In this document: in pieces, positions 1 through 64,000 of the stretch
How positions within the stretch are numbered: position 1 is the stretch's first letter
How the letters are laid out: the number at the start of each line of letters is the position of its first letter
Source: Gonatopus flavifemur
Lineage: Eukaryota; Arthropoda; Insecta; Hymenoptera; Dryinidae
Assembly (NCBI GenBank): GCA_018340375.1
Contig: JAFFJZ010000001.1
Coordinates: forward strand, 49,530,001-49,594,000
DNA length: 64,000 nt
Direction of reading: 5' to 3'
Made by a program: the position numbers and the translations under genes
Notes under the pieces: generated by a model
Told to the model about the DNA's origin: nothing
Databases searched by the model: none
Seen by the model: the letters and a program-made list of their open reading frames with translations, nothing else

Positions 1-1425
1 TCTGTCTTATAAAATATTTAAAAAATTCCAAAGAAGCAGCTATTTAACAAACACAGGATATAGAACTTAAGATAATCACAACATCTCAAGAATTTGAAAT
101 CCTCAAGTTCATACGTGTTGGACCACGTACAACATTCAAATAACAGTTCCATTCTTGGATTCAAATCTCGTTAAATTCACATAGATCAAAGTTCCCAAGG
201 TAACTCAATAATTTTCCAATTCTAAATAACAACATGCTTGAATAGAAGCGGCGCTAGATGCTTAACCCAGAAACAATTCTGCGGAATAAGAAAAACACTT
301 TGACGATAGCCACTTTTTCGCTGTTGGTAAATAGGAGAACTTGTTATCGACGTGGGAAGAATTGAATCATAATACCTGTAGAGTTAAACTTCAAAAAATA
401 TATAACTTCATGGAGTTAATGCAGTTGAACGTAACGTGCGAGTGATACGATTCACCGAACAATTTGTAGCAAAAAGTTCAAAAGCTTCGATTGCAGCGCC
501 CCATCATTAAAAGTGAATAATATAGGAAGAACCTTCGTTTCGCCTTTGAAATTTGTTATTCAAAGTTCAATGAATGATAAACCAAACCAGAACGCAGAAT
601 GAACAGCAACAACAAAACGCAGAAAGAGTGTTTCAAATATTTTTGATGTAGAGTTCTTGGAGAATTTAACGAAAGCTCCAAAACTCTACACCGTGAAACC
701 CGATTGAAATTACAGCTAATGGAATTTTTCGTATTTGCATTGAATATTCCAAGATTTGACGGGAGATTTTTTTCCATTCTGAATTTGTTGTTATCCAAAA
801 CCCAATGGAACCTCAATTATCAATTAAAAAGATTTGCTAAAAATTTCCATAAGAGAATAATGAATTCCGTTATTCAATTTGTTATCGTGACTTTTTGTTC
901 GTTTATCATTTGGTTCCTCATTTACTTGCAAATTTACCCCGAGTGAAGTAGCAATCAACTTCTCTCGACTTCATATTTTATGACTAATATTTCTTGCACC
1001 GAACAGGGAAATGTTAACGAGACATACGCTAATTACATCATCTTTTGACAGTTATTAAACCTGTAATGACTTGATCGTTTATCGTGAAACATATATACTG
1101 CGGAAATCGATGAAATTTTGTTCATGAAAAAATATTCAATCATTTTTTCAGTTATTAATTCTATACAGACATCGTAATTCTTTTTAATTGGGACTTTTAT
1201 GAGCATCCGTGGCAATTATTCAAGCGCTGTTGAGATTGCGTTCAACGTAATAGAAATTCAAAATTATTTTCAAGTGTAACATAACACCCATGAGAAAAGA
1301 GATACATGAACCGATACTCATTCAGTGCAGTCGCCAGAGTTGCCAGTACTGGCAAAATTCAAAACTACCAAAGCTATCAAAGCTGGCGAGGAGTTTAAAT
1401 GATAATATTATTTTACGTAAGTGCC
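1..1425. other. Intergenic, no gene recognised
   Basis: AT-rich sequence with only short chance reading frames, none with a recognisable domain, start context or splice signals. I see no transposon ends here. Confidence 0.4.
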
Positions 1426-1542
1426 AGTAACGTTGCCAACTAACGGATTTTCCAAGGTTTCGTATTGGAGGTTCCGTTTAATGGTATCTCAGGATTCGTG
1501 GATCCATAGGAAGAAATCCGTTAGTTGGCAACGCTACTCTGA
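1426..1542. repeat. Short inverted repeat (hairpin)
   Basis: GTTGCCAACTAACGGATTT at the left recurs inverted about 60 nt later, giving a stem of about 25 bp. No target duplication is obvious. It may be a decayed MITE. Confidence 0.5.
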
Positions 1543-1770
1543 CATCCCAATTTTGTCGAAACTGTATTTGATTTCATATTGGCTCAAGACTATCTGTCAA
1601 CGCAAACCTATACTGTTTGAAATCTGTCGAACAGTTAGTGCCAGTTGAAAAACTATAATCTCTCTGAATATAAACAATTATTTTTACCAAAATCCGGTGA
1701 ACGAAACCTTGCCGGTATCAGGTCATGCGACCCTCCTAGAGATTAGGTTGGAGATCATTGTAGAACAAAT

Positions 1771-2118
1771 GATACGCTAAGAGCAAAAGTGGCACCCAAA
1801 TTATTGTCAAGCAAAAACAGGACAGGAACTTTTGAGAGCAAGAATGGAATGTCAAAAGTTCCAAGCAAAAACGATACACCTATAATTCCGAACAGAAGAG
1901 CAACCACAGAAATCTCCGGGCAAAAATGAAACACTCGAAGAGCTTGAACAAAAACGAACCAACGCACAACCCAATTTTGTATTTATGCGCTGGTTCGTTT
2001 TTGCTCGAGCTGTATCGCTTTTGCTTGGAACTTTTGACGTTCCATTCTTGCTCTCAAAAGTTCCTGTCCTGTTTTTGCTCGACAATAATTTGGGTGCCAC
2101 TTTTGCTCTCAGCGTATC
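1771..2118. mobile_element. Foldback MITE, 348 bp
   Basis: The left arm starts GATACGCTAAGAGCAAAAG and its reverse complement ends the element (CTTTTGCTCTCAGCGTATC). The arms are about 105 nt and nearly identical. Inside is a second hairpin (AACAAAAACGAACCA / TGGTTCGTTTTTGC), so almost the whole element folds on itself. It has no coding capacity; the frames inside are mirror shadows. The superfamily is not assigned. Confidence 0.8.
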
Positions 2119-3530
2119 AATAGTGTTACCTCGCATATCATTGAAATTAGGTAAGGATAGACAATATTTTTGTATACAACATATATTTAGTTTCTCAGAA
2201 TTGATATAAAAATTAGACTCATATCGATACTGTGAGTTATCGCCCATTCTCAAATTTAGAACAGATTTATTAAACTATGCATAAAGATTTGCTTTTGAGA
2301 GAAAGACATTATTCTTCTTGTTTTGTTTTTGAATTCATTGTTTCTTTTTAGTGAACTCAACACAAATTAAAACATCTTCTAAATCTCACCTATCTATGCG
2401 TTAAATATGCAGTGATTAAAACGCTATTTATACGCTCCCATAGGTCACGCTTGTAAACACTGAACTACTCTTACTAATCGTTTCTGACGCATTTAATTCA
2501 CCCTTTTTTCGACTGCTGATTAACTTCATAGGTTCCTTTAGACGCGCTTCGCTGCATACATCATTCTCACTGTTGAGTTCAAGTTGAATTCATTCTCAGC
2601 ATTTCCTGAGGAGAATTACTCTGCAGGTTTCGAAATAACTAACCTTTGGGGTTTACTCTCGGTCATTTTGAAGGCATATCAAAATTTGCTGAAAGAATGA
2701 TTTTTTTTGCAATCCAAAAATACCCCATGAAGGATGTTCTTTATTGGGATATTTTTGGCATGTTTTTATAAATAAATGTCGCTTCCTCACCACTTGATAT
2801 TAAATCGAGATTTGTTAAACCCGGATACTTTATTTCCATAAATCCCCGATAAACGTGAAGTATCGCGTCCAATGTTCGCCAGATTTACTCGGCGCGATTC
2901 ATTATGCGTGAAATACAGCAGACTCATAAAAATATAAAGATTCCTTTGAACAAATCGTTTGCAATGAATGCAGGTGTACCGAAAGAGAATAAGAGGGAAG
3001 ATTCTTAACGCGTTATATGCTCAAGAGCAGGTGCTCATGGACCTGCGGAGACCTCCCTTCGATTACTTTTTGTTCTCTTATAAACCCTCTTTACTTCTGT
3101 ATTGGTTACACGTTACAAGCGAGCAGGCCATCTTGCGGTTATAACGGTCAAAAATTCAAAGGCGAAAGTAACTACGAGTCGATAATTGTTTTCTCAACAC
3201 TCATTAACTCTCTTTTGTCGATGTAAATAAGCGCCCCGTGAGAAGCATGTCCATTCATCTCGGCGAAACAGGGTGAATCCATGCTTGGTTCTTCCAAATT
3301 GAGCGGAACATTGTGTTCTCTTCTTCGCTTCCCCTTCTGGATATTTTCCTATAAAGTGAGTTAGTGATCATGCAATTTATAAAATACTCGCATATAATTC
3401 AGGAGGTATTTGATTTTAATTAATAATACCAATGAGAACAAAAAATCGTCTCTGGCAAAAAAGTTTCTCTAAATATCATACATTTTATAACCCTTGTTAA
3501 CCACACTTCACAGGATTCACGTACTTGCCA
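2119..3530. other. Intergenic, no gene recognised
   Basis: No convincing ORF, splice-bounded exon or terminal inverted repeat was seen. The 69-codon frame at 3017-3226 has no recognisable motif. Confidence 0.35.
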
Positions 3531-3532
3531 CT

Positions 3533-4062
3533 ATGGGGTGATTTCCACCCCAGCGACAAAAATTGTTAGAACAAATGAACTATTGAATATTTTTACTCGT
3601 AAATTTTTTTGAAACTTATTTGAACTTTGCTTCAATACTTGAAGTATAAAGTACAAATTTGAGTATATTAAAAAAATGGAAACGAGACTATTTTCACGAT
3701 AGAATTCATAATTTAATTAGTTTTTAATATTTTGAACTGAAGATTGGACATCGTACTTTTGGAATGTTACTCTTTGCGAAAAAAATCCTCCAGTGAGGGC
3801 TGATAGGAAAGTATTTGTTCTGAGGAATGAAGGGAAGAAATTGTTAAGAAAATGAACTATGTGTTTTCATAAAAAATTTTAAATTTACAACTTCCAATAA
3901 CTGTTGCAGACAGACTAATGGGTCCACCGGAATGTTACTGCGCCACAGAAGTAATCGCATCCTTCGACTATTGATAGATGTCGCTATAGACCCCGTACCC
4001 TTGGATGGAAACACATAAAATTGAGGAAGAATGGGGCTGGGGTGGAATCACCTCAATGTGAT
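3533..4062. repeat. Possible element with short inverted ends
   Basis: GGGGTGATTTCCACCCCAG at about 3535 is matched in inverse orientation at about 4035-4055 (CTGGGGTGGAATCACCT). A related GGGTGATTACCACCC occurs at 33834. The interior shows no further symmetry and no ORF. It may be a DNA element with TIRs of about 20 bp. Confidence 0.3.
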
Positions 4063-4572
4063 AAACAAGGGATAATTTTGCATAAAATTTGGTATTTCCT
4101 CTAAGAGTTGGAACTCCCCTTATGACAAACATTTTCTTATTAAAGATCATGACTCCTAATGAAAACTATCACGAAATTGCATATTTTTGCATCATATTTT
4201 AGGGCTCAGACTATAATGTTTGGAATTTTCTATGAGAAACATTTTTCAATCAAATATCATAATTTCTCACAATTTTAATCATAGAATTTAATAATGTTTA
4301 ATAAAACGTTGGAGAATGCTCTAACACGATTTGGATGACATGATTCCAATAGGGAAGGTAGAGACAAACTCATGATTCTCTTCAATCTGTTTCCCGTTCC
4401 TATGCAATTTATGTCAATCACCTCAAAAGATGGCATGTCAAACTCGACGCTATTGGCTTTGTTGTATTTGATTTCCTTTGTTACCGAGCAAAACACGTTA
4501 TCATTACTTCACTGATTATTATATCGTCATGAGTAAGTCGTGTTCCTTCAGTGGAGAAAAGCAGGTGAGTGA

Positions 4573-4939
4573 CCCGTACAGCACAACCACCGATCCTCCA
4601 CCTAGGACTTCGGTGGACTGGAGGTGGAGAATTGGTAAAGAAATGGGAGCCGTAAAAATAAGGGAGAAACAAGGTAGAGTCTCCGTTGAGGCAACGGAGA
4701 GGCGACGGAGAAATGTCCGCCCCAGTATTTTCAGTAAAACTTAAATTCGTGAATTCATACATTCAGATTTGGTTATGTGAATGCACCAATATGAATTTTA
4801 CCGAAAATAAAGGGGGTGGACATTTCTCCGTCGTCTCAACGGAGACTCTCCCTTATTTCTCGGCTCCCATTTCTCCACCAATTCTCCGACTCCAGTCCAC
4901 CGAATTCCTAGGTGGAGGATCGGTGGTTGTGCTGTACGG
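4573..4939. mobile_element. Foldback MITE, copy 1 of a tandem pair
   Basis: Ends are GTACAGCACAACCACCGATCC and its inverse. The arms carry TCTCCGTTGAGGCGACGGAG-type sequence and the element folds over most of its length. It abuts a second, partly truncated copy head to tail. ORFs across it are artefacts of the repeats. Confidence 0.8.
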
Positions 4940-4942
4940 GGG

Positions 4943-5507
4943 AGAGTCTCCGTTGAGGCGACGGAGAAATGTCCGCCCCCTGTATTTTGAATAAGACACT
5001 TAAATTCGTGAATTCGTACATTCGGATTTGGTTATGTAAACGCACCAATATGAATTTTATCGAAAATACACACGGAGAGAAATTCGGAGATATTAAATCA
5101 ACGAACTTCACATGATTTTCATCTTGCGACTGACGTGAAGCAAAATCAACCGATTGGTGATTTTCTATCACAAACTGTATGCTTTTCGAGCACCGAACTG
5201 CTTGATTAAAAATCTCCAACTCTCCGGCGGAATAATATCACGGGATTCGAGATTTATGCTCTCCGATGTTGTGATGTTTTTTCACATAGTTCGAGATACA
5301 AAATCATCTAATTTCGAGATGAAAAATTACATGAACTTCGGTGATTTAATATCTCCGAGTTTCTCTCCATGCAGAGGGCGGAAATTTCTCCGTCGCCTCA
5401 ACATAGACTCTCCCTTATTTTCATGGTTCCCATTTCTCCACCAATTCTTCACCTCCAGTTCACCGAAGTCCTAGGCGAAGGATCGGTGGTTGTGCTGTAC
5501 GCGGGGA
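4943..5507. mobile_element. Foldback MITE, copy 2, left arm truncated and interrupted
   Basis: It repeats the distal left arm, the middle (TTAAATTCGTGAATTC) and the right arm of the copy at 4573-4939, but lacks the outer part of the left arm. A different element (5071-5371) is inserted in its middle. Joining 5070 to 5374 restores the sequence seen in copy 1. Confidence 0.75.
5071..5371. mobile_element. CACGG-ended foldback, nested, CA target duplication
   Basis: Left end CACGGAGAGAAATTCGGAG, right end CTCCGAGTTTCTCTCCATG, flanked on both sides by CA. The arms continue into GATATTAAATCA. The empty site is available in the neighbouring copy of the host repeat. Confidence 0.8.
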
Positions 5508-5732
5508 TTTACTGAATCTACATCTCAGAGAACTGAAGAGGCAAATTTTAGATTAAGTAGGGGCAATGTGGTCACGGGAGTCATAACTCGCTCATCCCCC
5601 AAACTCAAGAAAAAGTCCATTTTTACAATTTAATTTAAAAGAGAGGTTGCCAGATCGCAAAAATATGCTCATGACCCCCTCCTCTCCCAAAATTCATTCC
5701 TGGATCTGTCCCTGAATAAGGGAGACTGGATA

Positions 5733-6806
5733 TACTGAGAGAAAAAATTTCCGGGAACAGTAAAACATTCAGTTGAATAGTCGCCATAAAATACTTGATT
5801 GATTTGAACAGTGTCGGATTGATCCATGGTGGGGCCCTTAGGCAGAATTTCGTGGAGGGTCCATGCAAGGCGACCGATTTCCAAACTAGCTGTTTCAACT
5901 GAAAACCCTTACTCGAGAGCTCTTCACATTCGGACGAATCGAAAGAATCAGTAATTTGAATTTCAAATAGTGTAACTTTCTTAATCAATTCCATAGAAAG
6001 TAAGTAATATGGAATGAAATTCCGAAAAATGAAAAAACGTACTGATATTGAAAAAAGTATTGAAATTCAATTCTTCTCAATACTATTTTCACTGTAAGTA
6101 CTAGAGATGATACTATTTTTTTAATCAGAAGTGTTATTTCTCTTTATAAAAGAAATAATATCGATTGAGCCAATTCAAGTACTCATTGCAAAAATAATAC
6201 GCCCAGGGAACGTTACCCTGATGGGGCAATTAACGGATTTTCACAGAAGAGTCTTTAAGAAGATTTCAGAGGTGTTCATAGTTTTTCAAACAAATCTAGA
6301 GTTCTTCACATTGAGAGAATGCCAGGTTTGGATTGTTGGTAGCTACAGAAAGAATCACTGACTTCATGTCGAACATAGCGTTTTCTGTGTGTATTCAGAA
6401 GTATTATATTCCAATACTTTTAAATACATTTTGTTTACTGGAAAGTGTTGGATTCCTTTGATGTTCAAAACTGTTCCCGCAGTAAGTATGTGAGCAAGAT
6501 TATTTTTTTCATAAGGATTGAGAAATTGAAATTCCGATTTCTGTAAAACCTGATCGATGAGTGGGGGCCCCTAGGCGGCGCCTAGTCCGCCTCTATGCTA
6601 AATCCGGCCCTGGATTTGAATGAACTTCCATTAATTCAATGAAACAACTGTTTTAATTGATGAAATATTTCATAGCATATTAAATATTTGTTTGATTGAA
6701 TGAATATTCAATCGAGTCAATGAAAGTTCATTCAAATCAATTAGGTACTTTATGGCAACTATTCAACTAAATATTTCATTGTTCCCGGAAATTTTTTCTC
6801 TCAGTG
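5733..6806. mobile_element. CACTGAG-ended foldback MITE split by a hAT insertion
   Basis: Arms run TACTGAGAGAAAAAATTTCC at the left and its inverse (ending CTCAGTG) at the right, flanked by TA on both sides. Arm similarity extends about 80 nt through the GTTGAATAGT and CATAAAAT region. Without the hAT at 5809-6612 and one TSD copy the MITE is about 262 bp, the usual size of its relatives here. Confidence 0.85.
5809..6612. mobile_element. Non-autonomous hAT element, 8-bp TSD
   Basis: Ends are CAGTGTCGGATT and, inverted, CAGGGCCGGATT. The flanks are perfect 8-bp direct repeats GATTTGAA (5801-5808 and 6613-6620). An 8-bp duplication with CAG-type ends is the signature of hAT transposons. At 804 bp with no transposase-like ORF, it must rely on a transposase from elsewhere. 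Confidence 0.85.
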
Positions 6807-7196
6807 TACAGTTGAAACACCCTGGAAAAAATGAAGCGTTGAAGCGCGGCGAACGCGTAAGCTAAGAGTCATCTAGGTGTAACTCAGGAGAAAATTGGAA
6901 CATTTTTCACGCTTCATTTGTTTCAATACCTGCTCCCTTCAATCTTGGATTTTCACCAGGATTAAGAGGGTTGGTTAAAACGTTGAGAATGACTGACGAT
7001 TGGCTAATAATATGGTATAAATAATTGTCGAACAAGTTTCTATAGACTCGAAGAGCCTTCTGCCCAATTTAAGTAATTTGACCTATTGCGAGCTAATCGT
7101 TGGTTATCATCTTGAATATACTCAGAACCCCAGTTTTTTTACGGAACAGGCAATTCATTGATGAATAAGAAACAATTGCTTCTATTACTAAGTAAA

Positions 7197-7511
7197 CCCA
7201 GGAGAAGATCATTGGATCTATTCAGATCTAAATAGATCTGGTTCAGAAGATCAAATTAGATCTGCTCAGATCTCAGTAGATTTAATCAGATCTTGACATA
7301 TCTGGTTGGATCTGAATAGATCTCGTTGGATCTTGATTGAATATTATACATGAAATCTTAATGAGCAATTGGTGGTTCAATTATCGGAAATTTTGTGATA
7401 TATGTCTGTATATGAATTTGATTTTGCACATATATTGTGACAAACACAAGTCAAAATCGCCATTTTGCAGATCTTGATAGATCTGGTCAGATCTGATCAT
7501 TGTTTCCCGGG
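7197..7511. mobile_element. AGATCT-rich element with CCCAGGAG/CCCGGGAA ends
   Basis: Terminal sequences CCCAGGAGAAGATCATTGG and, inverted, CCCGGGAAACAATGATCAG enclose a stretch with nine copies of AGATCT plus near matches, concentrated at both ends. AGATCT is self-complementary, so the tracts can pair with each other. There is no ORF. Confidence 0.6.
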
Positions 7512-7724
7512 AAGTTTCTGACCTCAAGAGAACAGAAACATTCAAAGAACATTTATTGAACCTAAAATCAAATTGTGGACATTCAAGGGTTCATTGAACG
7601 TTCCTTGAGTGTAAATTTATCTGAATCAACCTGAAATTGATCTATTCGGCTCATGTTCTCCCGGAAGAGTGGTTGAAAATGATAATTCCAGTTGAAACAT
7701 CTCAATTTCTGTGAATATGAAATA

Positions 7725-8059
7725 CACTGTCAGAAATATTTGGAAGTTTTTTTCAATTGCGTACATGAAGTCAGGTTCATACCCTCACAGCACTATAGTC
7801 CCAAAAGAGTTCTTAAAGAATTCATAAAGAACACATTCAGTTCGAAAAGAATTCTTTATGAATTCTTCTGGAACTGTGATGCTGTAAGGGATATACATTC
7901 TGCATTAAATTTAATGTACAAAAGCATGAAAATACTATAGATTATGCTATAGTTCACATTAAATTTCATGTAAAATGTGCATGAAACTGAATTCATTTAC
8001 GTACTTGAAAAAAACTTTCAGTAAAAACATTGAAATTAATGCAGAAATTTTTGACAGTG
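7725..8059. mobile_element. CACTGTCAG foldback MITE carrying a nested insertion
   Basis: Ends are CACTGTCAGAAATATTTGG and TTTTTGACAGTG, flanked by TA on both sides. The copy at 35263-35473 lacks the inserted hairpin at 7782-7890 and serves as the empty-site reference. Confidence 0.85.
7782..7890. mobile_element. 109-bp CCCTCACAGC hairpin MITE
   Basis: Inverted ends CCCTCACAGCACTATAGTCCC and, inverted, CCCTTACAGCATCACAGTTCC surround GAATTC-rich arms. It is flanked by ATA on both sides, suggesting a 3-bp TSD. A second copy lies at about 49047-49155. Confidence 0.8.
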
Positions 8060-8618
8060 TAGTCTCAATCACCTTTGGGTCATGAAGTTGATGCATTCTG
8101 CTCAAAGAATCGTTCTCCAGTCATTTTAGTCCCACCAAGGGAAATTTTCTCTGGAAGATACTTCTAGTAATACATAATTACAGACAAGATTAACTGACTC
8201 TACGGCGAGATATGGTACGCTGCATGAATTTTCTGGCATTTTTTTAATTTATTCTTTTATTTTGAACTATGCCTAATTCAAGACGTTGAAATTTGAATGG
8301 TTCATTGAAACAAATTTTCACTTATATCTCCGGTAAAAGTATTCAAACATAGGTGCCTTCACTTTTTTCGGAAGGTCAGTGTGTGATATTGAAAAGAGCT
8401 GCGATCGAATGGTTAGAATCAGATTTTGTCATATTCTGAATTTGTTTCAATTCAAGATTCAAATTTCAACATTATATTTTACTGGACTCGAACTTTCATA
8501 GATTACAGAAAAAATGTGTATACAGTCACATATTTCATATTTTTACAGTACAAAGTCAGATATTTTTTGAAATTTTTCTATCCACTCCCGAGAACTTGTA
8601 CAGTGACCTGGTGAAAAA
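8060..8618. other. Intergenic, nothing recognised
   Basis: No gene-like ORF, splice-bounded exon or terminal inverted repeat was recognised. Confidence 0.3.
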
Positions 8619-8903
8619 ACCGGATAGGACTTTCCGGGACTCCATCCGGGTGCATCCGGCTTCCGATACGGATTTTGTGGTAATTCTTCATCCGGTTCTA
8701 TCCAGATTCCAATACTAGATATTTTTCGTAATCCCACATAAAATTTGGATAAAACTGATTCGATTGTTCGTTTGGGTTCCATTTAGGATTTCAAAAAATA
8801 TCTAGTCCAGAAACCCGGATAGGATCAGGATGAAGAATCACCGCAAAATCCGCATTGGAACCCGGAAAGTTCCATTCGGATCGTTATTCGGTTCTCTATC
8901 CAG
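8619..8903. mobile_element. Foldback repeat rich in CCGGAT words
   Basis: Left arm CCGGATAGGACTTTCCGGG... and right arm ...CCCGGAAAGTTCC..., with ATTCTTCATCC / GGATGAAGAAT and CGGATTTTG / CAAAATCCG pairing inside. GC content is higher than the surroundings. The TSD was not identified. Confidence 0.65.
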
Positions 8904-8940
8904 CGTTTTTTACCAGGATATCGCTACGGGTAAGTCGTTC

Positions 8941-9196
8941 CCACGTAGAATTCAAGTGGAGAATCGGTGGATGCTCAATAGAGAAATCGGGGCCGGACGT
9001 TGTTCCATCCCAACTAGAAATGCGACTCTTTGACATCGCAGGCCCTGCCTTGGGCCAATTTAGGACCTTTGGTGATCCAATTAGGAGAAAGGGCAATTTC
9101 TGGCTGCGGGATCGAATCCACCTGGCTTCTCCATCGAGCTTTCGTTCCCTTATCAATCCAGCATATCCACTGATTCTCAACCTGAATTCTACGTGA
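8941..9196. mobile_element. Foldback repeat with CCACGTAGAATTCA ends
   Basis: CACGTAGAATTCAAGTGGAG at the left pairs with the inverse of TGAATTCTACGTG at the right, and GAGAATCGGTGGAT with ATCCACTGATTCTC. The 164-codon minus frame running through it lies mostly in the palindrome and is not a gene. Confidence 0.65.
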
Positions 9197-9417
9197 AGAC
9201 AACGTGATGTATTCCACCTTTGGTAATACTGGAATAAAATTTCACCAGCGCAAACTAGTTCCCGCTTTTCAGGAAAAATTTGAATAAGCTCAAATTCTGG
9301 TACATCAACCCAACACGTTGTTGTTAGCTTTATAACAATATTGAATTTCTCCATGTAAGAGAAAGAACTCGCTGATTCTGTTGGGTACATTTGACTGGAG
9401 CAGCAGATTTATCACCA

Positions 9418-9644
9418 CACGGAAAAAAGAATGGAGAATAGTAATTTGGTGACAGATATTTTTGAATTGTAATAAATCCCATTCAGAATTGGAGTGAGTA
9501 TTACGAAACTGTTTACGTTACCATGGAAACGATAGGTCAACATCGTAATGATCACCAAATCGCGAGTCATTACTCACTTCCTATTCTATAGTCGCGATGA
9601 GAACTAGGACGGATGACAATCCGTTCCATATAATTCTCTCCGTG
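9418..9644. mobile_element. CACGG-ended foldback MITE
   Basis: Left CACGGAAAAAAGAATGGA, right TAATTCTCTCCGTG, flanked by CA (left) and TA (right). The inner parts TAATTTGGTGA and TCACCAAATC also pair. Confidence 0.7.
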
Positions 9645-9655
9645 TATGACAGTGG

Positions 9656-9873
9656 GTTTTAGCTGTGGCAACAAAAAATGTTTACTCCTCCAGCAAAATT
9701 TGTTTGCTATTCTGTATATAATATTGAAAAATTGTGCTAATCCAGCGAATCATTTTGCTCTCTCAGCCATCTACTTAGATGTGGCAGCGAATTTTTAGCT
9801 GGGTTAAAAAAAAGATTTGCTATTCTATGTGTAACACCTCGATTTGCTACGACAGCAAATTTTCTTCTCCGTG
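9656..9873. mobile_element. Truncated copy of the AGCAAA-word element
   Basis: The right half matches the element at 46407-46756, including GCAAAATTTGTTTGCTATTC, ATATAATA and ACACCTCGATTTGCT, and it ends CTTCTCCGTG followed by TA. The left half is missing and the preceding MITE abuts its broken edge. Confidence 0.75.
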
Positions 9874-10217
9874 TATCCGTGGAGATAGAAATTTGGAATT
9901 CCAACATTCAAGGGTAGGACGTGAAGAAAAAAAAACCATCATATATCAATAATTCTTTTTAATAAACAATATGAGCGTATTATTTTCTTATTAATGTTAG
10001 TTTTTTTAGACTCTCTTATGTTTATGGTTTACATAATTAAACAGATATATATATAATAAATTGTCATTATTTATAATATATGAATATCTATATGTATATA
10101 CATATTACACCGCAATTTACTGACTGCGGAATCGAGGCATATTCTCACTGGGATAATTTGCTCTCTTTTCCTCTTTGTCTTTCAACTCTTCCAACCTCTC
10201 ATTTTTCAATCAAATAT

Positions 10218-10300
10218 ACATACACACGAACACACACGCTCATACACACACCCACACACAACATTCACGAACATAAAGCACGAACACGCACACACAAACG
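10218..10300. repeat. Imperfect CA/CACG microsatellite
   Basis: Irregular ACACAC/ACACGAAC repeats on the plus strand read as a GU-rich tract on the minus strand. Confidence 0.7.
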
Positions 10301-12710
10301 AACCTCACTTTCTCTACCATCAATTTCTTTTGTCAGTATTTGTGTTTCTGTATACATTGATTACCTTATTACATCTAATTACCTTATTTCAATTATGATT
10401 AAGAAGTACACGCTATTACTTTATTTATGTTTACTGAGATCATACTAATACATCACAGGGTTACATAGACAATATAGATTTTTTTCAATTCTTTTCTCTT
10501 TCCTCTCAACGGTAATCAACATTAAATTTCATAATATGCAATTTCGCCCCTCCAAATTTTATCCGTCGAGATTCTAAGGAATATTCGATTAAAAATCAAT
10601 TTCATTTCTGTTCGGAAACTAAAACAACATCAAGAATGATTCAAATTGAAAAAAAAACAAAAAGAAAAAACAAACAAACAAGAAAGATTAAAACCTCTTC
10701 TTCGTTATCGAAAAATTCGCTCGTTGAGTTTTTCACAGATTCTTCTCGTTTCCTTTCTCCTTCATTTCCACGATTCCACCACTCAACTAACTATTAGATG
10801 ACTATCGATTGTTGTTATCACATTTTAACGAATTTCGATTTGAATTTCAATTCAAATAAGTAAAAACAAAACAAAAAAACAAAAAAATTGATTGTAACCA
10901 CCAGTCGTATTTTTGGGTTATAATCTCAAAGAAGAAAAAAAAAACAAAAACAAAAAAAAAGAATTACAGCAAATAGGAAGATGAAAAATATCGTTGATTT
11001 ATGGAAGAATGTGTATAATGAAAATTCATTTGCGGTTACAGATTATCATAATATTGATCGATTTAGGTAAAAGACTGATTTCTTGTGAGTTCTTGGAAAT
11101 ATATTCCATCTTCCTATTCACACGACAATGATGAAGCGATATAATTTGATTAGTTTCAATTCTCATTCGAATAATCGTTCAAAGTATTGTTTCATATTCG
11201 GCAATTTTGTATCCTTTGAACGATAATCGATACTCCTCGAAGATTGTAAAAATTCATCTTACTTTATCCCTGGCAAACATTGAGGGCTGACAATGAATTT
11301 AAAATAGATAATATTAATGAAAGATACAAGTTGCAATCGTAGTACCGACATACCATGAAGACATGTTGCTTGTATTTGTGTGTACATATGGTATTATATA
11401 TATTTATATATCTATTCAATGAAACTAAACTTAATTCAACAAAATTTTTGCCGTATAAGAACTGCATCACTTTTGTTGCAATGTGTGCTCGTGAGGGTTA
11501 ATAAAAAAAGAAGGATTTTAATATTACCATGATAAGAAGTATTTGTTAGAAATACGTAAGAACAAATTATACAACGGAATAATCTCATCGTGTTCGCCAA
11601 GATCCAACGCGTTTATATTGGATTCTTTCTAAAGTGATCGCATCATCTGAAATTATGTCAAAAGATTCATAATGGTTCAGGTAATCAGGATTTAGTGATA
11701 AAATCGTGTTAATGGATTATATAAAAGTTTATTCAATCTGAACTTATGGAACAGGATATCGAAAAACTAAATAACTCTTTTATGCAATTCTACTCGTTAA
11801 TGAAATATATTCTAAATGACAATGATTCATCCTGTAATTTCATTCTGCGTTTATGTAATCGTGTAAAAAGAAGAATTTTTCAAGTTATGATCGATATTTT
11901 TTGTCTTCATAATTTTTTTGTGTTTATAATTTCTGTCTGGTGGGTAATGAAAGAATATAATATCGAGTAGTATATTCTTTCATAACCCAAATAGGTATGT
12001 TAAGTTGTATTGATCTGTTTTTTTTTCACCATCAGGACTACAACATCGTTTAATGAATAATCCAAGCATCCACTTATCGAGATGTCTAAGATATTTGATC
12101 CAAAATCGCACGCAGAATAAGAAAACTCTCTAACTCTTTGTAACTTTCGACTCTACGGTACCAAATATCTTTAAATAAAATAAATTTACAATTTCATCAT
12201 TTATCCTTGGAATACCAGAGGGATTTTTTAATAACACTGTTTGATTTTATCAAATACCCTATACATCATTCATAAATATGAATTACTGAAATTGAACAAT
12301 ATCAATGGAATTAACAAAAAAAAAAAAAAACAGATATAATCGTTTATAGTTTTCAATATCACGTGGGGTTTTTTTCTCATCTACAACTTTGGAAGAATTA
12401 TCATTATTCTTCCTTCATTTCCGAAACAATTAAAATGAGATAATATATTGAAATTTAGAAGGAAAAAAAGTCTCACTCTTTGATGTAAGAAGAAATGTAG
12501 AGAAGAATCGAGTAATTTGAATGATTTGGCATCAGCTGTACTTTCGCGGTGTGTCGTACAGGAGATCAATGCTTAACATAGGGTAACGAACTACAGCTAA
12601 AGATCATATTTCTCTTTCTTACTCTTATGCTGAAAATATGCAGTTATTCCTGTCTTTAAAATGGCCAGCCTCTCTAATGAATTTTTTTCATAAAAACTGA
12701 TATAATTTTC

Positions 12711-12770
12711 CAAACTTCGCACACGCTTCAAGGTTTTGCTCGTCAAAGCTTGTGCGAAGTTATCCAAAAT
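12711..12770. repeat. Short hairpin in the dacapo downstream region
   Basis: AACTTCGCACACGCTT and, 16 nt later, AAGCTTGTGCGAAGTT form an almost perfect 16-bp stem. It could be an RNA structure if this region is 3'UTR. It is too short for a typical microRNA precursor. Confidence 0.5.
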
Positions 12771-13715
12771 TTGCTGACAAGTTCAAAGTAAAACAACATT
12801 TTAAAAGAATTTCAGTTACGTAATCGAATTTGAACGTTTCAAATGTTTGTAGCTCTATCCTGAAAATATATTTGATATACGTTATACCTGCAATTTATTT
12901 CCTATCGAATGGCTCCACAACGACCAATGAATACCTTTTTTCGTTTTAGAAACATAAATATACACGGGGAGAAAATCAAGATAGGATTTATCAATGAATT
13001 CCCGACGCGTTTCCACGTATCGGACAGATGAACTGAAATTACGAATTTTCCTATAAAAACGCGATAGAGTACTTCACTGAAAAACCGGAACTCCATTGTC
13101 ATTCCAACCGTTTAAGAATATATTATTACAATAGATCAAATGGACAATTCTTATATTCTTTGCTTTACCATTAAACTCTAACTATGAAGTAACCAAATTT
13201 TCTAATCTAAAAAAAAAAAAGAAAAAGAAGAAAAAAACATCAATATAAGCCCTTACTTAAGTAAAATAATGATAATAAAAAAAGAAGACCACCCTGGTAC
13301 ACATTCTTCTCGTCCTTCTTCATCCCTAGAATCGCTAGGTAATATTACTCAGCTTGAAATGACAAATCTTGGTCCGCGTAAAAGAAAAAAGAAAACCAAA
13401 TGAACAAAGAGAAGAAATTCACGACTACGTCCGCCTTAAACGCGCCTCAATACCAATGGCGAGGTAATAAAGAAAAACAAAGAAATCTACACGTAAAGAG
13501 TGAATGGCACAGCCAAAGGACCTCGCGATTTCTACCGGGCTTCGTCCTTTCCTTTCTTTCTGGATTTAATTGTGAATCCTCTTCTTCTTTCGTTGTTACA
13601 CATCAAGGACCGGATGTTGAAGAAGTTTTTAACTTCTGTTCTATAACCAAGCCGAAGAGAACCGGAAGAACAATCACAAGGCTGTATTTTTTGTTAGTAG
13701 AGTAGTAGAAGATTT

Positions 13716-13816
13716 TTAGCTGCGTATTTGCCCCGCGTTACGTGTTATCTTCTCCGGTGGTTCTATCATACTCTTCGTCGTACCGTTTAGCGTGCGTTTA
13801 CGACTCTTCATGAAAT
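13716..13816 (-). CDS. dap: dacapo/CDKN1, coding exon 2 (PIP degron and C-terminus)
   Basis: This exon follows a good acceptor (TTTCTGATTACAG) and supplies the last two bases of codon 243 plus 32 residues and TAA. The splice joins ...RKQSSIT to DFMKSRKR, creating Q-S-S-I-T-D-F-M with Lys at +4 after the PIP box and a basic KSRKR cluster. That is the consensus PIP degron (PCNA-bound, CRL4-Cdt2-directed destruction) and could double as an NLS. In Drosophila, Dacapo is known to be cleared in S phase by this route; here the role is inferred from the motif. The remaining tail (ending NAGQIRS) has no motif I recognise. The phase match and the motif spanning the junction make the exon call strong. 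Confidence 0.9.
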
Positions 13817-16800
13817 CTGTAATCAGAAACAGAAAGAAAACACTGCGGTTAGAAATAAAATTTAATAAAGGAATCATTTTCATTATATATAATACAAGTA
13901 TGTCAACCTATCAGTATCGATGAAATATTCTCGATCGTGTCAATGTTTGCAATGAAATTTGTGATACACCAAGAAGAAAACTGCATAAGAAATTCGCCAA
14001 TATTGATTCTTCGATAATTCATCATCAAACGCACGCAGATGTCCCTATAATCCGACCCGAGGATAAAAATTCGCTGCTGTTATACGATCAAGGTTCGGAA
14101 ATCCCATTTGAATATTGGCGTCGCGTGGCTGAGAAGTGATACGAGATCTTTTACCTTGAAGGGTCCAGAACCAACGAGGAAGTAGAGATAGAGACAGGGA
14201 GAGAGAAGCAAGGGGCTCGCTGAATATTACCAAACTTAACCATGCCTTGTGCGTTTGGTCGCGTGACGCAATAAAAGATTTAATTGTGGACTGGTTGGAT
14301 GGGGGGAATTGTATGAGAAATCAGCCAGATGCGCCGATTTTTTCTTCCATCTCGTGAAAATATTGTCCTTGACAAGCAACTACCCAATCGCCAAGGGAGT
14401 TTTATATCAGATAAATTTATTTTTCTTACAACAACCCCCCCCCCCCTGTGAGTTCGCGGAAATCATTGAAGAAATTATAGAATCTCTGTATTCCGATCAG
14501 AGTCGGATACCAGGAACTATCGCGTTGCAAGTTATTAACAAATCTTGATGCTCAGCAGCCTGCGTGCACACTCGAATTGGTTTTAAATACCATCCATGCG
14601 GGTTGGCTGACTAATTCGGTGATACTAGACAGAAGTGCAACTAATACTGATTTTAAATGCCAGACAAAACGTGAAGGAGCGAACGACCCTTTTTCTCTGC
14701 AAGGGATCATCCACCCCTCTGCGTGTCATAGATGTACGATTCGATTGTGAACACAGCTGATACCCCCATGCTATATATATAGAAAAAGCACGTGAGAGTA
14801 CGAAAGCACATGTGCACGTGCGTGCAATAGTACGTCACCGTGGGGTGAGAGAAGAGCCGATGGGGGTGAAGTAAAAGCACGGGGGTGCGTTTGCAGTTAT
14901 ATATACATACATATATATATATAGAGAGAAAATCCATATGGACAACAGCTGACCGTGTGCGGCTCATTAATAAAGTACGTTACGAAAATCAGCCAGCCCC
15001 TATCCCACAACATCGGAAAAAATATACGTTGGTACGTTACGAATTATTCTTTTCATAACAAAGATTCATCATTGTATTTTTCTACGATTCTCTTCCTCGA
15101 TTGTAGAAGATTAGAATTCTGAGTGAAAGTTTTATTATTCAAATTTTTCAAGTAAAATGTTAACATTTACATTATATTTATATAGCCGTAAAGATTAATA
15201 TTCTGAAGTGTGGGCGTCCTTGTTCAAAGTCCTTTCACATTCTGACTCATATGAGTAATTGAGACACCTATTATATCCTCTACATTCGCGTTTTAAAGTT
15301 TCACACTCTCTTTGCACAAGAAATTTTATCATATGTTGTTCTGCGTGGGTGTTTGTACGCCATGCACAAGACATGGATTCATTTCTAGACAACGGACTGA
15401 AGTACTACTTCGAGTCCCGTGTATAATGATTTCTCACCACCTACTTCACCTTTTATTTCAAACATACATCAAGTTTGAGAGATGCAGTTGAGACAGAAAA
15501 CTTCTATAAAAATATTAGAGAAATAGTTAACTGCTCGACACGAACAAAGGAAAGGATTATGATACAAAGGCTTGAGTCATTGAACTTATACAGAGGAGAA
15601 GATGGATAGTAGAATTCTGTTTTGATACAGTCGAGTTATCTAAATTATCTTCGAGTTTCATTCGAATCAACTTCAATCCTTGTTATTCTTTGATTCACTA
15701 TTCATATCAAAGAAAATATGAAAAGATGAACATTTTCGTTTGCTGAGTTTATGTTGATGTGGGCCGAATGGGCACATCGGTGGAATCATTTGTATACATA
15801 CAAGATACTGCTGCAACGTTGAAAATATATGACAACGAAGAGGACGATTCGAGTCACTTCCAAAAATAATCGCTCCATGTGGGTGGATGTGCACATTCAA
15901 ATGAGTTAATAAAAGAAAAAGAAAAGAAATTAGACCAGAAGATACGATACGATATTTTTAACATATGATATTTGAGTACAGGTTTGTATAACAAATAATA
16001 AAAAATAAGGAAAGATCTGAATAAAATTATTCCATCAGTACTGTGAATATAAATGAATCACAAATGAAACGAAAAAGTTTCAATTGTAACTCAATTTAGT
16101 TCAGACAATGGAACGTGTACGTTATTATTTTTATCGTCGAGTGTTGTTACGTTACGTAAACTACATAACACGGCCTTGCCGAACATCGAATTAGATTGAC
16201 CTAGGCGGAGGAAGAGGAGTTTCTTGCGAAAATAGCATGAAATAGAATCTCATTTAGTCCGGTAGATAAAACCTGTGACAAAAAAGTGTCGAATATACAG
16301 AGATGTGTGACGATATGATTGTGGTACCGAAGACGAACACCCCAACGGTGTATATAGTTATACAATCAGAAACCAAGAGGTTGTGGATATCACACCCTTT
16401 TTGGTAACAAATAAAACCACAATTGAATTTCTTTGGTATGCTGAAGATGATGAATATCACGATTTGAATTCTCAATCCCATTATGAATTTGTGTAGTGTA
16501 GTTTGAGTGTATTTTCAATGTACATTCATGCCGGTTCGTTATTTACAATCAATCATCTCTCGCTATTGTACTGGGTGGAATTGAGAAAGTGTTGCAGCAG
16601 ATTGCGAAACGTACAAACGGCAAACTTAAACAACTTGGTACAGAATTCTTTTATCGATGGCGTGTAGGCAGACTGCCTGTTTCATGCGATCAATCATCGA
16701 CATCTCACGCGTTGCAATAAAAACCTCTCTTCTTCCTTTACGAACAAAAATTGTTCAGAGAATTTATTAGTGTAATCATTAATGTACAAGAATACTAGAT

Positions 16801-17003
16801 ATGTACTACAGATTTCACTCACTTCACCGTTGGGCATGATTAATGGATATATGTATAAATACATCGAGAAAGATCATTGAATTTTTATATAAGTTTACAA
16901 ATTAATTTCATGACGATAGGTAGGTATATTTTTGAATGTCTTGTGAATTAAAGGGAATATTCATTTCAACGCGAAACTATGTTTCAATTTTTCAATAACC
17001 ATA

Positions 17004-17426
17004 CACTGTTGAAAATTTCTGGACAAAACTTGAAATATACTCAACGGAAGCAATTTCCAATCACATAACTGAAAATTTATTGTACATTTACTGTACATGC
17101 GTGTGAAATTTTAGTGACAAAAATGTAATATAGTGAAAATTCGAGATTTCAGTCACTTTTAAATTAATTTTTAACCCTTCGCGGCTGGAACAGTACGAAA
17201 CAGCACTTGCCTAATTTTCCCTAGTTCAAGAAACCCATAATTCCCACCAAATTGCATTCAAAGATCTGATTGATGAATCAGATCGGACCTTCGTTCAATT
17301 TCAATGATATTTGATGACCATCAATAGGTTTTTTCAATATAAGAAGTAAATGGTAGAAAAATTTCCAGCGACAAAGGGTTAATCCAAATATCAGGAATTT
17401 GGAATTTCAAACAATTTTTAACAGTA
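17004..17426. mobile_element. CACTGTTG-ended MITE in the dacapo intron
   Basis: Ends CACTGTTGAAAATTTC and ATTTTTAACAGTA, flanked by TA on both sides. It is interrupted by the piggyBac-like MITE at 17175-17378. Confidence 0.6.
17175..17378. mobile_element. piggyBac-like MITE, TTAA TSD
   Basis: Flanked on both sides by TTAA (17171-17174 and 17379-17382), with ends CCCTTCGCGGCTGGAA and, inverted, CCCTTTGTCGCTGGAA. TTAA duplication plus CCCT-type ends is characteristic of piggyBac. At 204 bp it is non-coding. Confidence 0.85.
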
Positions 17427-20055
17427 TAATCATCAATCTGGCTATGTTTCTTACTGCAAAAATTTCTTAACAGTTTATTATTAACAGATAACATTTAATA
17501 TCGATTACAATCAATCACACTTCACGAGGGAATGAAAAACTTTTCTTGTCGATTTATATCTACAATCTGCCGGTAGTTGGTGTATAATAAATTTCACAGA
17601 TCCCCCAATCCGTCACGGATTTTCAGTGAAATAAATAATACCCACGTTGATAACGAATAATCGCTCTCGCAGGAAAATTGGAAAATGATAGTTGTAATTC
17701 GGAAGTACGCGATGTTGGCGAGTATTATAATACAATTAATAAATTACCCACTTTCCAATTTTCCTTGTTATAATTAGTTTAAATTAAAAGAGAAGACCGA
17801 AGTCCGCTTTATCTTTTATTTAATATTCATCATACTAATTATAACTGTTGATTGTAATTACAGCATGTTCAATTGCGCCTTCCCACGCAACTCATAGAGT
17901 ATAATAAACCTTTATAATCAGTTAATTATATTAAAACTGATGACCACTTAATTTACATTAAAATACAAATAAATGTCACGTGAATTCATCAAGTACATGA
18001 AAATAAAAAGTCAGCTTTCCCAGAACTGCAGCATATACGAAACAAACACCGTATCTGCGTTGATAGATCAATTGATTGAGGACAAATGTTGGAATCAATG
18101 CTCTCAAAGAAGAATTGCAAATGCGTTTTATTTTCCTTGAACCATGTTCTTCGTATTTGCGACGAAGTGCATGAGACAAATAAAATGAGGAAATGCTTCA
18201 GAGATAAGCTTAATTGTGTCCAACTGAACAACAGCGGAGATCTCCAACGTGTTTGAACGAGTTTGCAAGCTTGAGAGCTATCTTCAATTCGGAGTAGCTC
18301 TTGAAATCTACTAAATATCCTCGAACTCATCAGGAGAGGATAAAATGAAAGCATCAATCGAATCTTTTGCTTTGTTTCATGAACATCAGAATTCGTTGAA
18401 ACAATAACCATTATCGATACAATGAGTTCTGAAACTTTTATTGCATATTTACGCACTTAAATAATCGAGGCTGTTAAATGTTGCTGAAGTTTTAATCGTT
18501 CATTGAAACGAATAAAGTATTCAAATAACGAAATACTCAGTTGTCAAAGACACAAAATCTTGCAGTATTTTCTTTCAGCAATGTTTCCAGTTTCGAAGAG
18601 TTAATTTGGAAAGTTGAATCATTAATCAAGTTAAGTTCATTCATCAGATTCTGTAGATTTAAATTTTCGTTTCGGACTTCATCAACATGGTTGTTAGAAC
18701 GTCTGAAATGATTTGTAGAATTGAACTTTTCTCGTCGCATATCAAGATAGTCCATCGGTATAAATCAGTTGCGTTACTGACATTGCATCTTTTCCCGACG
18801 AAGTTATATTGATATTGGAATGAATACCAGGAGGGATACAATTTTACTAATCTCATTGAAGTCTGAATCGTTTATCAAAACAACATATGCACGAAAAAAC
18901 ATGACAGCTGTAAAAAGGACAACTATTTTCCAAACTGCTATAGCTAAATTTGTACTGCTGAAGGAAAACTTTTAGCCGTATCAGTGAAGCTTCTGCTAAT
19001 TTTGTTGTAATAATTGAAGTTCAGCTGATTCAGCTAAAAATTTCTCTTCTCGTCAATTAAATATGAGTCAATACATCAAGTGTTCAAACACTACACGAAG
19101 AAAAAATTAATTATCCAAATTTTCATTGATTTCGAAACGTCACTTTTGGAAAAAGTATAAATTCGAAAGGAAAAAATTCAAACACTGGATTTCAATACCC
19201 TGCTTCAAGAATCTCATTGATTCCGAAACGGAAAACTGATTCAAACCCACTGAGAATCAATTTTTGAAATGGGTTTGAATCGGATTTCTGCATTTTCAAT
19301 TGTTTCAACAAACGAATTCAGTTTTCATTCTCACTGTCGGAATAATGAAAAAAGTCAACGAATTGTTATTGAAATCCAGTATACGAATTTTTGTTCAAAT
19401 TGATGCTCCGTCCAAAACTGACATACTAGATGAAGGAAATTTGGATGATTTATTTTTTATGTGTAGCTACTCTCATAGAATAGTTATTTTCAAATAAAAC
19501 ATGTCAGAATCCACGCGAAACAGTAACTAGAAATGTGGATTTTTCCATACTTTCCAGAATTCATTTTGATTCACAATTTAGACTTCAAAAACATTATCAT
19601 TGTTGACAAATATGAGGATTTTCAGTGCATTTACTGAGAAGATATGAATATATTATGGGAATCTTTAGGATTCAAATATTTTCAGTTTCAATTTCTTCTC
19701 CATGCTTGAAAAAGATACATTGTTTCGATAGATCTCGGATTTATCATCTCAGCGCTTAACTCCTGTTGTTTTCTAAATTTTCGATTCAATGAGAGATAAA
19801 TTTTCAATGTTTACATTTGTTTCCTTGGAAGACCATCGAATACATATACAATTCTCGAGTGACTGACATTTTTGTCAATAATTGTTGCTTTGTTGGAGAG
19901 AAAGCATCATTTTTATGGTACTTTCGAGTGTTGCATCATTGGTTCGAAGAGAGCTAAACAGATACAATGGTGAAGATTTCTGAAGGGCATTTCATAATTT
20001 TGAACTCCCTAGATTCCTTTCTATGTACCAAAATGTTGGAAGATGAGTCATTTGC

Positions 20056-20112
20056 ATCACTTTGAGGAGCAGAAGAGAAATTGTATCCTCTTCTTTTACC
20101 CCTCAAAGTGAT
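20056..20112. repeat. Perfect-stem hairpin near the dacapo intron 5' end
   Basis: ATCACTTTGAGG at the left and CCTCAAAGTGAT at the right pair over 12 bp. AGAAGAG / CTCTTCT continues the stem inward. It lies about 280 nt downstream of the donor in transcript orientation. Confidence 0.6.
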
Positions 20113-20395
20113 AGAAATTTTGTATGTAGGGGGAAAGGAGGTTTGCATTCCAACTCGAATCTTCTGGGAATTGTATGGATCACAATTTTGCATCCTTTGG
20201 CACGATCGATTTCATCGATACGAAACTTGTTGTAATTATAACAAGCAATATGATTCTAATCTGAAATTTTTTCAAAGACTTGGACAATTTTTGTACATAC
20301 AATCTGAAATGAATGCAACACATTCGATTTCATACAGAATTGAAAGTAAGTTATCACGAAAAGTATCAATATAGACATCAGCTAAACGATCTTAC

Positions 20396-21122
20396 CGGTT
20401 ATCGAAGATTGTTTTCTCGGAGGAACAGGTATTACAGGGGTAGTGGGTTGTTCGACGACGAATATTTTCTTCCTCGATTCCACGAAGCTTTGCGACTCGT
20501 TCGTATCTCCTTCATTGGAGGCGAGGACTCGTTTACCCATTTCCGGAACCCTAGATTCCTGTGGCGGTGTTCTTTCCGCCGATTCGATGGTTATTGGCAT
20601 CGATATCATGGTCGTGGTAGCCGTGGCGGTCATCATCATGGTCGGCGTTGACGACGACGATGATCTCGTCTTGGCCGTCGCCAAGGTTATTGTGTTTTCA
20701 AACAATCCATTACAATGATTATTTCTTAAATTTTTACTGGAATTGTATGTGGTGTTCGTGGGGGAAGTCTCCCGATTGAACGACTGTTTTCTCGGCGTGC
20801 TGGGAGCATGTTTTCTGATATACGGCATACCGCGAAGAGCGTAGGGCTCGGGAACGACGTCTTGATCGGTCACAGGTTCCCATTCGTACCTTGAATTGGC
20901 TTTTGGTATTTCAAGTTGAAAATCGAATCCCCATCTTTCAGCGTCCAGCAAAGATTGAGCGCGAAGTTCTCGTTCCGCCAAAGCTCGCGCCGCAGCGTGA
21001 TCGACAGGTCCAAAAAGATCTCTTCGTACTCGAGCCAGGGCAGCCCTATTTGGGGCAGCTCTGCCCCCGGCCGGTCGCCCTACGTCTGGCATCATCGCCG
21101 GATTCAATACACGTGCACTCAT
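20396..21122 (-). CDS. dap: dacapo/CDKN1 Cip/Kip CDK inhibitor, coding exon 1 (242 residues)
   Basis: This exon encodes most of the insect p21/p27/p57-type inhibitor, which binds and inhibits cyclin-CDK2 in the nucleus and enforces G1 exit. The CDI domain occupies about residues 33-81: RRDLFGPVDH is the cyclin-docking element, then a linker helix, then WGFDF (64-68) and Y-E-W (79-81) of the CDK-binding hairpin. PYALRGMPY (93-101) could supply the tyrosine that blocks the ATP pocket. The rest is low-complexity and probably disordered, with CDK-type sites S/T-P at 109 (TPRK), 120, 185 and 229. Start: first in-frame ATG, with an in-frame stop about 60 nt upstream. The exon ends at a GTAAGA donor, and with exon 2 the protein is 275 residues. 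The long plus-strand frames opposite it are shadows. Confidence 0.95.
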
Positions 21123-21860
21123 CTCTTCCTCTTTTTTCTTCGAGTCTTTATTCAGTTGTCGAAAAACAATGATTATTCACAACGTTATCGTGTCACAACG
21201 CCATACGATCTTTAGGTTAGAAATCCTCCTACGATCGAATGAAAATGATAGGCACAAAAAATTTGGCATTGGCCAACTCGGGTATGTTTTTTTTATTACT
21301 TTGAGATTTATTCTAAGAAACCCACGTTGTCGTTGGGCGTTGAAATTCTCGCGGGCACGAAAAAGAAACACAAACCGGCAACGTTGTGTGTTTCAAGTTG
21401 GTAGAGAAGAGGCGCGATTCACCGAATTTCGAATAATAATGGCCGACTGCACATGTGTGTATATATACACATATATCGATGTCTGTATAAATGTATTCGT
21501 ATATAAATCTCGTATCACGTAAACTTGAGAGAAAAAATAGTTAAAATATATACAAAAGATGCACTCTTTGTATATAAACGTAAATAACGACGGGAGGAAC
21601 TTTTAACACTTGGAAATATCCATTGCACAACACTTTGAAACGAAAGATATAATCCACTTGGCAACTTAAGAAGAGTCGGAGAAGCAACTTTCCTTCCCCG
21701 TCTTGCTCACTCGCAGTCGTCTTTCCCTTTCCCTCTACCGTAGATGGATTCTCCGCAGCAGTAGCCCGCGGCAGAGACTCTTACTAGAGATCTGGCAACA
21801 TCGGCCGCACTTGCGCTGCGCGTGAGTAGTTTTTTCACTCTTTCTCTCCTTTATAACTCC
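21123..21860 (-). promoter_or_regulatory. Probable 5'UTR and core promoter of dacapo
   Basis: GC content rises here compared with the neighbourhood. A TATAAA lies on the minus strand at 21855-21850, which would place initiation near 21825 and give a leader of about 700 nt if unspliced. No clear initiator is seen, so the start point is a guess. Confidence 0.3.
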
Positions 21861-22216
21861 CAATCAAAGATACATGTAAAAATACATGTATATTTCTTTT
21901 GATTTTGTTGAACCAATGAGAATTTCATTCAGTTGGAAACAAGATAATTCCACCTTGTATCATAACTTGAAATTTTACAACAGGTGCATCACGATACAAA
22001 CTATATAGTTCTGATTTCCTTTCGAAATTCACTTGACATGGAAAAATTCACTGACCGAATATGTAGTCCGATACAAAAAATAATTGCACACGGCCCTACT
22101 ATGTATATCCTTTTCTATCATTCAACTTATATGCACAAAGGTCACGTATACGATGATAAAAGAGCAAAAGTCGCTTGGAATCGTTAATAACAATGTCTAA
22201 GTCACATTAGTACCAC

Positions 22217-22480
22217 CTTCCCGCCAAATACAGAACTGTCAAGACACGCGTTCGCGTGGCTCTCGATAGCAAACAACCACACGATTGCGCAGCATACAAC
22301 CGTCGCGTTTCTGGTTTTGCCTTTCCTTTTTATTTCTCTTCTTTCACTCTACTTTTTGAACGTGGCGAGTTGCGCGAAAACGCGTTATGCACGTGTGAAG
22401 CGCTCTCTAGCGACTGAAGTGTATCCTCTTTGCTGCAAGCAACTCGAGTCTTGGTTCGAACATTCGTAACTTCCCGCCAA
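22217..22480. promoter_or_regulatory. Cluster of E2F-like sites
   Basis: Three motifs fit the E2F/DP consensus (TTTSSCGC or inverse): CTTCCCGCCAAA at 22217-22228, GCGCGAAA at 22372-22379 and CTTCCCGCCAA at 22470-22480. They sit in the CpG-richer stretch 5' of dacapo, possibly a shared region with a divergent plus-strand transcript. Confidence 0.4.
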
Positions 22481-22799
22481 TTCTCGGTATTCTTCGGTCT
22501 CCGCCTCCTCAACCCCTTCTTTCTTCCCCTTACCGCCCTTTCGCCCTCGATCGTCGTATTCTCGCTCGCACGCTCGCTTCTACTCTCGGCTCTTTGTCTA
22601 ACGTGTTGGGAATTGAAACCGAAATAACCGCCATTCGTTGTGTATATAGTCTCCTCGACCCAAGTTGCTCAACCAAGTGCATGGACGTACGATATATACG
22701 AATAAAAAAATAAAATATATATACATGCATGGTACGTATGTGAGGTTTTTATGTGTATCTATATGTATACATATATATAGTACGTTGTACAGTTATTGG

Positions 22800-23122
22800 C
22801 CCCCTCTTTCGTCTTCATCACACAAATGAGTCGAATACTGATCATTCTCGATCTCTGATGCTCAAACTTTAGACGAGATACGAATACGAGAACTTGTTTT
22901 GTGTTTAGACTGTGTCACCTAGGTCTTGATTTTTTCTGCTCCCTCTGGCCCCTTTCATCAACTCCGTATCATTGTGTCCATTATGCGGATAGACGTCAAT
23001 CAATTTTCATCCATTAGACTATGTAAGAAACACCAGAGTACCAGACGATCCAATGTAAGGTGAAATAACCTTTCGTTTGGTTTTTTTGATTCATCGTGTT
23101 TCTTTTCTTTTGTGTTCTAGAA
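22800..23122. other. Intergenic or intron, nothing recognised
   Basis: No ORF or TIR. A pyrimidine-rich tract precedes the candidate acceptor at 23121-23122. Confidence 0.3.
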
Positions 23123-23187
23123 TGTTTATGATAAACTCACGCGGCAGAGATGGAATCGGATGAGTCCTATGAGAGGATGCTTTAGGT
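23123..23187 (+). CDS. Candidate plus-strand exon, gene unknown
   Basis: Bounded by a strong acceptor (TTTTGTGTTCTAG) and a strong donor (TTTAG|GTAAGAAAG), with a second donor 9 nt further on. One frame is open throughout and reads NVYDKLTRQRWNRMSPMRGCF, entering in phase 0 and leaving in phase 2. It also contains an in-frame ATG (MSPMRGCF). I do not recognise the peptide. It could be an early exon of a gene divergent from dacapo with later exons outside the window, or a non-coding leader exon. No partner exon was identified. Confidence 0.3.
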
Positions 23188-23199
23188 AAGAAAGGTAAG

Positions 23200-24166
23200 T
23201 TGAATGCAAAAAATGAATACTCAATGATGGTTTGTAAATGAAAACTGATCAGAAGCAACAATAATGAATGTTTTGGAATATCGGAATTTCAATTTATGAA
23301 GTGGAGAATAAATTCTCCTGTATGGATTTTTTTCAAGAGCCCATACAAAAATTGATTTTCAACCTTGCAAACTCAGTTGGAGTATTGAAAATTTGCAGTT
23401 CTTTTGTGAGCATGGTGAGATTTTCCAGCATATGAACAGGGTGAGAACTCACAACACCTGTAATGGAATTGTACAGAGTATTCAATGGTAATGAGTTTGT
23501 TCTAATTGAATCATAATCATGAACATTGTTCATGATCGTTCAAGATGAGGGTAATTGTAGATATTTCCGGATAGGGTTTCAAGAATATTCTTACATTATC
23601 CAGTTGTTTTGTGCAAAGGGCGTTATAATTACCTATAGACATGTTCATTCAGCATTAATCAAAGCACAAGGTGAGAGTGTGAGAGTGATAAGATTGGACT
23701 GAGGAAAACCTCTGAACATAATTGAAACGGTTGATAGTACTGGTCATAGTATTCTAAGCTCTTAAAAAATTTTCTTCTGGCACATAGATCCATACATGAA
23801 AAACTATTTGAAATCAAGAGTCTCTGTTTTGTTTATAACAAAAAAAAAACACCTAATCAATTCAGTATTGGGAATCAAACTGTATGTTGGAGACAAAGAA
23901 GGAGAGTGAACCATAGGATGTATCAAGAGGAAAATACACGTCGAGGAAATTTTACACAGAGGAAGTGTATTGGCAAAAAATTACCCAAAGTTGAGTAAAG
24001 CGGGGACATAGTGGCATTCCTGCGAAGTTTAAAATCCGGTCGACTTCATTTTACTCGACTACAGGTGAAAATAAATTCGAATGTTTCAATTATAAAAAAT
24101 GGCTGTCCATCTCCCAGCTAATTCCTTTCTGTCTCGTATACGATTCTGATGTGAGTTTGGATCTTA
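23200..24166. other. No gene or element recognised
   Basis: AT-rich with short chance frames only. It may be intron of the candidate plus-strand transcript. Confidence 0.3.
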
Positions 24167-24325
24167 CACTGAAAACACAGTTTGTTCCAGCCAGACAAAA
24201 TTTGGTTCACAATAATTAAGGCTTTCATACAGACGAATAAATTTTATGTCAGCCAACCAAAAAGTTTCTTTGCGTTCATTTCAACCAAAATTTTGTTTCG
24301 CCGAAACAAACGTTTTTTTTCAATG
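24167..24325. mobile_element. CACTG-ended MITE built of ACAAA words
   Basis: CACTGAAAACACAGTTTG at the left, inverse of CATTGAAAAAAAACGTTTG at the right, TA on both flanks. CAAAATTTGGTT recurs inverted. 159 bp. Confidence 0.7.
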
Positions 24326-25009
24326 TAGGCTAATTGGCAGCAGAGGTGAAGAGTAGTCAAGTTTGAATTTGTTTCTGATATCCCAATTGACTACTAAATG
24401 AAGATTGATCAACAATTGAATTCAATTCGTAAGTTTGAATTGACCAATGAATTTAACCTGATAAAAAAATTTACAGGTATCTCTATCTACCCTATGAAAA
24501 CGTCAGTCAAAAAATATGGTTTTTACGTAAAATTTGGTCCAGGAACTGACAAACTTTCGGGAATTACAAAACGCCCGTCGAAACCTAGTAGCAACATTTT
24601 TGTCATTCTTCGACAAGATGTTCCAATTCTGGCAATCCCGAATAGAATCGAATAGAAAGTTTTTTTTATCGGAAACTGTTTGAAAACCTGATAACAATTT
24701 TTTGCCTGGACTCTCTGAGATTTTTCCCGGGGTATTGTTTTCTGCACTTTCGAGTTATTTCAAGTTTAGTTCTATGAAAGAAATTTCTTGTTTGATTTAC
24801 AAGAACTCTAGTTGCTATAGAACGTTTTTGTAAAATTTTCCAAGTTTTCATTGAATTTTATAAGAATTCCGGCGTAGATGAGAGATATTTGTTGTTGTCC
24901 ATGTAGTAACCGAAGCTCTCGTGAAATTTTTTCTGTGTATCAGATTGCTGTGAATGAACAACTTCATCCCAATTTATTTGTTTTCCTGACTAGACCCAAT
25001 TCAAAAACA

Positions 25010-25365
25010 CATTTAAGGCCCACGGAGCTCCAGAGAAATGAGGAAAATTTTGCTACGTACTTATCCAACAACTAAGCATTCAATAAGATTAGACTTTGAA
25101 TATTTGGTTGAATCTGGAAAAGATTCCTGAAAATTATGCAAAGAATTATAAACGTAATAACCTACAAATGTCAATAATTGCCACAAATTATTTTCTTTCG
25201 TGTTTAGATATTACTTTGGAGTTTCAATTTATATTCAAAGTCAAGCCTCGGCAATATGCTCCATCATTGCATATTGAAAAATGTTATTCATCGTTTAGTT
25301 GTTGGAAAAGTATGTAGCAAAGTTTTTCTCCTTTTTTTTTAGAGCTCCATGGCCATTGATGAACT
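25010..25365. mobile_element. Foldback of the GCTACGTACTT family
   Basis: GGCCCACGGAGCTCCAGAG... TTTTGCTACGTACTTATCCAACAAC pairs with GTTGTTGGAAAAGTATGTAGCAAAG... AGAGCTCCATGGCC. The related structure at 40966-41560 carries the same words. Confidence 0.65.
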
Positions 25366-26759
25366 GTAACTTAGAAGAATATATATCCACATGTACATAA
25401 TTACTTTTGTAAAATCATCTTCTAATTATATTCAGCTTTATCATTGATCATGTAGTTTGTAAGCGATTTTATGAACTGCACGATACACGATCTCAATATG
25501 AATTATTTGTTTTGATATACACGAGTTTGACTACTCAAGTTGCTTTATCATCGTTATCATCCTTGAACTAGTTTCTGCAGTTCTCTTATTCTTGTTTTAT
25601 TTTTTCATCGTTTTATTCCCCCATAAATCTTACATCTAGTTTCTTTCTCATAAATTTATATGCTCGCTGTGTTCTGACCTTCACCTTCCTGTGCACTTTT
25701 TCTTGATGAGTAAAAAGTTGAATAAAATCATGATGATCAACGTTGTTTGTATTTAAATTTCACGTGTTATTTTATGCGTGTTCTTTTTCTCTTTGTAATA
25801 CAATATTCCTTTTGTTCTTATGAGTGGTAAAGATGATTCATATGTGTTGTATTTTACTGTCTGAAGGATCCCCTGAATCGAGAATTAATATGCATAATAA
25901 TGAATTCTGATGCCGCTGAATATTATTTAGTTTTAGAAGAACAAAAACAAAATCGTATTTGCGAAAAATGATTATTTTTGATTCATAAGGTACATCAAGA
26001 AAGACATGACAAATGTTTCTTCGTGCACTGGAACATTTATGGAATGTTTAAAAGGCATAGAGGAGGTTTTCTGAGCCTTCTGAAAACGTCCCAGAAACAC
26101 ATTGTATTGTTAGGGATTGTGTATGTTCTAATATCATATTTTTGATATATTCTACAGAAAAAAACATTCTTCCAGCGAACATCTCAATTCCAAAACTGCC
26201 TGGAGAACAGAGGGACAATGTTCGGAAAGAAGGGCATTCCATATCGAAGAGTTCTCTAATAATTTTATCCTTGTTTTTGAGTAAGAATTCTTCAAGTGTT
26301 ATATGGGATGTCCTCTAAAAACCGGACTTTCGATAACCTCGTATCAAAAGCATTGAAGCGAAGAAACATGAACATTTCTAAAATAAACAAAAACTTATTA
26401 CAAATAATGCTTCCCTCAAGTATCACGTTTTCAAAGTAATGCCATGTAGGACGAGGATCTCTTGCTTAACTTCTCCTAAATTTCAAGCTAAAGTGCTCAC
26501 TCTTATGCGCATAAAGAAGTCAGATACTTATTGACATCCTTTTTTCTCGAAAAAAACTCTTACTATACCACCCTGTAAATAATGTTTTTCAGATATCCAA
26601 GAAGAAAAGTGTGGTAAAAAACTTGATAATTCGTAAATTCCCAGATTATTTGGGAATTTTTAAATTTCTCTATAAATTTCCGAACAAAATTATCGCGAGT
26701 TTCCGAATAATGTTTGTGAATTAACCGAAATTATTCGAAAGTTCACTGAAATCAATTAA
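25366..26759. other. No gene or element recognised
   Basis: T-rich sequence without convincing exons or inverted ends. Confidence 0.3.
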
Positions 26760-26884
26760 GGCCTAGCTACACAAGTACATAAACGTGAACGTAAATAACG
26801 GAAGGATGAGAAATACGGAAAATTGGCTCTTTGCGCAGCCGTTTACGTTTACGTTTGTCTTTACGAAACTTGTGTAGCTAGACC
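26760..26884. mobile_element. 125-bp foldback with GGCCTAGCTACACAAG ends
   Basis: GGCCTAGCTACACAAGT at the left and the inverse of ACTTGTGTAGCTAGACC at the right; ACGTGAACGTAAA / TTTACGTTTACGT pairs inside. TTAA on the left and TTTA on the right hint at a decayed TTAA duplication. Confidence 0.75.
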
Positions 26885-27087
26885 TTTAGAAGTTGAACAA
26901 AATTTTTTTAGAAGAATTTTCGAACTTCTTTGGAAGTTATTTTGCATTGCAGGCTCATCGCCATTTCGGTATCAATGATATAATAACTCAATAACGGATG
27001 TCTACCTCAGCGTGTATGAATTCTGGCCCACTCTGGCCTAGTCTTGGGCCCATATTGACAGGATGGGGCCCACGCTGGGTCGGCGTG

Positions 27088-27547
27088 CACGGAGAAAAAT
27101 GAAGGGCGAAAATATAGTAATCTGTAATAAAAACTTGAAATCTGAGAGTTTTTCTTAAATGCATAATAAAGACAAAACGCTCCACTTTTTTGTGGAATTT
27201 TGTTCGAAAAACAATGGAAAATTATATAAATATAATACTTAATAAAGAATAGAGAAACATATGAACTTTCCAGAAGTTGCGCGTGAAATTTTACAAAAAT
27301 AGTAACTAAATTTCAATATCCTACTATTCACTTTGTGAAATTTCGTATGCGACTTTTGGAAAGTTCATATGTTTCTCTATTCTTTATTAAGTATTGATAA
27401 TTTTCCATTGTTTTTCGAATACAATTCCACAAAGAAGTGGACCTTTTTGTCTTTATTATGCATTCAAGAAAAATTCTCGGATATTAAGAAATATTCTCAA
27501 ATTTTTATTAATGATTACTATATTTTCGACCTGCATTTTTCTCCGTG
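27088..27547. mobile_element. Long-armed CACGG foldback, TG TSD
   Basis: CACGGAGAAAAATG... to ...CATTTTTCTCCGTG with arms of about 200 nt each (for example AGAGAAACATATGAACTTTC and its inverse in the centre). Flanked by TG on both sides. No coding content. Confidence 0.85.
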
Positions 27548-28381
27548 TGGGTCCTGTGGTACATACATGCTAAGGGTAGTAGCACTAGACATCTGAGCAT
27601 TACCTAAGATGCAGCTCATTTATACACGGGGAAGAAATTTGCTGAACTTCGCTTGTTATTACATAGACAGCGAACAAGTTAATCGAAGTAAATAAGGATT
27701 GATTTCTTGACGAATCAAAACTGGGAAAGAATAGATCATTACAACGAATATTGGTTGGTGAATATATAGCAAATTGTTATCGTTAGGTTATTCAATCCAT
27801 TCAGTAAAAACGGATTCGTTGAAATGGCGAAGTCTTCTTTTCCATTTCGGGAGCATAAATCAATTCTCCAGGATAGAAATGTGCCAGAATTATTTCCAAT
27901 TATCACTTTTAATACAAGTGAATTCCATCTACCTCTAATAGCACACGATATTATAAAATATGCTAAGAATATGATAGGAATATCATAATATCCCCATCAT
28001 ATTTTCAACATATTTTACAATGTTATTTGCTATTAGGGACACCTCAAGAATATTTCCAGAAAATTAACTTTACTGTTCATGTGTTAAGTTTCCATTCAGC
28101 AGATTTTCTCTGCTCATGTACAATCCTGTGAAGAATGCACACGGAGTGTACATTAAATATTGAGTAAATGCAAACGTAGATAACAAGAATTCCCTATCCG
28201 CCGTGATATAATTGTCATATTTATTCTCTTAATTCTATTTACAGAATGATATGATTTTTCAATATCGAGTTCTTCATCTTCGAATAAACTTTGACGCTGC
28301 ACTAGCTTGAAAATCATTCCATCCCATATGAAATCATTCTTCATTGAATACGGAACATTTGAATTATCAGAAAATATTACA
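27548..28381. other. No gene recognised; a lone CACGGGGAAG end at about 27625
   Basis: TACACGGGGAAGAAATTTGC near 27623 resembles the left end of the CACGG-type MITEs, but no matching right end was found. Confidence 0.3.
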
Positions 28382-28637
28382 CACCGAGAGAAATAATTAC
28401 TCATATCAAGAAAATGTATTCTTCAATTTTTTCAAGAGTATACATTCTTGATAAACAGTCGACATGTTGTAGACTCAAGACAAATTTTCTTGAATCAAGA
28501 ATATATTTTTCCAATTTGAAAATTATATTCTTAGCTTCAGAAAAATGTTCTTGTATCAAGGATACATATTTCTTAAGCAACCGATTTCTTCGAACATGAA
28601 AATATGTTGTTGGGGCTAGTAATTATTTCTCTCAGTG
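28382..28637. mobile_element. CACCGAG/CACTGAG foldback, CA TSD
   Basis: CACCGAGAGAAATAATTACT at the left, inverse of AGTAATTATTTCTCTCAGTG at the right, CA duplicated on both flanks. The interior repeats TTCTTG/CAAGAA words. Confidence 0.85.
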
Positions 28638-31167
28638 CAAATTCAGTACTTAATTTATACCTTATCTAGTAAATTAGATGCCATTGTTTATAATCAACAA
28701 TTAAAATATACTTACTTGAATTCAAATTTGAGATGGATTTAATCCATTTCGGGAGGATTATACCTTTCCGACATTGTCCAAATAGTTGATCAGTGTATTG
28801 CAACCTGCACGATGATTGGTGGATAAATTTTTAGCAATGATAGCCACAAAAGGCTGACCAACCATTTGGACAATCTCCGGAAACACCCATCATCATACCA
28901 TATGAACAAAATAATATAAATATTTTCTGATTGTATTCTGTTATTGTATTCAAATCGATTTGATTGGGTTTGGAATTAAGTACGAACAGATAAGGTTAGA
29001 CTGCTTGGTGAAATGCTGTAAGCACTCTCTCGCGTCAAAAAAATGTTCTACAATGAATTCTATTGGGTTAAAATAAAAATCTAATGAAAAGTTCCACACT
29101 GAATAACTGAGCTACTTAAAATTTATGATCGGATGAACGATTCTTGTTATTCTATTTTGGGGATCATAATGTTATGAAATTCTAAAGCTATAATTCATTG
29201 TGTCAGGAATATCAATATTTCTCGCACTACTAATATTTGATAGATTGAAATAATTTTTGAATAGGTTCCACAGCCAGCGTTCATTCACTGGTGCATTCAC
29301 CCTATTATCGAGATAACATCAGAATCGTCAAGTTTAACAGATAAGAGAATTATAAATTTGCATTTTTCAAGTTTATCTCACATAGTGTGTGATTAATGAT
29401 GAAAAAGAATATCGAAAGAAATGGCATTGTTCATTCGCATGTGATTATCATGTTGAATAATGACTTCTTCCCCAAGATCAATAATTATTAATTGAAAACA
29501 TTTCCGTACATACACGTGTCGAGTGTCGAGTATTAAGACCTGCACTTTTCTTGTAAAATTAACTTCGATCAATTGAACCCGCGTGTCTGTTACGATTCGA
29601 TTTGTTATTAATAATAAATATTTGTTCATTGATTATCGATATTCTTTTGTTTTGCACGCACATATACATGTATCAATTATAGTCACACTACGTGTTTGAG
29701 AAATTAGTTTCGATCGATTAATCCTCACGATTTGCATTTCGCACAATTCACGTGGTTTGATAAAGCGGTGAGATCAACACAATACAACTCTATACTCAAA
29801 ACAATCTTATCGCACGCGTTCGCCCATGTACCTGTGACAGACTCTCATTGCATTACATGTTTATTATGTATCAATTACTCACTCATAAGATTATTATTTA
29901 CGAATAACATCGTTTAGAATTTATTGTTTTGTGATTCAATCCCCCCTGAAAATCAAATTTGTGAAAAGAAAAGTATCGGTGAAACTTGAATTCAAAGTGC
30001 AATTCAATTAACTGCAGCAGCTGGATTTGTGATCAGTTTTATTAGATAGCTAATCATCTAACTGATGTAGTTATTCAACTTTTTCCTCACGCTCCAATGT
30101 CGCTTTCATTTTTACCAGATAAAAAATGTGATATGATATTCTGCAACAATTTATTCATTTCATTTCGGTGTATCTAAATGAAGATATATGAAATACAAAT
30201 AAATTCTCTCCTCGGTGGATATTTTATACGTAATAACTTCAACAATATTAGCATTTACTCAACTGACTACCAGAATTCCTGAAACCATATTTACTTGATT
30301 TTTCTCATCTCGCCCAAAATGCGGTCTGAATGAAACTGAAAACTATCTAGGAACAAACGAATTGAATGATATCCCTCATTCATAAGTACAAAAAATATCT
30401 GACGCTTCGAGTTTAAAAATCTGATCATTTGCATTTCGTTACACGCCGTTGTTCGAATTTTCACAAGAATTTGAGTTATATTTTTCTCCAGAGGGTTCTA
30501 CGATAATGAATTCCTCATCAAGATAATAGCGTTGGCATTCTTGAATGGCGAAGCAAACAAAAATGCATACCCTTCTTCCTGTTTAAGAAATGAGCTCTGA
30601 GATTGTACTAGACACAAGATTTCGATCGGGAGGTAAAGTATGTGTGTTTATTTGTTTAACTTGAAATAGGTCGCTCTTGTGATTCTTGGGTATATTGATA
30701 CACGTAACAGGCGAATTGAAATCCAATTTATAAATATGAAACTACTCAAGTGTTGAGAATTTGTAAAAATGTTAGATTAATTTTAAACAGTTGTTGTATG
30801 GTATGAAACGAGAATCAGGAATGCAAATTCCATTTCATGCACTTATTATAGTAGTTGATTTTGTGATGTATACTGTGTGGCACTTAGAAAAATATATTGT
30901 TACAAACTAATTTTATCAATCATTCGAAAATATAATTAAATGCCATGGTATAAGTGATATAAAGAACAAATGTTCTCATTTTTCCTCTGACTTCAGTACA
31001 CTGCTAACTGAAGTGTAGTTGAAACAGGGCTTCTAGGGCTATCCAAAGAATATCTTTTGGGTGTTATTTGGAACGATTTTCCGTACCGTATTACCATCAT
31101 CTTCATTCTTAATCCCACAAAAATACTCGTTTCATCTCAAATGTTGACAAAACACTTATTTCTCTCG
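28638..31167. other. No gene recognised; one hairpin at about 28774-28876
   Basis: CATTGTCCAAATAGTT and the inverse CCATTTGGACAATC form a decayed hairpin. Otherwise there are only chance frames and A/T-rich sequence. Confidence 0.35.
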
Positions 31168-31376
31168 CACAGCGAAAAATTTTGTGTCACAGGAGATCCA
31201 CTCAGAGTTTGTGTTGAAAACAACATATTGAACTCTGAAAGTCACAGATTTTCAGTGTAAATGTAACATATTCGTGTTGATTTGATAAATTTTGTGTGTT
31301 AATATTCAACATAAATTGCGAGTGGACCTCCTAGGACATACACGTGTGTTAAAAATACACCAAATTTTTCACTGTG
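31168..31376. mobile_element. CACAGCG/CACAGTG foldback, CG TSD
   Basis: CACAGCGAAAAATTTTGTGT at the left, inverse of CCAAATTTTTCACTGTG at the right; GGAGATCCACTC / GAGTGGACCTCC pairs inside. Flanked by CG on both sides. Confidence 0.75.
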
Positions 31377-31497
31377 CGTTGGCAAAATTAAATTTTTTTA
31401 ATATATCGAATTGATCGATTATTCAGTTCTCTCTTTGTCTGCGCTTTTTATTGTTAAGTACTCTGATTGGAAAGATAAAGAATACGAGAAGAAATAA

Positions 31498-31973
31498 CAC
31501 TGTGAATTCAACAGTTTTATTCCAGAACAATTGAAGCGTTTCAATTTTTTAGTCACTTTTTGAACGTTTAAAAGTGCATGAATGTTCAATCGGAACAGAT
31601 GAAACATTGTATACACTGAAAATAAAATTCTGGAATGGCTGATGTTTGGGCATCAATCGTCGATGTCTGTGAAAACATGAATTTGGTAACCATGGAAACA
31701 TCACTGCCTCGTTTCATTCACATCAATTACCACTGTGCGACTCATCAACAGTTGATGTGAATGAAACGAGGCAGTGATGTTTCCATGGTTACCAAGTTCA
31801 TGTTTTCACAGACATCGACGATTGATGTCCAAACATCAGCCATTCCAGAATTTTATTTTCAGTGTATGAAGTCTCAAAGGTATTGAGATTTCAACGCCTT
31901 TTTAAAGTTCAAAAGTGACTAAAAGACTTATACACTTGGAGTACTTGAGAATAAAACCTTTGAATTTACAGTG
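31498..31973. mobile_element. CACTGTG-ended MITE hosting a nested palindrome
   Basis: CACTGTGAATTCAACAGTTTTATTC at the left and, inverted, CACTGTAAATTCAAAGGTTTTATTC at the right; TTAGTCACTTTTTGAAC / GTTCAAAAGTGACTAA pairs further in. The element at 31614-31864 sits in its centre. Confidence 0.7.
31614..31864. mobile_element. Near-perfect 251-bp palindromic MITE, TA TSD
   Basis: CACTGAAAATAAAATTCTGG... and its inverse, with TA on both flanks. The arms (over 100 nt) are almost identical, including GGTAACCATGGAAACATCAC and its inverse. The high arm identity suggests a young insertion. Confidence 0.9.
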
Positions 31974-32444
31974 TAATTGAGAAGTGCAATGCTTTGAAAC
32001 CCCATTGATTCAATGAAATATCCGTATATCAAATTCGAAAAAAGGAAACTGCATCAATTGAATATATAAATACTCAAATATGTATGAGTTTTATGAATCG
32101 AATCAATACTTTCAATATTTTTCATTGATAATTATTGTTGATTTATTTCATGTTGTTTGTCTCAAGGTTCTTATTATATCTCATCTGTGTCCGAAGACGG
32201 CGGGAATTAGTCGAATAAACTCTAGTAGAGCGAACTGTAGATAAACGATTGAAACGACCAATCAGAAAGTTCCATGCCACGTAGCTTTCAAATGGTATTG
32301 ATGCGGTTTCTTTCGTTCTTTCACTGTCCACCAGATGACTATACTTCATACGAGTAATACCGCGCAACAAAATTCAAATTTTTGAACATTCAATAAATGA
32401 TATATTTCAAAGGGTACGAGCAGCGGAACTTGGACCAATGTTTC

Positions 32445-32818
32445 TAGTGTTGCCGCGATATCATCGTCGATAATTGAGGAATAATCGATTATCTCAATTC
32501 TTACACGTTCCTATGGAATATATAATCCACGAATCTTCGATTATGCTCATAATGAAACGGAATAATGAATAATCCCAGACTTGTACACAAAATAAAGCAA
32601 GATATGCTTCCATTTATCGTTACGATATATCGATAATTATCGTTACGATAGTGTAAGAATATTTTGATTCATTTTGTTTAAAAGACCAAGATGATCCATT
32701 ATCCCGTTTCATTTCGTGCACAGTCGAAGATCTACGCGTTAAAAGTTCCATGAAAACCTGTCAAAATTAAGATAATCGATTATTTCTGAATTTCGACGAT
32801 AATATCGCGGCAACACTA
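32445..32818. mobile_element. hAT-type MITE with 8-bp TSD AATGTTTC
   Basis: Ends are TAGTGTTGCCGCGATATCATC and the inverse of GATAATATCGCGGCAACACTA. The 8-bp flanks AATGTTTC are identical at 32437-32444 and 32819-32826, which marks a hAT-class insertion. 374 bp, no ORF. A lone related end (GTCGCGGCAACACTA) occurs near 50790-50804. Confidence 0.88.
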
Positions 32819-32832
32819 AATGTTTCCGACAC

Positions 32833-33222
32833 GAACTAAGTAAAAATGCGCGTGTTACTTCAAAATATCTCTCTGTACAGCATTCCTTGAGACACCCCAG
32901 TCAGCGCAAATTATCAATTTGAATTTATAAAGACTTCCTAAAGACCCACTGAATAGTTCCCGTTATGCCAATTAATGTGTATTCATTATGAATATTTTGA
33001 ATTCAAAATGAAAACGTATTGAATGCCTGGACAATTCATTATGAAATCTCGATATAAGTTCTTTCTGAACATTAAATTGTTCATTGAGAGTTCATTTTGA
33101 ATTCAAAATATCCACAATGAATGTATATTGATTAGCATAACGGGAACTTGTGTGCTGATGGGACTGAAGAAATGCTGTACAAAGAGATATTTTCAATCAA
33201 CGCCATCATTTTTGCTTAGTTC
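32833..33222. mobile_element. Foldback with ACGAACTAAG ends, hosting another hairpin
   Basis: ACGAACTAAGTAAAAATG at the left pairs with CATTTTTGCTTAGTTCGT at the right; ATATCTCTCTGTACAGCATT / AATGCTGTACAAAGAGATAT follows. An inner hairpin occupies 32955-33146. Confidence 0.65.
32955..33146. mobile_element. Hairpin with AGTTCCCGTTATGC ends
   Basis: AGTTCCCGTTATGCCAATTAAT and the inverse of ATTAGCATAACGGGAACT; ATTTTGAATTCAAAAT occurs in both arms. 192 bp. Confidence 0.7.
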
Positions 33223-35262
33223 GTTAAGAAAAAATTGAGAGAAAAACAACATTCAAACATTCTATAGACTTTTTGCATTTATTATCTTTTTTTCTGCGCA
33301 TTTAACAAATTCTTAATTCTAAAATAAAAATACAATGAATTAGAAATGATTGAAGAATAATTAAAATAAGAAAATAATGCAAACAATCATAACAAGAATA
33401 TGGAATTCTATAAAAAATTTGAAAAAACATTATAAATTTTATTCATATTTGATTTATTATATATTTAAAATTGAGTATAATCCAATTCTAGAGTTCGGGT
33501 CCGAGGCGCCTGGCACAAATGCTAAAGATATTGAGATGATTGAGATAAATTCTGAATTTTTCCTCTAAATCTTCCCCGATGATTATAAAAGGCAGATATT
33601 TGTGATAGTTTAGATGTTTTTCTTTCATAGAAAAATTTATGAATTCTGTAAAATTGAAGAGAGAACAGTTTTCCCACAAAAAAAATTATCACTATTTAAT
33701 TTGGAATATTGGTCATCAAAAATTCATCTTCCGATTGTTGTAATACTAAATACTCTACCCATTAAAATTCGTATCTCGTCATTCTATTGCATCTTTTGAT
33801 GCAGGAAGGACACAGAGGATTGAATTCGGACCATGGGTGATTACCACCCAATATGTATACCAAGGATTGAGACATATTGTTAGATCATATCAAATCTCTT
33901 TTAAAACCAGTCATTTTACAAAGTTCCTCAGGTACAATGTTATCTGTCAATTATCATGAAATTTTTGTCATTCATATCCTTCCTCTCATTGAGAAAGGTC
34001 TAGCGTTTTTGGAAAGCTCCTTAAGAAATAATGATGAAAATGATATTTCAAATGAACATGCACGCAGAGGGAAATTCTTACTGGAATGACGATTTTCAAA
34101 AATCTGCTTTGCTGATTCAGCGAAGAGATTTTTCATTTCAATAAAGCCGATTTTCGACATTTGTCGCTTCAGCAAATTTTTCTCTCTCAGTGCGATTGAT
34201 GATAAACATTTCGATTCACTGTGTAACACATTAACACATAATAGCGTGTTCGATGTCGTAGCTGAATATAGGTTCAAGATTCCTAACTATATTTCTATTC
34301 ATACGAAACTTCACTCTCAACCTCGGTCCCGATTTCTTTTACCTTGAGTATGATAAAAGTGACGGTTTATCGCGACTGCAATTTAATTAGCTGAACATTT
34401 TACGTGAGAGATAAGGTTGTTGACGGCAAACCCCGACAGGCGTGATAGCAAAATTTGTTTTCCGGGTGGAACAGGTGATTCTTTGGATCGTACAAACGCG
34501 GAACAGCAGATGCACCGAGGTATCTTGTCTCTGATTGAACGAACGTCGGTGTTCTTTCATCAAATTTACTTTGCCTAGATTCCAAAAAAAAGTAAAAGAA
34601 GGAAGATGATTGTTCAATGCTGTGTGAATTATATTTACATTATAATTCTCATTTGAATCGAGCGTTGTAGTACAGTATCATGCAATACGCGTATGAATAA
34701 GATAGCGTACACGAATCACCTGCGCGCAGAAAAAATCCTGTGTTTGCTTCACTGACTAGAAATTATATTCGGGTTGACTCAATTTTTCTTGAGGATCAAG
34801 GAAGTTATCCGAAGTAAAGCATATCTCTCGAGAACTTAACTAGGATCAAATAAGGATGTCTTTTGTAGAAATCAACGTGCTTCAGTTTAATTTAGAATTC
34901 CTTGGCCATTATCATACTTTTATGATCCGAAAAATAAGCTTTCAAACTCCGAAAAATGTGTTGTCTCGACGAGATGGAATGTAATGTACTCAATCAGTGA
35001 CAATGGCTTTCATTCTGTTGAGATCCATTGTATATCTTGAGTGAGTCGTCTCAAAAAGATCTCATCATTCTTCCTTTATAACTTGGAAAAATGTTTTTGG
35101 CGACAGACTATAAAAATTATGAAGATCCTCCTGTTGAAAAAAATTGGAAATTCCTGGTACTATGGAACTGACAAATTTCTGTTCATAATGAATTTCTCCT
35201 GTTCACGTACAGAAAAATTTTTGCTGTACCAGAATTTTCCTTATTTTACATAAAACTCCATG
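33223..35262. other. No gene recognised; possible decayed CACTGAG element at 34059-34192
   Basis: CGCAGAGGGAAATTC at about 34061 and AATTTTTCTCTCTCAGTG at about 34192 look like decayed ends of a CACTGAG-type MITE. Everything else is unassigned. Confidence 0.3.
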
Positions 35263-35473
35263 CACTGTCAGGAATATCTGGAAGTTTTTTTTCAATCACG
35301 TACATGAATTTAGATTCGCACACATTCTACATTATATTTAATGTAAAAAAACATGAAACAACTATAGATGATGCTATGGTCCACATTAAATTTGATGTAA
35401 AATGTGTATGGAACTGAATTCATGCACGTACTTGAAAAAAACATTAAAATGATTGTAGACATTTCTAACAGTG
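35263..35473. mobile_element. CACTGTCAG foldback MITE, uninterrupted copy
   Basis: CACTGTCAGGAATATCTGG... to ...ACATTTCTAACAGTG, flanked by TG (left) and TA (right). It aligns with 7725-8059 along its whole length except for the 109-bp hairpin inserted there. Confidence 0.85.
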
Positions 35474-35827
35474 TAGTTTTAAAATGAAATTCCATTCTTC
35501 TGTCATTGACATCACTCATTCAATCCTGATCTGGTTGAGCATGTACAGAATTTCATAAATTTAAACAGGCGAAATATGAGAACTCGAGAATAGTCAATCG
35601 CTATGCTTAAAAGGTCCCAGTAAATCACAAAAGCTTATTAATGAAATCATGCAAGATAAAAATTTGCTCATCGCACTGTTCCTGCGATGAACGATCTTAT
35701 GCCACATCCTTGGCGGAAATAAAGTGTCAACGATGCGACGGAGTGTAGGAGAAGTTATAGAAGCGAATGTACCCTGAGAGTCATTTTGCACTTTTTGAAT
35801 GTAAAAATTACAGTTCCTTGCGCGAAC

Positions 35828-36492
35828 ATCATCATGAAATAATCAGTCTTATGAATGGTTTGATGAAATCCTCAAACTCTGTCTATATTAACCGCTAAAC
35901 GCTTGATTTCTACATATCTACGACTACCCTTATCTTGTATAATTTGCTTCATAATATAACTCAATCTAGGTCTAACTTTGCAAGTTTTACCATTCATTTT
36001 TTCTTCTAATATTGTTTTCAATAAACTATCATGCCTTAATGTGGGTCCTATCAGATTACTTCTTTTCACGACATATTTCAAAAGACTTCTTTCTTCATGT
36101 ACCTTCTCAAGTACTTCTTCATTTTTTACTTTCTCTATCCACTTTATTCTAAGCATCCTTCTATAACACCACATTTCAACAGCTCCGAGTCTTCGTTGGT
36201 CCGGTTTTCCAATTGTCCATGTTCCGCAACCATATAATGTTGTGCTCCAAACGTAACTCTTCAAGAATTTCTTTCTTACTGCTAAGCTAATATTCTTTGA
36301 GCATGGTAACTGTTCCTTTTGGTGGAAACCCTGTTTTCCTTGTGCTATTCTTGCTCTTATATCTCTTTCGCTTTCACCGTTTTCTGTAATCATGTTTCCT
36401 AGATATTTAAATTCTTCCACTTGCTGAATTGTCTCTGCATCTATTTTGATTTTCGTTCTTCTTGATGTTTTCGCTGTTGTACAAATCATGAA
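35828..36492 (-). mobile_element. 5'-truncated RTE-like non-LTR retrotransposon with 13-bp TSD
   Basis: A minus-strand fragment coding for the C-terminal end of a LINE reverse-transcriptase polyprotein is flanked by identical 13-bp repeats TCCTTGCGCGAAC (35815-35827 and 36493-36505). The 3' end reads CATGATGAT, a short ATG-type tandem tail of the kind RTE elements use instead of poly(A), and it follows the coding region almost immediately. Only about 665 bp of the element arrived, typical of incomplete reverse transcription. Confidence 0.85.
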
Positions 36493-36513
36493 TCCTTGCG
36501 CGAACTCACACTA
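35872..36513 (-). pseudogene. Reverse-transcriptase C-terminal fragment
   Basis: The frame reads through phrases typical of insect LINE proteins: EEFKYLGNMI, YGCGTWTI, RRLGAVEMWCYRRMLRI, NEEVLEKV, ERSLLKYV and RHDSLLKTILE. This is the thumb and post-RT region; the endonuclease and the catalytic palm with its YXDD motif are absent because of 5' truncation. The frame ends at a TGA where related proteins usually carry Trp before GFH, and GFHQTIHK follows in frame after the stop, so the stop looks like a mutation. No start codon of its own; not functional. Confidence 0.9.
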
Positions 36514-37972
36514 TATTTTCACCAGGGATAATATACGTAACGAGTTGGCGACCGCGTGATAGATGTTTAACTTTTTATTGAGAAATTAAATTCAGTAAAT
36601 ATATTTTGTTATGACAGATACACAATAATCAATGTCCGATAATTCAGTGTACATATAAAAAATCCACAAATTCCTTCCATTTATTGGGAATATTATTCAT
36701 CGTGTACAAAAAACAGACAGTAACTTAATGCGGATCAGGAAAGTCGAATTAAAAAAAAAAGTGTTTTTCTTTTTAACCTAATACACGTACTTCAAAATAA
36801 CTTCCAACAAAGACATTAAAACTATTGCAGGAATTTCTAGCAGTGTGGTTTTTAGTCCAATTTTTCAGCATTAACACGACAAATTAACGAAACCTGTTCT
36901 GGAATTTTCATGATTTTAGAATGTACAGGTTAATTACTTCAAGTACAGTACTGGAAGTTTACCGTAGAATTATTCACATTGCAATTATAGTACACACTTG
37001 ACATCACTTCTGGTATTGAATAGTGGATTTGTAGATTGTATATAATATCTAAGATTTCTAGTTGCATATTGTATTCAAAAATAAAGTATAGAGATAAAAT
37101 ATTATTTTTCTAGTGCTATCGTTTTATCTAACATACATACGATCATTTATCATGGCATTCGTGAATTATGCCCCAGTTACGAGAGGACGTAGAATGACAG
37201 ATGTTTCCTATTATCGTTGTGACCAGGAATTAGGTCGACTATGACTCAAATGCAACAATGGACAGTTTTAAACACTTAAAAAATTATGTAATTCGAATAA
37301 CAACAGCTTATTTCGCAACTCCTCGTTTAGTGAGCTATTCATTCAATTCAAAGGATCGATTCTCGTATTGTAACTGAAACCTCCGTTATAAAACTGATCA
37401 AAGCGGAATGAAGGTCGTAACTATTTCTATTATTCGCACTGTTTTTATCGTAACATCGATATCGTATTTACGCTTTCATGCATTACATTGTTCTATAATT
37501 AAATATTCGCGTATAATTTCGATTGGTTCCGGAAATTCAAACTAGTCATTCAAAATCTTTTTTTCAAGTTTGTTTCCAGCGGGAAGTAAGAATTCAGAAC
37601 ATTTTTTCTAACGTTGGTTCCATAAAAAATAGAGCAACGTTACCAGAGAGGCCGTTTTACATTCCCCAACCGAATGAGAATCGTTATGGTTCCAAATATT
37701 GACGGTAATGGATAAATTAGAACTCTTCATATCTCGAATTGGACGATAAAATTCAGCAAGCAAGGCATACAAATTTGCTCATGTTTAGTCATATTCGTTC
37801 CAAGAAGAACACCTTTTTTCAACATGAATCTTAGATACGCGTTCTCCCTTTTATATTAGTCAGGGTCGTTTGGTTTAAACCAAGTGGTTTTTTGCTGAAA
37901 AAACCAATAGTGATTTTTTCCACAATTCAATGTGAAAATATTCATATTATTATTCTCAGTTTTTGTGCATGC
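36514..37972. other. No gene; fragment of the CACTGTCAG MITE at 36785-36845
   Basis: CACGTACTTCAAAATAAC... ATTTCTAGCAGTG matches the right end of the 35263-35473 element. The rest is unassigned AT-rich DNA. Confidence 0.4.
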
Positions 37973-38609
37973 CCAATAAACACACACGTTATTTCAACGT
38001 TGAAAGAACGTTAGGCTGTCAAACGGACGTTAGTCGTTGATTTCATAACGTTGATTTTTAGTCAAAATTTGATAGGGAAATAGACGACCAGGAATCACTT
38101 TTTTATGACGTGTAATTTAAACTAATATTCAAGAATAACCATCAAACGACGTCCTCAACAAACGTGTTTTGAACGAGTTTGAATCACGCGTTTAAAATGT
38201 GTTGATAACACCTTGTGTTTGAACTTCAATTGCAGATATCCTGCTGAAAATGTCGAACGAAACCGAGCAATGGTTAAAATTTCAACAAAGAGCAAGATAG
38301 TAAATAGTGTGGCATACTTTCCAAATTCTGTCATACTCAGAAATACTATTGTTCTCGATATTGAATGAAAAGTTTTCAAAAAAAAATTTGTTGGATTCAA
38401 TTCACGTTTTAGAACCATCATTAGGACACGTCAATATTTGACGTCTTTTGAACGACGTTCAAACCGTTGATATGACGTTATTTTATGGTTGAAAGACACG
38501 TGATCTGCCGCGACATTTTTACGTTGAATCGACGCAAGAATATTACTAATTCACAACGTGTGGTTATTGACTGTTTTTGACGTTTTTAAAACGTGCGTGT
38601 GTTCACTGG
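37973..38609. mobile_element. ACGTT-word-rich element with CCARTRAACACAC ends
   Basis: CCAATAAACACACACGTT at the left; the right end, inverted, reads CCAGTGAACACACGCACGTT. AACGTT, GACGT and ACGTG words recur throughout both flanking parts. No ORF. Confidence 0.55.
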
Positions 38610-40965
38610 TTGTGCTCTCTTTTTCACAAATAAACTTTCATGATCTACATTGGTGATAGGTTTAGATCACTTTGCACTGTGGGAAATGGAAATGCACGGG
38701 AAAGAAATCATGATTCTTATAATTATACTGTCGAGTTTTTATAACAATCTAAAATATGGAAGTACATGTATCGTTGTGAAAACTAAACGGATATTTGTGA
38801 TAACGAAACAGATAGTCATTATAACGATCCTTTCCTTCACAAAAATGATTCAATATTGCCAGATCATCTCAAGAAATACAATTATATACCCAGACAGTGT
38901 CAAGGGTTCTGAAAAAATTCGAAAAGAATTCCAGATCCTCGAAAAGAATTTTCCCAGAATACCAAAAGTGATCAAAAGAATACTTATGGAGATTGTATAC
39001 AGCTCGTAGGTGTCCGAAGAATCTAACTCTTTCCGGATTCCTTTTTCGATCGAATGTAATGCTTTTTGAAGTCATAGTAGAATCCTGCAAAAATGTTTCA
39101 AGATTGCCAAAAACACTTCGAGAATATGATATGGGATTGTATTTGGTGCAGCAGAACAGTTTGAAAAGAGTTCAAAATCATTCATGATGAATTCTGAAAA
39201 ATTGCTGATTGTTCCTGCTCACAGAGCATAAAAGAAATTTATTTTTCTTTACAAAATTTTCAATAAAAATGTTCATTGCTGACTTTTGAATATCTAATAT
39301 ATTAATTTATCATTGTTTCACAGATGCGTTTTAGTTTCTCATGCTCGATTGAATATATTATCAAATGAATATGCTAAATATTGAGTCTAAACAAATGAAG
39401 TAATAATGTAATTAAATGAAGTTGAAGGTTACTGTTTTTTTGACTGTTCTTTTTCAAGGAATTGGAAGTATTGTAATACCGATGTTTATAATTTCTGTTT
39501 CTCAAAGTAATATAAAACTAATTTACACCACATAAATTGTTCAAAATACATATTCAAATACTTGTAGGTTTTCAGCTTTAGTTCAGAAGTAAGATTTTTC
39601 ACTTCAATAAGGCGATGTCTATTTTGTATGTGAATGGTCATAATTTGTTCATTCGGGAGAAGTGAAACTTATGGTTATAGAAAAATCCCTACAACTTCGA
39701 AAATCAAAGATTTCTTGTTCAGATTGGAAAAACTAAATTTAATACCGAAAAACCAGATTTGAACCCAAAAAACCAGGTTCACACCAAAAAAATCTGGTTG
39801 TTTGGTTTTTTGTAAAAAAAATTCCGGTATTTTGCAACCCTGATATTATTAATCGTTTATTTCCGGCAGGAGTAACCTTAATACCACGAGTATCATGATG
39901 TCTTTGAATTATTTCAAAAAATCTCATGAGAAGACGGCTCATACACCTGGTTTGCTCTCATCCAAGACAGAATTTTTTTCTTTCTTCTTCTTCTTCTTCT
40001 TCCTCTTCCATGTTCTCGTTCTGGAAGGAGCTGGTTCTTGGACGACAACATGGTGGTGCCCATTGCCAGAAATTGCACTTCCGTTCCGCGAATTCCCACG
40101 GAAGTGGGCACAATCGTGACCACGACAAAGGCTATACGTATGAAACGTATACAACCTATACCACCTTCTTCATTGTTTTGTTTGAGCATTCACAAATCTT
40201 TTACACAACAACATTCTTCAAGGGTGTGTTATACTCGAGTTAAGTCATGAACCACAGCATTTTCATTAGAAATTGATATGAATTCTAATTAATCATAACA
40301 AAACTATTGGTGTAAACTATTGGTGATATCGGATGATTCATGGGATATTTCCCCATGTTGCCTTTAGGATAACGGAATGAATTCGTGCCTAAATGCAGTG
40401 GTGAATGGATGGATTTTTCAGAACAGCCAATCAGCCAAAAAAAACATCAAAATTCTTCTAATAAAAGATTGCATTTTTAGCAATTAAATATACCTTTAGG
40501 GTGTCGCGAGTTTAAAAATTAAAATCCCACGCAGCATCCAGGAAGTGGTGAGGGTGGTACCGGATGCATCTCAATGGAGCAACGGCATGAATTCATGTAA
40601 AACAATCCTCCCTATCCCATTGCACTGCCCAACGTGTGCAGTTGGTGGTTTATTTCTTTCTTTTTTCAACGTGGTTAGTTGTGCAAAGTGTAAGTTGCTC
40701 GCATATTCGCTAACGCAAATGCGAAGAGCAGGTTCGTGTTGTTCTTCTTCCGCTATGAGCAGGTGGTATCCCGTGGCGTACTGTTGGGGGTGGAGCATTA
40801 AATAGTTTACGATTCAGATTATCTTAGTACAATGGTTCAAAAATGTTTATAGATTCCTCCATCTCACATTTACATCTTCCCTTTTCGCTTCACTGACTTG
40901 AAATAATATTGTATTGATGAAAAGGTGTGATTCAAATGGTTTTTGGATGTCTCTTTTGATTTCAC
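38610..40965. other. No gene recognised; hairpin at 39741-39831 and TTC microsatellite
   Basis: AATACCGAAAAACCAGATTT pairs with AATCTGGTT... TTCCGGTATT. (TTC)n lies at about 39981-40010. From 40000 to 40800 GC content is somewhat higher with overlapping frames on both strands, but none shows a recognisable domain. Confidence 0.4.
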
Positions 40966-41560
40966 AGGAAGGTTTTCTTCTGACAAGAATAAAATGTGGT
41001 TTTGTCCCGCCGACAAGCAGAAATTTTTTGGATTCAAATAAAATTTTCCCAACTGGAGTAAAATTTGTTAATCTTAAGAAAATTTTACTTGAGGGCCTTG
41101 GAGCATCAGGAAACGGATGAAATTTTGCCACGTAGTTTTTAAACAACTAAGCAATAATCACAAATTTCAAATATACAGCAATGCAATGCACTGCCAAGAT
41201 CATGCTCTAAATATGAATTCAAAGTCCAAAACATATTTCTTAAAGTAAGAAAACCAGTTATAAAAATTATTGACATTCTTAGGTTAATATGTTTATAATC
41301 GTTTGCATAATTTCAAAGAATCATTTACAGTTTCAGTTTTATATTCTAAGCTCAATTCAAGCAACGTACTTTATCACTGCAGATTTGAAATTTGCATTTA
41401 TTGTTTAGTTGTTCAGAAAGTACGTAGCAAAATTTTGCTCATTTTCTTCAAGGACTCCATGGCCCTTAAATCAAGGCAATTTGTTCTTGTTGGCGAGACA
41501 AAACTATACATTTTATTCTTGTCAGAAGAAAACCTTTCAGTGGGTGTTGAGTGGCACACA
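40966..41560. mobile_element. Foldback of the GCTACGTACTT family, second copy
   Basis: GAAGGTTTTCTTCTGACAAG... near 40970 recurs inverted near 41520-41540, and AAATTTTGCCACGTAG near 41121-41136 recurs inverted near 41417-41435. It shares words with 25010-25365. Confidence 0.65.
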
Positions 41561-41569
41561 TTTTTCTTG

Positions 41570-41829
41570 CACTGAGAAAAATCTGCATTGTAGAAATCAT
41601 GTTTCAATATAGTAATGTATTTGACAGTGAAAAATACATTATTTTGGTTATTATTACCATGAGTTAGGTGATAAATACCATCTTTTTGGTGAATCAAACC
41701 GAATGTACGGTGAAATTCAACGCTGAAAAGGTACTTTTCACTTTTGAAAGGCTGGCTTCAGTTTTCATTATTTGACGGGTGAAAAATATACGAAATGGAG
41801 GTTATTTCCACATTTCATTTTTCTCAGTG
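41570..41829. mobile_element. CACTGAG-ended MITE, TG TSD
   Basis: CACTGAGAAAAATCTGCATTG at the left, inverse of ACATTTCATTTTTCTCAGTG at the right, flanked by TG on both sides. 260 bp. Confidence 0.75.
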
Positions 41830-42417
41830 TGTAAACCAAGAAAATGTGATGCATAAATGAATTGATTTCCCGATTCTGAGTTCTCTCTCGCTCTATTTGT
41901 TTATGAATTTTGAATTCTTCGGGAAATGGTTCAATTCTAATCATTGAAAAGATTTGGATTTTAGGAATTGGGAAAAATTCAGTTTTTATTGAGATTATTC
42001 ATTTGCATTTAGTTATTGAGCGAGTACATTATGCAGTAGATCATTCAATGAAAATCGGAAACACTTTAGTTTCGAGTAATTTGGAATATATTAGTTGGTG
42101 AATCTCGACTTCAGTATCTTCTTAGGGGGGCGGGGGGGGGGGGGGTACCGTTAATTCGGCGAGTAAAAAAAAGGGCCGATTTAAAAAATATTTTTCAACG
42201 CTACAGATACTACAAATTTATTTAATTGATGGCGACATCATAATACAATATATGATAAATATTCCCTGAATATTTCAAACAAAAATACTGATAATTGATT
42301 CGATGGTAGCAAATTTTCAGAGGCGCCTCGGTGAAAAGTCGGTGTACAGTTTAAATCAAAATCTACTCGATCAATTCTTCTGAAATTTAGTATACTACTT
42401 CTTTCCACACAGTAAAA

Positions 42418-42668
42418 AACATTCCTTCATTGTGTAAAAAAGAAGTACGTGTCAAAATTCAAGTGTTGAATATTTAACACTTTTGTGTGTTCATTTAACA
42501 CACTGATCAAATGCTGTTCGATCGATTCATTTTCAACACATTAAAATGTTATTCGAGTTCAAATTAACACTTTATAAGTGTCACTCTGGAATCAAAACAC
42601 GTTGAGTGTGAAGAAAAATTATTAACATTCGCTTGTGTGTTGAATTTGACGAAAAATTTTTTATTGTG
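42418..42668. mobile_element. CACAGTAA hairpin MITE, CA TSD, nested
   Basis: CACAGTAAAAAACATTCC to GAAAAATTTTTTATTGTG, CA on both flanks. It splits the left arm of the host foldback; the right arm (GTCATTTATGTGAGGAAG) shows the unsplit sequence. The interior repeats AACAC/GTGTT words. Confidence 0.8.
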
Positions 42669-42689
42669 CATGAATGACCAGGTAACCCT

Positions 42690-42918
42690 GCACGGAGAAA
42701 AAATGGTTTGCTACCATAGCGCCTACAAAGAAATCTGTTGTCTTTGCAAAAATATTCACTCCAGCAGCCAAGACGTTAGTTCTGTTAACAAATTTGTTTA
42801 TGTCAGCAAAAAAGTGTAGCTATGTCAATCATTTCTCTTGCTCTTTCAGCTAATTTTTTTTGGAAGCGCTATAGTAACAGACTTGCTTGTTATGCCAGCA
42901 ATATTTTTTTCTCCGTGT
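42690..42918. mobile_element. CACGG-ended AGCAAA-type MITE, nested
   Basis: CACGGAGAAAAAATGGTTTGC at the left, GCAATATTTTTTTCTCCGTG at the right. The interior repeats GTTTGCT/AGCAAA-type words, like 46407-46756. Confidence 0.75.
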
Positions 42919-43325
42919 TGGAGCCCTTTTTTGATAATTATTGATTTTATCGTAACAAATAGGCCCATTTTTTTAAGCGAAAATCGGTGTTTTTACTTCT
43001 AAGGGTCACAAAAAATTGAAAAATCGAAAAAAAACTCCCAAGGTTACCTGGTCATTTATGTGAGGAAGTAGTATACTAAATTTTAAAAGAAACGATCGAT
43101 TAGATTTTGATTTACACCGTACACCAGCTTCACCGGGCGCCTTTGAAGACTTGCTACCATAGAGCCAATTATCAATATTTTTGTTTAAAAAATTCAGGAA
43201 ATATTCTTCACATATTGTATTATGATGTCAATATTAATTGAATAAATTTGTATTACCTGAAGCGTTTAAAAAAATTCTTAAAATCAGGACTTTTTCTCGC
43301 CGAATTAATGTTCCTACCCCCCTTC

Positions 43326-43904
43326 CTTAAAAGAACCAATAAAATTTCCAAGTGTTCCAATAAAAATATTTCGACACTCTATATTCCAATCAATTATATT
43401 TATTTAAACTTATTATCAAAGACCGTATTCATGCAATTCATCAAATTATTTTTACTTCATCCAAAAAAGTGTGGAACAAAATAATCCAAAGCATTTGTCA
43501 ATTATAGATAAATATATTATATTTTTCATTACAAAATTCAGTATAGTATTCTTAAAGTATAAGTATTATAAATATCGTTCATCGACAATCATACATATTG
43601 CACACCTTCCTTATGTTGTATAATATAAATAAAACTATTAATAAAACATTCATAATTCTCAAATTGAATGACAAAAAATTAGATCATTACCTTTTCGATC
43701 GAAATAGAAAAGATTACATAAAATTTAAATTATTCGGACGTATAAAACAGTAATGATCATTCTGACTAGAATTTTTTATCATCAAAATTCTCCACTTCTA
43801 TCATTATAGTCGCAATTTTATCATTCACAGTCTTTTTTGACTCAACATGAAGTGAAAACCTTCTCGTGTATAAATATAATCAAAAATAAATATTGAATGT
43901 ATCA
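43326..43904. other. Downstream of the Kip paralogue, possible 3'UTR
   Basis: AT-rich; no canonical AATAAA on the minus strand was spotted close to the stop. No other feature. Confidence 0.3.
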
Positions 43905-44126
43905 TCATGACACAATAGAGGTTTCAGAATTAAGTTCAGTCCTTTTATCTTCATACTTATTTTTATGCACTTCATTCTCCGCGTGTTTGGTTGGGCTATG
44001 TTTAGCCTTGTCATTCGCTTCTGTCTCCGGTGGCACCTCATTCCCATCTTTATCCACTTTCACCCAATCATAATTTCCAGGCAGAGGTTCTTCTTTCTCG
44101 AAATCGAAATTCCATCTTCTTTTCGC
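43905..44126 (-). CDS. Second Cip/Kip inhibitor, exon 3 (CDK-binding half of the CDI domain)
   Basis: Opens after acceptor ATTAAAATTAG in phase 0 and reads AKRRWNFDFEKEEPLPGNYDW, then an acidic, Lys/Glu-rich tail ending SETSIVS and TGA. WNFDF is identical to the p27Kip1 CDK-binding core, and PLPGNYDW matches its PLEGKYEW-type turn. After YDW there is no FYY/PY-type segment, so the tyrosine that plugs the CDK ATP pocket in p27 appears to be missing. HSPTKH (residues 113-118) contains an S-P-x-K CDK site. There is no PIP box or RKR cluster. Joined to exons 1 and 2 the protein is 143 residues, about half the size of dacapo. Confidence 0.85.
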   Translation of the reverse strand, partial: AKRRWNFDFEKEEPLPGNYDWVKVDKDGNEVPPETEANDKAKHSPTKHAENEVHKNKYEDKRTELNSETSIVS

Positions 44127-44189
44127 CTAATTTTAATATTTTTCGTGTAATTAACAATTTGAAAATTTATTCAAAAATTATTTGTTCAC
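44127..44189 (-). other. 63-nt intron inside the CDI domain
   Basis: Donor GAG|GTGAAC, acceptor AAAATTAG|GCG, phase 0. Unspliced, the frame stops after three more codons (VNK). An AATAAA lies inside at 44171-44166 (minus strand). The splice is inferred from exact restoration of the Kip-family E-E-A...R-W-N-F-D-F alignment. Confidence 0.8.
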
Positions 44190-44376
44190 CTCTTCTTGTT
44201 TCCGACGAGTTTCCTCGTAGAAACGATTTACCACATTATCCTCGACACCTGGTTCTAATTCATGTTGACCCTTTTCATTGTTCTCCTCGTCATGAAACAG
44301 TCTTCTTCGAACGTTTCGAAGTTTGATGCATTCATGATGCACGTCGTCAGTGGTATCTTGCATTCTCAAGCGGGCT
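44190..44376 (-). CDS. Second Cip/Kip inhibitor, exon 2 (cyclin-binding half of the CDI domain)
   Basis: Follows acceptor TTTTGATTTCCAG and contributes 62 codons, from ARLRMQDTTDD to RRKQEE. RNVRRRLFHDE carries the cyclin-docking R-x-L-F motif (RNLFG in p27), but GPVDH is replaced by HDEEN. A charged, probably helical linker (VEDNVVNRFYEETRRKQEE) leads to WNFDF in exon 3; from the L of RRLF to that Trp is 42 positions against 29 in p27 and in the dacapo of this window. An internal ATG (44363-44361, MQDTTDD) is an alternative start that leaves the CDI intact. Predicted role: a nuclear cyclin-CDK binding protein of the Kip family. The degree of inhibition cannot be told from sequence. Confidence 0.82.
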
Positions 44377-44483
44377 CTGGAAATCAAAATGAGAGATTAA
44401 TCGAAACCAATGTAAAGACTTTGTATGAATTGAATTGTAAGAGGAAAAATAAAAGTGCCGCGGGTGATTGAGGTATTTTGTAC

Positions 44484-44506
44484 CCTGGTTGTGCAGTATT
44501 CGTCAT
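44484..44506 (-). CDS. Second Cip/Kip inhibitor, proposed exon 1 (start)
   Basis: ATGACGAATACTGCACAACC gives MTNTAQP plus two bases of codon 8 before donor CCAGG|GTACAA. The phase (2) matches the acceptor of exon 2 exactly, leaving a 107-nt intron (44377-44483). The donor is mediocre, so the true start may instead be the ATG at 44363 in exon 2 with this piece as leader. A seven-codon upstream frame counting the stop (ATG at 44523) ends in TGA overlapping this ATG. A TATATAA lies about 50 nt upstream (44556-44550, minus). Confidence 0.45.
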
Positions 44507-44523
44507 TTAGTTGATATTCTCAT
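44503..44523 (-). promoter_or_regulatory. Upstream ORF overlapping the proposed start codon
   Basis: ATGAGAATATCAACTAAATGA: the stop TGA shares bases with the next ATG (AATGACG). Such termination-reinitiation overlaps can restrain translation, or they may mean the true start is further down. Confidence 0.3.
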
Positions 44524-44556
44524 GATGCAGCGGATAAATTGTTGACAAATTATATA

Positions 44557-45956
44557 TTACAATTCAACGAAACTTGGAATGTTATTCAATTCAATTGAAT
44601 AAATGTCGAATATACAGGTCTTAGTGAATTCTTCGAATTAGTTTTATGCGCATAGTGCTTACATCGAATTGTTTTCCCATCTGTACGAACCTGTTGTCTA
44701 AATACTACATGACAATATAAGAGATTCTACTATTCGAGTAACAACTATTCAATCATTCATCAAATTTTTAAAGGCAGTTTTTGTTTTTTAGGAGCGAATG
44801 TGAATGGATAAGGAGAGAAAATGATAATAAGAAAAGAATAAAAAAAAGTGCATAAAAACTTAGGAACGAAGAAGAGAATAAAGAAAGTTGTCATATTGTC
44901 GAGTAATATGCCGTTGAACGGATGTATCGGAATGCATTTCACTTCCGGCATAAACATGTACATATATATGTATGTATACTTTTGAAGATGTATCGATAAC
45001 AGATTCAACGTGCCACATAGACATGCGTACATAAAAAAAATAAAACATCAAATCCTTCATGAATATTTCATTTCAAATATTTCATTCCCGCCGGACTGTG
45101 AAGAAGCTGGAGAAATTCATATGATTTCAACCTTCGATTTTTATATTATTTACATTTCATTTTTCAAAATATGAAAACCAGGGATTCGAAATCCATACTT
45201 TTATATTACGACGCTGATTTGATTTTTAATCACAACGCATTTGAAACATAATAGAATAATGTTGAAAAAAAAACAACAATTTAAGTCAACTGGAACGTAC
45301 TCTGAAAACATTTTATTATTCTTTACTCTTGATAACTTCGAAAATGTCCGTTCAATCTTTATATTATTATTCTGGTGAAGTTCGTTCCTTCTCTATTGTT
45401 TTCTGCTTTGTGATTTCCCTTCTGTAGTGAATATATTAATTCTTGTGACAAAGTATCTACTTTGTCTGGAGACTTTAATGCTTGATCGGCGAAGAATCAA
45501 CTTGATATGCTTATAAGAGGATTGTACAAAGAATATTGCACAGAAAAGTGCACCTGTCGTTTCTTGAGGATTATAATCCATGAATCCGAAGCAAGATTTA
45601 TCGCTGCTTTGTCTCATGTTACGTGAATATATTTTTTATATGCGTCTTTCAAGTTTCTTATTTCTTATCAATTTTGTTTTCTTTTTACGAAATAATCTCA
45701 GTTCATCCCTTTTGAAAAACTGATTTCTTTGATTCGAATTTAGCTATTTTTACAAATTTATCAATGCATGTTTATGAACTTTCAGTGCGGTTGCATCTTC
45801 GTGAACTATAACAAGAATGATCGTGTCAAAATATTGTGGAACATTTGCTCTGATTCCGTTGCGTCTGAATTTTAAATCTGATTGAAAGTTAGCCTTGTCC
45901 GTCATGTTGAAATTTGTTTTTGGAGCTCACTTTCTGTTCATAAAATGCTACCGATC
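44557..45956. other. No gene recognised upstream of the Kip paralogue
   Basis: AT-rich with chance frames only. It could hold promoter elements of the paralogue. Confidence 0.3.
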
Positions 45957-46346
45957 GTGATTAAGGGCACCCAAGCATCAGGAGAAGCGGTAAAATTTTG
46001 CACCAACTTTTTTCATAAATTACTTAATAAATTTGAACTTAGAATCGATAATGATAGAGTCCATATCTGAGATTGAACTCTGAATATAAATTTGTGTTTC
46101 TTCAAGAGTTGCAGATACTGGGAAATGAAATTTGAACAAATTCTTGACAATTGGAGGTTAATACTTCTGAAATCCTATTATGCTCGCCAGAAAATCAGTA
46201 AAAGACTAAAACTCATATTTAGCGTCTAATACTAGTCGTGGATTTTATTATTATACACCAAAAATTTCCGTTGATTGCATAATTTTTTATCAAAGTTGGC
46301 GCAAAATTTGACTCGCTTCTGTTGGTACTTGAGTGTTCCTAATCAA
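45957..46346. mobile_element. Foldback with GATTAAGGGCACCCAAG ends
   Basis: TGATTAAGGGCACCCAAGCA... AAATTTTGCACCAACTTT pairs with AAAGTTGGCGCAAAATTT... CTTGAGTGTTCCTAATCA. No ORF. Confidence 0.65.
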
Positions 46347-46406
46347 TTATGAATAAATTATTTCACACTGTTAGGAAAACCAACACCAAATTAATGGACT
46401 TATATA

Positions 46407-46756
46407 CACAGAGAAAAAGGGATTCGCTGTGGCAGCGAAATCTACTTTTGCTGGGTTCCTTTTGCCAGAGCAGCAAATTTTTTGTTGTGACAGCAAACTA
46501 TTCGCTGTCCCAGCAATCTTGTTAGCTGCGACAGCGAATTTTTAGCTATGGCAGCAAAAAATGTTTGCTATCGCAGCAAAATTTGTTTGCTATTCCGTAT
46601 ATAATACTGAAAATTTGCTGGCTGAGCAAACATTTTTTGCTGTAGTAGCTAACACGATTGCTGTTATAGCAAATTTTTAGCTAGGTCAGCCAAAAAGTTG
46701 GCTATTCTATATATAATACCTCGATTTGCTGCGTCAGCAAATTTTTCCTCTCCGTG
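46407..46756. mobile_element. CACAGAG/CACGGAG element made of about 21-bp AGCAAA repeats
   Basis: Flanked by TA on both sides; ends CACAGAGAAAAAGG and TTTTTCCTCTCCGTG. The interior is a diverged array of units of the form GCTNNGNCAGCAAATTTTT, about 21 bp each, six or more in a row, continuing with inverted TTTGCT/AGCAAA words. Related copies are at 9656-9873 (truncated) and 42690-42918. Confidence 0.85.
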
Positions 46757-46767
46757 TACACACCAGG

Positions 46768-47265
46768 ACCCTGGTAGACATTAGTCTGAGTGTCCCACTT
46801 ACCATCCATGCACTAATTGGGATCCATGTTGGGGCAACCAGATAATACATTCCAGCCAATTTGACTTTGGTATTCAAACATTCAGTTGGCTTATGTAGAA
46901 TTTTCATGCTTCAACCGATCGTACGGTAACAATGATAGTCCATGAATACGCTCAGGAGAATAATAGGAGGCCCAAACGTATCAATTTGTCACTCAGGATT
47001 ATTTTATGGAAATAAATTCAAAAGTAACGAACTTGACTTGGGATTACATTTCAAAATACATTTTCACCTTATTCATAGGTGTGATTTTGCTGAAGAAATC
47101 TGATTTCACATTTCTAATTAACAATTTGACTCACACCCTAGTGATTTCCTGGGGCATCTGGGTGAGCACAGGCTAGGAAGTGCGTTACAAAACTAGCTGG
47201 AAACCAACTCAACATCTGGGAAAATTACCTGGGGTCTATCTAATCCCCGATCACAATTTCTACTG
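46768..47265 (+). repeat. Dispersed repeat, about 500 bp, copy 1
   Basis: Starts CTGGTAGACATTAGTCTGAG and matches, in inverse orientation, the end of the window (63510-64000): GGTAACCAGATAACACATTCC-type, AATAATCC and AGAAATGTGAAATCA-type blocks align throughout with about one mismatch in five to ten. No ORF and no TIR; the class is unknown (non-autonomous DNA element, solo LTR or Helitron-like). Confidence 0.7.
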
Positions 47266-47517
47266 GAGGATGGTGTAATAACTGTACTCTAATTGGTATT
47301 AATTTTCAAAATACAATACAAATCTGCATGAAGTCAACACAAATTGGAAATAAAATTTTAACGTAGAATTGATGGACGCATATACACATCAAAAAGTGGT
47401 TACCGGAGGTCAAATTTTTAACAGTGTAGTATTCAGTGAAATTTATCTTTTTCTTAACTTTGTTTAAAACAAAGTCAAGACATAATTTTTACGTTATTTA
47501 TAAAGAACAATATAATA

Positions 47518-47741
47518 ACCCTTTCCGACACCAACTTATATTTGAGCCGATGTATTGTCAAGCGTTTAAAGGTATCTTAGAGAAGAATCAACTGAATCGG
47601 CACGATTTTTCCCTATTTTCCAATATATCAACTAGAATTTCATTAAGGATAAAGCTCCTGTAAATAAATATCCTATATTCCACAGTTAGAAAACATTAAA
47701 AAACATCGTCTCATGTATGGACAAAGTGTCGGAAAGGGGTA
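47518..47741. mobile_element. MITE with CCCTTTCCGACAC ends
   Basis: ACCCTTTCCGACACCAAC at the left pairs with GTGTCGGAAAGGGGT at the right. CCCTTT-type ends recall piggyBac, but the flanks (ATAA/TAAT) are not a clean TTAA. The interior is weakly symmetric. Confidence 0.45.
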
Positions 47742-48553
47742 ATTATTATAATGTATTATTAATAATAATTGAATGATCATTTTCTCGTACAAGACGTGAA
47801 TCAGAGGAATATATAGTTTATATTTGATGAATAATATCCCAAAGTTGAAAGATGAATCCAGAAATATTAAACGATCGACAAATCGCAGTCTTTCATGCAA
47901 TGATTTCACTTGATAAATCACAAATTTGTATCATGAAATTGTCAACCGACATATATAACGGAATGTATCTACTCACTCTTGTGTTTTCAAATTTTGCATA
48001 CCCTTCCTTTCCAAATTTCAATGGCAGTTGAATTAAAATCAACGAGGTTTCGTGAACAGAAACACAATTTTGAAACTTTTCTTGTCATCGGAGAACATCC
48101 AGGCAGTATAACGCTAACCGGTTGAAGGTTATTCGATCGATATAAGCAGACAGCTTTGTCGGGGGTGTAGACCCCAACTGAGATAGGGGTACTTTTATGC
48201 GCGCGCAACCTTTACATAGTTCACTACATATAACATACATTTCGATTTATTGAAATGTACTATTGCGATATTCGATTGTTTTCGATATATATTCAATTTG
48301 AATGAGAATAGAAAATACATTCCTTCGCTTTCCGAACTTGAACTGCGTCAATTTCATTCAAGTCACTATCTCATAATTCACATTTCTGTGTTGAAGTCTC
48401 CTTATATTTACAGTGGAATAGAGATGTTTAAGGTTATACATATAATTTATAGTGGACAAATTTGGCAAAAAAATCCCCCCCCAAGTCTGTTTGTTCAGTT
48501 TAGAATTTCTTTGAATGTACCTGAATTCCAATGAAAATTTTTTATCTCGATCT

Positions 48554-49033
48554 GGGGCCGTCCATAAACTACGTAGTCCTATTTTTGCGACTTTTGACCC
48601 CCCCCCCCCTCCTCCCATGTGGCACTACCGTGGCTTTTCTCTGAACTCCCCCCCCCCTCCTCACGGAAACGCAGTTCCTTACGTTCAACCAAATTAATTT
48701 CAATCAGAAGAATTTTTATTTAAAATATGACCCTAATAAAATTTTCAATCACTGAAATGAGAGATTTATTCCATTGAAATGAAATTTCTGTGATTCCAAA
48801 TGAAATTTACTTGAATCAAGTGGAATCTTATTTAATCCAATCAAATATCTATTCAGTTTATATTCGAGTGGATCATTTTGCTGGATGTTCATATAGTATT
48901 TTTTTCTTTCAAGTACAACATAAATAAAAAACCACATAGCTCGAAGCGGAAACCCCCCACGTGTAGCTCAGCGTAGCATATCATCTTACCCTTCCCTCCC
49001 TCTTTATGGACCACGTAGTTTACGGACGACCCC
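48554..49033. mobile_element. GGGGCCGTCCATAAACTACGT element with C-runs
   Basis: GGGGCCGTCCATAAACTACG at the left; the right end, inverted, reads GGGGTCGTCCGTAAACTACG. Two long C-runs (about 48598 and 48648) and ACCCCCCACGTG lie inside. No ORF. Same style as 51033-51466. Confidence 0.8.
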
Positions 49034-49046
49034 TTTCGCTAAAATT

Positions 49047-49155
49047 TCCTCACAGCACCACAGTCCCAGAAGAATTTTTAAAGAATTCATAAAGAACACA
49101 ATCAGTTCGATAAGAATTCTTTATGGATTCTTCTTGGACTGTGGTACTATGTGGG
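49047..49155. mobile_element. CCTCACAGC hairpin MITE, second copy
   Basis: CCTCACAGCACCACAGTCCC... GAATTCATAAAGAACAC... GGACTGTGGTACTATGTGGG; nearly the same as 7782-7890. It lies only 13 nt from the right end of the preceding element. Confidence 0.8.
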
Positions 49156-49795
49156 TTATTTGATTGAATCTTTCGTGAATCTCAAACTTTGAACTCTATA
49201 TGAAATTATCAACTTTGAATTATTTTGAATCTCCCTGAATTCCTTCAACTCTACCTGATACCCTGAGAGGAAGATAACTGCGGCAATTAATATTCTGTTG
49301 TCTCAGCTAAATTTTTATTCACACCAGTTAGAATCTAAGTGACGTAAATAAAAGTCTAAGTGCATGAAATGTGAATGGAACAGTTTATTTAATGGGAATA
49401 AAAAATTTAATTGGCGTAACTGAATTCTTATTCAGAGTGACCAAATTTCCTAGCTGTTTAATAATCAATTAGACTCTCATTCTCAGTGTAATTTTTAAAT
49501 CCCTCTAATATGAGCAGTAAAGTGAGAATTTACCAATTTTTCTACGTATCTTTTAACCCACGTGTGAGTTTTGGCCCGAGAATGAGCTAAAATCAACTCG
49601 ATATTTTTGAATAAATGAAGCATGATTTGTTCATAGTTAGCAGAAAATAACAGAGTTTGAAAAAATTCGAATAAGGGAACCATTTCATCGCCATTACTGG
49701 ATATAAATTGATTATCAATTCCGAAGTTCTCTTTTTATGGTTAAATAATTAGATAACAATGCTTTTCAATATTCTGCTCAAACTATACTGAGAGA
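49156..49795. other. No gene or element recognised
   Basis: The 62-codon minus frame at 49495-49683 has no recognisable motif. Confidence 0.3.
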
Positions 49796-50030
49796 AAAAT
49801 TAGCTTGATCCTAAGAACATATTTTCTTGGTCTAAGAATATAAAATTTTTTCCTATCTAAAGAGAATACGTACTCGGGGTAAGAAAGTTTTCTTCATATC
49901 ACGTTGTATAGCTTCAAACTGAGTCGATGTTTTCTTCGTTTGAAGAAAGTTTTCTTGATTCAAGAAAATATCGGATTGGACTAGGTCAATCTAATATTTT
50001 CTTGGTTTAAGATTGTTTTTTCTCTCAGTG
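49796..50030. mobile_element. CACTGAG-ended foldback MITE, TA TSD
   Basis: TACTGAGAGAAAAATTAGC at the left, inverse of TTGTTTTTTCTCTCAGTG at the right, TA on both flanks. TTCTTG/CAAGAA words recur inside, as in 28382-28637. Confidence 0.85.
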
Positions 50031-50403
50031 TATACGCTTTTGACAAGAGTACACAGTAAAAATTAAAACTTGAAGTGATCCCGAATATCAGCTTAAAAAT
50101 GCAGCCAAAAAGAGCGCCTATTCCAACTGAAAGTAAGCAATGAAAAAGACTGAATTTGAGTCAATTTCATTAATTAATGTTTAATTAGTAGCAGAGTCGA
50201 TATTAAGAAAATATGTTTATAAAGTGGATTTTTCTTCATCGCCAATCCTCTGAAGATAGATTTAATGGTATATTTATCTATTTATTTATTGAAAAAACTC
50301 TATGGAGTTTTTATAACTAACATTTATGAAATTTGATTTGCCGATTCATGAAAATTCTGAGAAAACGTTGTTTTATACTTAAATTTCAAGAGCTTCAGAA
50401 ATA

Positions 50404-50636
50404 CAGTACAGGCCAAAAGTTTGAATACACCCAGAGGAAAAACAATTTTTCCAGTTGATGTGTTTGTTTCAGGAGATCAACTTACTTTATTTACATAATT
50501 TTATTGTGTTTTATATTGTTTAGACATTTTTCGATTATTATTTATGTAGTTTATATGAATTAAATCAATTTCGAATAGCGAAGATGTAAAAGTGTTAAAT
50601 GTCTTCATGTTAATTCAAACTTATGGCCTGTACTGT
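50404..50636. mobile_element. Tc1/mariner-type MITE, TA TSD
   Basis: CAGTACAGGCCAAAAGTTTG and the inverse of CAAACTTATGGCCTGTACTG, flanked by TA. The AAAAGTTTGAATACA terminal block is typical of Tc1-like TIRs. 233 bp, non-coding. Confidence 0.85.
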
Positions 50637-51032
50637 ATGCTCTATTCCAAGGAGCCCCTGGATGTAAGAATTTTTTACTCGCATTTGTTTTGAACGAAGT
50701 AGGATCGTGAGATCTTCGAGCCAATTTGAGCTTCGATCCGATTTGCGAGCCGAACCTATTTGCTCAAAACTCGGAATAGCTTGGGTCGCGGCAACACTAA
50801 TTGAATCGAGAGTCTTCATTCAATAATAGATTACTGATACTAATTTATCAACGAAAAATTATATCAATAGCCACTTGAATTTCACGACATTTATTGTATA
50901 CGATAACTCATGGTTATATAACAATTGATAAAGCTGGATTATTAAATAACTTAATAATCAATGAACTGAGAATTTTCAATCATTCAACTCACTCCGGAAT
51001 GAAATTAAAAATTTCATTAGATATGGAAGTTT

Positions 51033-51466
51033 GGGAGCGTCCATCAATTACGTGAGGTATTTTCGAGGATTTTTTGACCCCCCTCCCGCCCCATGTTGAG
51101 ATTCCGTAGGATTTTCCGCAACTCCCTCTCCCTCCCCCTAATCTCACGTGAGATTTTTTAGAATTCCTGCTTTGGGTGTACATGCGTTGAATTACTAAAA
51201 AAGAAAAAAAAAACACGATCTGTTCTGTTACTTTTATTTAAGACTAGCAATAACTAGTATTCAAGAATATTACCGTAATTTGAAATCACAATGATGACAT
51301 TGAATTTTTTTCAAAATAACTCCACGCAATTTTACACCGTTTTTTGCTAGAAAAAAGTTACGTGATATTTGCTAAGACACCCCCTCTCCCCCAAGTGAGA
51401 TTTGATAAAATTTAGCTTGATCCCCTTCCCCCCCTTAAACACCTCACGTAATTAATAGACGCCCCC
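51033..51466. mobile_element. GGGAGCGTCCATCAATTACGT element with C-rich tracts
   Basis: GGGAGCGTCCATCAATTACG at the left; the right end, inverted, reads GGGGGCGTCTATTAATTACG, and both continue GTGAGGT. CCCCCTCCCGCCCC and CCCTTCCCCCCCTT tracts lie inside. It shares its layout with 48554-49033. Confidence 0.8.
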
Positions 51467-52074
51467 TTTGATTTGCGGTAACTTAATTTATTATGTGGCA
51501 AAAGATTGACTACGAGGAGAAATGTCTGTTTATATTTTATTCTACACTGTGAAAATTATGGGAAATTCTAACTGTTTTTAATAATGCATTTCATGCCCAT
51601 CGTATGAAAATTGTTTCCTCTTCGACGAAAATACGAACTGAAATAAAGTGCAAACGAAGCGTATGACGAGGCGTGAGAACAACATTAATGAGAGGTGAAC
51701 AAAGAGTAAATAAAACGGATTTGAAGGGTATTTGAAGCGAAATTTGAAATGAAAAAAGCGTGTAAAAATTAAGGCTTCATGAAGAGTGTTGAGAATGCAA
51801 GAGAAGCGTACTTGAAGGGATCCTAAAATAAAAATTCTGACAGCTTGGTAAGATTTGAATCCATGTCTTGCACAGAGAGGAAAATGCGACTGGAAAATAT
51901 TGTAATATTTTAATTTCGAAGAAAATTTATTCTCTTGACATTCAAATTTCGAGCTTTTTCAGCGACGTAGATAAACTCTCAAATAATCATCCCTGTAAAT
52001 TTCAGATTATCCTACGCATTGAGTAATTTGGTTGGAAACAACCGTGCTCGGATGGTAAGCTCGCATTCTTTTAA
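51467..52074. other. No gene or element recognised
   Basis: AT-rich; short frames only. Confidence 0.3.
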
Positions 52075-52319
52075 GGGGATACCAGCGACTTCTGACGATG
52101 CACTCCGAGCCAAATCTTTCCTCACTAATTATTCGAAAATGAAGAAATAACATCAAAATATCATTATGTACAAATCACCTTAATTGATTGAAGAAGGTCT
52201 GTACAGAGCGATATTTTGATTTTATGGCTTCATTTTTGAATAATTTGTCAGAATAGTTTTGATCGTGGCCTTTTCTAACCACGGTTGTGGTTGCATTTCC
52301 AGGGGTCGCTGGTATCACC
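52075..52319. mobile_element. Foldback MITE with TTAA flanks
   Basis: TTAA on both sides, ends GGGGATACCAGCGACTTCTG and, inverted, AGGTGATACCAGCGACCCCTG (one extra base). Arms continue through TTCGAAAATGAAG / CTTCATTTTTGAA and ATCAAAATATC / GATATTTTGAT. The TTAA duplication suggests piggyBac or Kolobok-type mobilisation. Confidence 0.75.
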
Positions 52320-54606
52320 TTTAAGTGAAAGTTCCACAATATTTCAATATACGATCATATTCACTTGCAAATTCTTACCTCCCTGACAACTAAGAGTTCT
52401 TTACAGACTTCTTTAGGAACTCTTTTGATTTGATACTCTCCTAGGTGTTCAGAATTCTCGAAGGATTCTTTGTTAAACACGTCATTACCTGGGCTATGTA
52501 TTTTGAATCAGTTGAAGTTTCTTTTGTAGATAAAAATACCATAATGTTGAAACTATCATTTAATTACGTTCTTTTATCTAGAATGAGTACTGAAAACAAT
52601 GATAGAAGATTGGTATAATTTTCCTGAACCCAGCACCTTCAATGCGAAAGAGATGCATGTAAAATAATTAATTTTACCGTGATTACAAATAGGGCGGTAA
52701 GATACTTTTTTCTTCTTCCTTGATCAATAATTTCTATCGAAATAAAGATATTTCAGAATGAATATTCTAAGAAGACAATTTCAATGAACGTTTGAGCGAT
52801 AATAGCATTCAAAATGCAGTGATAAATACAACAGACTTGTCTGACACTGTGACTGATTTACACTGCGATGCCGATTCGTTTGTATCCCAGTTGCAGTTTA
52901 CTAGCCTAGATTCCTGTTCATGTTTTCAACTGCAAGTAGAGAGGAAATCATTCGCTTCGTGCGCATGCGCGATTTTATGATTCCCGTTAGTCGGACATTC
53001 ACTATGACGTGGTCTTTCATTCCTCGATGAAGTGACTTATCTCCAACGATTGCATCCACGGATTTGCGAAAAAATAAGACCAAACCTTCAGATAAATGGA
53101 ATAGAATGAACATGAAATTAACAAACCGATAACTATGTTTTCTCATTGTTCATTTTATCATTTACTGATAAATTTATGACTGTTTTTATTCGAGTCTTTG
53201 TTTTGCCTTTATGCAGATAAATCCGTAATCATCGGTACACAGTAAACATTTTATATTAGATATTAGCATATTTATTATGTACTTTTGGGATATATTTGAT
53301 TATGTCGCTATGAACCACAAGTATACGAGCATTCACCATATTTAAAATAAATATTATTCTGAGCCTCATAATAAAGTATATCCCACGAGTACTATAAAAA
53401 TATGGTAATCTTTAATATAAACTTTCCTCTGTGGATACACTACTTCTTCGATTAATGAGAATGAAAGGAAATAAAAATAAAAATTCGCATATAATCTGAT
53501 GTCTCATTATCCGTGATGAATATAGCGGTGAAGTTGAGTGATAACTTATGTTTGGGTTCATTCTTTCAGTCCCCTGCTTGAAATTGCAGAAAACTGTAGC
53601 TAACACGAACAGAGGTCCATGATTCATTCATGTGAATTTTAGTTTCAGAATATCAGCTTCCAAATTTACTAAAATGATGAAACTTCACATTTCAGTTATT
53701 CAACTCTGTAATTACGTATGTTCAAAGACTGAAAATTCATTCTTTATGGATATTTTGCATCACATTGACTCACGTGAGTTATTCAAAATAAACAGGAAAA
53801 GCATTCTAATAATCAATAAGGAAATATAAATAAATAATTTTGGCAGCAAATATGAGCAGAATTACTGATTTTTGCAAACATAAATCGCTCTTCAAAAAAG
53901 CAGAAAGTTCCTATCTCTGCAAATGATGTTTCAAAACAAAAGAATTTATTCGTCATTTCTCATGAAATCTGTTGTGAGCTATCGAATTATCCAAATGCTT
54001 TGCATTCTTTTCGAATTCGAACAAAAATCCTACGCATGATATAACATCCAGAAAACTACCTTCATGAATCAAATCCATGAAAACGAAATGATATTTTGTT
54101 TCTTCTTCGAGAGAATTTATGAGTGAAGAATTCTCGCCATTGATTACCAATTCTATGCTTCAATTCAAAAACACAAAGGTTGTTATGAAATGCAGTCGGA
54201 CATAATACCATTGTTTTCCATTCCTGTACTTTCGTTACGCTACCTCGAGGAAGATTCTTTGAACCAAAACGGAACGTTGTCTGTGGAATGAGAGGGTTGG
54301 AAGTGTTGAGGGCATAAGGGTTCATCGCGCATATAGCAGTTCGTATCGAATAATCCATAGATTCTGACTAATCAATGTTCTTCATTGTCAATCAGTGGCT
54401 CAATCGATTCTTCGAACTGTGTGCATATATGATAATTAAATATCACCCACCATCATCGCCATCAGGTCCGATGACAATAGCATTCGATCGATGCACGTGT
54501 AATGGAATCGAGAAATCATTGGAATAAAAATTACTGTAATCGATACGATACTGATATTTTATGTCCAACTTACACGAATGAGTGATCTTCATTTCCTCTC
54601 TGCTTA
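52320..54606. other. No gene confirmed; one protein-like frame at 52771-52980 (+)
   Basis: The plus frame (EDNFNERLSDNSIQNAV... to ...SFASCACAIL) has a protein-like composition, but there is no ATG and no clear splice partner, so it is not called. A 98-codon minus frame at 54062-54358 is likewise unrecognised. Confidence 0.3.
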
Positions 54607-54845
54607 CACTCAGAAAAATGGTTTACTTGAATATGAACCTACTAGAGATTTAATTGTATCCAATAAAATTTTATTTGATTCAAGTAAATTTTATTTGACA
54701 TGAATAAAAATTTATTCGGATGAAATAAATTGTTTATTTGATCCAACTAAAACTCTAATAGGTTCATATATAAATAGACATTGCAGTTGAGTCAAACGAA
54801 TTTTCGTTGAATCAAATAAATCCAGGCATACCATTTTTCTGGGTG
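54607..54845. mobile_element. CACTCAG-ended MITE of AAATAAA words, TA TSD
   Basis: CACTCAGAAAAATGGTTTAC at the left, inverse of ATACCATTTTTCTGGGTG at the right, TA on both flanks. Same style as the 55071 family. Confidence 0.75.
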
Positions 54846-54985
54846 TATAGACAACACAGAACAAAGGTAAGACGCCTGGAGGAGTGATAAGAGAATCAGT
54901 ACAATTCCACCGCAAATCATTTATCAATATACCAACTACTGTTGAATTGATGTCTATCCGCTATTCTATCAGTACAGAGTCACAT

Positions 54986-55566
54986 CCCAATCAGAAAAAT
55001 CAGAATTATGCTAATGTTGACAACAGGTGCAGTACAGTGCCAGTATTGGGTCTCCAACACTTGGCCAACACACTGAAAAAAAAATTTATTCCAGTCAAAT
55101 AAATATTTATTCGTCCTGTACCAAAGAAATATTTATTAGAATTAACAAAATATTCTTTGGAATCAAAATAATTTATTTGAATTAGATAGATGGTTTTAAT
55201 CGTTTATTTGATTCCGATAAATTATTTTGGTTCCAAAGAATATTTTGTTAATTCTAATAAATATTTCTTTGGTACAGGACAAATAAATATTTATTTGAGT
55301 GGAATACATTTTTTTTCAGTGCACGTACTGGATCATTCCTGGATACATAGAAATACAGCACTATGCCTGTACCGATAAACCAGTACTGGGAGCTCAATAC
55401 TGGCCAGGTACTGATTCAGTACAGGCACTGCACTGATTGCAAATAATAGTATTAGTACTCCATCTCCAGTACAGCAAAGCGTTATCATCCCGGACAAATG
55501 CCCGTACCCTGCCAGTCTTGGCCAGTACTGGTGCAGTACTACGCCTGCTGTAAATTTCTGGTTGGG
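54986..55566. repeat. CAGTACTGG-rich repeat hosting a MITE
   Basis: CCCAATCAGAAAAATC at the left and the inverse of AAATTTCTGGTTGGG at the right. CAGTACTGG, GGCCAGTA and CAGTACAG words recur on both sides of the MITE at 55071-55321. Confidence 0.5.
55071..55321. mobile_element. CACTGAAAAA palindromic MITE, CA TSD, copy A
   Basis: CACTGAAAAAAAAATTTATTCC to ...TTTTTTTTCAGTG, CA on both flanks. It contains GTCCTGTACCAAAGAAATAT and AATTAACAAAATATTCTTTGG with their inverses. Copies: 60645-60896 (full), 59615-59810 (left-truncated) and 58423-58640 (diverged). Confidence 0.9.
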
Positions 55567-56268
55567 ATAGTGCATGATTAACCGGAAGAGACGACATTAT
55601 GTCTACGGATTTGAAGACCAAAACAGTTCCTGGCTTTTGAAATTCTTATTCAACTGGTTGCGATTTAAAAAAATGAATTTCAAATGTTTGAAAACCTCAG
55701 CATTCCTCCAGAGAATACATTTATCTCTCCAGGATACAGCTAGTCTGGCCAACTGTAACGAATCTTTGCAAATCAAAAGATGTGGAAAAAAAATATTGTT
55801 CAAGTGAAAAAAAAAGGAAAATGAAGCAAAGCGGCAACTGAGCACGCAGCCTGAATAGCAACATCTTTAAGAGAGAACCAATGTCTTTTTTTCCTCATTC
55901 TTCAAATGCACGACCTTTTAACGGCTCTCAGTAGCAGAGGAAGAATACAATCGTCAAACCGTTTTCATACCGTTTCGAGCTGGCCTCGTTATACGAACCG
56001 TAACGTCGATCGGTAACACTAATGCAAAGCTCCGCACGTTGTAGTTAGCCGTCAAGTAAATCCGTTTCTCGTCAAATCAAGCACGAAGAAGAAAAAGAAG
56101 TGAACAACAATGAAAGAAAGAACCCTTTTTGCACCTTTAAGTGAATCTAAAGTCACGAAATTTCTATCTTCCTCACGCGTAGCACAGTTTTTCTTTCGTG
56201 ATTTCATCAGTATGAACAAAGGAGCGTTACAAATGTTTCGATTCTGTAATTCTAACGGAGAAGATAAG
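55567..56268. other. Unassigned, slightly GC-richer
   Basis: A 56-codon plus frame starting near 56110 (MKERTLFAPLSESK) ends at a small MITE. No domain is recognised. Confidence 0.3.
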
Positions 56269-56385
56269 CCTGGGTAGAAATCTTCTACCCAGAGAGAAAG
56301 GAAGCTGTAGGCCCAGATCTTTCTGACCAGGGCCTGAGCGGGACCTGGAATGGGTCAATTTACATTTCTACCCGGGAAGGTTTTG
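56269..56385. mobile_element. Small MITE with CCTGGGTAGAAAT ends
   Basis: CCTGGGTAGAAATCTTCTACCCAG is a perfect mini-palindrome at the left; the right end is ATTTCTACCCGGG. The ends resemble the start of the repeats at 46768 and 64000. Confidence 0.5.
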
Positions 56386-56976
56386 GTCGACATGTTTCTA
56401 AATAGACTTCCGTATTCACTTCATTTTATATAAGCTCTGTCTCACTAACTTATCGAAGATTTTGTTTTATCCACTCCAGATGGATTGTGCAAAGATTTTA
56501 TGTTGTTGAAAATTTGTCGATTGATTAACCTACTCCAACCTACTTGCAGTTGATGGTTCATCACTGAATGGAATCAGAAAATTTTCTCAAAAAACACACC
56601 GTAATTTAGATTTTTCTGAATTAAAACGTCTCTTTCCCGAAGATCGTTCTTGTCGATAAGTCGTTATCGGTCTTTGATAATGCTCCTTGGGGTCACGGTT
56701 CACCGCCGTTGCAACATTAGAAATGAAAGTAATCAAGCCACACACGCACACAAACTTTTCCCAAAAACAAGTGAATCAGTACCAAAACAAAACGCGATAA
56801 GACAGTAAACGCAGCACGAAGCTCTCTTATTACTCTCGTGATTAAATCACGATTGAACGACAATTCGATTTTTTCGGAACAAGGAAAAACATTGCGATCC
56901 AGATTTGAGTACATGTTTTGTAAACAAAATCATGTTTCATAATGAACCGCTTATCGATTTCTCCTCTCTGTCTTAC

Positions 56977-57009
56977 CTTCGAATTTTCGAGCATACTTTT
57001 CGATTTCAT
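56977..57009 (-). CDS. Candidate first coding exon, gene unknown
   Basis: ATGAAATCGAAAAGTATGCTC reads MKSKSMLENSK and runs straight into a strong donor, AAG|GTAAGACAG, in phase 0. An in-frame TAA lies four codons upstream and a short uORF (MIHET) lies before it. No partner exon was found, and the phase does not fit exon 2 of the Kip paralogue. Alternatively this is a chance donor. Confidence 0.2.
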
Positions 57010-57019
57010 TCGATTCAAG

Positions 57020-58422
57020 GCTTATGTCTCGTGTATCATTGCGCAACGCTTGTCAGGTGTAAGAGAAAGAAAAACAGTAAATAATCGATGTTTCGTATGT
57101 TAAACTTCTTCGGAGAAGTGAAGAAAGAGTGACGAGAAGTTTAAAAAATATCAAATTTAATTCATATAACAAATGTTGAAATATTAGAAACAATGACGTA
57201 TATCGTGAAAATAAATAATTTCGTGGAAACACGAACACGTATTTTATGCACTTCCACTCAGGATGTGTATATAAAGAATCACGAACAAACACAAAGATAT
57301 AATAATAAAAAGAAAAAAAGAACCAGTATACCTTTTCTTCCCGTTCGAAAGTCAGCAAAGCGCTTTTGTTTGATTTTTGTTCACAAATCTTTATCTTGCT
57401 CGTTGAATATTAATGAATCTCCAATTTTCTTCAAATAGTATTTAAATAATTCATGACAATTCAAAGGGGTCTCTGTTGTAAGATTTTTCATCGGGGGCGT
57501 TAAAGATTTTTACCCTGCCGGCAAAGTAATTCGAGCGGAATAATTATCATGGCACGATAGATGGTTCTTTCAAGTTGTTTTTTGAGGTAGGACCCTCTTG
57601 AATTTATCTTGAAACACGCTGCGGTGCATATACGTGTGCGTAAATACACAGCAATGAGGACACGATTTGCACAGATTTTTCGCACAGGTGTTGAGATTCG
57701 GATAAAGTAAACGGTATCACGCTTGAAATAGTAATCAATCCCTCCGGATTGAGAGAAAATATAAGTCTTATTCGATTCGACAAAAGAGAGAATATTTTCT
57801 TCATGAAATACCTTTAAATTCAAGAATGCAACGGACGAAAAATTGTTTTATCTGAACGACAATGTGCACTGACTAAATTCATAACAACTTTCAAGTTTAA
57901 CCGCATGTGACTGGCATAAATTTGTCCTCGAAGCAAACACATATGTCTGATTAATATTAACGATCTCGCGTACTGTTTAACCGTTACTCGAAAGGATAAA
58001 TGCATTTCCCAATTCTTTCTGACGAGTTTAAAACGTTTCAACCGTGATATATCATTTTTGACAAATTATCGAGTCCTGAATAATTTTCTGGAACGAAATA
58101 CTATTTTTAATTGAGTGTGATTCTGGAAAAGAATGAATTTCATTTATAATCAATAAGGTAATAGCAATTACAGTATGAATGCTATCATTTCGAATATGAA
58201 TGTTTAAACTCAAACAATTTGATTACATTATTATGAATTCGTATCAAGTTGATTAATTGAAGATGGTTCATTCGCGGGAAGGATCCTCCAGAAATGTTTA
58301 ATTCTAAAGCATAAATAAGTTAAATTAATAATTTATGTACACCGAGTGTATGCCTTGTTTGCACAATTTAACGACACCCATGGTATGCGTTGCGAAATAA
58401 CGATGGACGTTTTAAGGGACTA
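57020..58422. other. No gene or element recognised
   Basis: Overlapping chance frames on both strands; no motif or TIR. Confidence 0.3.
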
Positions 58423-58640
58423 CACTGGATAAAATATTTATTTGTAGAAATTAAATATTCAATTAGATGGAAAAACTGATCACTTGTGGCGAATAAATTG
58501 TTTATTTAGAAGACCAATTTATTTGGCGCAAGCATTCCATCATTTGATTCGATTAAATATTCCATTAATCCTAAGAAATATTTTATGGAGAGAGGACAAA
58601 CAAACTATTCATTTGGTTGAAAGAAATTTTTTTTTCAGTG
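58423..58640. mobile_element. CACTGG palindromic MITE, TA TSD
   Basis: CACTGGATAAAATATTTATTTG to ...AATTTTTTTTTCAGTG, TA on both flanks. A 143-codon plus frame begins inside it and is not a gene. Confidence 0.75.
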
Positions 58641-59614
58641 TAGTACCGGTTTCAAGACTAAAAAACGACCCATATTTGAACTGTTTGTTTCTTGTTTCTT
58701 TTATTACAAAACTTTATACGAGCTTTTGCCTTCAATTTGTACATCTTTTGGGAGTGTATACAAATTTTTTTTCCTTTTTCTTTATGGATCATTATTTACT
58801 ACAAGGCGCCAAAGTCGAGTCCTCGAAAATGAGACCCTCACACTGCGCTGTGATAATCTCAAAACTGGCATGTCTCAAACAGAAATTTCAAGAAGCATTT
58901 CAAAGAGGAAGATAGTTTACATCGTAATTCACCACCTATTTATGAAAAATTAGAAAAAGAACAAAATGACGGTTTTGTGAAAAAAGCGATGTAGAAAACA
59001 CGTATTTTTCCACCTTTTTTCCCTTTGCCAAATCTTTTTCACCAATTCCTCTGCAATTTTCTGGTGAATTACGGTAGAGGAGATCAAAATAAACAGATGC
59101 ACCAAGAATAAAACAAATCCATCTAGTGGTTGCGGAGAATAAGTCAGCGCAGTTTGAAAAAATGCTATTTTGAGTAAAACGCTTTTGAAGTTTTTTTACG
59201 ATAAATTTTAAGAACATTTGAATTATTAAAACTCTCCAAGAATGGGCATTTCTGTACTCCCGGAGTATTTTCAGTAAGGAATACTTCTTGTTGACCCCAT
59301 ATGACAACATATTTTACACAAGACAAGAAAGTACCCCACTGAAAGTACTCCAGGAGTACGAAAATACTCCCGGCTGCCCATCCCTGCAACTCTCTCATTT
59401 TTTCGAATTTCATTATAAAATTTTAGGAGGTGATTTTTGAAGGTATAAGGCTACATGAAATGTTATTAAAAAAAATGAATTTTTTCAAAATTCTAACCGG
59501 AAAATTTTCGGAACACGTGTTGCTTCATCTCTTATTTTATTGACAGATTTTTTCTGTATGCATTAGTTGTTTTGCATTGAATTACTCTTAGATTTATAGA
59601 CGAAATGTACTTAT
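58641..59614. other. No gene recognised
   Basis: GGAGTAC/GTACTCC words near 59255-59375 form a weak inverted repeat. No coding evidence. Confidence 0.3.
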
Positions 59615-59810
59615 AATAACAAATATTTATTTGGATCAACAGAATATTCTTCGAAACCAATATAATTTATTCGAATCAAATAAATGATTATAGCCGTTCA
59701 TTTAATTCAAATAAATTATTTTGGTTTCAAAGAATATTGATCCGAATAAATATTTCTTTGGTACAGGACAAATAATCATTTATTTGGGTAGAAGAATTTT
59801 TCTTTCAGTA
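59615..59810. mobile_element. Left-truncated copy of the 55071-type MITE
   Basis: AAATATTTATTTGGATCAACAG... GGTACAGGACAAATAATCAT... TCTTTCAGTA followed by TA. The CACTG left end is missing. Confidence 0.7.
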
Positions 59811-60644
59811 TATTTGAAGAAAAACCTGTCCCTTCACACTACAGATGAATATTGATACAGATTATACATACCTCATTTAATTTTGATTGGATTGATAAGC
59901 AAATTTGAATTTTATAATCAATATTGAACGAGGGAATGATTAATCAACGCTTCTGCATGAGAAAATGTTCCCTTTTGATATGAATGAATGAAATTCAACT
60001 TTCAGAATTCATAAGATAGTTGCTATGTACATACGAGCATGTATACGACATTAAAACATATGATCCTAAGAATTACAGAAGTGCAACTATTACTTCAGAG
60101 CTGACCTTGGCTTGCTTTGTTATCGTGAATATAAAACGTAACAGACATCGTTGTGTGCAATCAACTCAACTCGTTAATATTAAACTCACACGTACGTGCA
60201 ATCCGTTGGTATAAATCAATTGATACCGTTTGAAAACAGATGGGAGGAGGTTGATTAGAAAGTATATTATCCACAGAGGTATCTAATTTCGTAACTTTTC
60301 ATAAATGTTCTCATCTTGAGAGAGATAGTCACATTTTTTCAGAAAAATGTGGCGGTATGGTAAATTTCAAGGCAGTACATGGGTCAATTTAAAATTAGGT
60401 CCAGGTAAACTCTTCTCTGTTTTCAAATGTCATACTGTAGCGATCACTATCTAAATATTGATAATATGGTGGCAAGTTTGAGACAAGTACTGAAGAATTA
60501 ATTAATTCTACAAGAAACCTCAGAATAGTTTCAAGATGCAACTTAGTGGTTATTCTATCACCATATTCTTGGAGTAAAAGGGTAGTCCTTCTTGGTAACA
60601 CAGTGGTTTTTCATTCAATAATCACAAAATAAAATTTAATCCCA

Positions 60645-60896
60645 CACTGAAAAAAAAATGTATTCCAGTCAAATAAATATTTATTTGTCCTGTACCAAAG
60701 AAATATTTATTAGAATTAACAAAATATTCTTTGGAACCAAAATAATTTATTGGAATCAAATAAACAATTAAAACCATCTATTCAATTCAAATAAATTATT
60801 TTGGTTCCAAAGAATATTTTGTTAATTCTAATGAATATTTCTTTGGTACAGGACAAATAAATATTTATTTGACTGGAATGAATTTTTTTTCCAGTG
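60645..60896. mobile_element. CACTGAAAAA palindromic MITE, CA TSD, copy B
   Basis: Almost the same as 55071-55321, including the CA flanks. The unpaired centre (AAAACCATCTATTCAATTC) is the reverse complement of the centre of copy A, so the two sit in opposite orientation. Confidence 0.9.
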
Positions 60897-61060
60897 CAAT
60901 GTAATGATTCGCATACTGATGCAATATGTGGAGCATGATTAACTTACATGAGCAACCACTTTGTTACCACACGCAGAAAAGTGCCTTTTTGGAAAATATC
61001 AGAGTTCACTATTCAATATAGCAACACATATTTTCAATATGTTTACAGTGGAATAAGCTA

Positions 61061-61323
61061 CACGGAAAGAATCTTATCTCATACATGACGATGTTGAAAT
61101 CGTAGCACAGGACCGTAATTGAAAAAGCAGGGATTGTCAGACGTTTGAGAGGAATACTGCTGGTATAACCGTTCTTTGTAGGAGTTAACATCGTAATATT
61201 CGACATGATTCAATAAAAAAACAGCACAATTCACGATGTTACATTTCGAATAGGTTAATTTTGCGGTGTAGTCCTCCGTTACGATTTCCACATCGTAATA
61301 TATAAGATAATACTTTTTCCGTG
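61061..61323. mobile_element. CACGG-ended foldback MITE, TA TSD
   Basis: CACGGAAAGAATCTTATCTC... to ...AGATAATACTTTTTCCGTG, TA on both flanks. GTTGAAATCGTA / TACGATTTCCAC pairs inside. Confidence 0.8.
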
Positions 61324-62302
61324 TATGTCATTTACTGATTATGTGATATAAAGTATTACAAAGTGCAATGCCACGTAGTATCTTCACAAATCACTATCAG
61401 GATTAGCAACTTCTGTAATTTTCATCGCTGAATTTGAATTTCATGTGCCTACAAATCAAAATACAACGTGATATAATTTACTATTTCACCTATCGGGGGC
61501 AGCTGTGCTACGTACGACAGCGAACTCTACTATCTTTTGAAGATCTCTTTTCTCCGTGCAAAATGATTATTCTGTGATTCCAAAAAAATGGTAATAAATC
61601 AACACTATTTTGAGGTTTGTTGTAGAATTGATTGATTCCTTCAATCCTTGTCAATATTGCATCTAATTTTTCACCCAGATAACGTTTGGGATACCAGTTG
61701 TATCATGTGAATTCCAGAAAGGATGACAGACTGTATTTTTTGTTTCCTCATCATTATCCAGTGATAATAGAGAGCGGGCAGGAGGAGGCGGGGAGAAATC
61801 TTACTCCTTGATGGCAATGCGCGAAATCGTTGTAAAAGCTTTGATATGTGAATCAACCCTTACCTCGACCCTTACACCCTAATTCCCTCACTCAGGGCCT
61901 CGCACAAGGAATTCGACTCAAGTGGTTCCTATGAATGGAATGCATATTCATCCGTTCATTCATTCCTTCTTCCGCGCTATTAACCTGTCATGAGCTGCAC
62001 GTGTTGCGTTGCCATCCACGGATCCGACATATGCTAAATCTCATACCAACTGTCGCTTCCTGCATATAACCACGGAACCTTGAAATGTATTCTCGTCAAA
62101 GGAATCACCTTACGGTCATGCTCTGTGCAGCAGGGAAGACGGTGCCAAAAGAAAGTCACAGCGTTGAAGGGTTGGAAAGAGAAAACTAACTCAGTCTCTC
62201 GAAGAAATATCATTTGTCAATTGAGTCATTGAAAGGTTCCTATTATTTCATCGTCATTATTTACTTTGCTTTATCACATATGATGTTCCTCGTGTCTTTG
62301 TA
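61324..62302. other. No gene; lone CACGG-type right end at about 61546-61558
   Basis: CTCTTTTCTCCGTG near 61546-61558 follows AGCTGTGCTACGTACGACAG-type sequence and looks like the remnant of another MITE. Otherwise unassigned. Confidence 0.35.
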
Positions 62303-63015
62303 CACGGAGAGAAATGTATGGTAATATTTACCATGCTAACATAGTATTCGTTCTTATTTTATTGAAAATCGTAAATGTTACTATGTGAGAATAGAAGCCT
62401 TCGCCATTTTTCTGGTAATGATTAATATACTACATAAAAATCAGACAAATAGAACTCAAAGCAATGTAAAATGGTACTGATTACCATGTTACAATAGCTG
62501 TTATTCCAGTTGATGAAAATATGCACGCTGTGGGCAATATCGACACGACGTGTAGAGACATACATATATTATACGTATTATTACGGTAGTCAGCCCACTA
62601 TTAATAATCAAGTAAAAACACAGTTATTATTTAGAAGACTGATATAATTTGTTTCTGACTGTGTGCTCCTTTTTCTTTCTATTAACCATTTCATAACCTA
62701 ATTTATTTATTTATAACCTCATTCACTGCAAAGCCTTGTGTGTTTATACATGTCAATAGTTTAATTTAGGTTATAATCAATGAAAAAATCATGGTCAATA
62801 TTACTTTATAGCATTAGATTCATGTTTAGTTGCATAGTACTGTGTCCAATGTAACATGGTAATCATTACTATGTTAACAGGGCTAATGTTACCACATAAA
62901 ATCGGGAGCATCACTATGTCAAGTAACTCGCGACATCTAAAAAGTTTCGTCACCATGTAACATAGTAATCATTCCCATGCTACATTGAGAATATAACTAT
63001 TCTTTTCTCTCCGTG
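62303..63015. mobile_element. CACGGAGAG element of GGTAATNNTTACC words, TA TSD
   Basis: CACGGAGAGAAATGTATGG to ...ATTCTTTTCTCTCCGTG, TA on both flanks. TGGTAATATTTACCATG, TGGTACTGATTACCATG and ATGGTAATCATTACTATG are short palindromes repeated through both ends. The middle (about 62530-62810) is non-repetitive and may be a later insertion. 713 bp. Confidence 0.8.
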
Positions 63016-63509
63016 TACCCGGAAATGTAGTGTGTTGTATAATAAATATGTACTGATAAGGGTATTGTTTCGTCAAGGTTGCCGTAGATACAAATTCAAT
63101 GACTGTGATGTGATTTTCTATGATATGTGCTTGTTCATATACAGAAATATACGCTCGTGGGGAATAAAGATTCTCCTCTGCGGAATACGTCAAGCTGAGA
63201 GAAAGTGCATGAAAAAGATTGGACAGAAGATAATGATGAATTTATTTCATGTGAAGGTATATCAGTAACATCGAGGCTGTATGTTCAGCGATTCAGCTCC
63301 GGCGATGGCATATCTCCTGTAATAAATGCAACGTGAAAAAGAAATTGTCTGCATCACCGAATGTGGATAATGTTGAATGCAAGTATACGATGATTCAGAC
63401 TGTCCGAATTTCACTTTGTCTCAATGAAAAATATTTTCACACCTATTTCAACTTCCTACCCTTTAGAAAAAATAGAAAAAGATATTATTAAATAATTCAC
63501 ATCCTTAGT
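63016..63509. other. No gene or element recognised
   Basis: Short frames only on both strands. Confidence 0.3.
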
Positions 63510-64000
63510 AGGAATTATGATTGGGAATTAGATGGGCCCCGGCCAGTTTTCCCAGATGTTAGGGTGGTTTCTAGCTAGTTTTGTGACGCACTTTCTAGCC
63601 TGTGCCCATCCAGATGTCCCAGGGAATTGCTAGAATGTTGTTCAAATTGGTAATTAGAAATGTGAAATCATGTGTTTTCTGTAAAACTACATCTATGAAT
63701 ACGGTAAAAATGTATTCTGACATGTAATCTCCAGTCAAGAACGTTGCTTTTGAATTTATTCCCATAAAATAATCCCGAGTGACAAATTCAGACGTTGGGG
63801 CTTCCTTTTATTCCTCTGACCGTGGTGATGGACTATCAATGTTATTATACGATCAGTTGACGCATGAAAAATCTATCTAAACCGACTAAATTTTTGGGCA
63901 GTAAAGTCAAATTGGCTGGAATGTGTTATCTGGTTGCCCCCACGTGGATCCCACCTAGTGTGTGGATGGTAAAAGGGACGCCCAGACAAATTTCTACCAG
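63510..64000 (-). repeat. Dispersed repeat, about 500 bp, copy 2 (runs to the window edge)
   Basis: Inverse copy of 46768-47265; it ends AAATTTCTACCAG exactly where copy 1 begins CTGGTAGACATTAG. It may continue past the window. Confidence 0.7.

Follow-up and report, generated by a model that had tools for sequence, protein, structure and literature searches.

The window considered here, a stretch of 64,000 nt from the hymenopteran Gonatopus flavifemur, contains the Cip/Kip gene dacapo and, upstream of it, two short open frames that read like a further member of the family once they are joined. The question raised by this locus is whether the two frames form a second Cip/Kip gene and, if so, how old that gene is and how it would act on cyclin-CDK. 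According to a passage of PMC3784567, there is just one Cip/Kip in flies.

Gene model and Cip/Kip membership

The gene dacapo is located on the minus strand at 20382..21122 and encodes 246 aa, with the CDI domain in one open frame (RDLFGPV, 27-residue spacing, WGFDF and VPEPY). The assignment draws on the open frame, on Hymenoptera homologues, several of which are named dacapo, and on a genome CDI match. The frame extends 18 codons 5' of the first ATG without a stop (20382-21176), and the GC content is 41-43% over 20001-23000, compared to 34% for the whole window. The short Cip/Kip gene, referred to as Kip2 in the following, comprises 43905-44376 plus a probable exon further upstream. Both genes lie on the same strand, with dacapo about 23 kb downstream, as the sequence-only reading had proposed.

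Exon 2 of Kip2 (44190..44376, minus strand, 187 nt) is an open frame that starts with ARLRMQ and runs through the RRLF cyclin docking motif, an acidic linker and a helix region to RRKQEE. Its acceptor, TTTCCAG/A ahead of 44376, yields a split codon that is also seen in homologues. Exon 3 (43905..44126, minus strand, 222 nt including the stop) carries the Pfam CDI match, reads AKRRWNFDFEKEEPLPGNYDW and continues in a charged tail to SIVS and the stop codon. Between them lies a GT-AG intron of 63 nt in phase 0 (44127..44189, minus strand) with in-frame stops. The motif order RxLF, helix, WNFDF, PLxGxYxW was indeed visible on the minus strand as RRLF (44306), the helix region, WNFDF (44114) and PLPGNYDW; in the 143-aa model, RRLF occupies residues 32-35 and WNFDF residues 75-79. 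The proposed joining of the frames across the 63-nt intron is echoed by homologues. P0036 and P0037 carry extra residues exactly at the exon 2/3 junction, and in 8 of the 121 retrieved proteins among the matches listed WNFDF falls within the first 25 residues, so that these eight look as if begun in or near the intron. Taken together, the insertions and the early WNFDF indicate the same junction.

The profile check that had been suggested for the 143-residue spliced protein resulted in a Pfam CDI match of 48.3 bits (cut-off 25) with E=1.1e-12. For exon 3 by itself E was 8.8e-10, and exon 2 by itself gave no Pfam CDI match; the CDI assignment is thus independent of splicing. In a sequence search of the PDB, Kip2 matched p27 chains, with 2.1e-7 as the best value, and RxLF lies upstream of W-N-F-D-F, the arrangement that marks Cip/Kip proteins. 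When the 636-Mb genome was searched for CDI in six frames, with introns ignored and 10 candidates scored, two loci emerged, dacapo with 53.5 bits and Kip2 with 36 bits, the latter also above the cut-off. The Kip2 match was flagged with two stops, both of which sit where the match overruns the exon by 9 nt into the intron. Judged by its sequence, Kip2 is a second Cip/Kip gene beside dacapo, and its product is predicted to bind and inhibit cyclin-CDK.

The first exon is attributed to a conserved MLAARH(R) exon outside the window (C1:49607435-49607454, window-equivalent 77435-77454, minus strand); no such exon was found within the window. It is located 33,058 nt 5' of exon 2, which sets the length of the first intron, and has a donor AG/GTGAGA of fitting phase, giving a product of 142 aa. 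Among the matches listed from the one-sequence and profile searches, 14 of 121 homologue rows start with ML[AV]ARH; we take these to represent bees, vespids, ants, braconids, one ichneumonid and one cynipid, plus one unnamed row. The pattern ML[AVTS][AVTS]R[HQNY] occurs once in 124 kb on both strands, compared to 0.22 on average in 50 base shuffles; MLAARH itself appeared in 0 of 200 base shuffles. A degenerate exon-plus-donor pattern has four exact matches genome-wide; the remaining three, on C354 and C382, do not differ from one another and give MLVASHR. The exon 1 proposed earlier, MTNTAQPG at 44484..44506 on the minus strand, was probably misplaced. It has a weak donor (GTACAA), no homologue read begins in this way, and the conserved exon lies 33 kb upstream; it is at most an unsupported alternative to the start exon. 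The internal Met of RMQD is a possible alternative translation start. In summary, Kip2 is probably a three-exon gene, with exon 1 and the exon 2/3 junction assigned from homology and splice rules.

Another first exon that is conserved, M(R/K)D(L/I/T)..., starts 7 of the 121 rows among the matches listed (vespids, Leptopilina and two ants). The two short first exons, MLAARHR and M(R/K)D(L/I/T)xxx, seem to be alternatives in Hymenoptera Kip2 and occur in several families each. Both join at the same codon, and Vespula has both (P0161, P0162). The only MKDL frame in the window, at 45060, was rejected as an alternative first exon as it continues MKDLMFYFF, and a stricter M(R/K)D(L/I/T) pattern had no match in the window or the 60 kb beyond. 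Mini-exon candidates with phase-2 donors at 47999, 47157 and 45941 are unlike any homologue start and were rejected as well. A single AATAAA in 43300-43907, at 43404 and about 500 nt beyond the stop, is uninformative. Elsewhere in the window, a 212-codon open frame on the minus strand (35875-36510, EFKYLGNMITENG...) has a putative likeness to the end of the reverse transcriptase of non-LTR retrotransposons. It had no Pfam match in a check of other long ORFs, of which 0 of 6 matched.

Orthologues and diagnostic anatomy

Of the 45 candidates in the one-sequence search, 40 proteins had E<=1. Every named one belongs to Hymenoptera, and most are called uncharacterized or hypothetical, some cyclin-dependent kinase inhibitor. 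Odynerus P0001 shares 58% identity with the whole Kip2 protein over 74% of the query. Orthologues are predicted for bees, wasps and ants as well as for parasitoids, two examples being Apis LOC725144 and Bombus "cyclin-dependent kinase inhibitor 2". Linkage was assessed from the best 120 of 144 dacapo homologues and, for Kip2, from the one-sequence matches together with the best 120 of 524 homologues in the profile search. The sizes of the longest contig, read by hand, are the same for Kip2 and dacapo in 28 of the 30 species named for both among the matches listed, Orussus included, and equal size was taken to mean that both genes share a contig. The two exceptions are Hylaeus anthracinus, where the sizes differ yet the genes are LOC128887622 and LOC128887619, and Microctonus aethiopoides, where two different assemblies are involved. 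Neighbouring tags were observed in Odynerus (KPH14_003003/003004), Cardiocondyla (014774/014773), Vollenhovia (LOC105562182/183) and Ampulex (005737/005739), while the tags in Mischocyttarus are 29 apart. Among the matches listed, dacapo but no Kip2 is named for the chalcids Ceratosolen, Phymastichus, Copidosoma, Trichogramma and Eretmocerus and for Cephus, Neodiprion and Diprion. Kip2 may have been lost or have diverged in these lineages, which counts against wide retention.

The window gene shares the MLAARH(R) first exon, the intron before AK-x-x-WNFDF and the linkage to dacapo with the Hymenoptera group around LOC725144. As far as can be read from these features, it is orthologous to Apis LOC725144 and not private to the species. 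Sequence type, intron position and dacapo linkage are common to LOC725144, the Bombus protein and Odynerus KPH14_003003, the first exon to part of them; the window gene differs in its own tail and its 33-kb first intron. The earlier description as "hidden" and "new" holds insofar as the literature searched, with most subscription journals outside its reach, gave no description of a second insect Kip, but orthologues are already predicted in many Hymenoptera. The second gene is present in sequence databases and seems to be unexplained there. No functional study of the Hymenoptera Kip2 proteins was found in the same literature. The passages of PMC5289437 on the honey bee report measurements of dacapo and do not mention the second gene.

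In the window, Kip2 and dacapo have the CDI domain, RxLF, the W-x-F-D-F hairpin, strand and neighbourhood in common; domain, RxLF and hairpin also link Kip2 with Drosophila dacapo as described in papers. The CDI of dacapo is free of introns whereas that of Kip2 is split by one. Hymenoptera dacapo further differs in LFGPV, the 27-residue spacing, WGFDF, the tyrosine of VPEPY and a long tail that carries Ser/Thr-Pro sites; Kip2 reads RRLFHDE, a spacing of 40 and WNFDF where dacapo has RDLFGPV, 27 and WGFDF. These differences were counted in 121 short-Kip rows, some of them fragments, and 120 dacapo rows from the matches listed. LFG is present in 0/121 short Kips vs. 119/120 dacapo rows, and WNFDF in 119/121 vs. 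1/120. Any Ser/Thr-Pro site occurs in 47 of 121 short Kips (median 0) and in all 120 dacapo rows (median 6); the window Kip2 has one. Among chosen rows, the distance from RxLF to W is 29-58 in 51 short Kips and 27 in 22/22 dacapo rows, the latter being also the distance in the p27 fragment. An earlier count with a looser motif, in which some rows were misanchored (e.g. RDLN), put the distance at 27 for 100 of 109 dacapo rows, with scattered values in short Kips, and is superseded by the chosen rows. The short-Kip linker is acidic, with a mean of 38% D/E and 7% K/R (n=104).

A further position that was compared is that of the p27-type tyrosine, which sits in a 3-10 helix 28 residues past W. Among the matches listed, a Tyr at W+24..W+34 is present in 4 of 117 short Kips (three more were too short and two lacked the motif) vs. 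121/121 dacapo rows. The window Kip2 has none in this interval, and PEFYY of p27 aligns with PEPY of dacapo. The counterpart of Tyr74 in the 121 short Kips among the matches listed is Tyr in 87, Trp in 29 and Phe in 2, and was not found in 3. Compared to human p27Kip1, Kip2 has RxLF, WNFDF and PL-x-G-x-Y-x-W in the same order, together with a predicted helix and hairpin, but has neither a Tyr88/89 counterpart nor LFGPVDH; its acidic linker is longer and its C-terminus short. An AlphaFold model of the Apis orthologue (75 rows; mean pLDDT 66.7, pTM 0.35) shows a helix at residues 44-73 followed by a hairpin, with block mean pLDDT of 81-89 over residues 51-100. Foldseek against the PDB gave no match at E<=0.001 (best 0.41). 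Chains of p27 or p21 take ranks 1-4 of the 108 matches, with 6p8f at E 0.41, probability 0.94 and an rmsd of 1.6 over 42 columns.

Age of the pair

Short Kips are not confined to Hymenoptera. The best 120 of 524 profile matches include 15 named insects from outside this order, i.e. Periplaneta, Blattella, Diploptera, Lycorma, Aricia, Leptidea, Colias, Vanessa, Nymphalis, Parnassius, Ignelater, Carabus, Aquatica, Culicoides and Bacillus rossius, which we take to represent Blattodea, Hemiptera, Lepidoptera, Coleoptera, Diptera and Phasmatodea. Among these matches listed, 0/15 have LFG and 0/15 a Tyr at W+24..W+34. As the matches were ranked by Kip2 likeness and candidates had to share short words with Kip2, traits common to the rows of other orders are partly selected. 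Dacapo-type proteins of the same species may be among the other 404 of the 524 matches. The earlier term "divergent paralogue" is apt in that Kip2 is a second Cip/Kip. It undersells the gene, because its WNFDF and PLPGxYxW are nearer to p27 than is WGFDF of dacapo, and similar short Kips are listed for other orders. The butterfly short Kips P0206, P0213, P0215, P0223, P0232 and P0237 have in common a W-I-G-(M/V/I) stretch that follows the hairpin. They terminate in a basic (R/K)R(K/R)(I/L)xF, possibly a second cyclin-docking site. Further invertebrate second Cip/Kip copies are known from other phyla, cestode cki-2 and C. elegans cki-2 in passages and a cited title of PMC12693960, and are likened here by description.

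A tree was calculated from 74 chosen rows (71 of the 241 retrieved proteins, the two window proteins and the p27 fragment) over 60 columns. In the free tree, a single clade (100/100) holds the 22 dacapo rows, excludes Kip2 and is separate from every short Kip, and p27 is placed beside Carabus among the short Kips and not with dacapo, with unsettled bootstrap and long branches. Each constrained tree beat the free tree by 9 to 21 log-units, and AU tests rejected none of three groupings: the short Kips as one group (p 0.897), dacapo joined with Hymenoptera Kip2 (p 0.72) and Hymenoptera Kip2 alone (p 0.707). Because the free search missed better trees and none of the groupings was rejected, dating the duplication by tree was abandoned.

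Both dacapo and p27 have LFGPV, the 27-residue spacing and PE-x-Y, so that the short form is not easily the ancestor of dacapo. The case for an old Kip split would be built on these characters, with polarity set by human p27 only. Tentatively, and at somewhat less than even odds, two Cip/Kip genes may be ancestral in insects: dacapo and an old short Kip lineage. The latter would be represented in Hymenoptera plus six further orders but missing from Drosophila, would have lost the ATP-site plug and its tyrosine switch and would act as a constitutive cyclin-CDK clamp or assembly factor. A tandem duplication of dacapo in Hymenoptera only, with one copy diverging and the short Kips of other orders being their own single Kip, appears unlikely. 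It would fit the linkage of the pair in 28/30 species among the matches listed, the AU test that keeps dacapo and Hymenoptera Kip2 as one side of a branch, and the free-tree position of p27 with short Kips, from which dacapo could be the derived form; moreover, the dacapo rows compared are those of Hymenoptera. On the other hand, dacapo would need to regain the three characters common to p27, neither LFG nor the Tyr is present in any of the 15 short Kips of other orders, and this grouping gains 9.4 log-units vs. 20.9 for all short Kips together, each measured only against the free tree.

Predicted action on cyclin-CDK

In the mechanism proposed for Kip2, RRLF would dock on the hydrophobic patch of the cyclin, the helix together with the acidic linker would span from cyclin to kinase, and the WNFDF hairpin would insert in the CDK N-lobe. 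The ATP site would remain unplugged, as Kip2 lacks the Tyr88-type 3-10 plug. From the missing plug, fixed partial clamp behaviour is expected; Kip2 would be a constitutive partial inhibitor or assembly clamp and not a tyrosine-switched full off-switch, while dacapo would keep the classical tyrosine switch. The scarce Ser/Thr-Pro sites suggest that Kip2 may be turned over by a route other than the Thr187 pathway of p27.

That Kip2 acts as a full CDK inhibitor, p27-like despite the missing tyrosine and partly redundant with dacapo, is conceivable but rather doubtful. RRLF and WNFDF are retained, and a passage of PMC6459857 reports that p27 phosphorylated on Tyr88 leaves only 20% residual Cdk2 activity (43% with Tyr74 plus Tyr88); the 20% value was counted in favor of the clamp reading as well. 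Conversely, the absence of the Tyr from 113 of 117 short-Kip rows among the matches listed and the longer acidic linker suggest a different regime. According to a passage of PMC9279356, nearly all vertebrate Cip/Kips have Tyr88, the exceptions including p21 of non-mammalian tetrapods; that some vertebrate Kips also lack it was counted against the clamp reading. A decaying pseudogene or chance open frames, as the AT-rich surroundings might suggest, would be a very improbable explanation in view of the intact frames, the presence of splice sites and of exon 1, the identity to the Odynerus orthologue and the CDI match. We consider it likely that Kip2 is a real three-exon 142-aa Cip/Kip gene, an orthologue of Apis LOC725144 that shows linkage with dacapo in Hymenoptera and is part of a short-Kip lineage also listed for other orders, and that it would act as a constitutive partial inhibitor or assembly clamp.

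A part of a butterfly oogenesis paper (PMC3654919) counts dacapo among genes without clear insect orthologue outside Drosophila or unreported in Lepidoptera; in contrast to this count, short Kips are predicted in butterflies. If the proposed reading is true, a Kip without tyrosine switch would alter models of cell-cycle exit and endocycling in bees, ants and wasps, and the contribution of the ATP-site plug would find a natural test in it.
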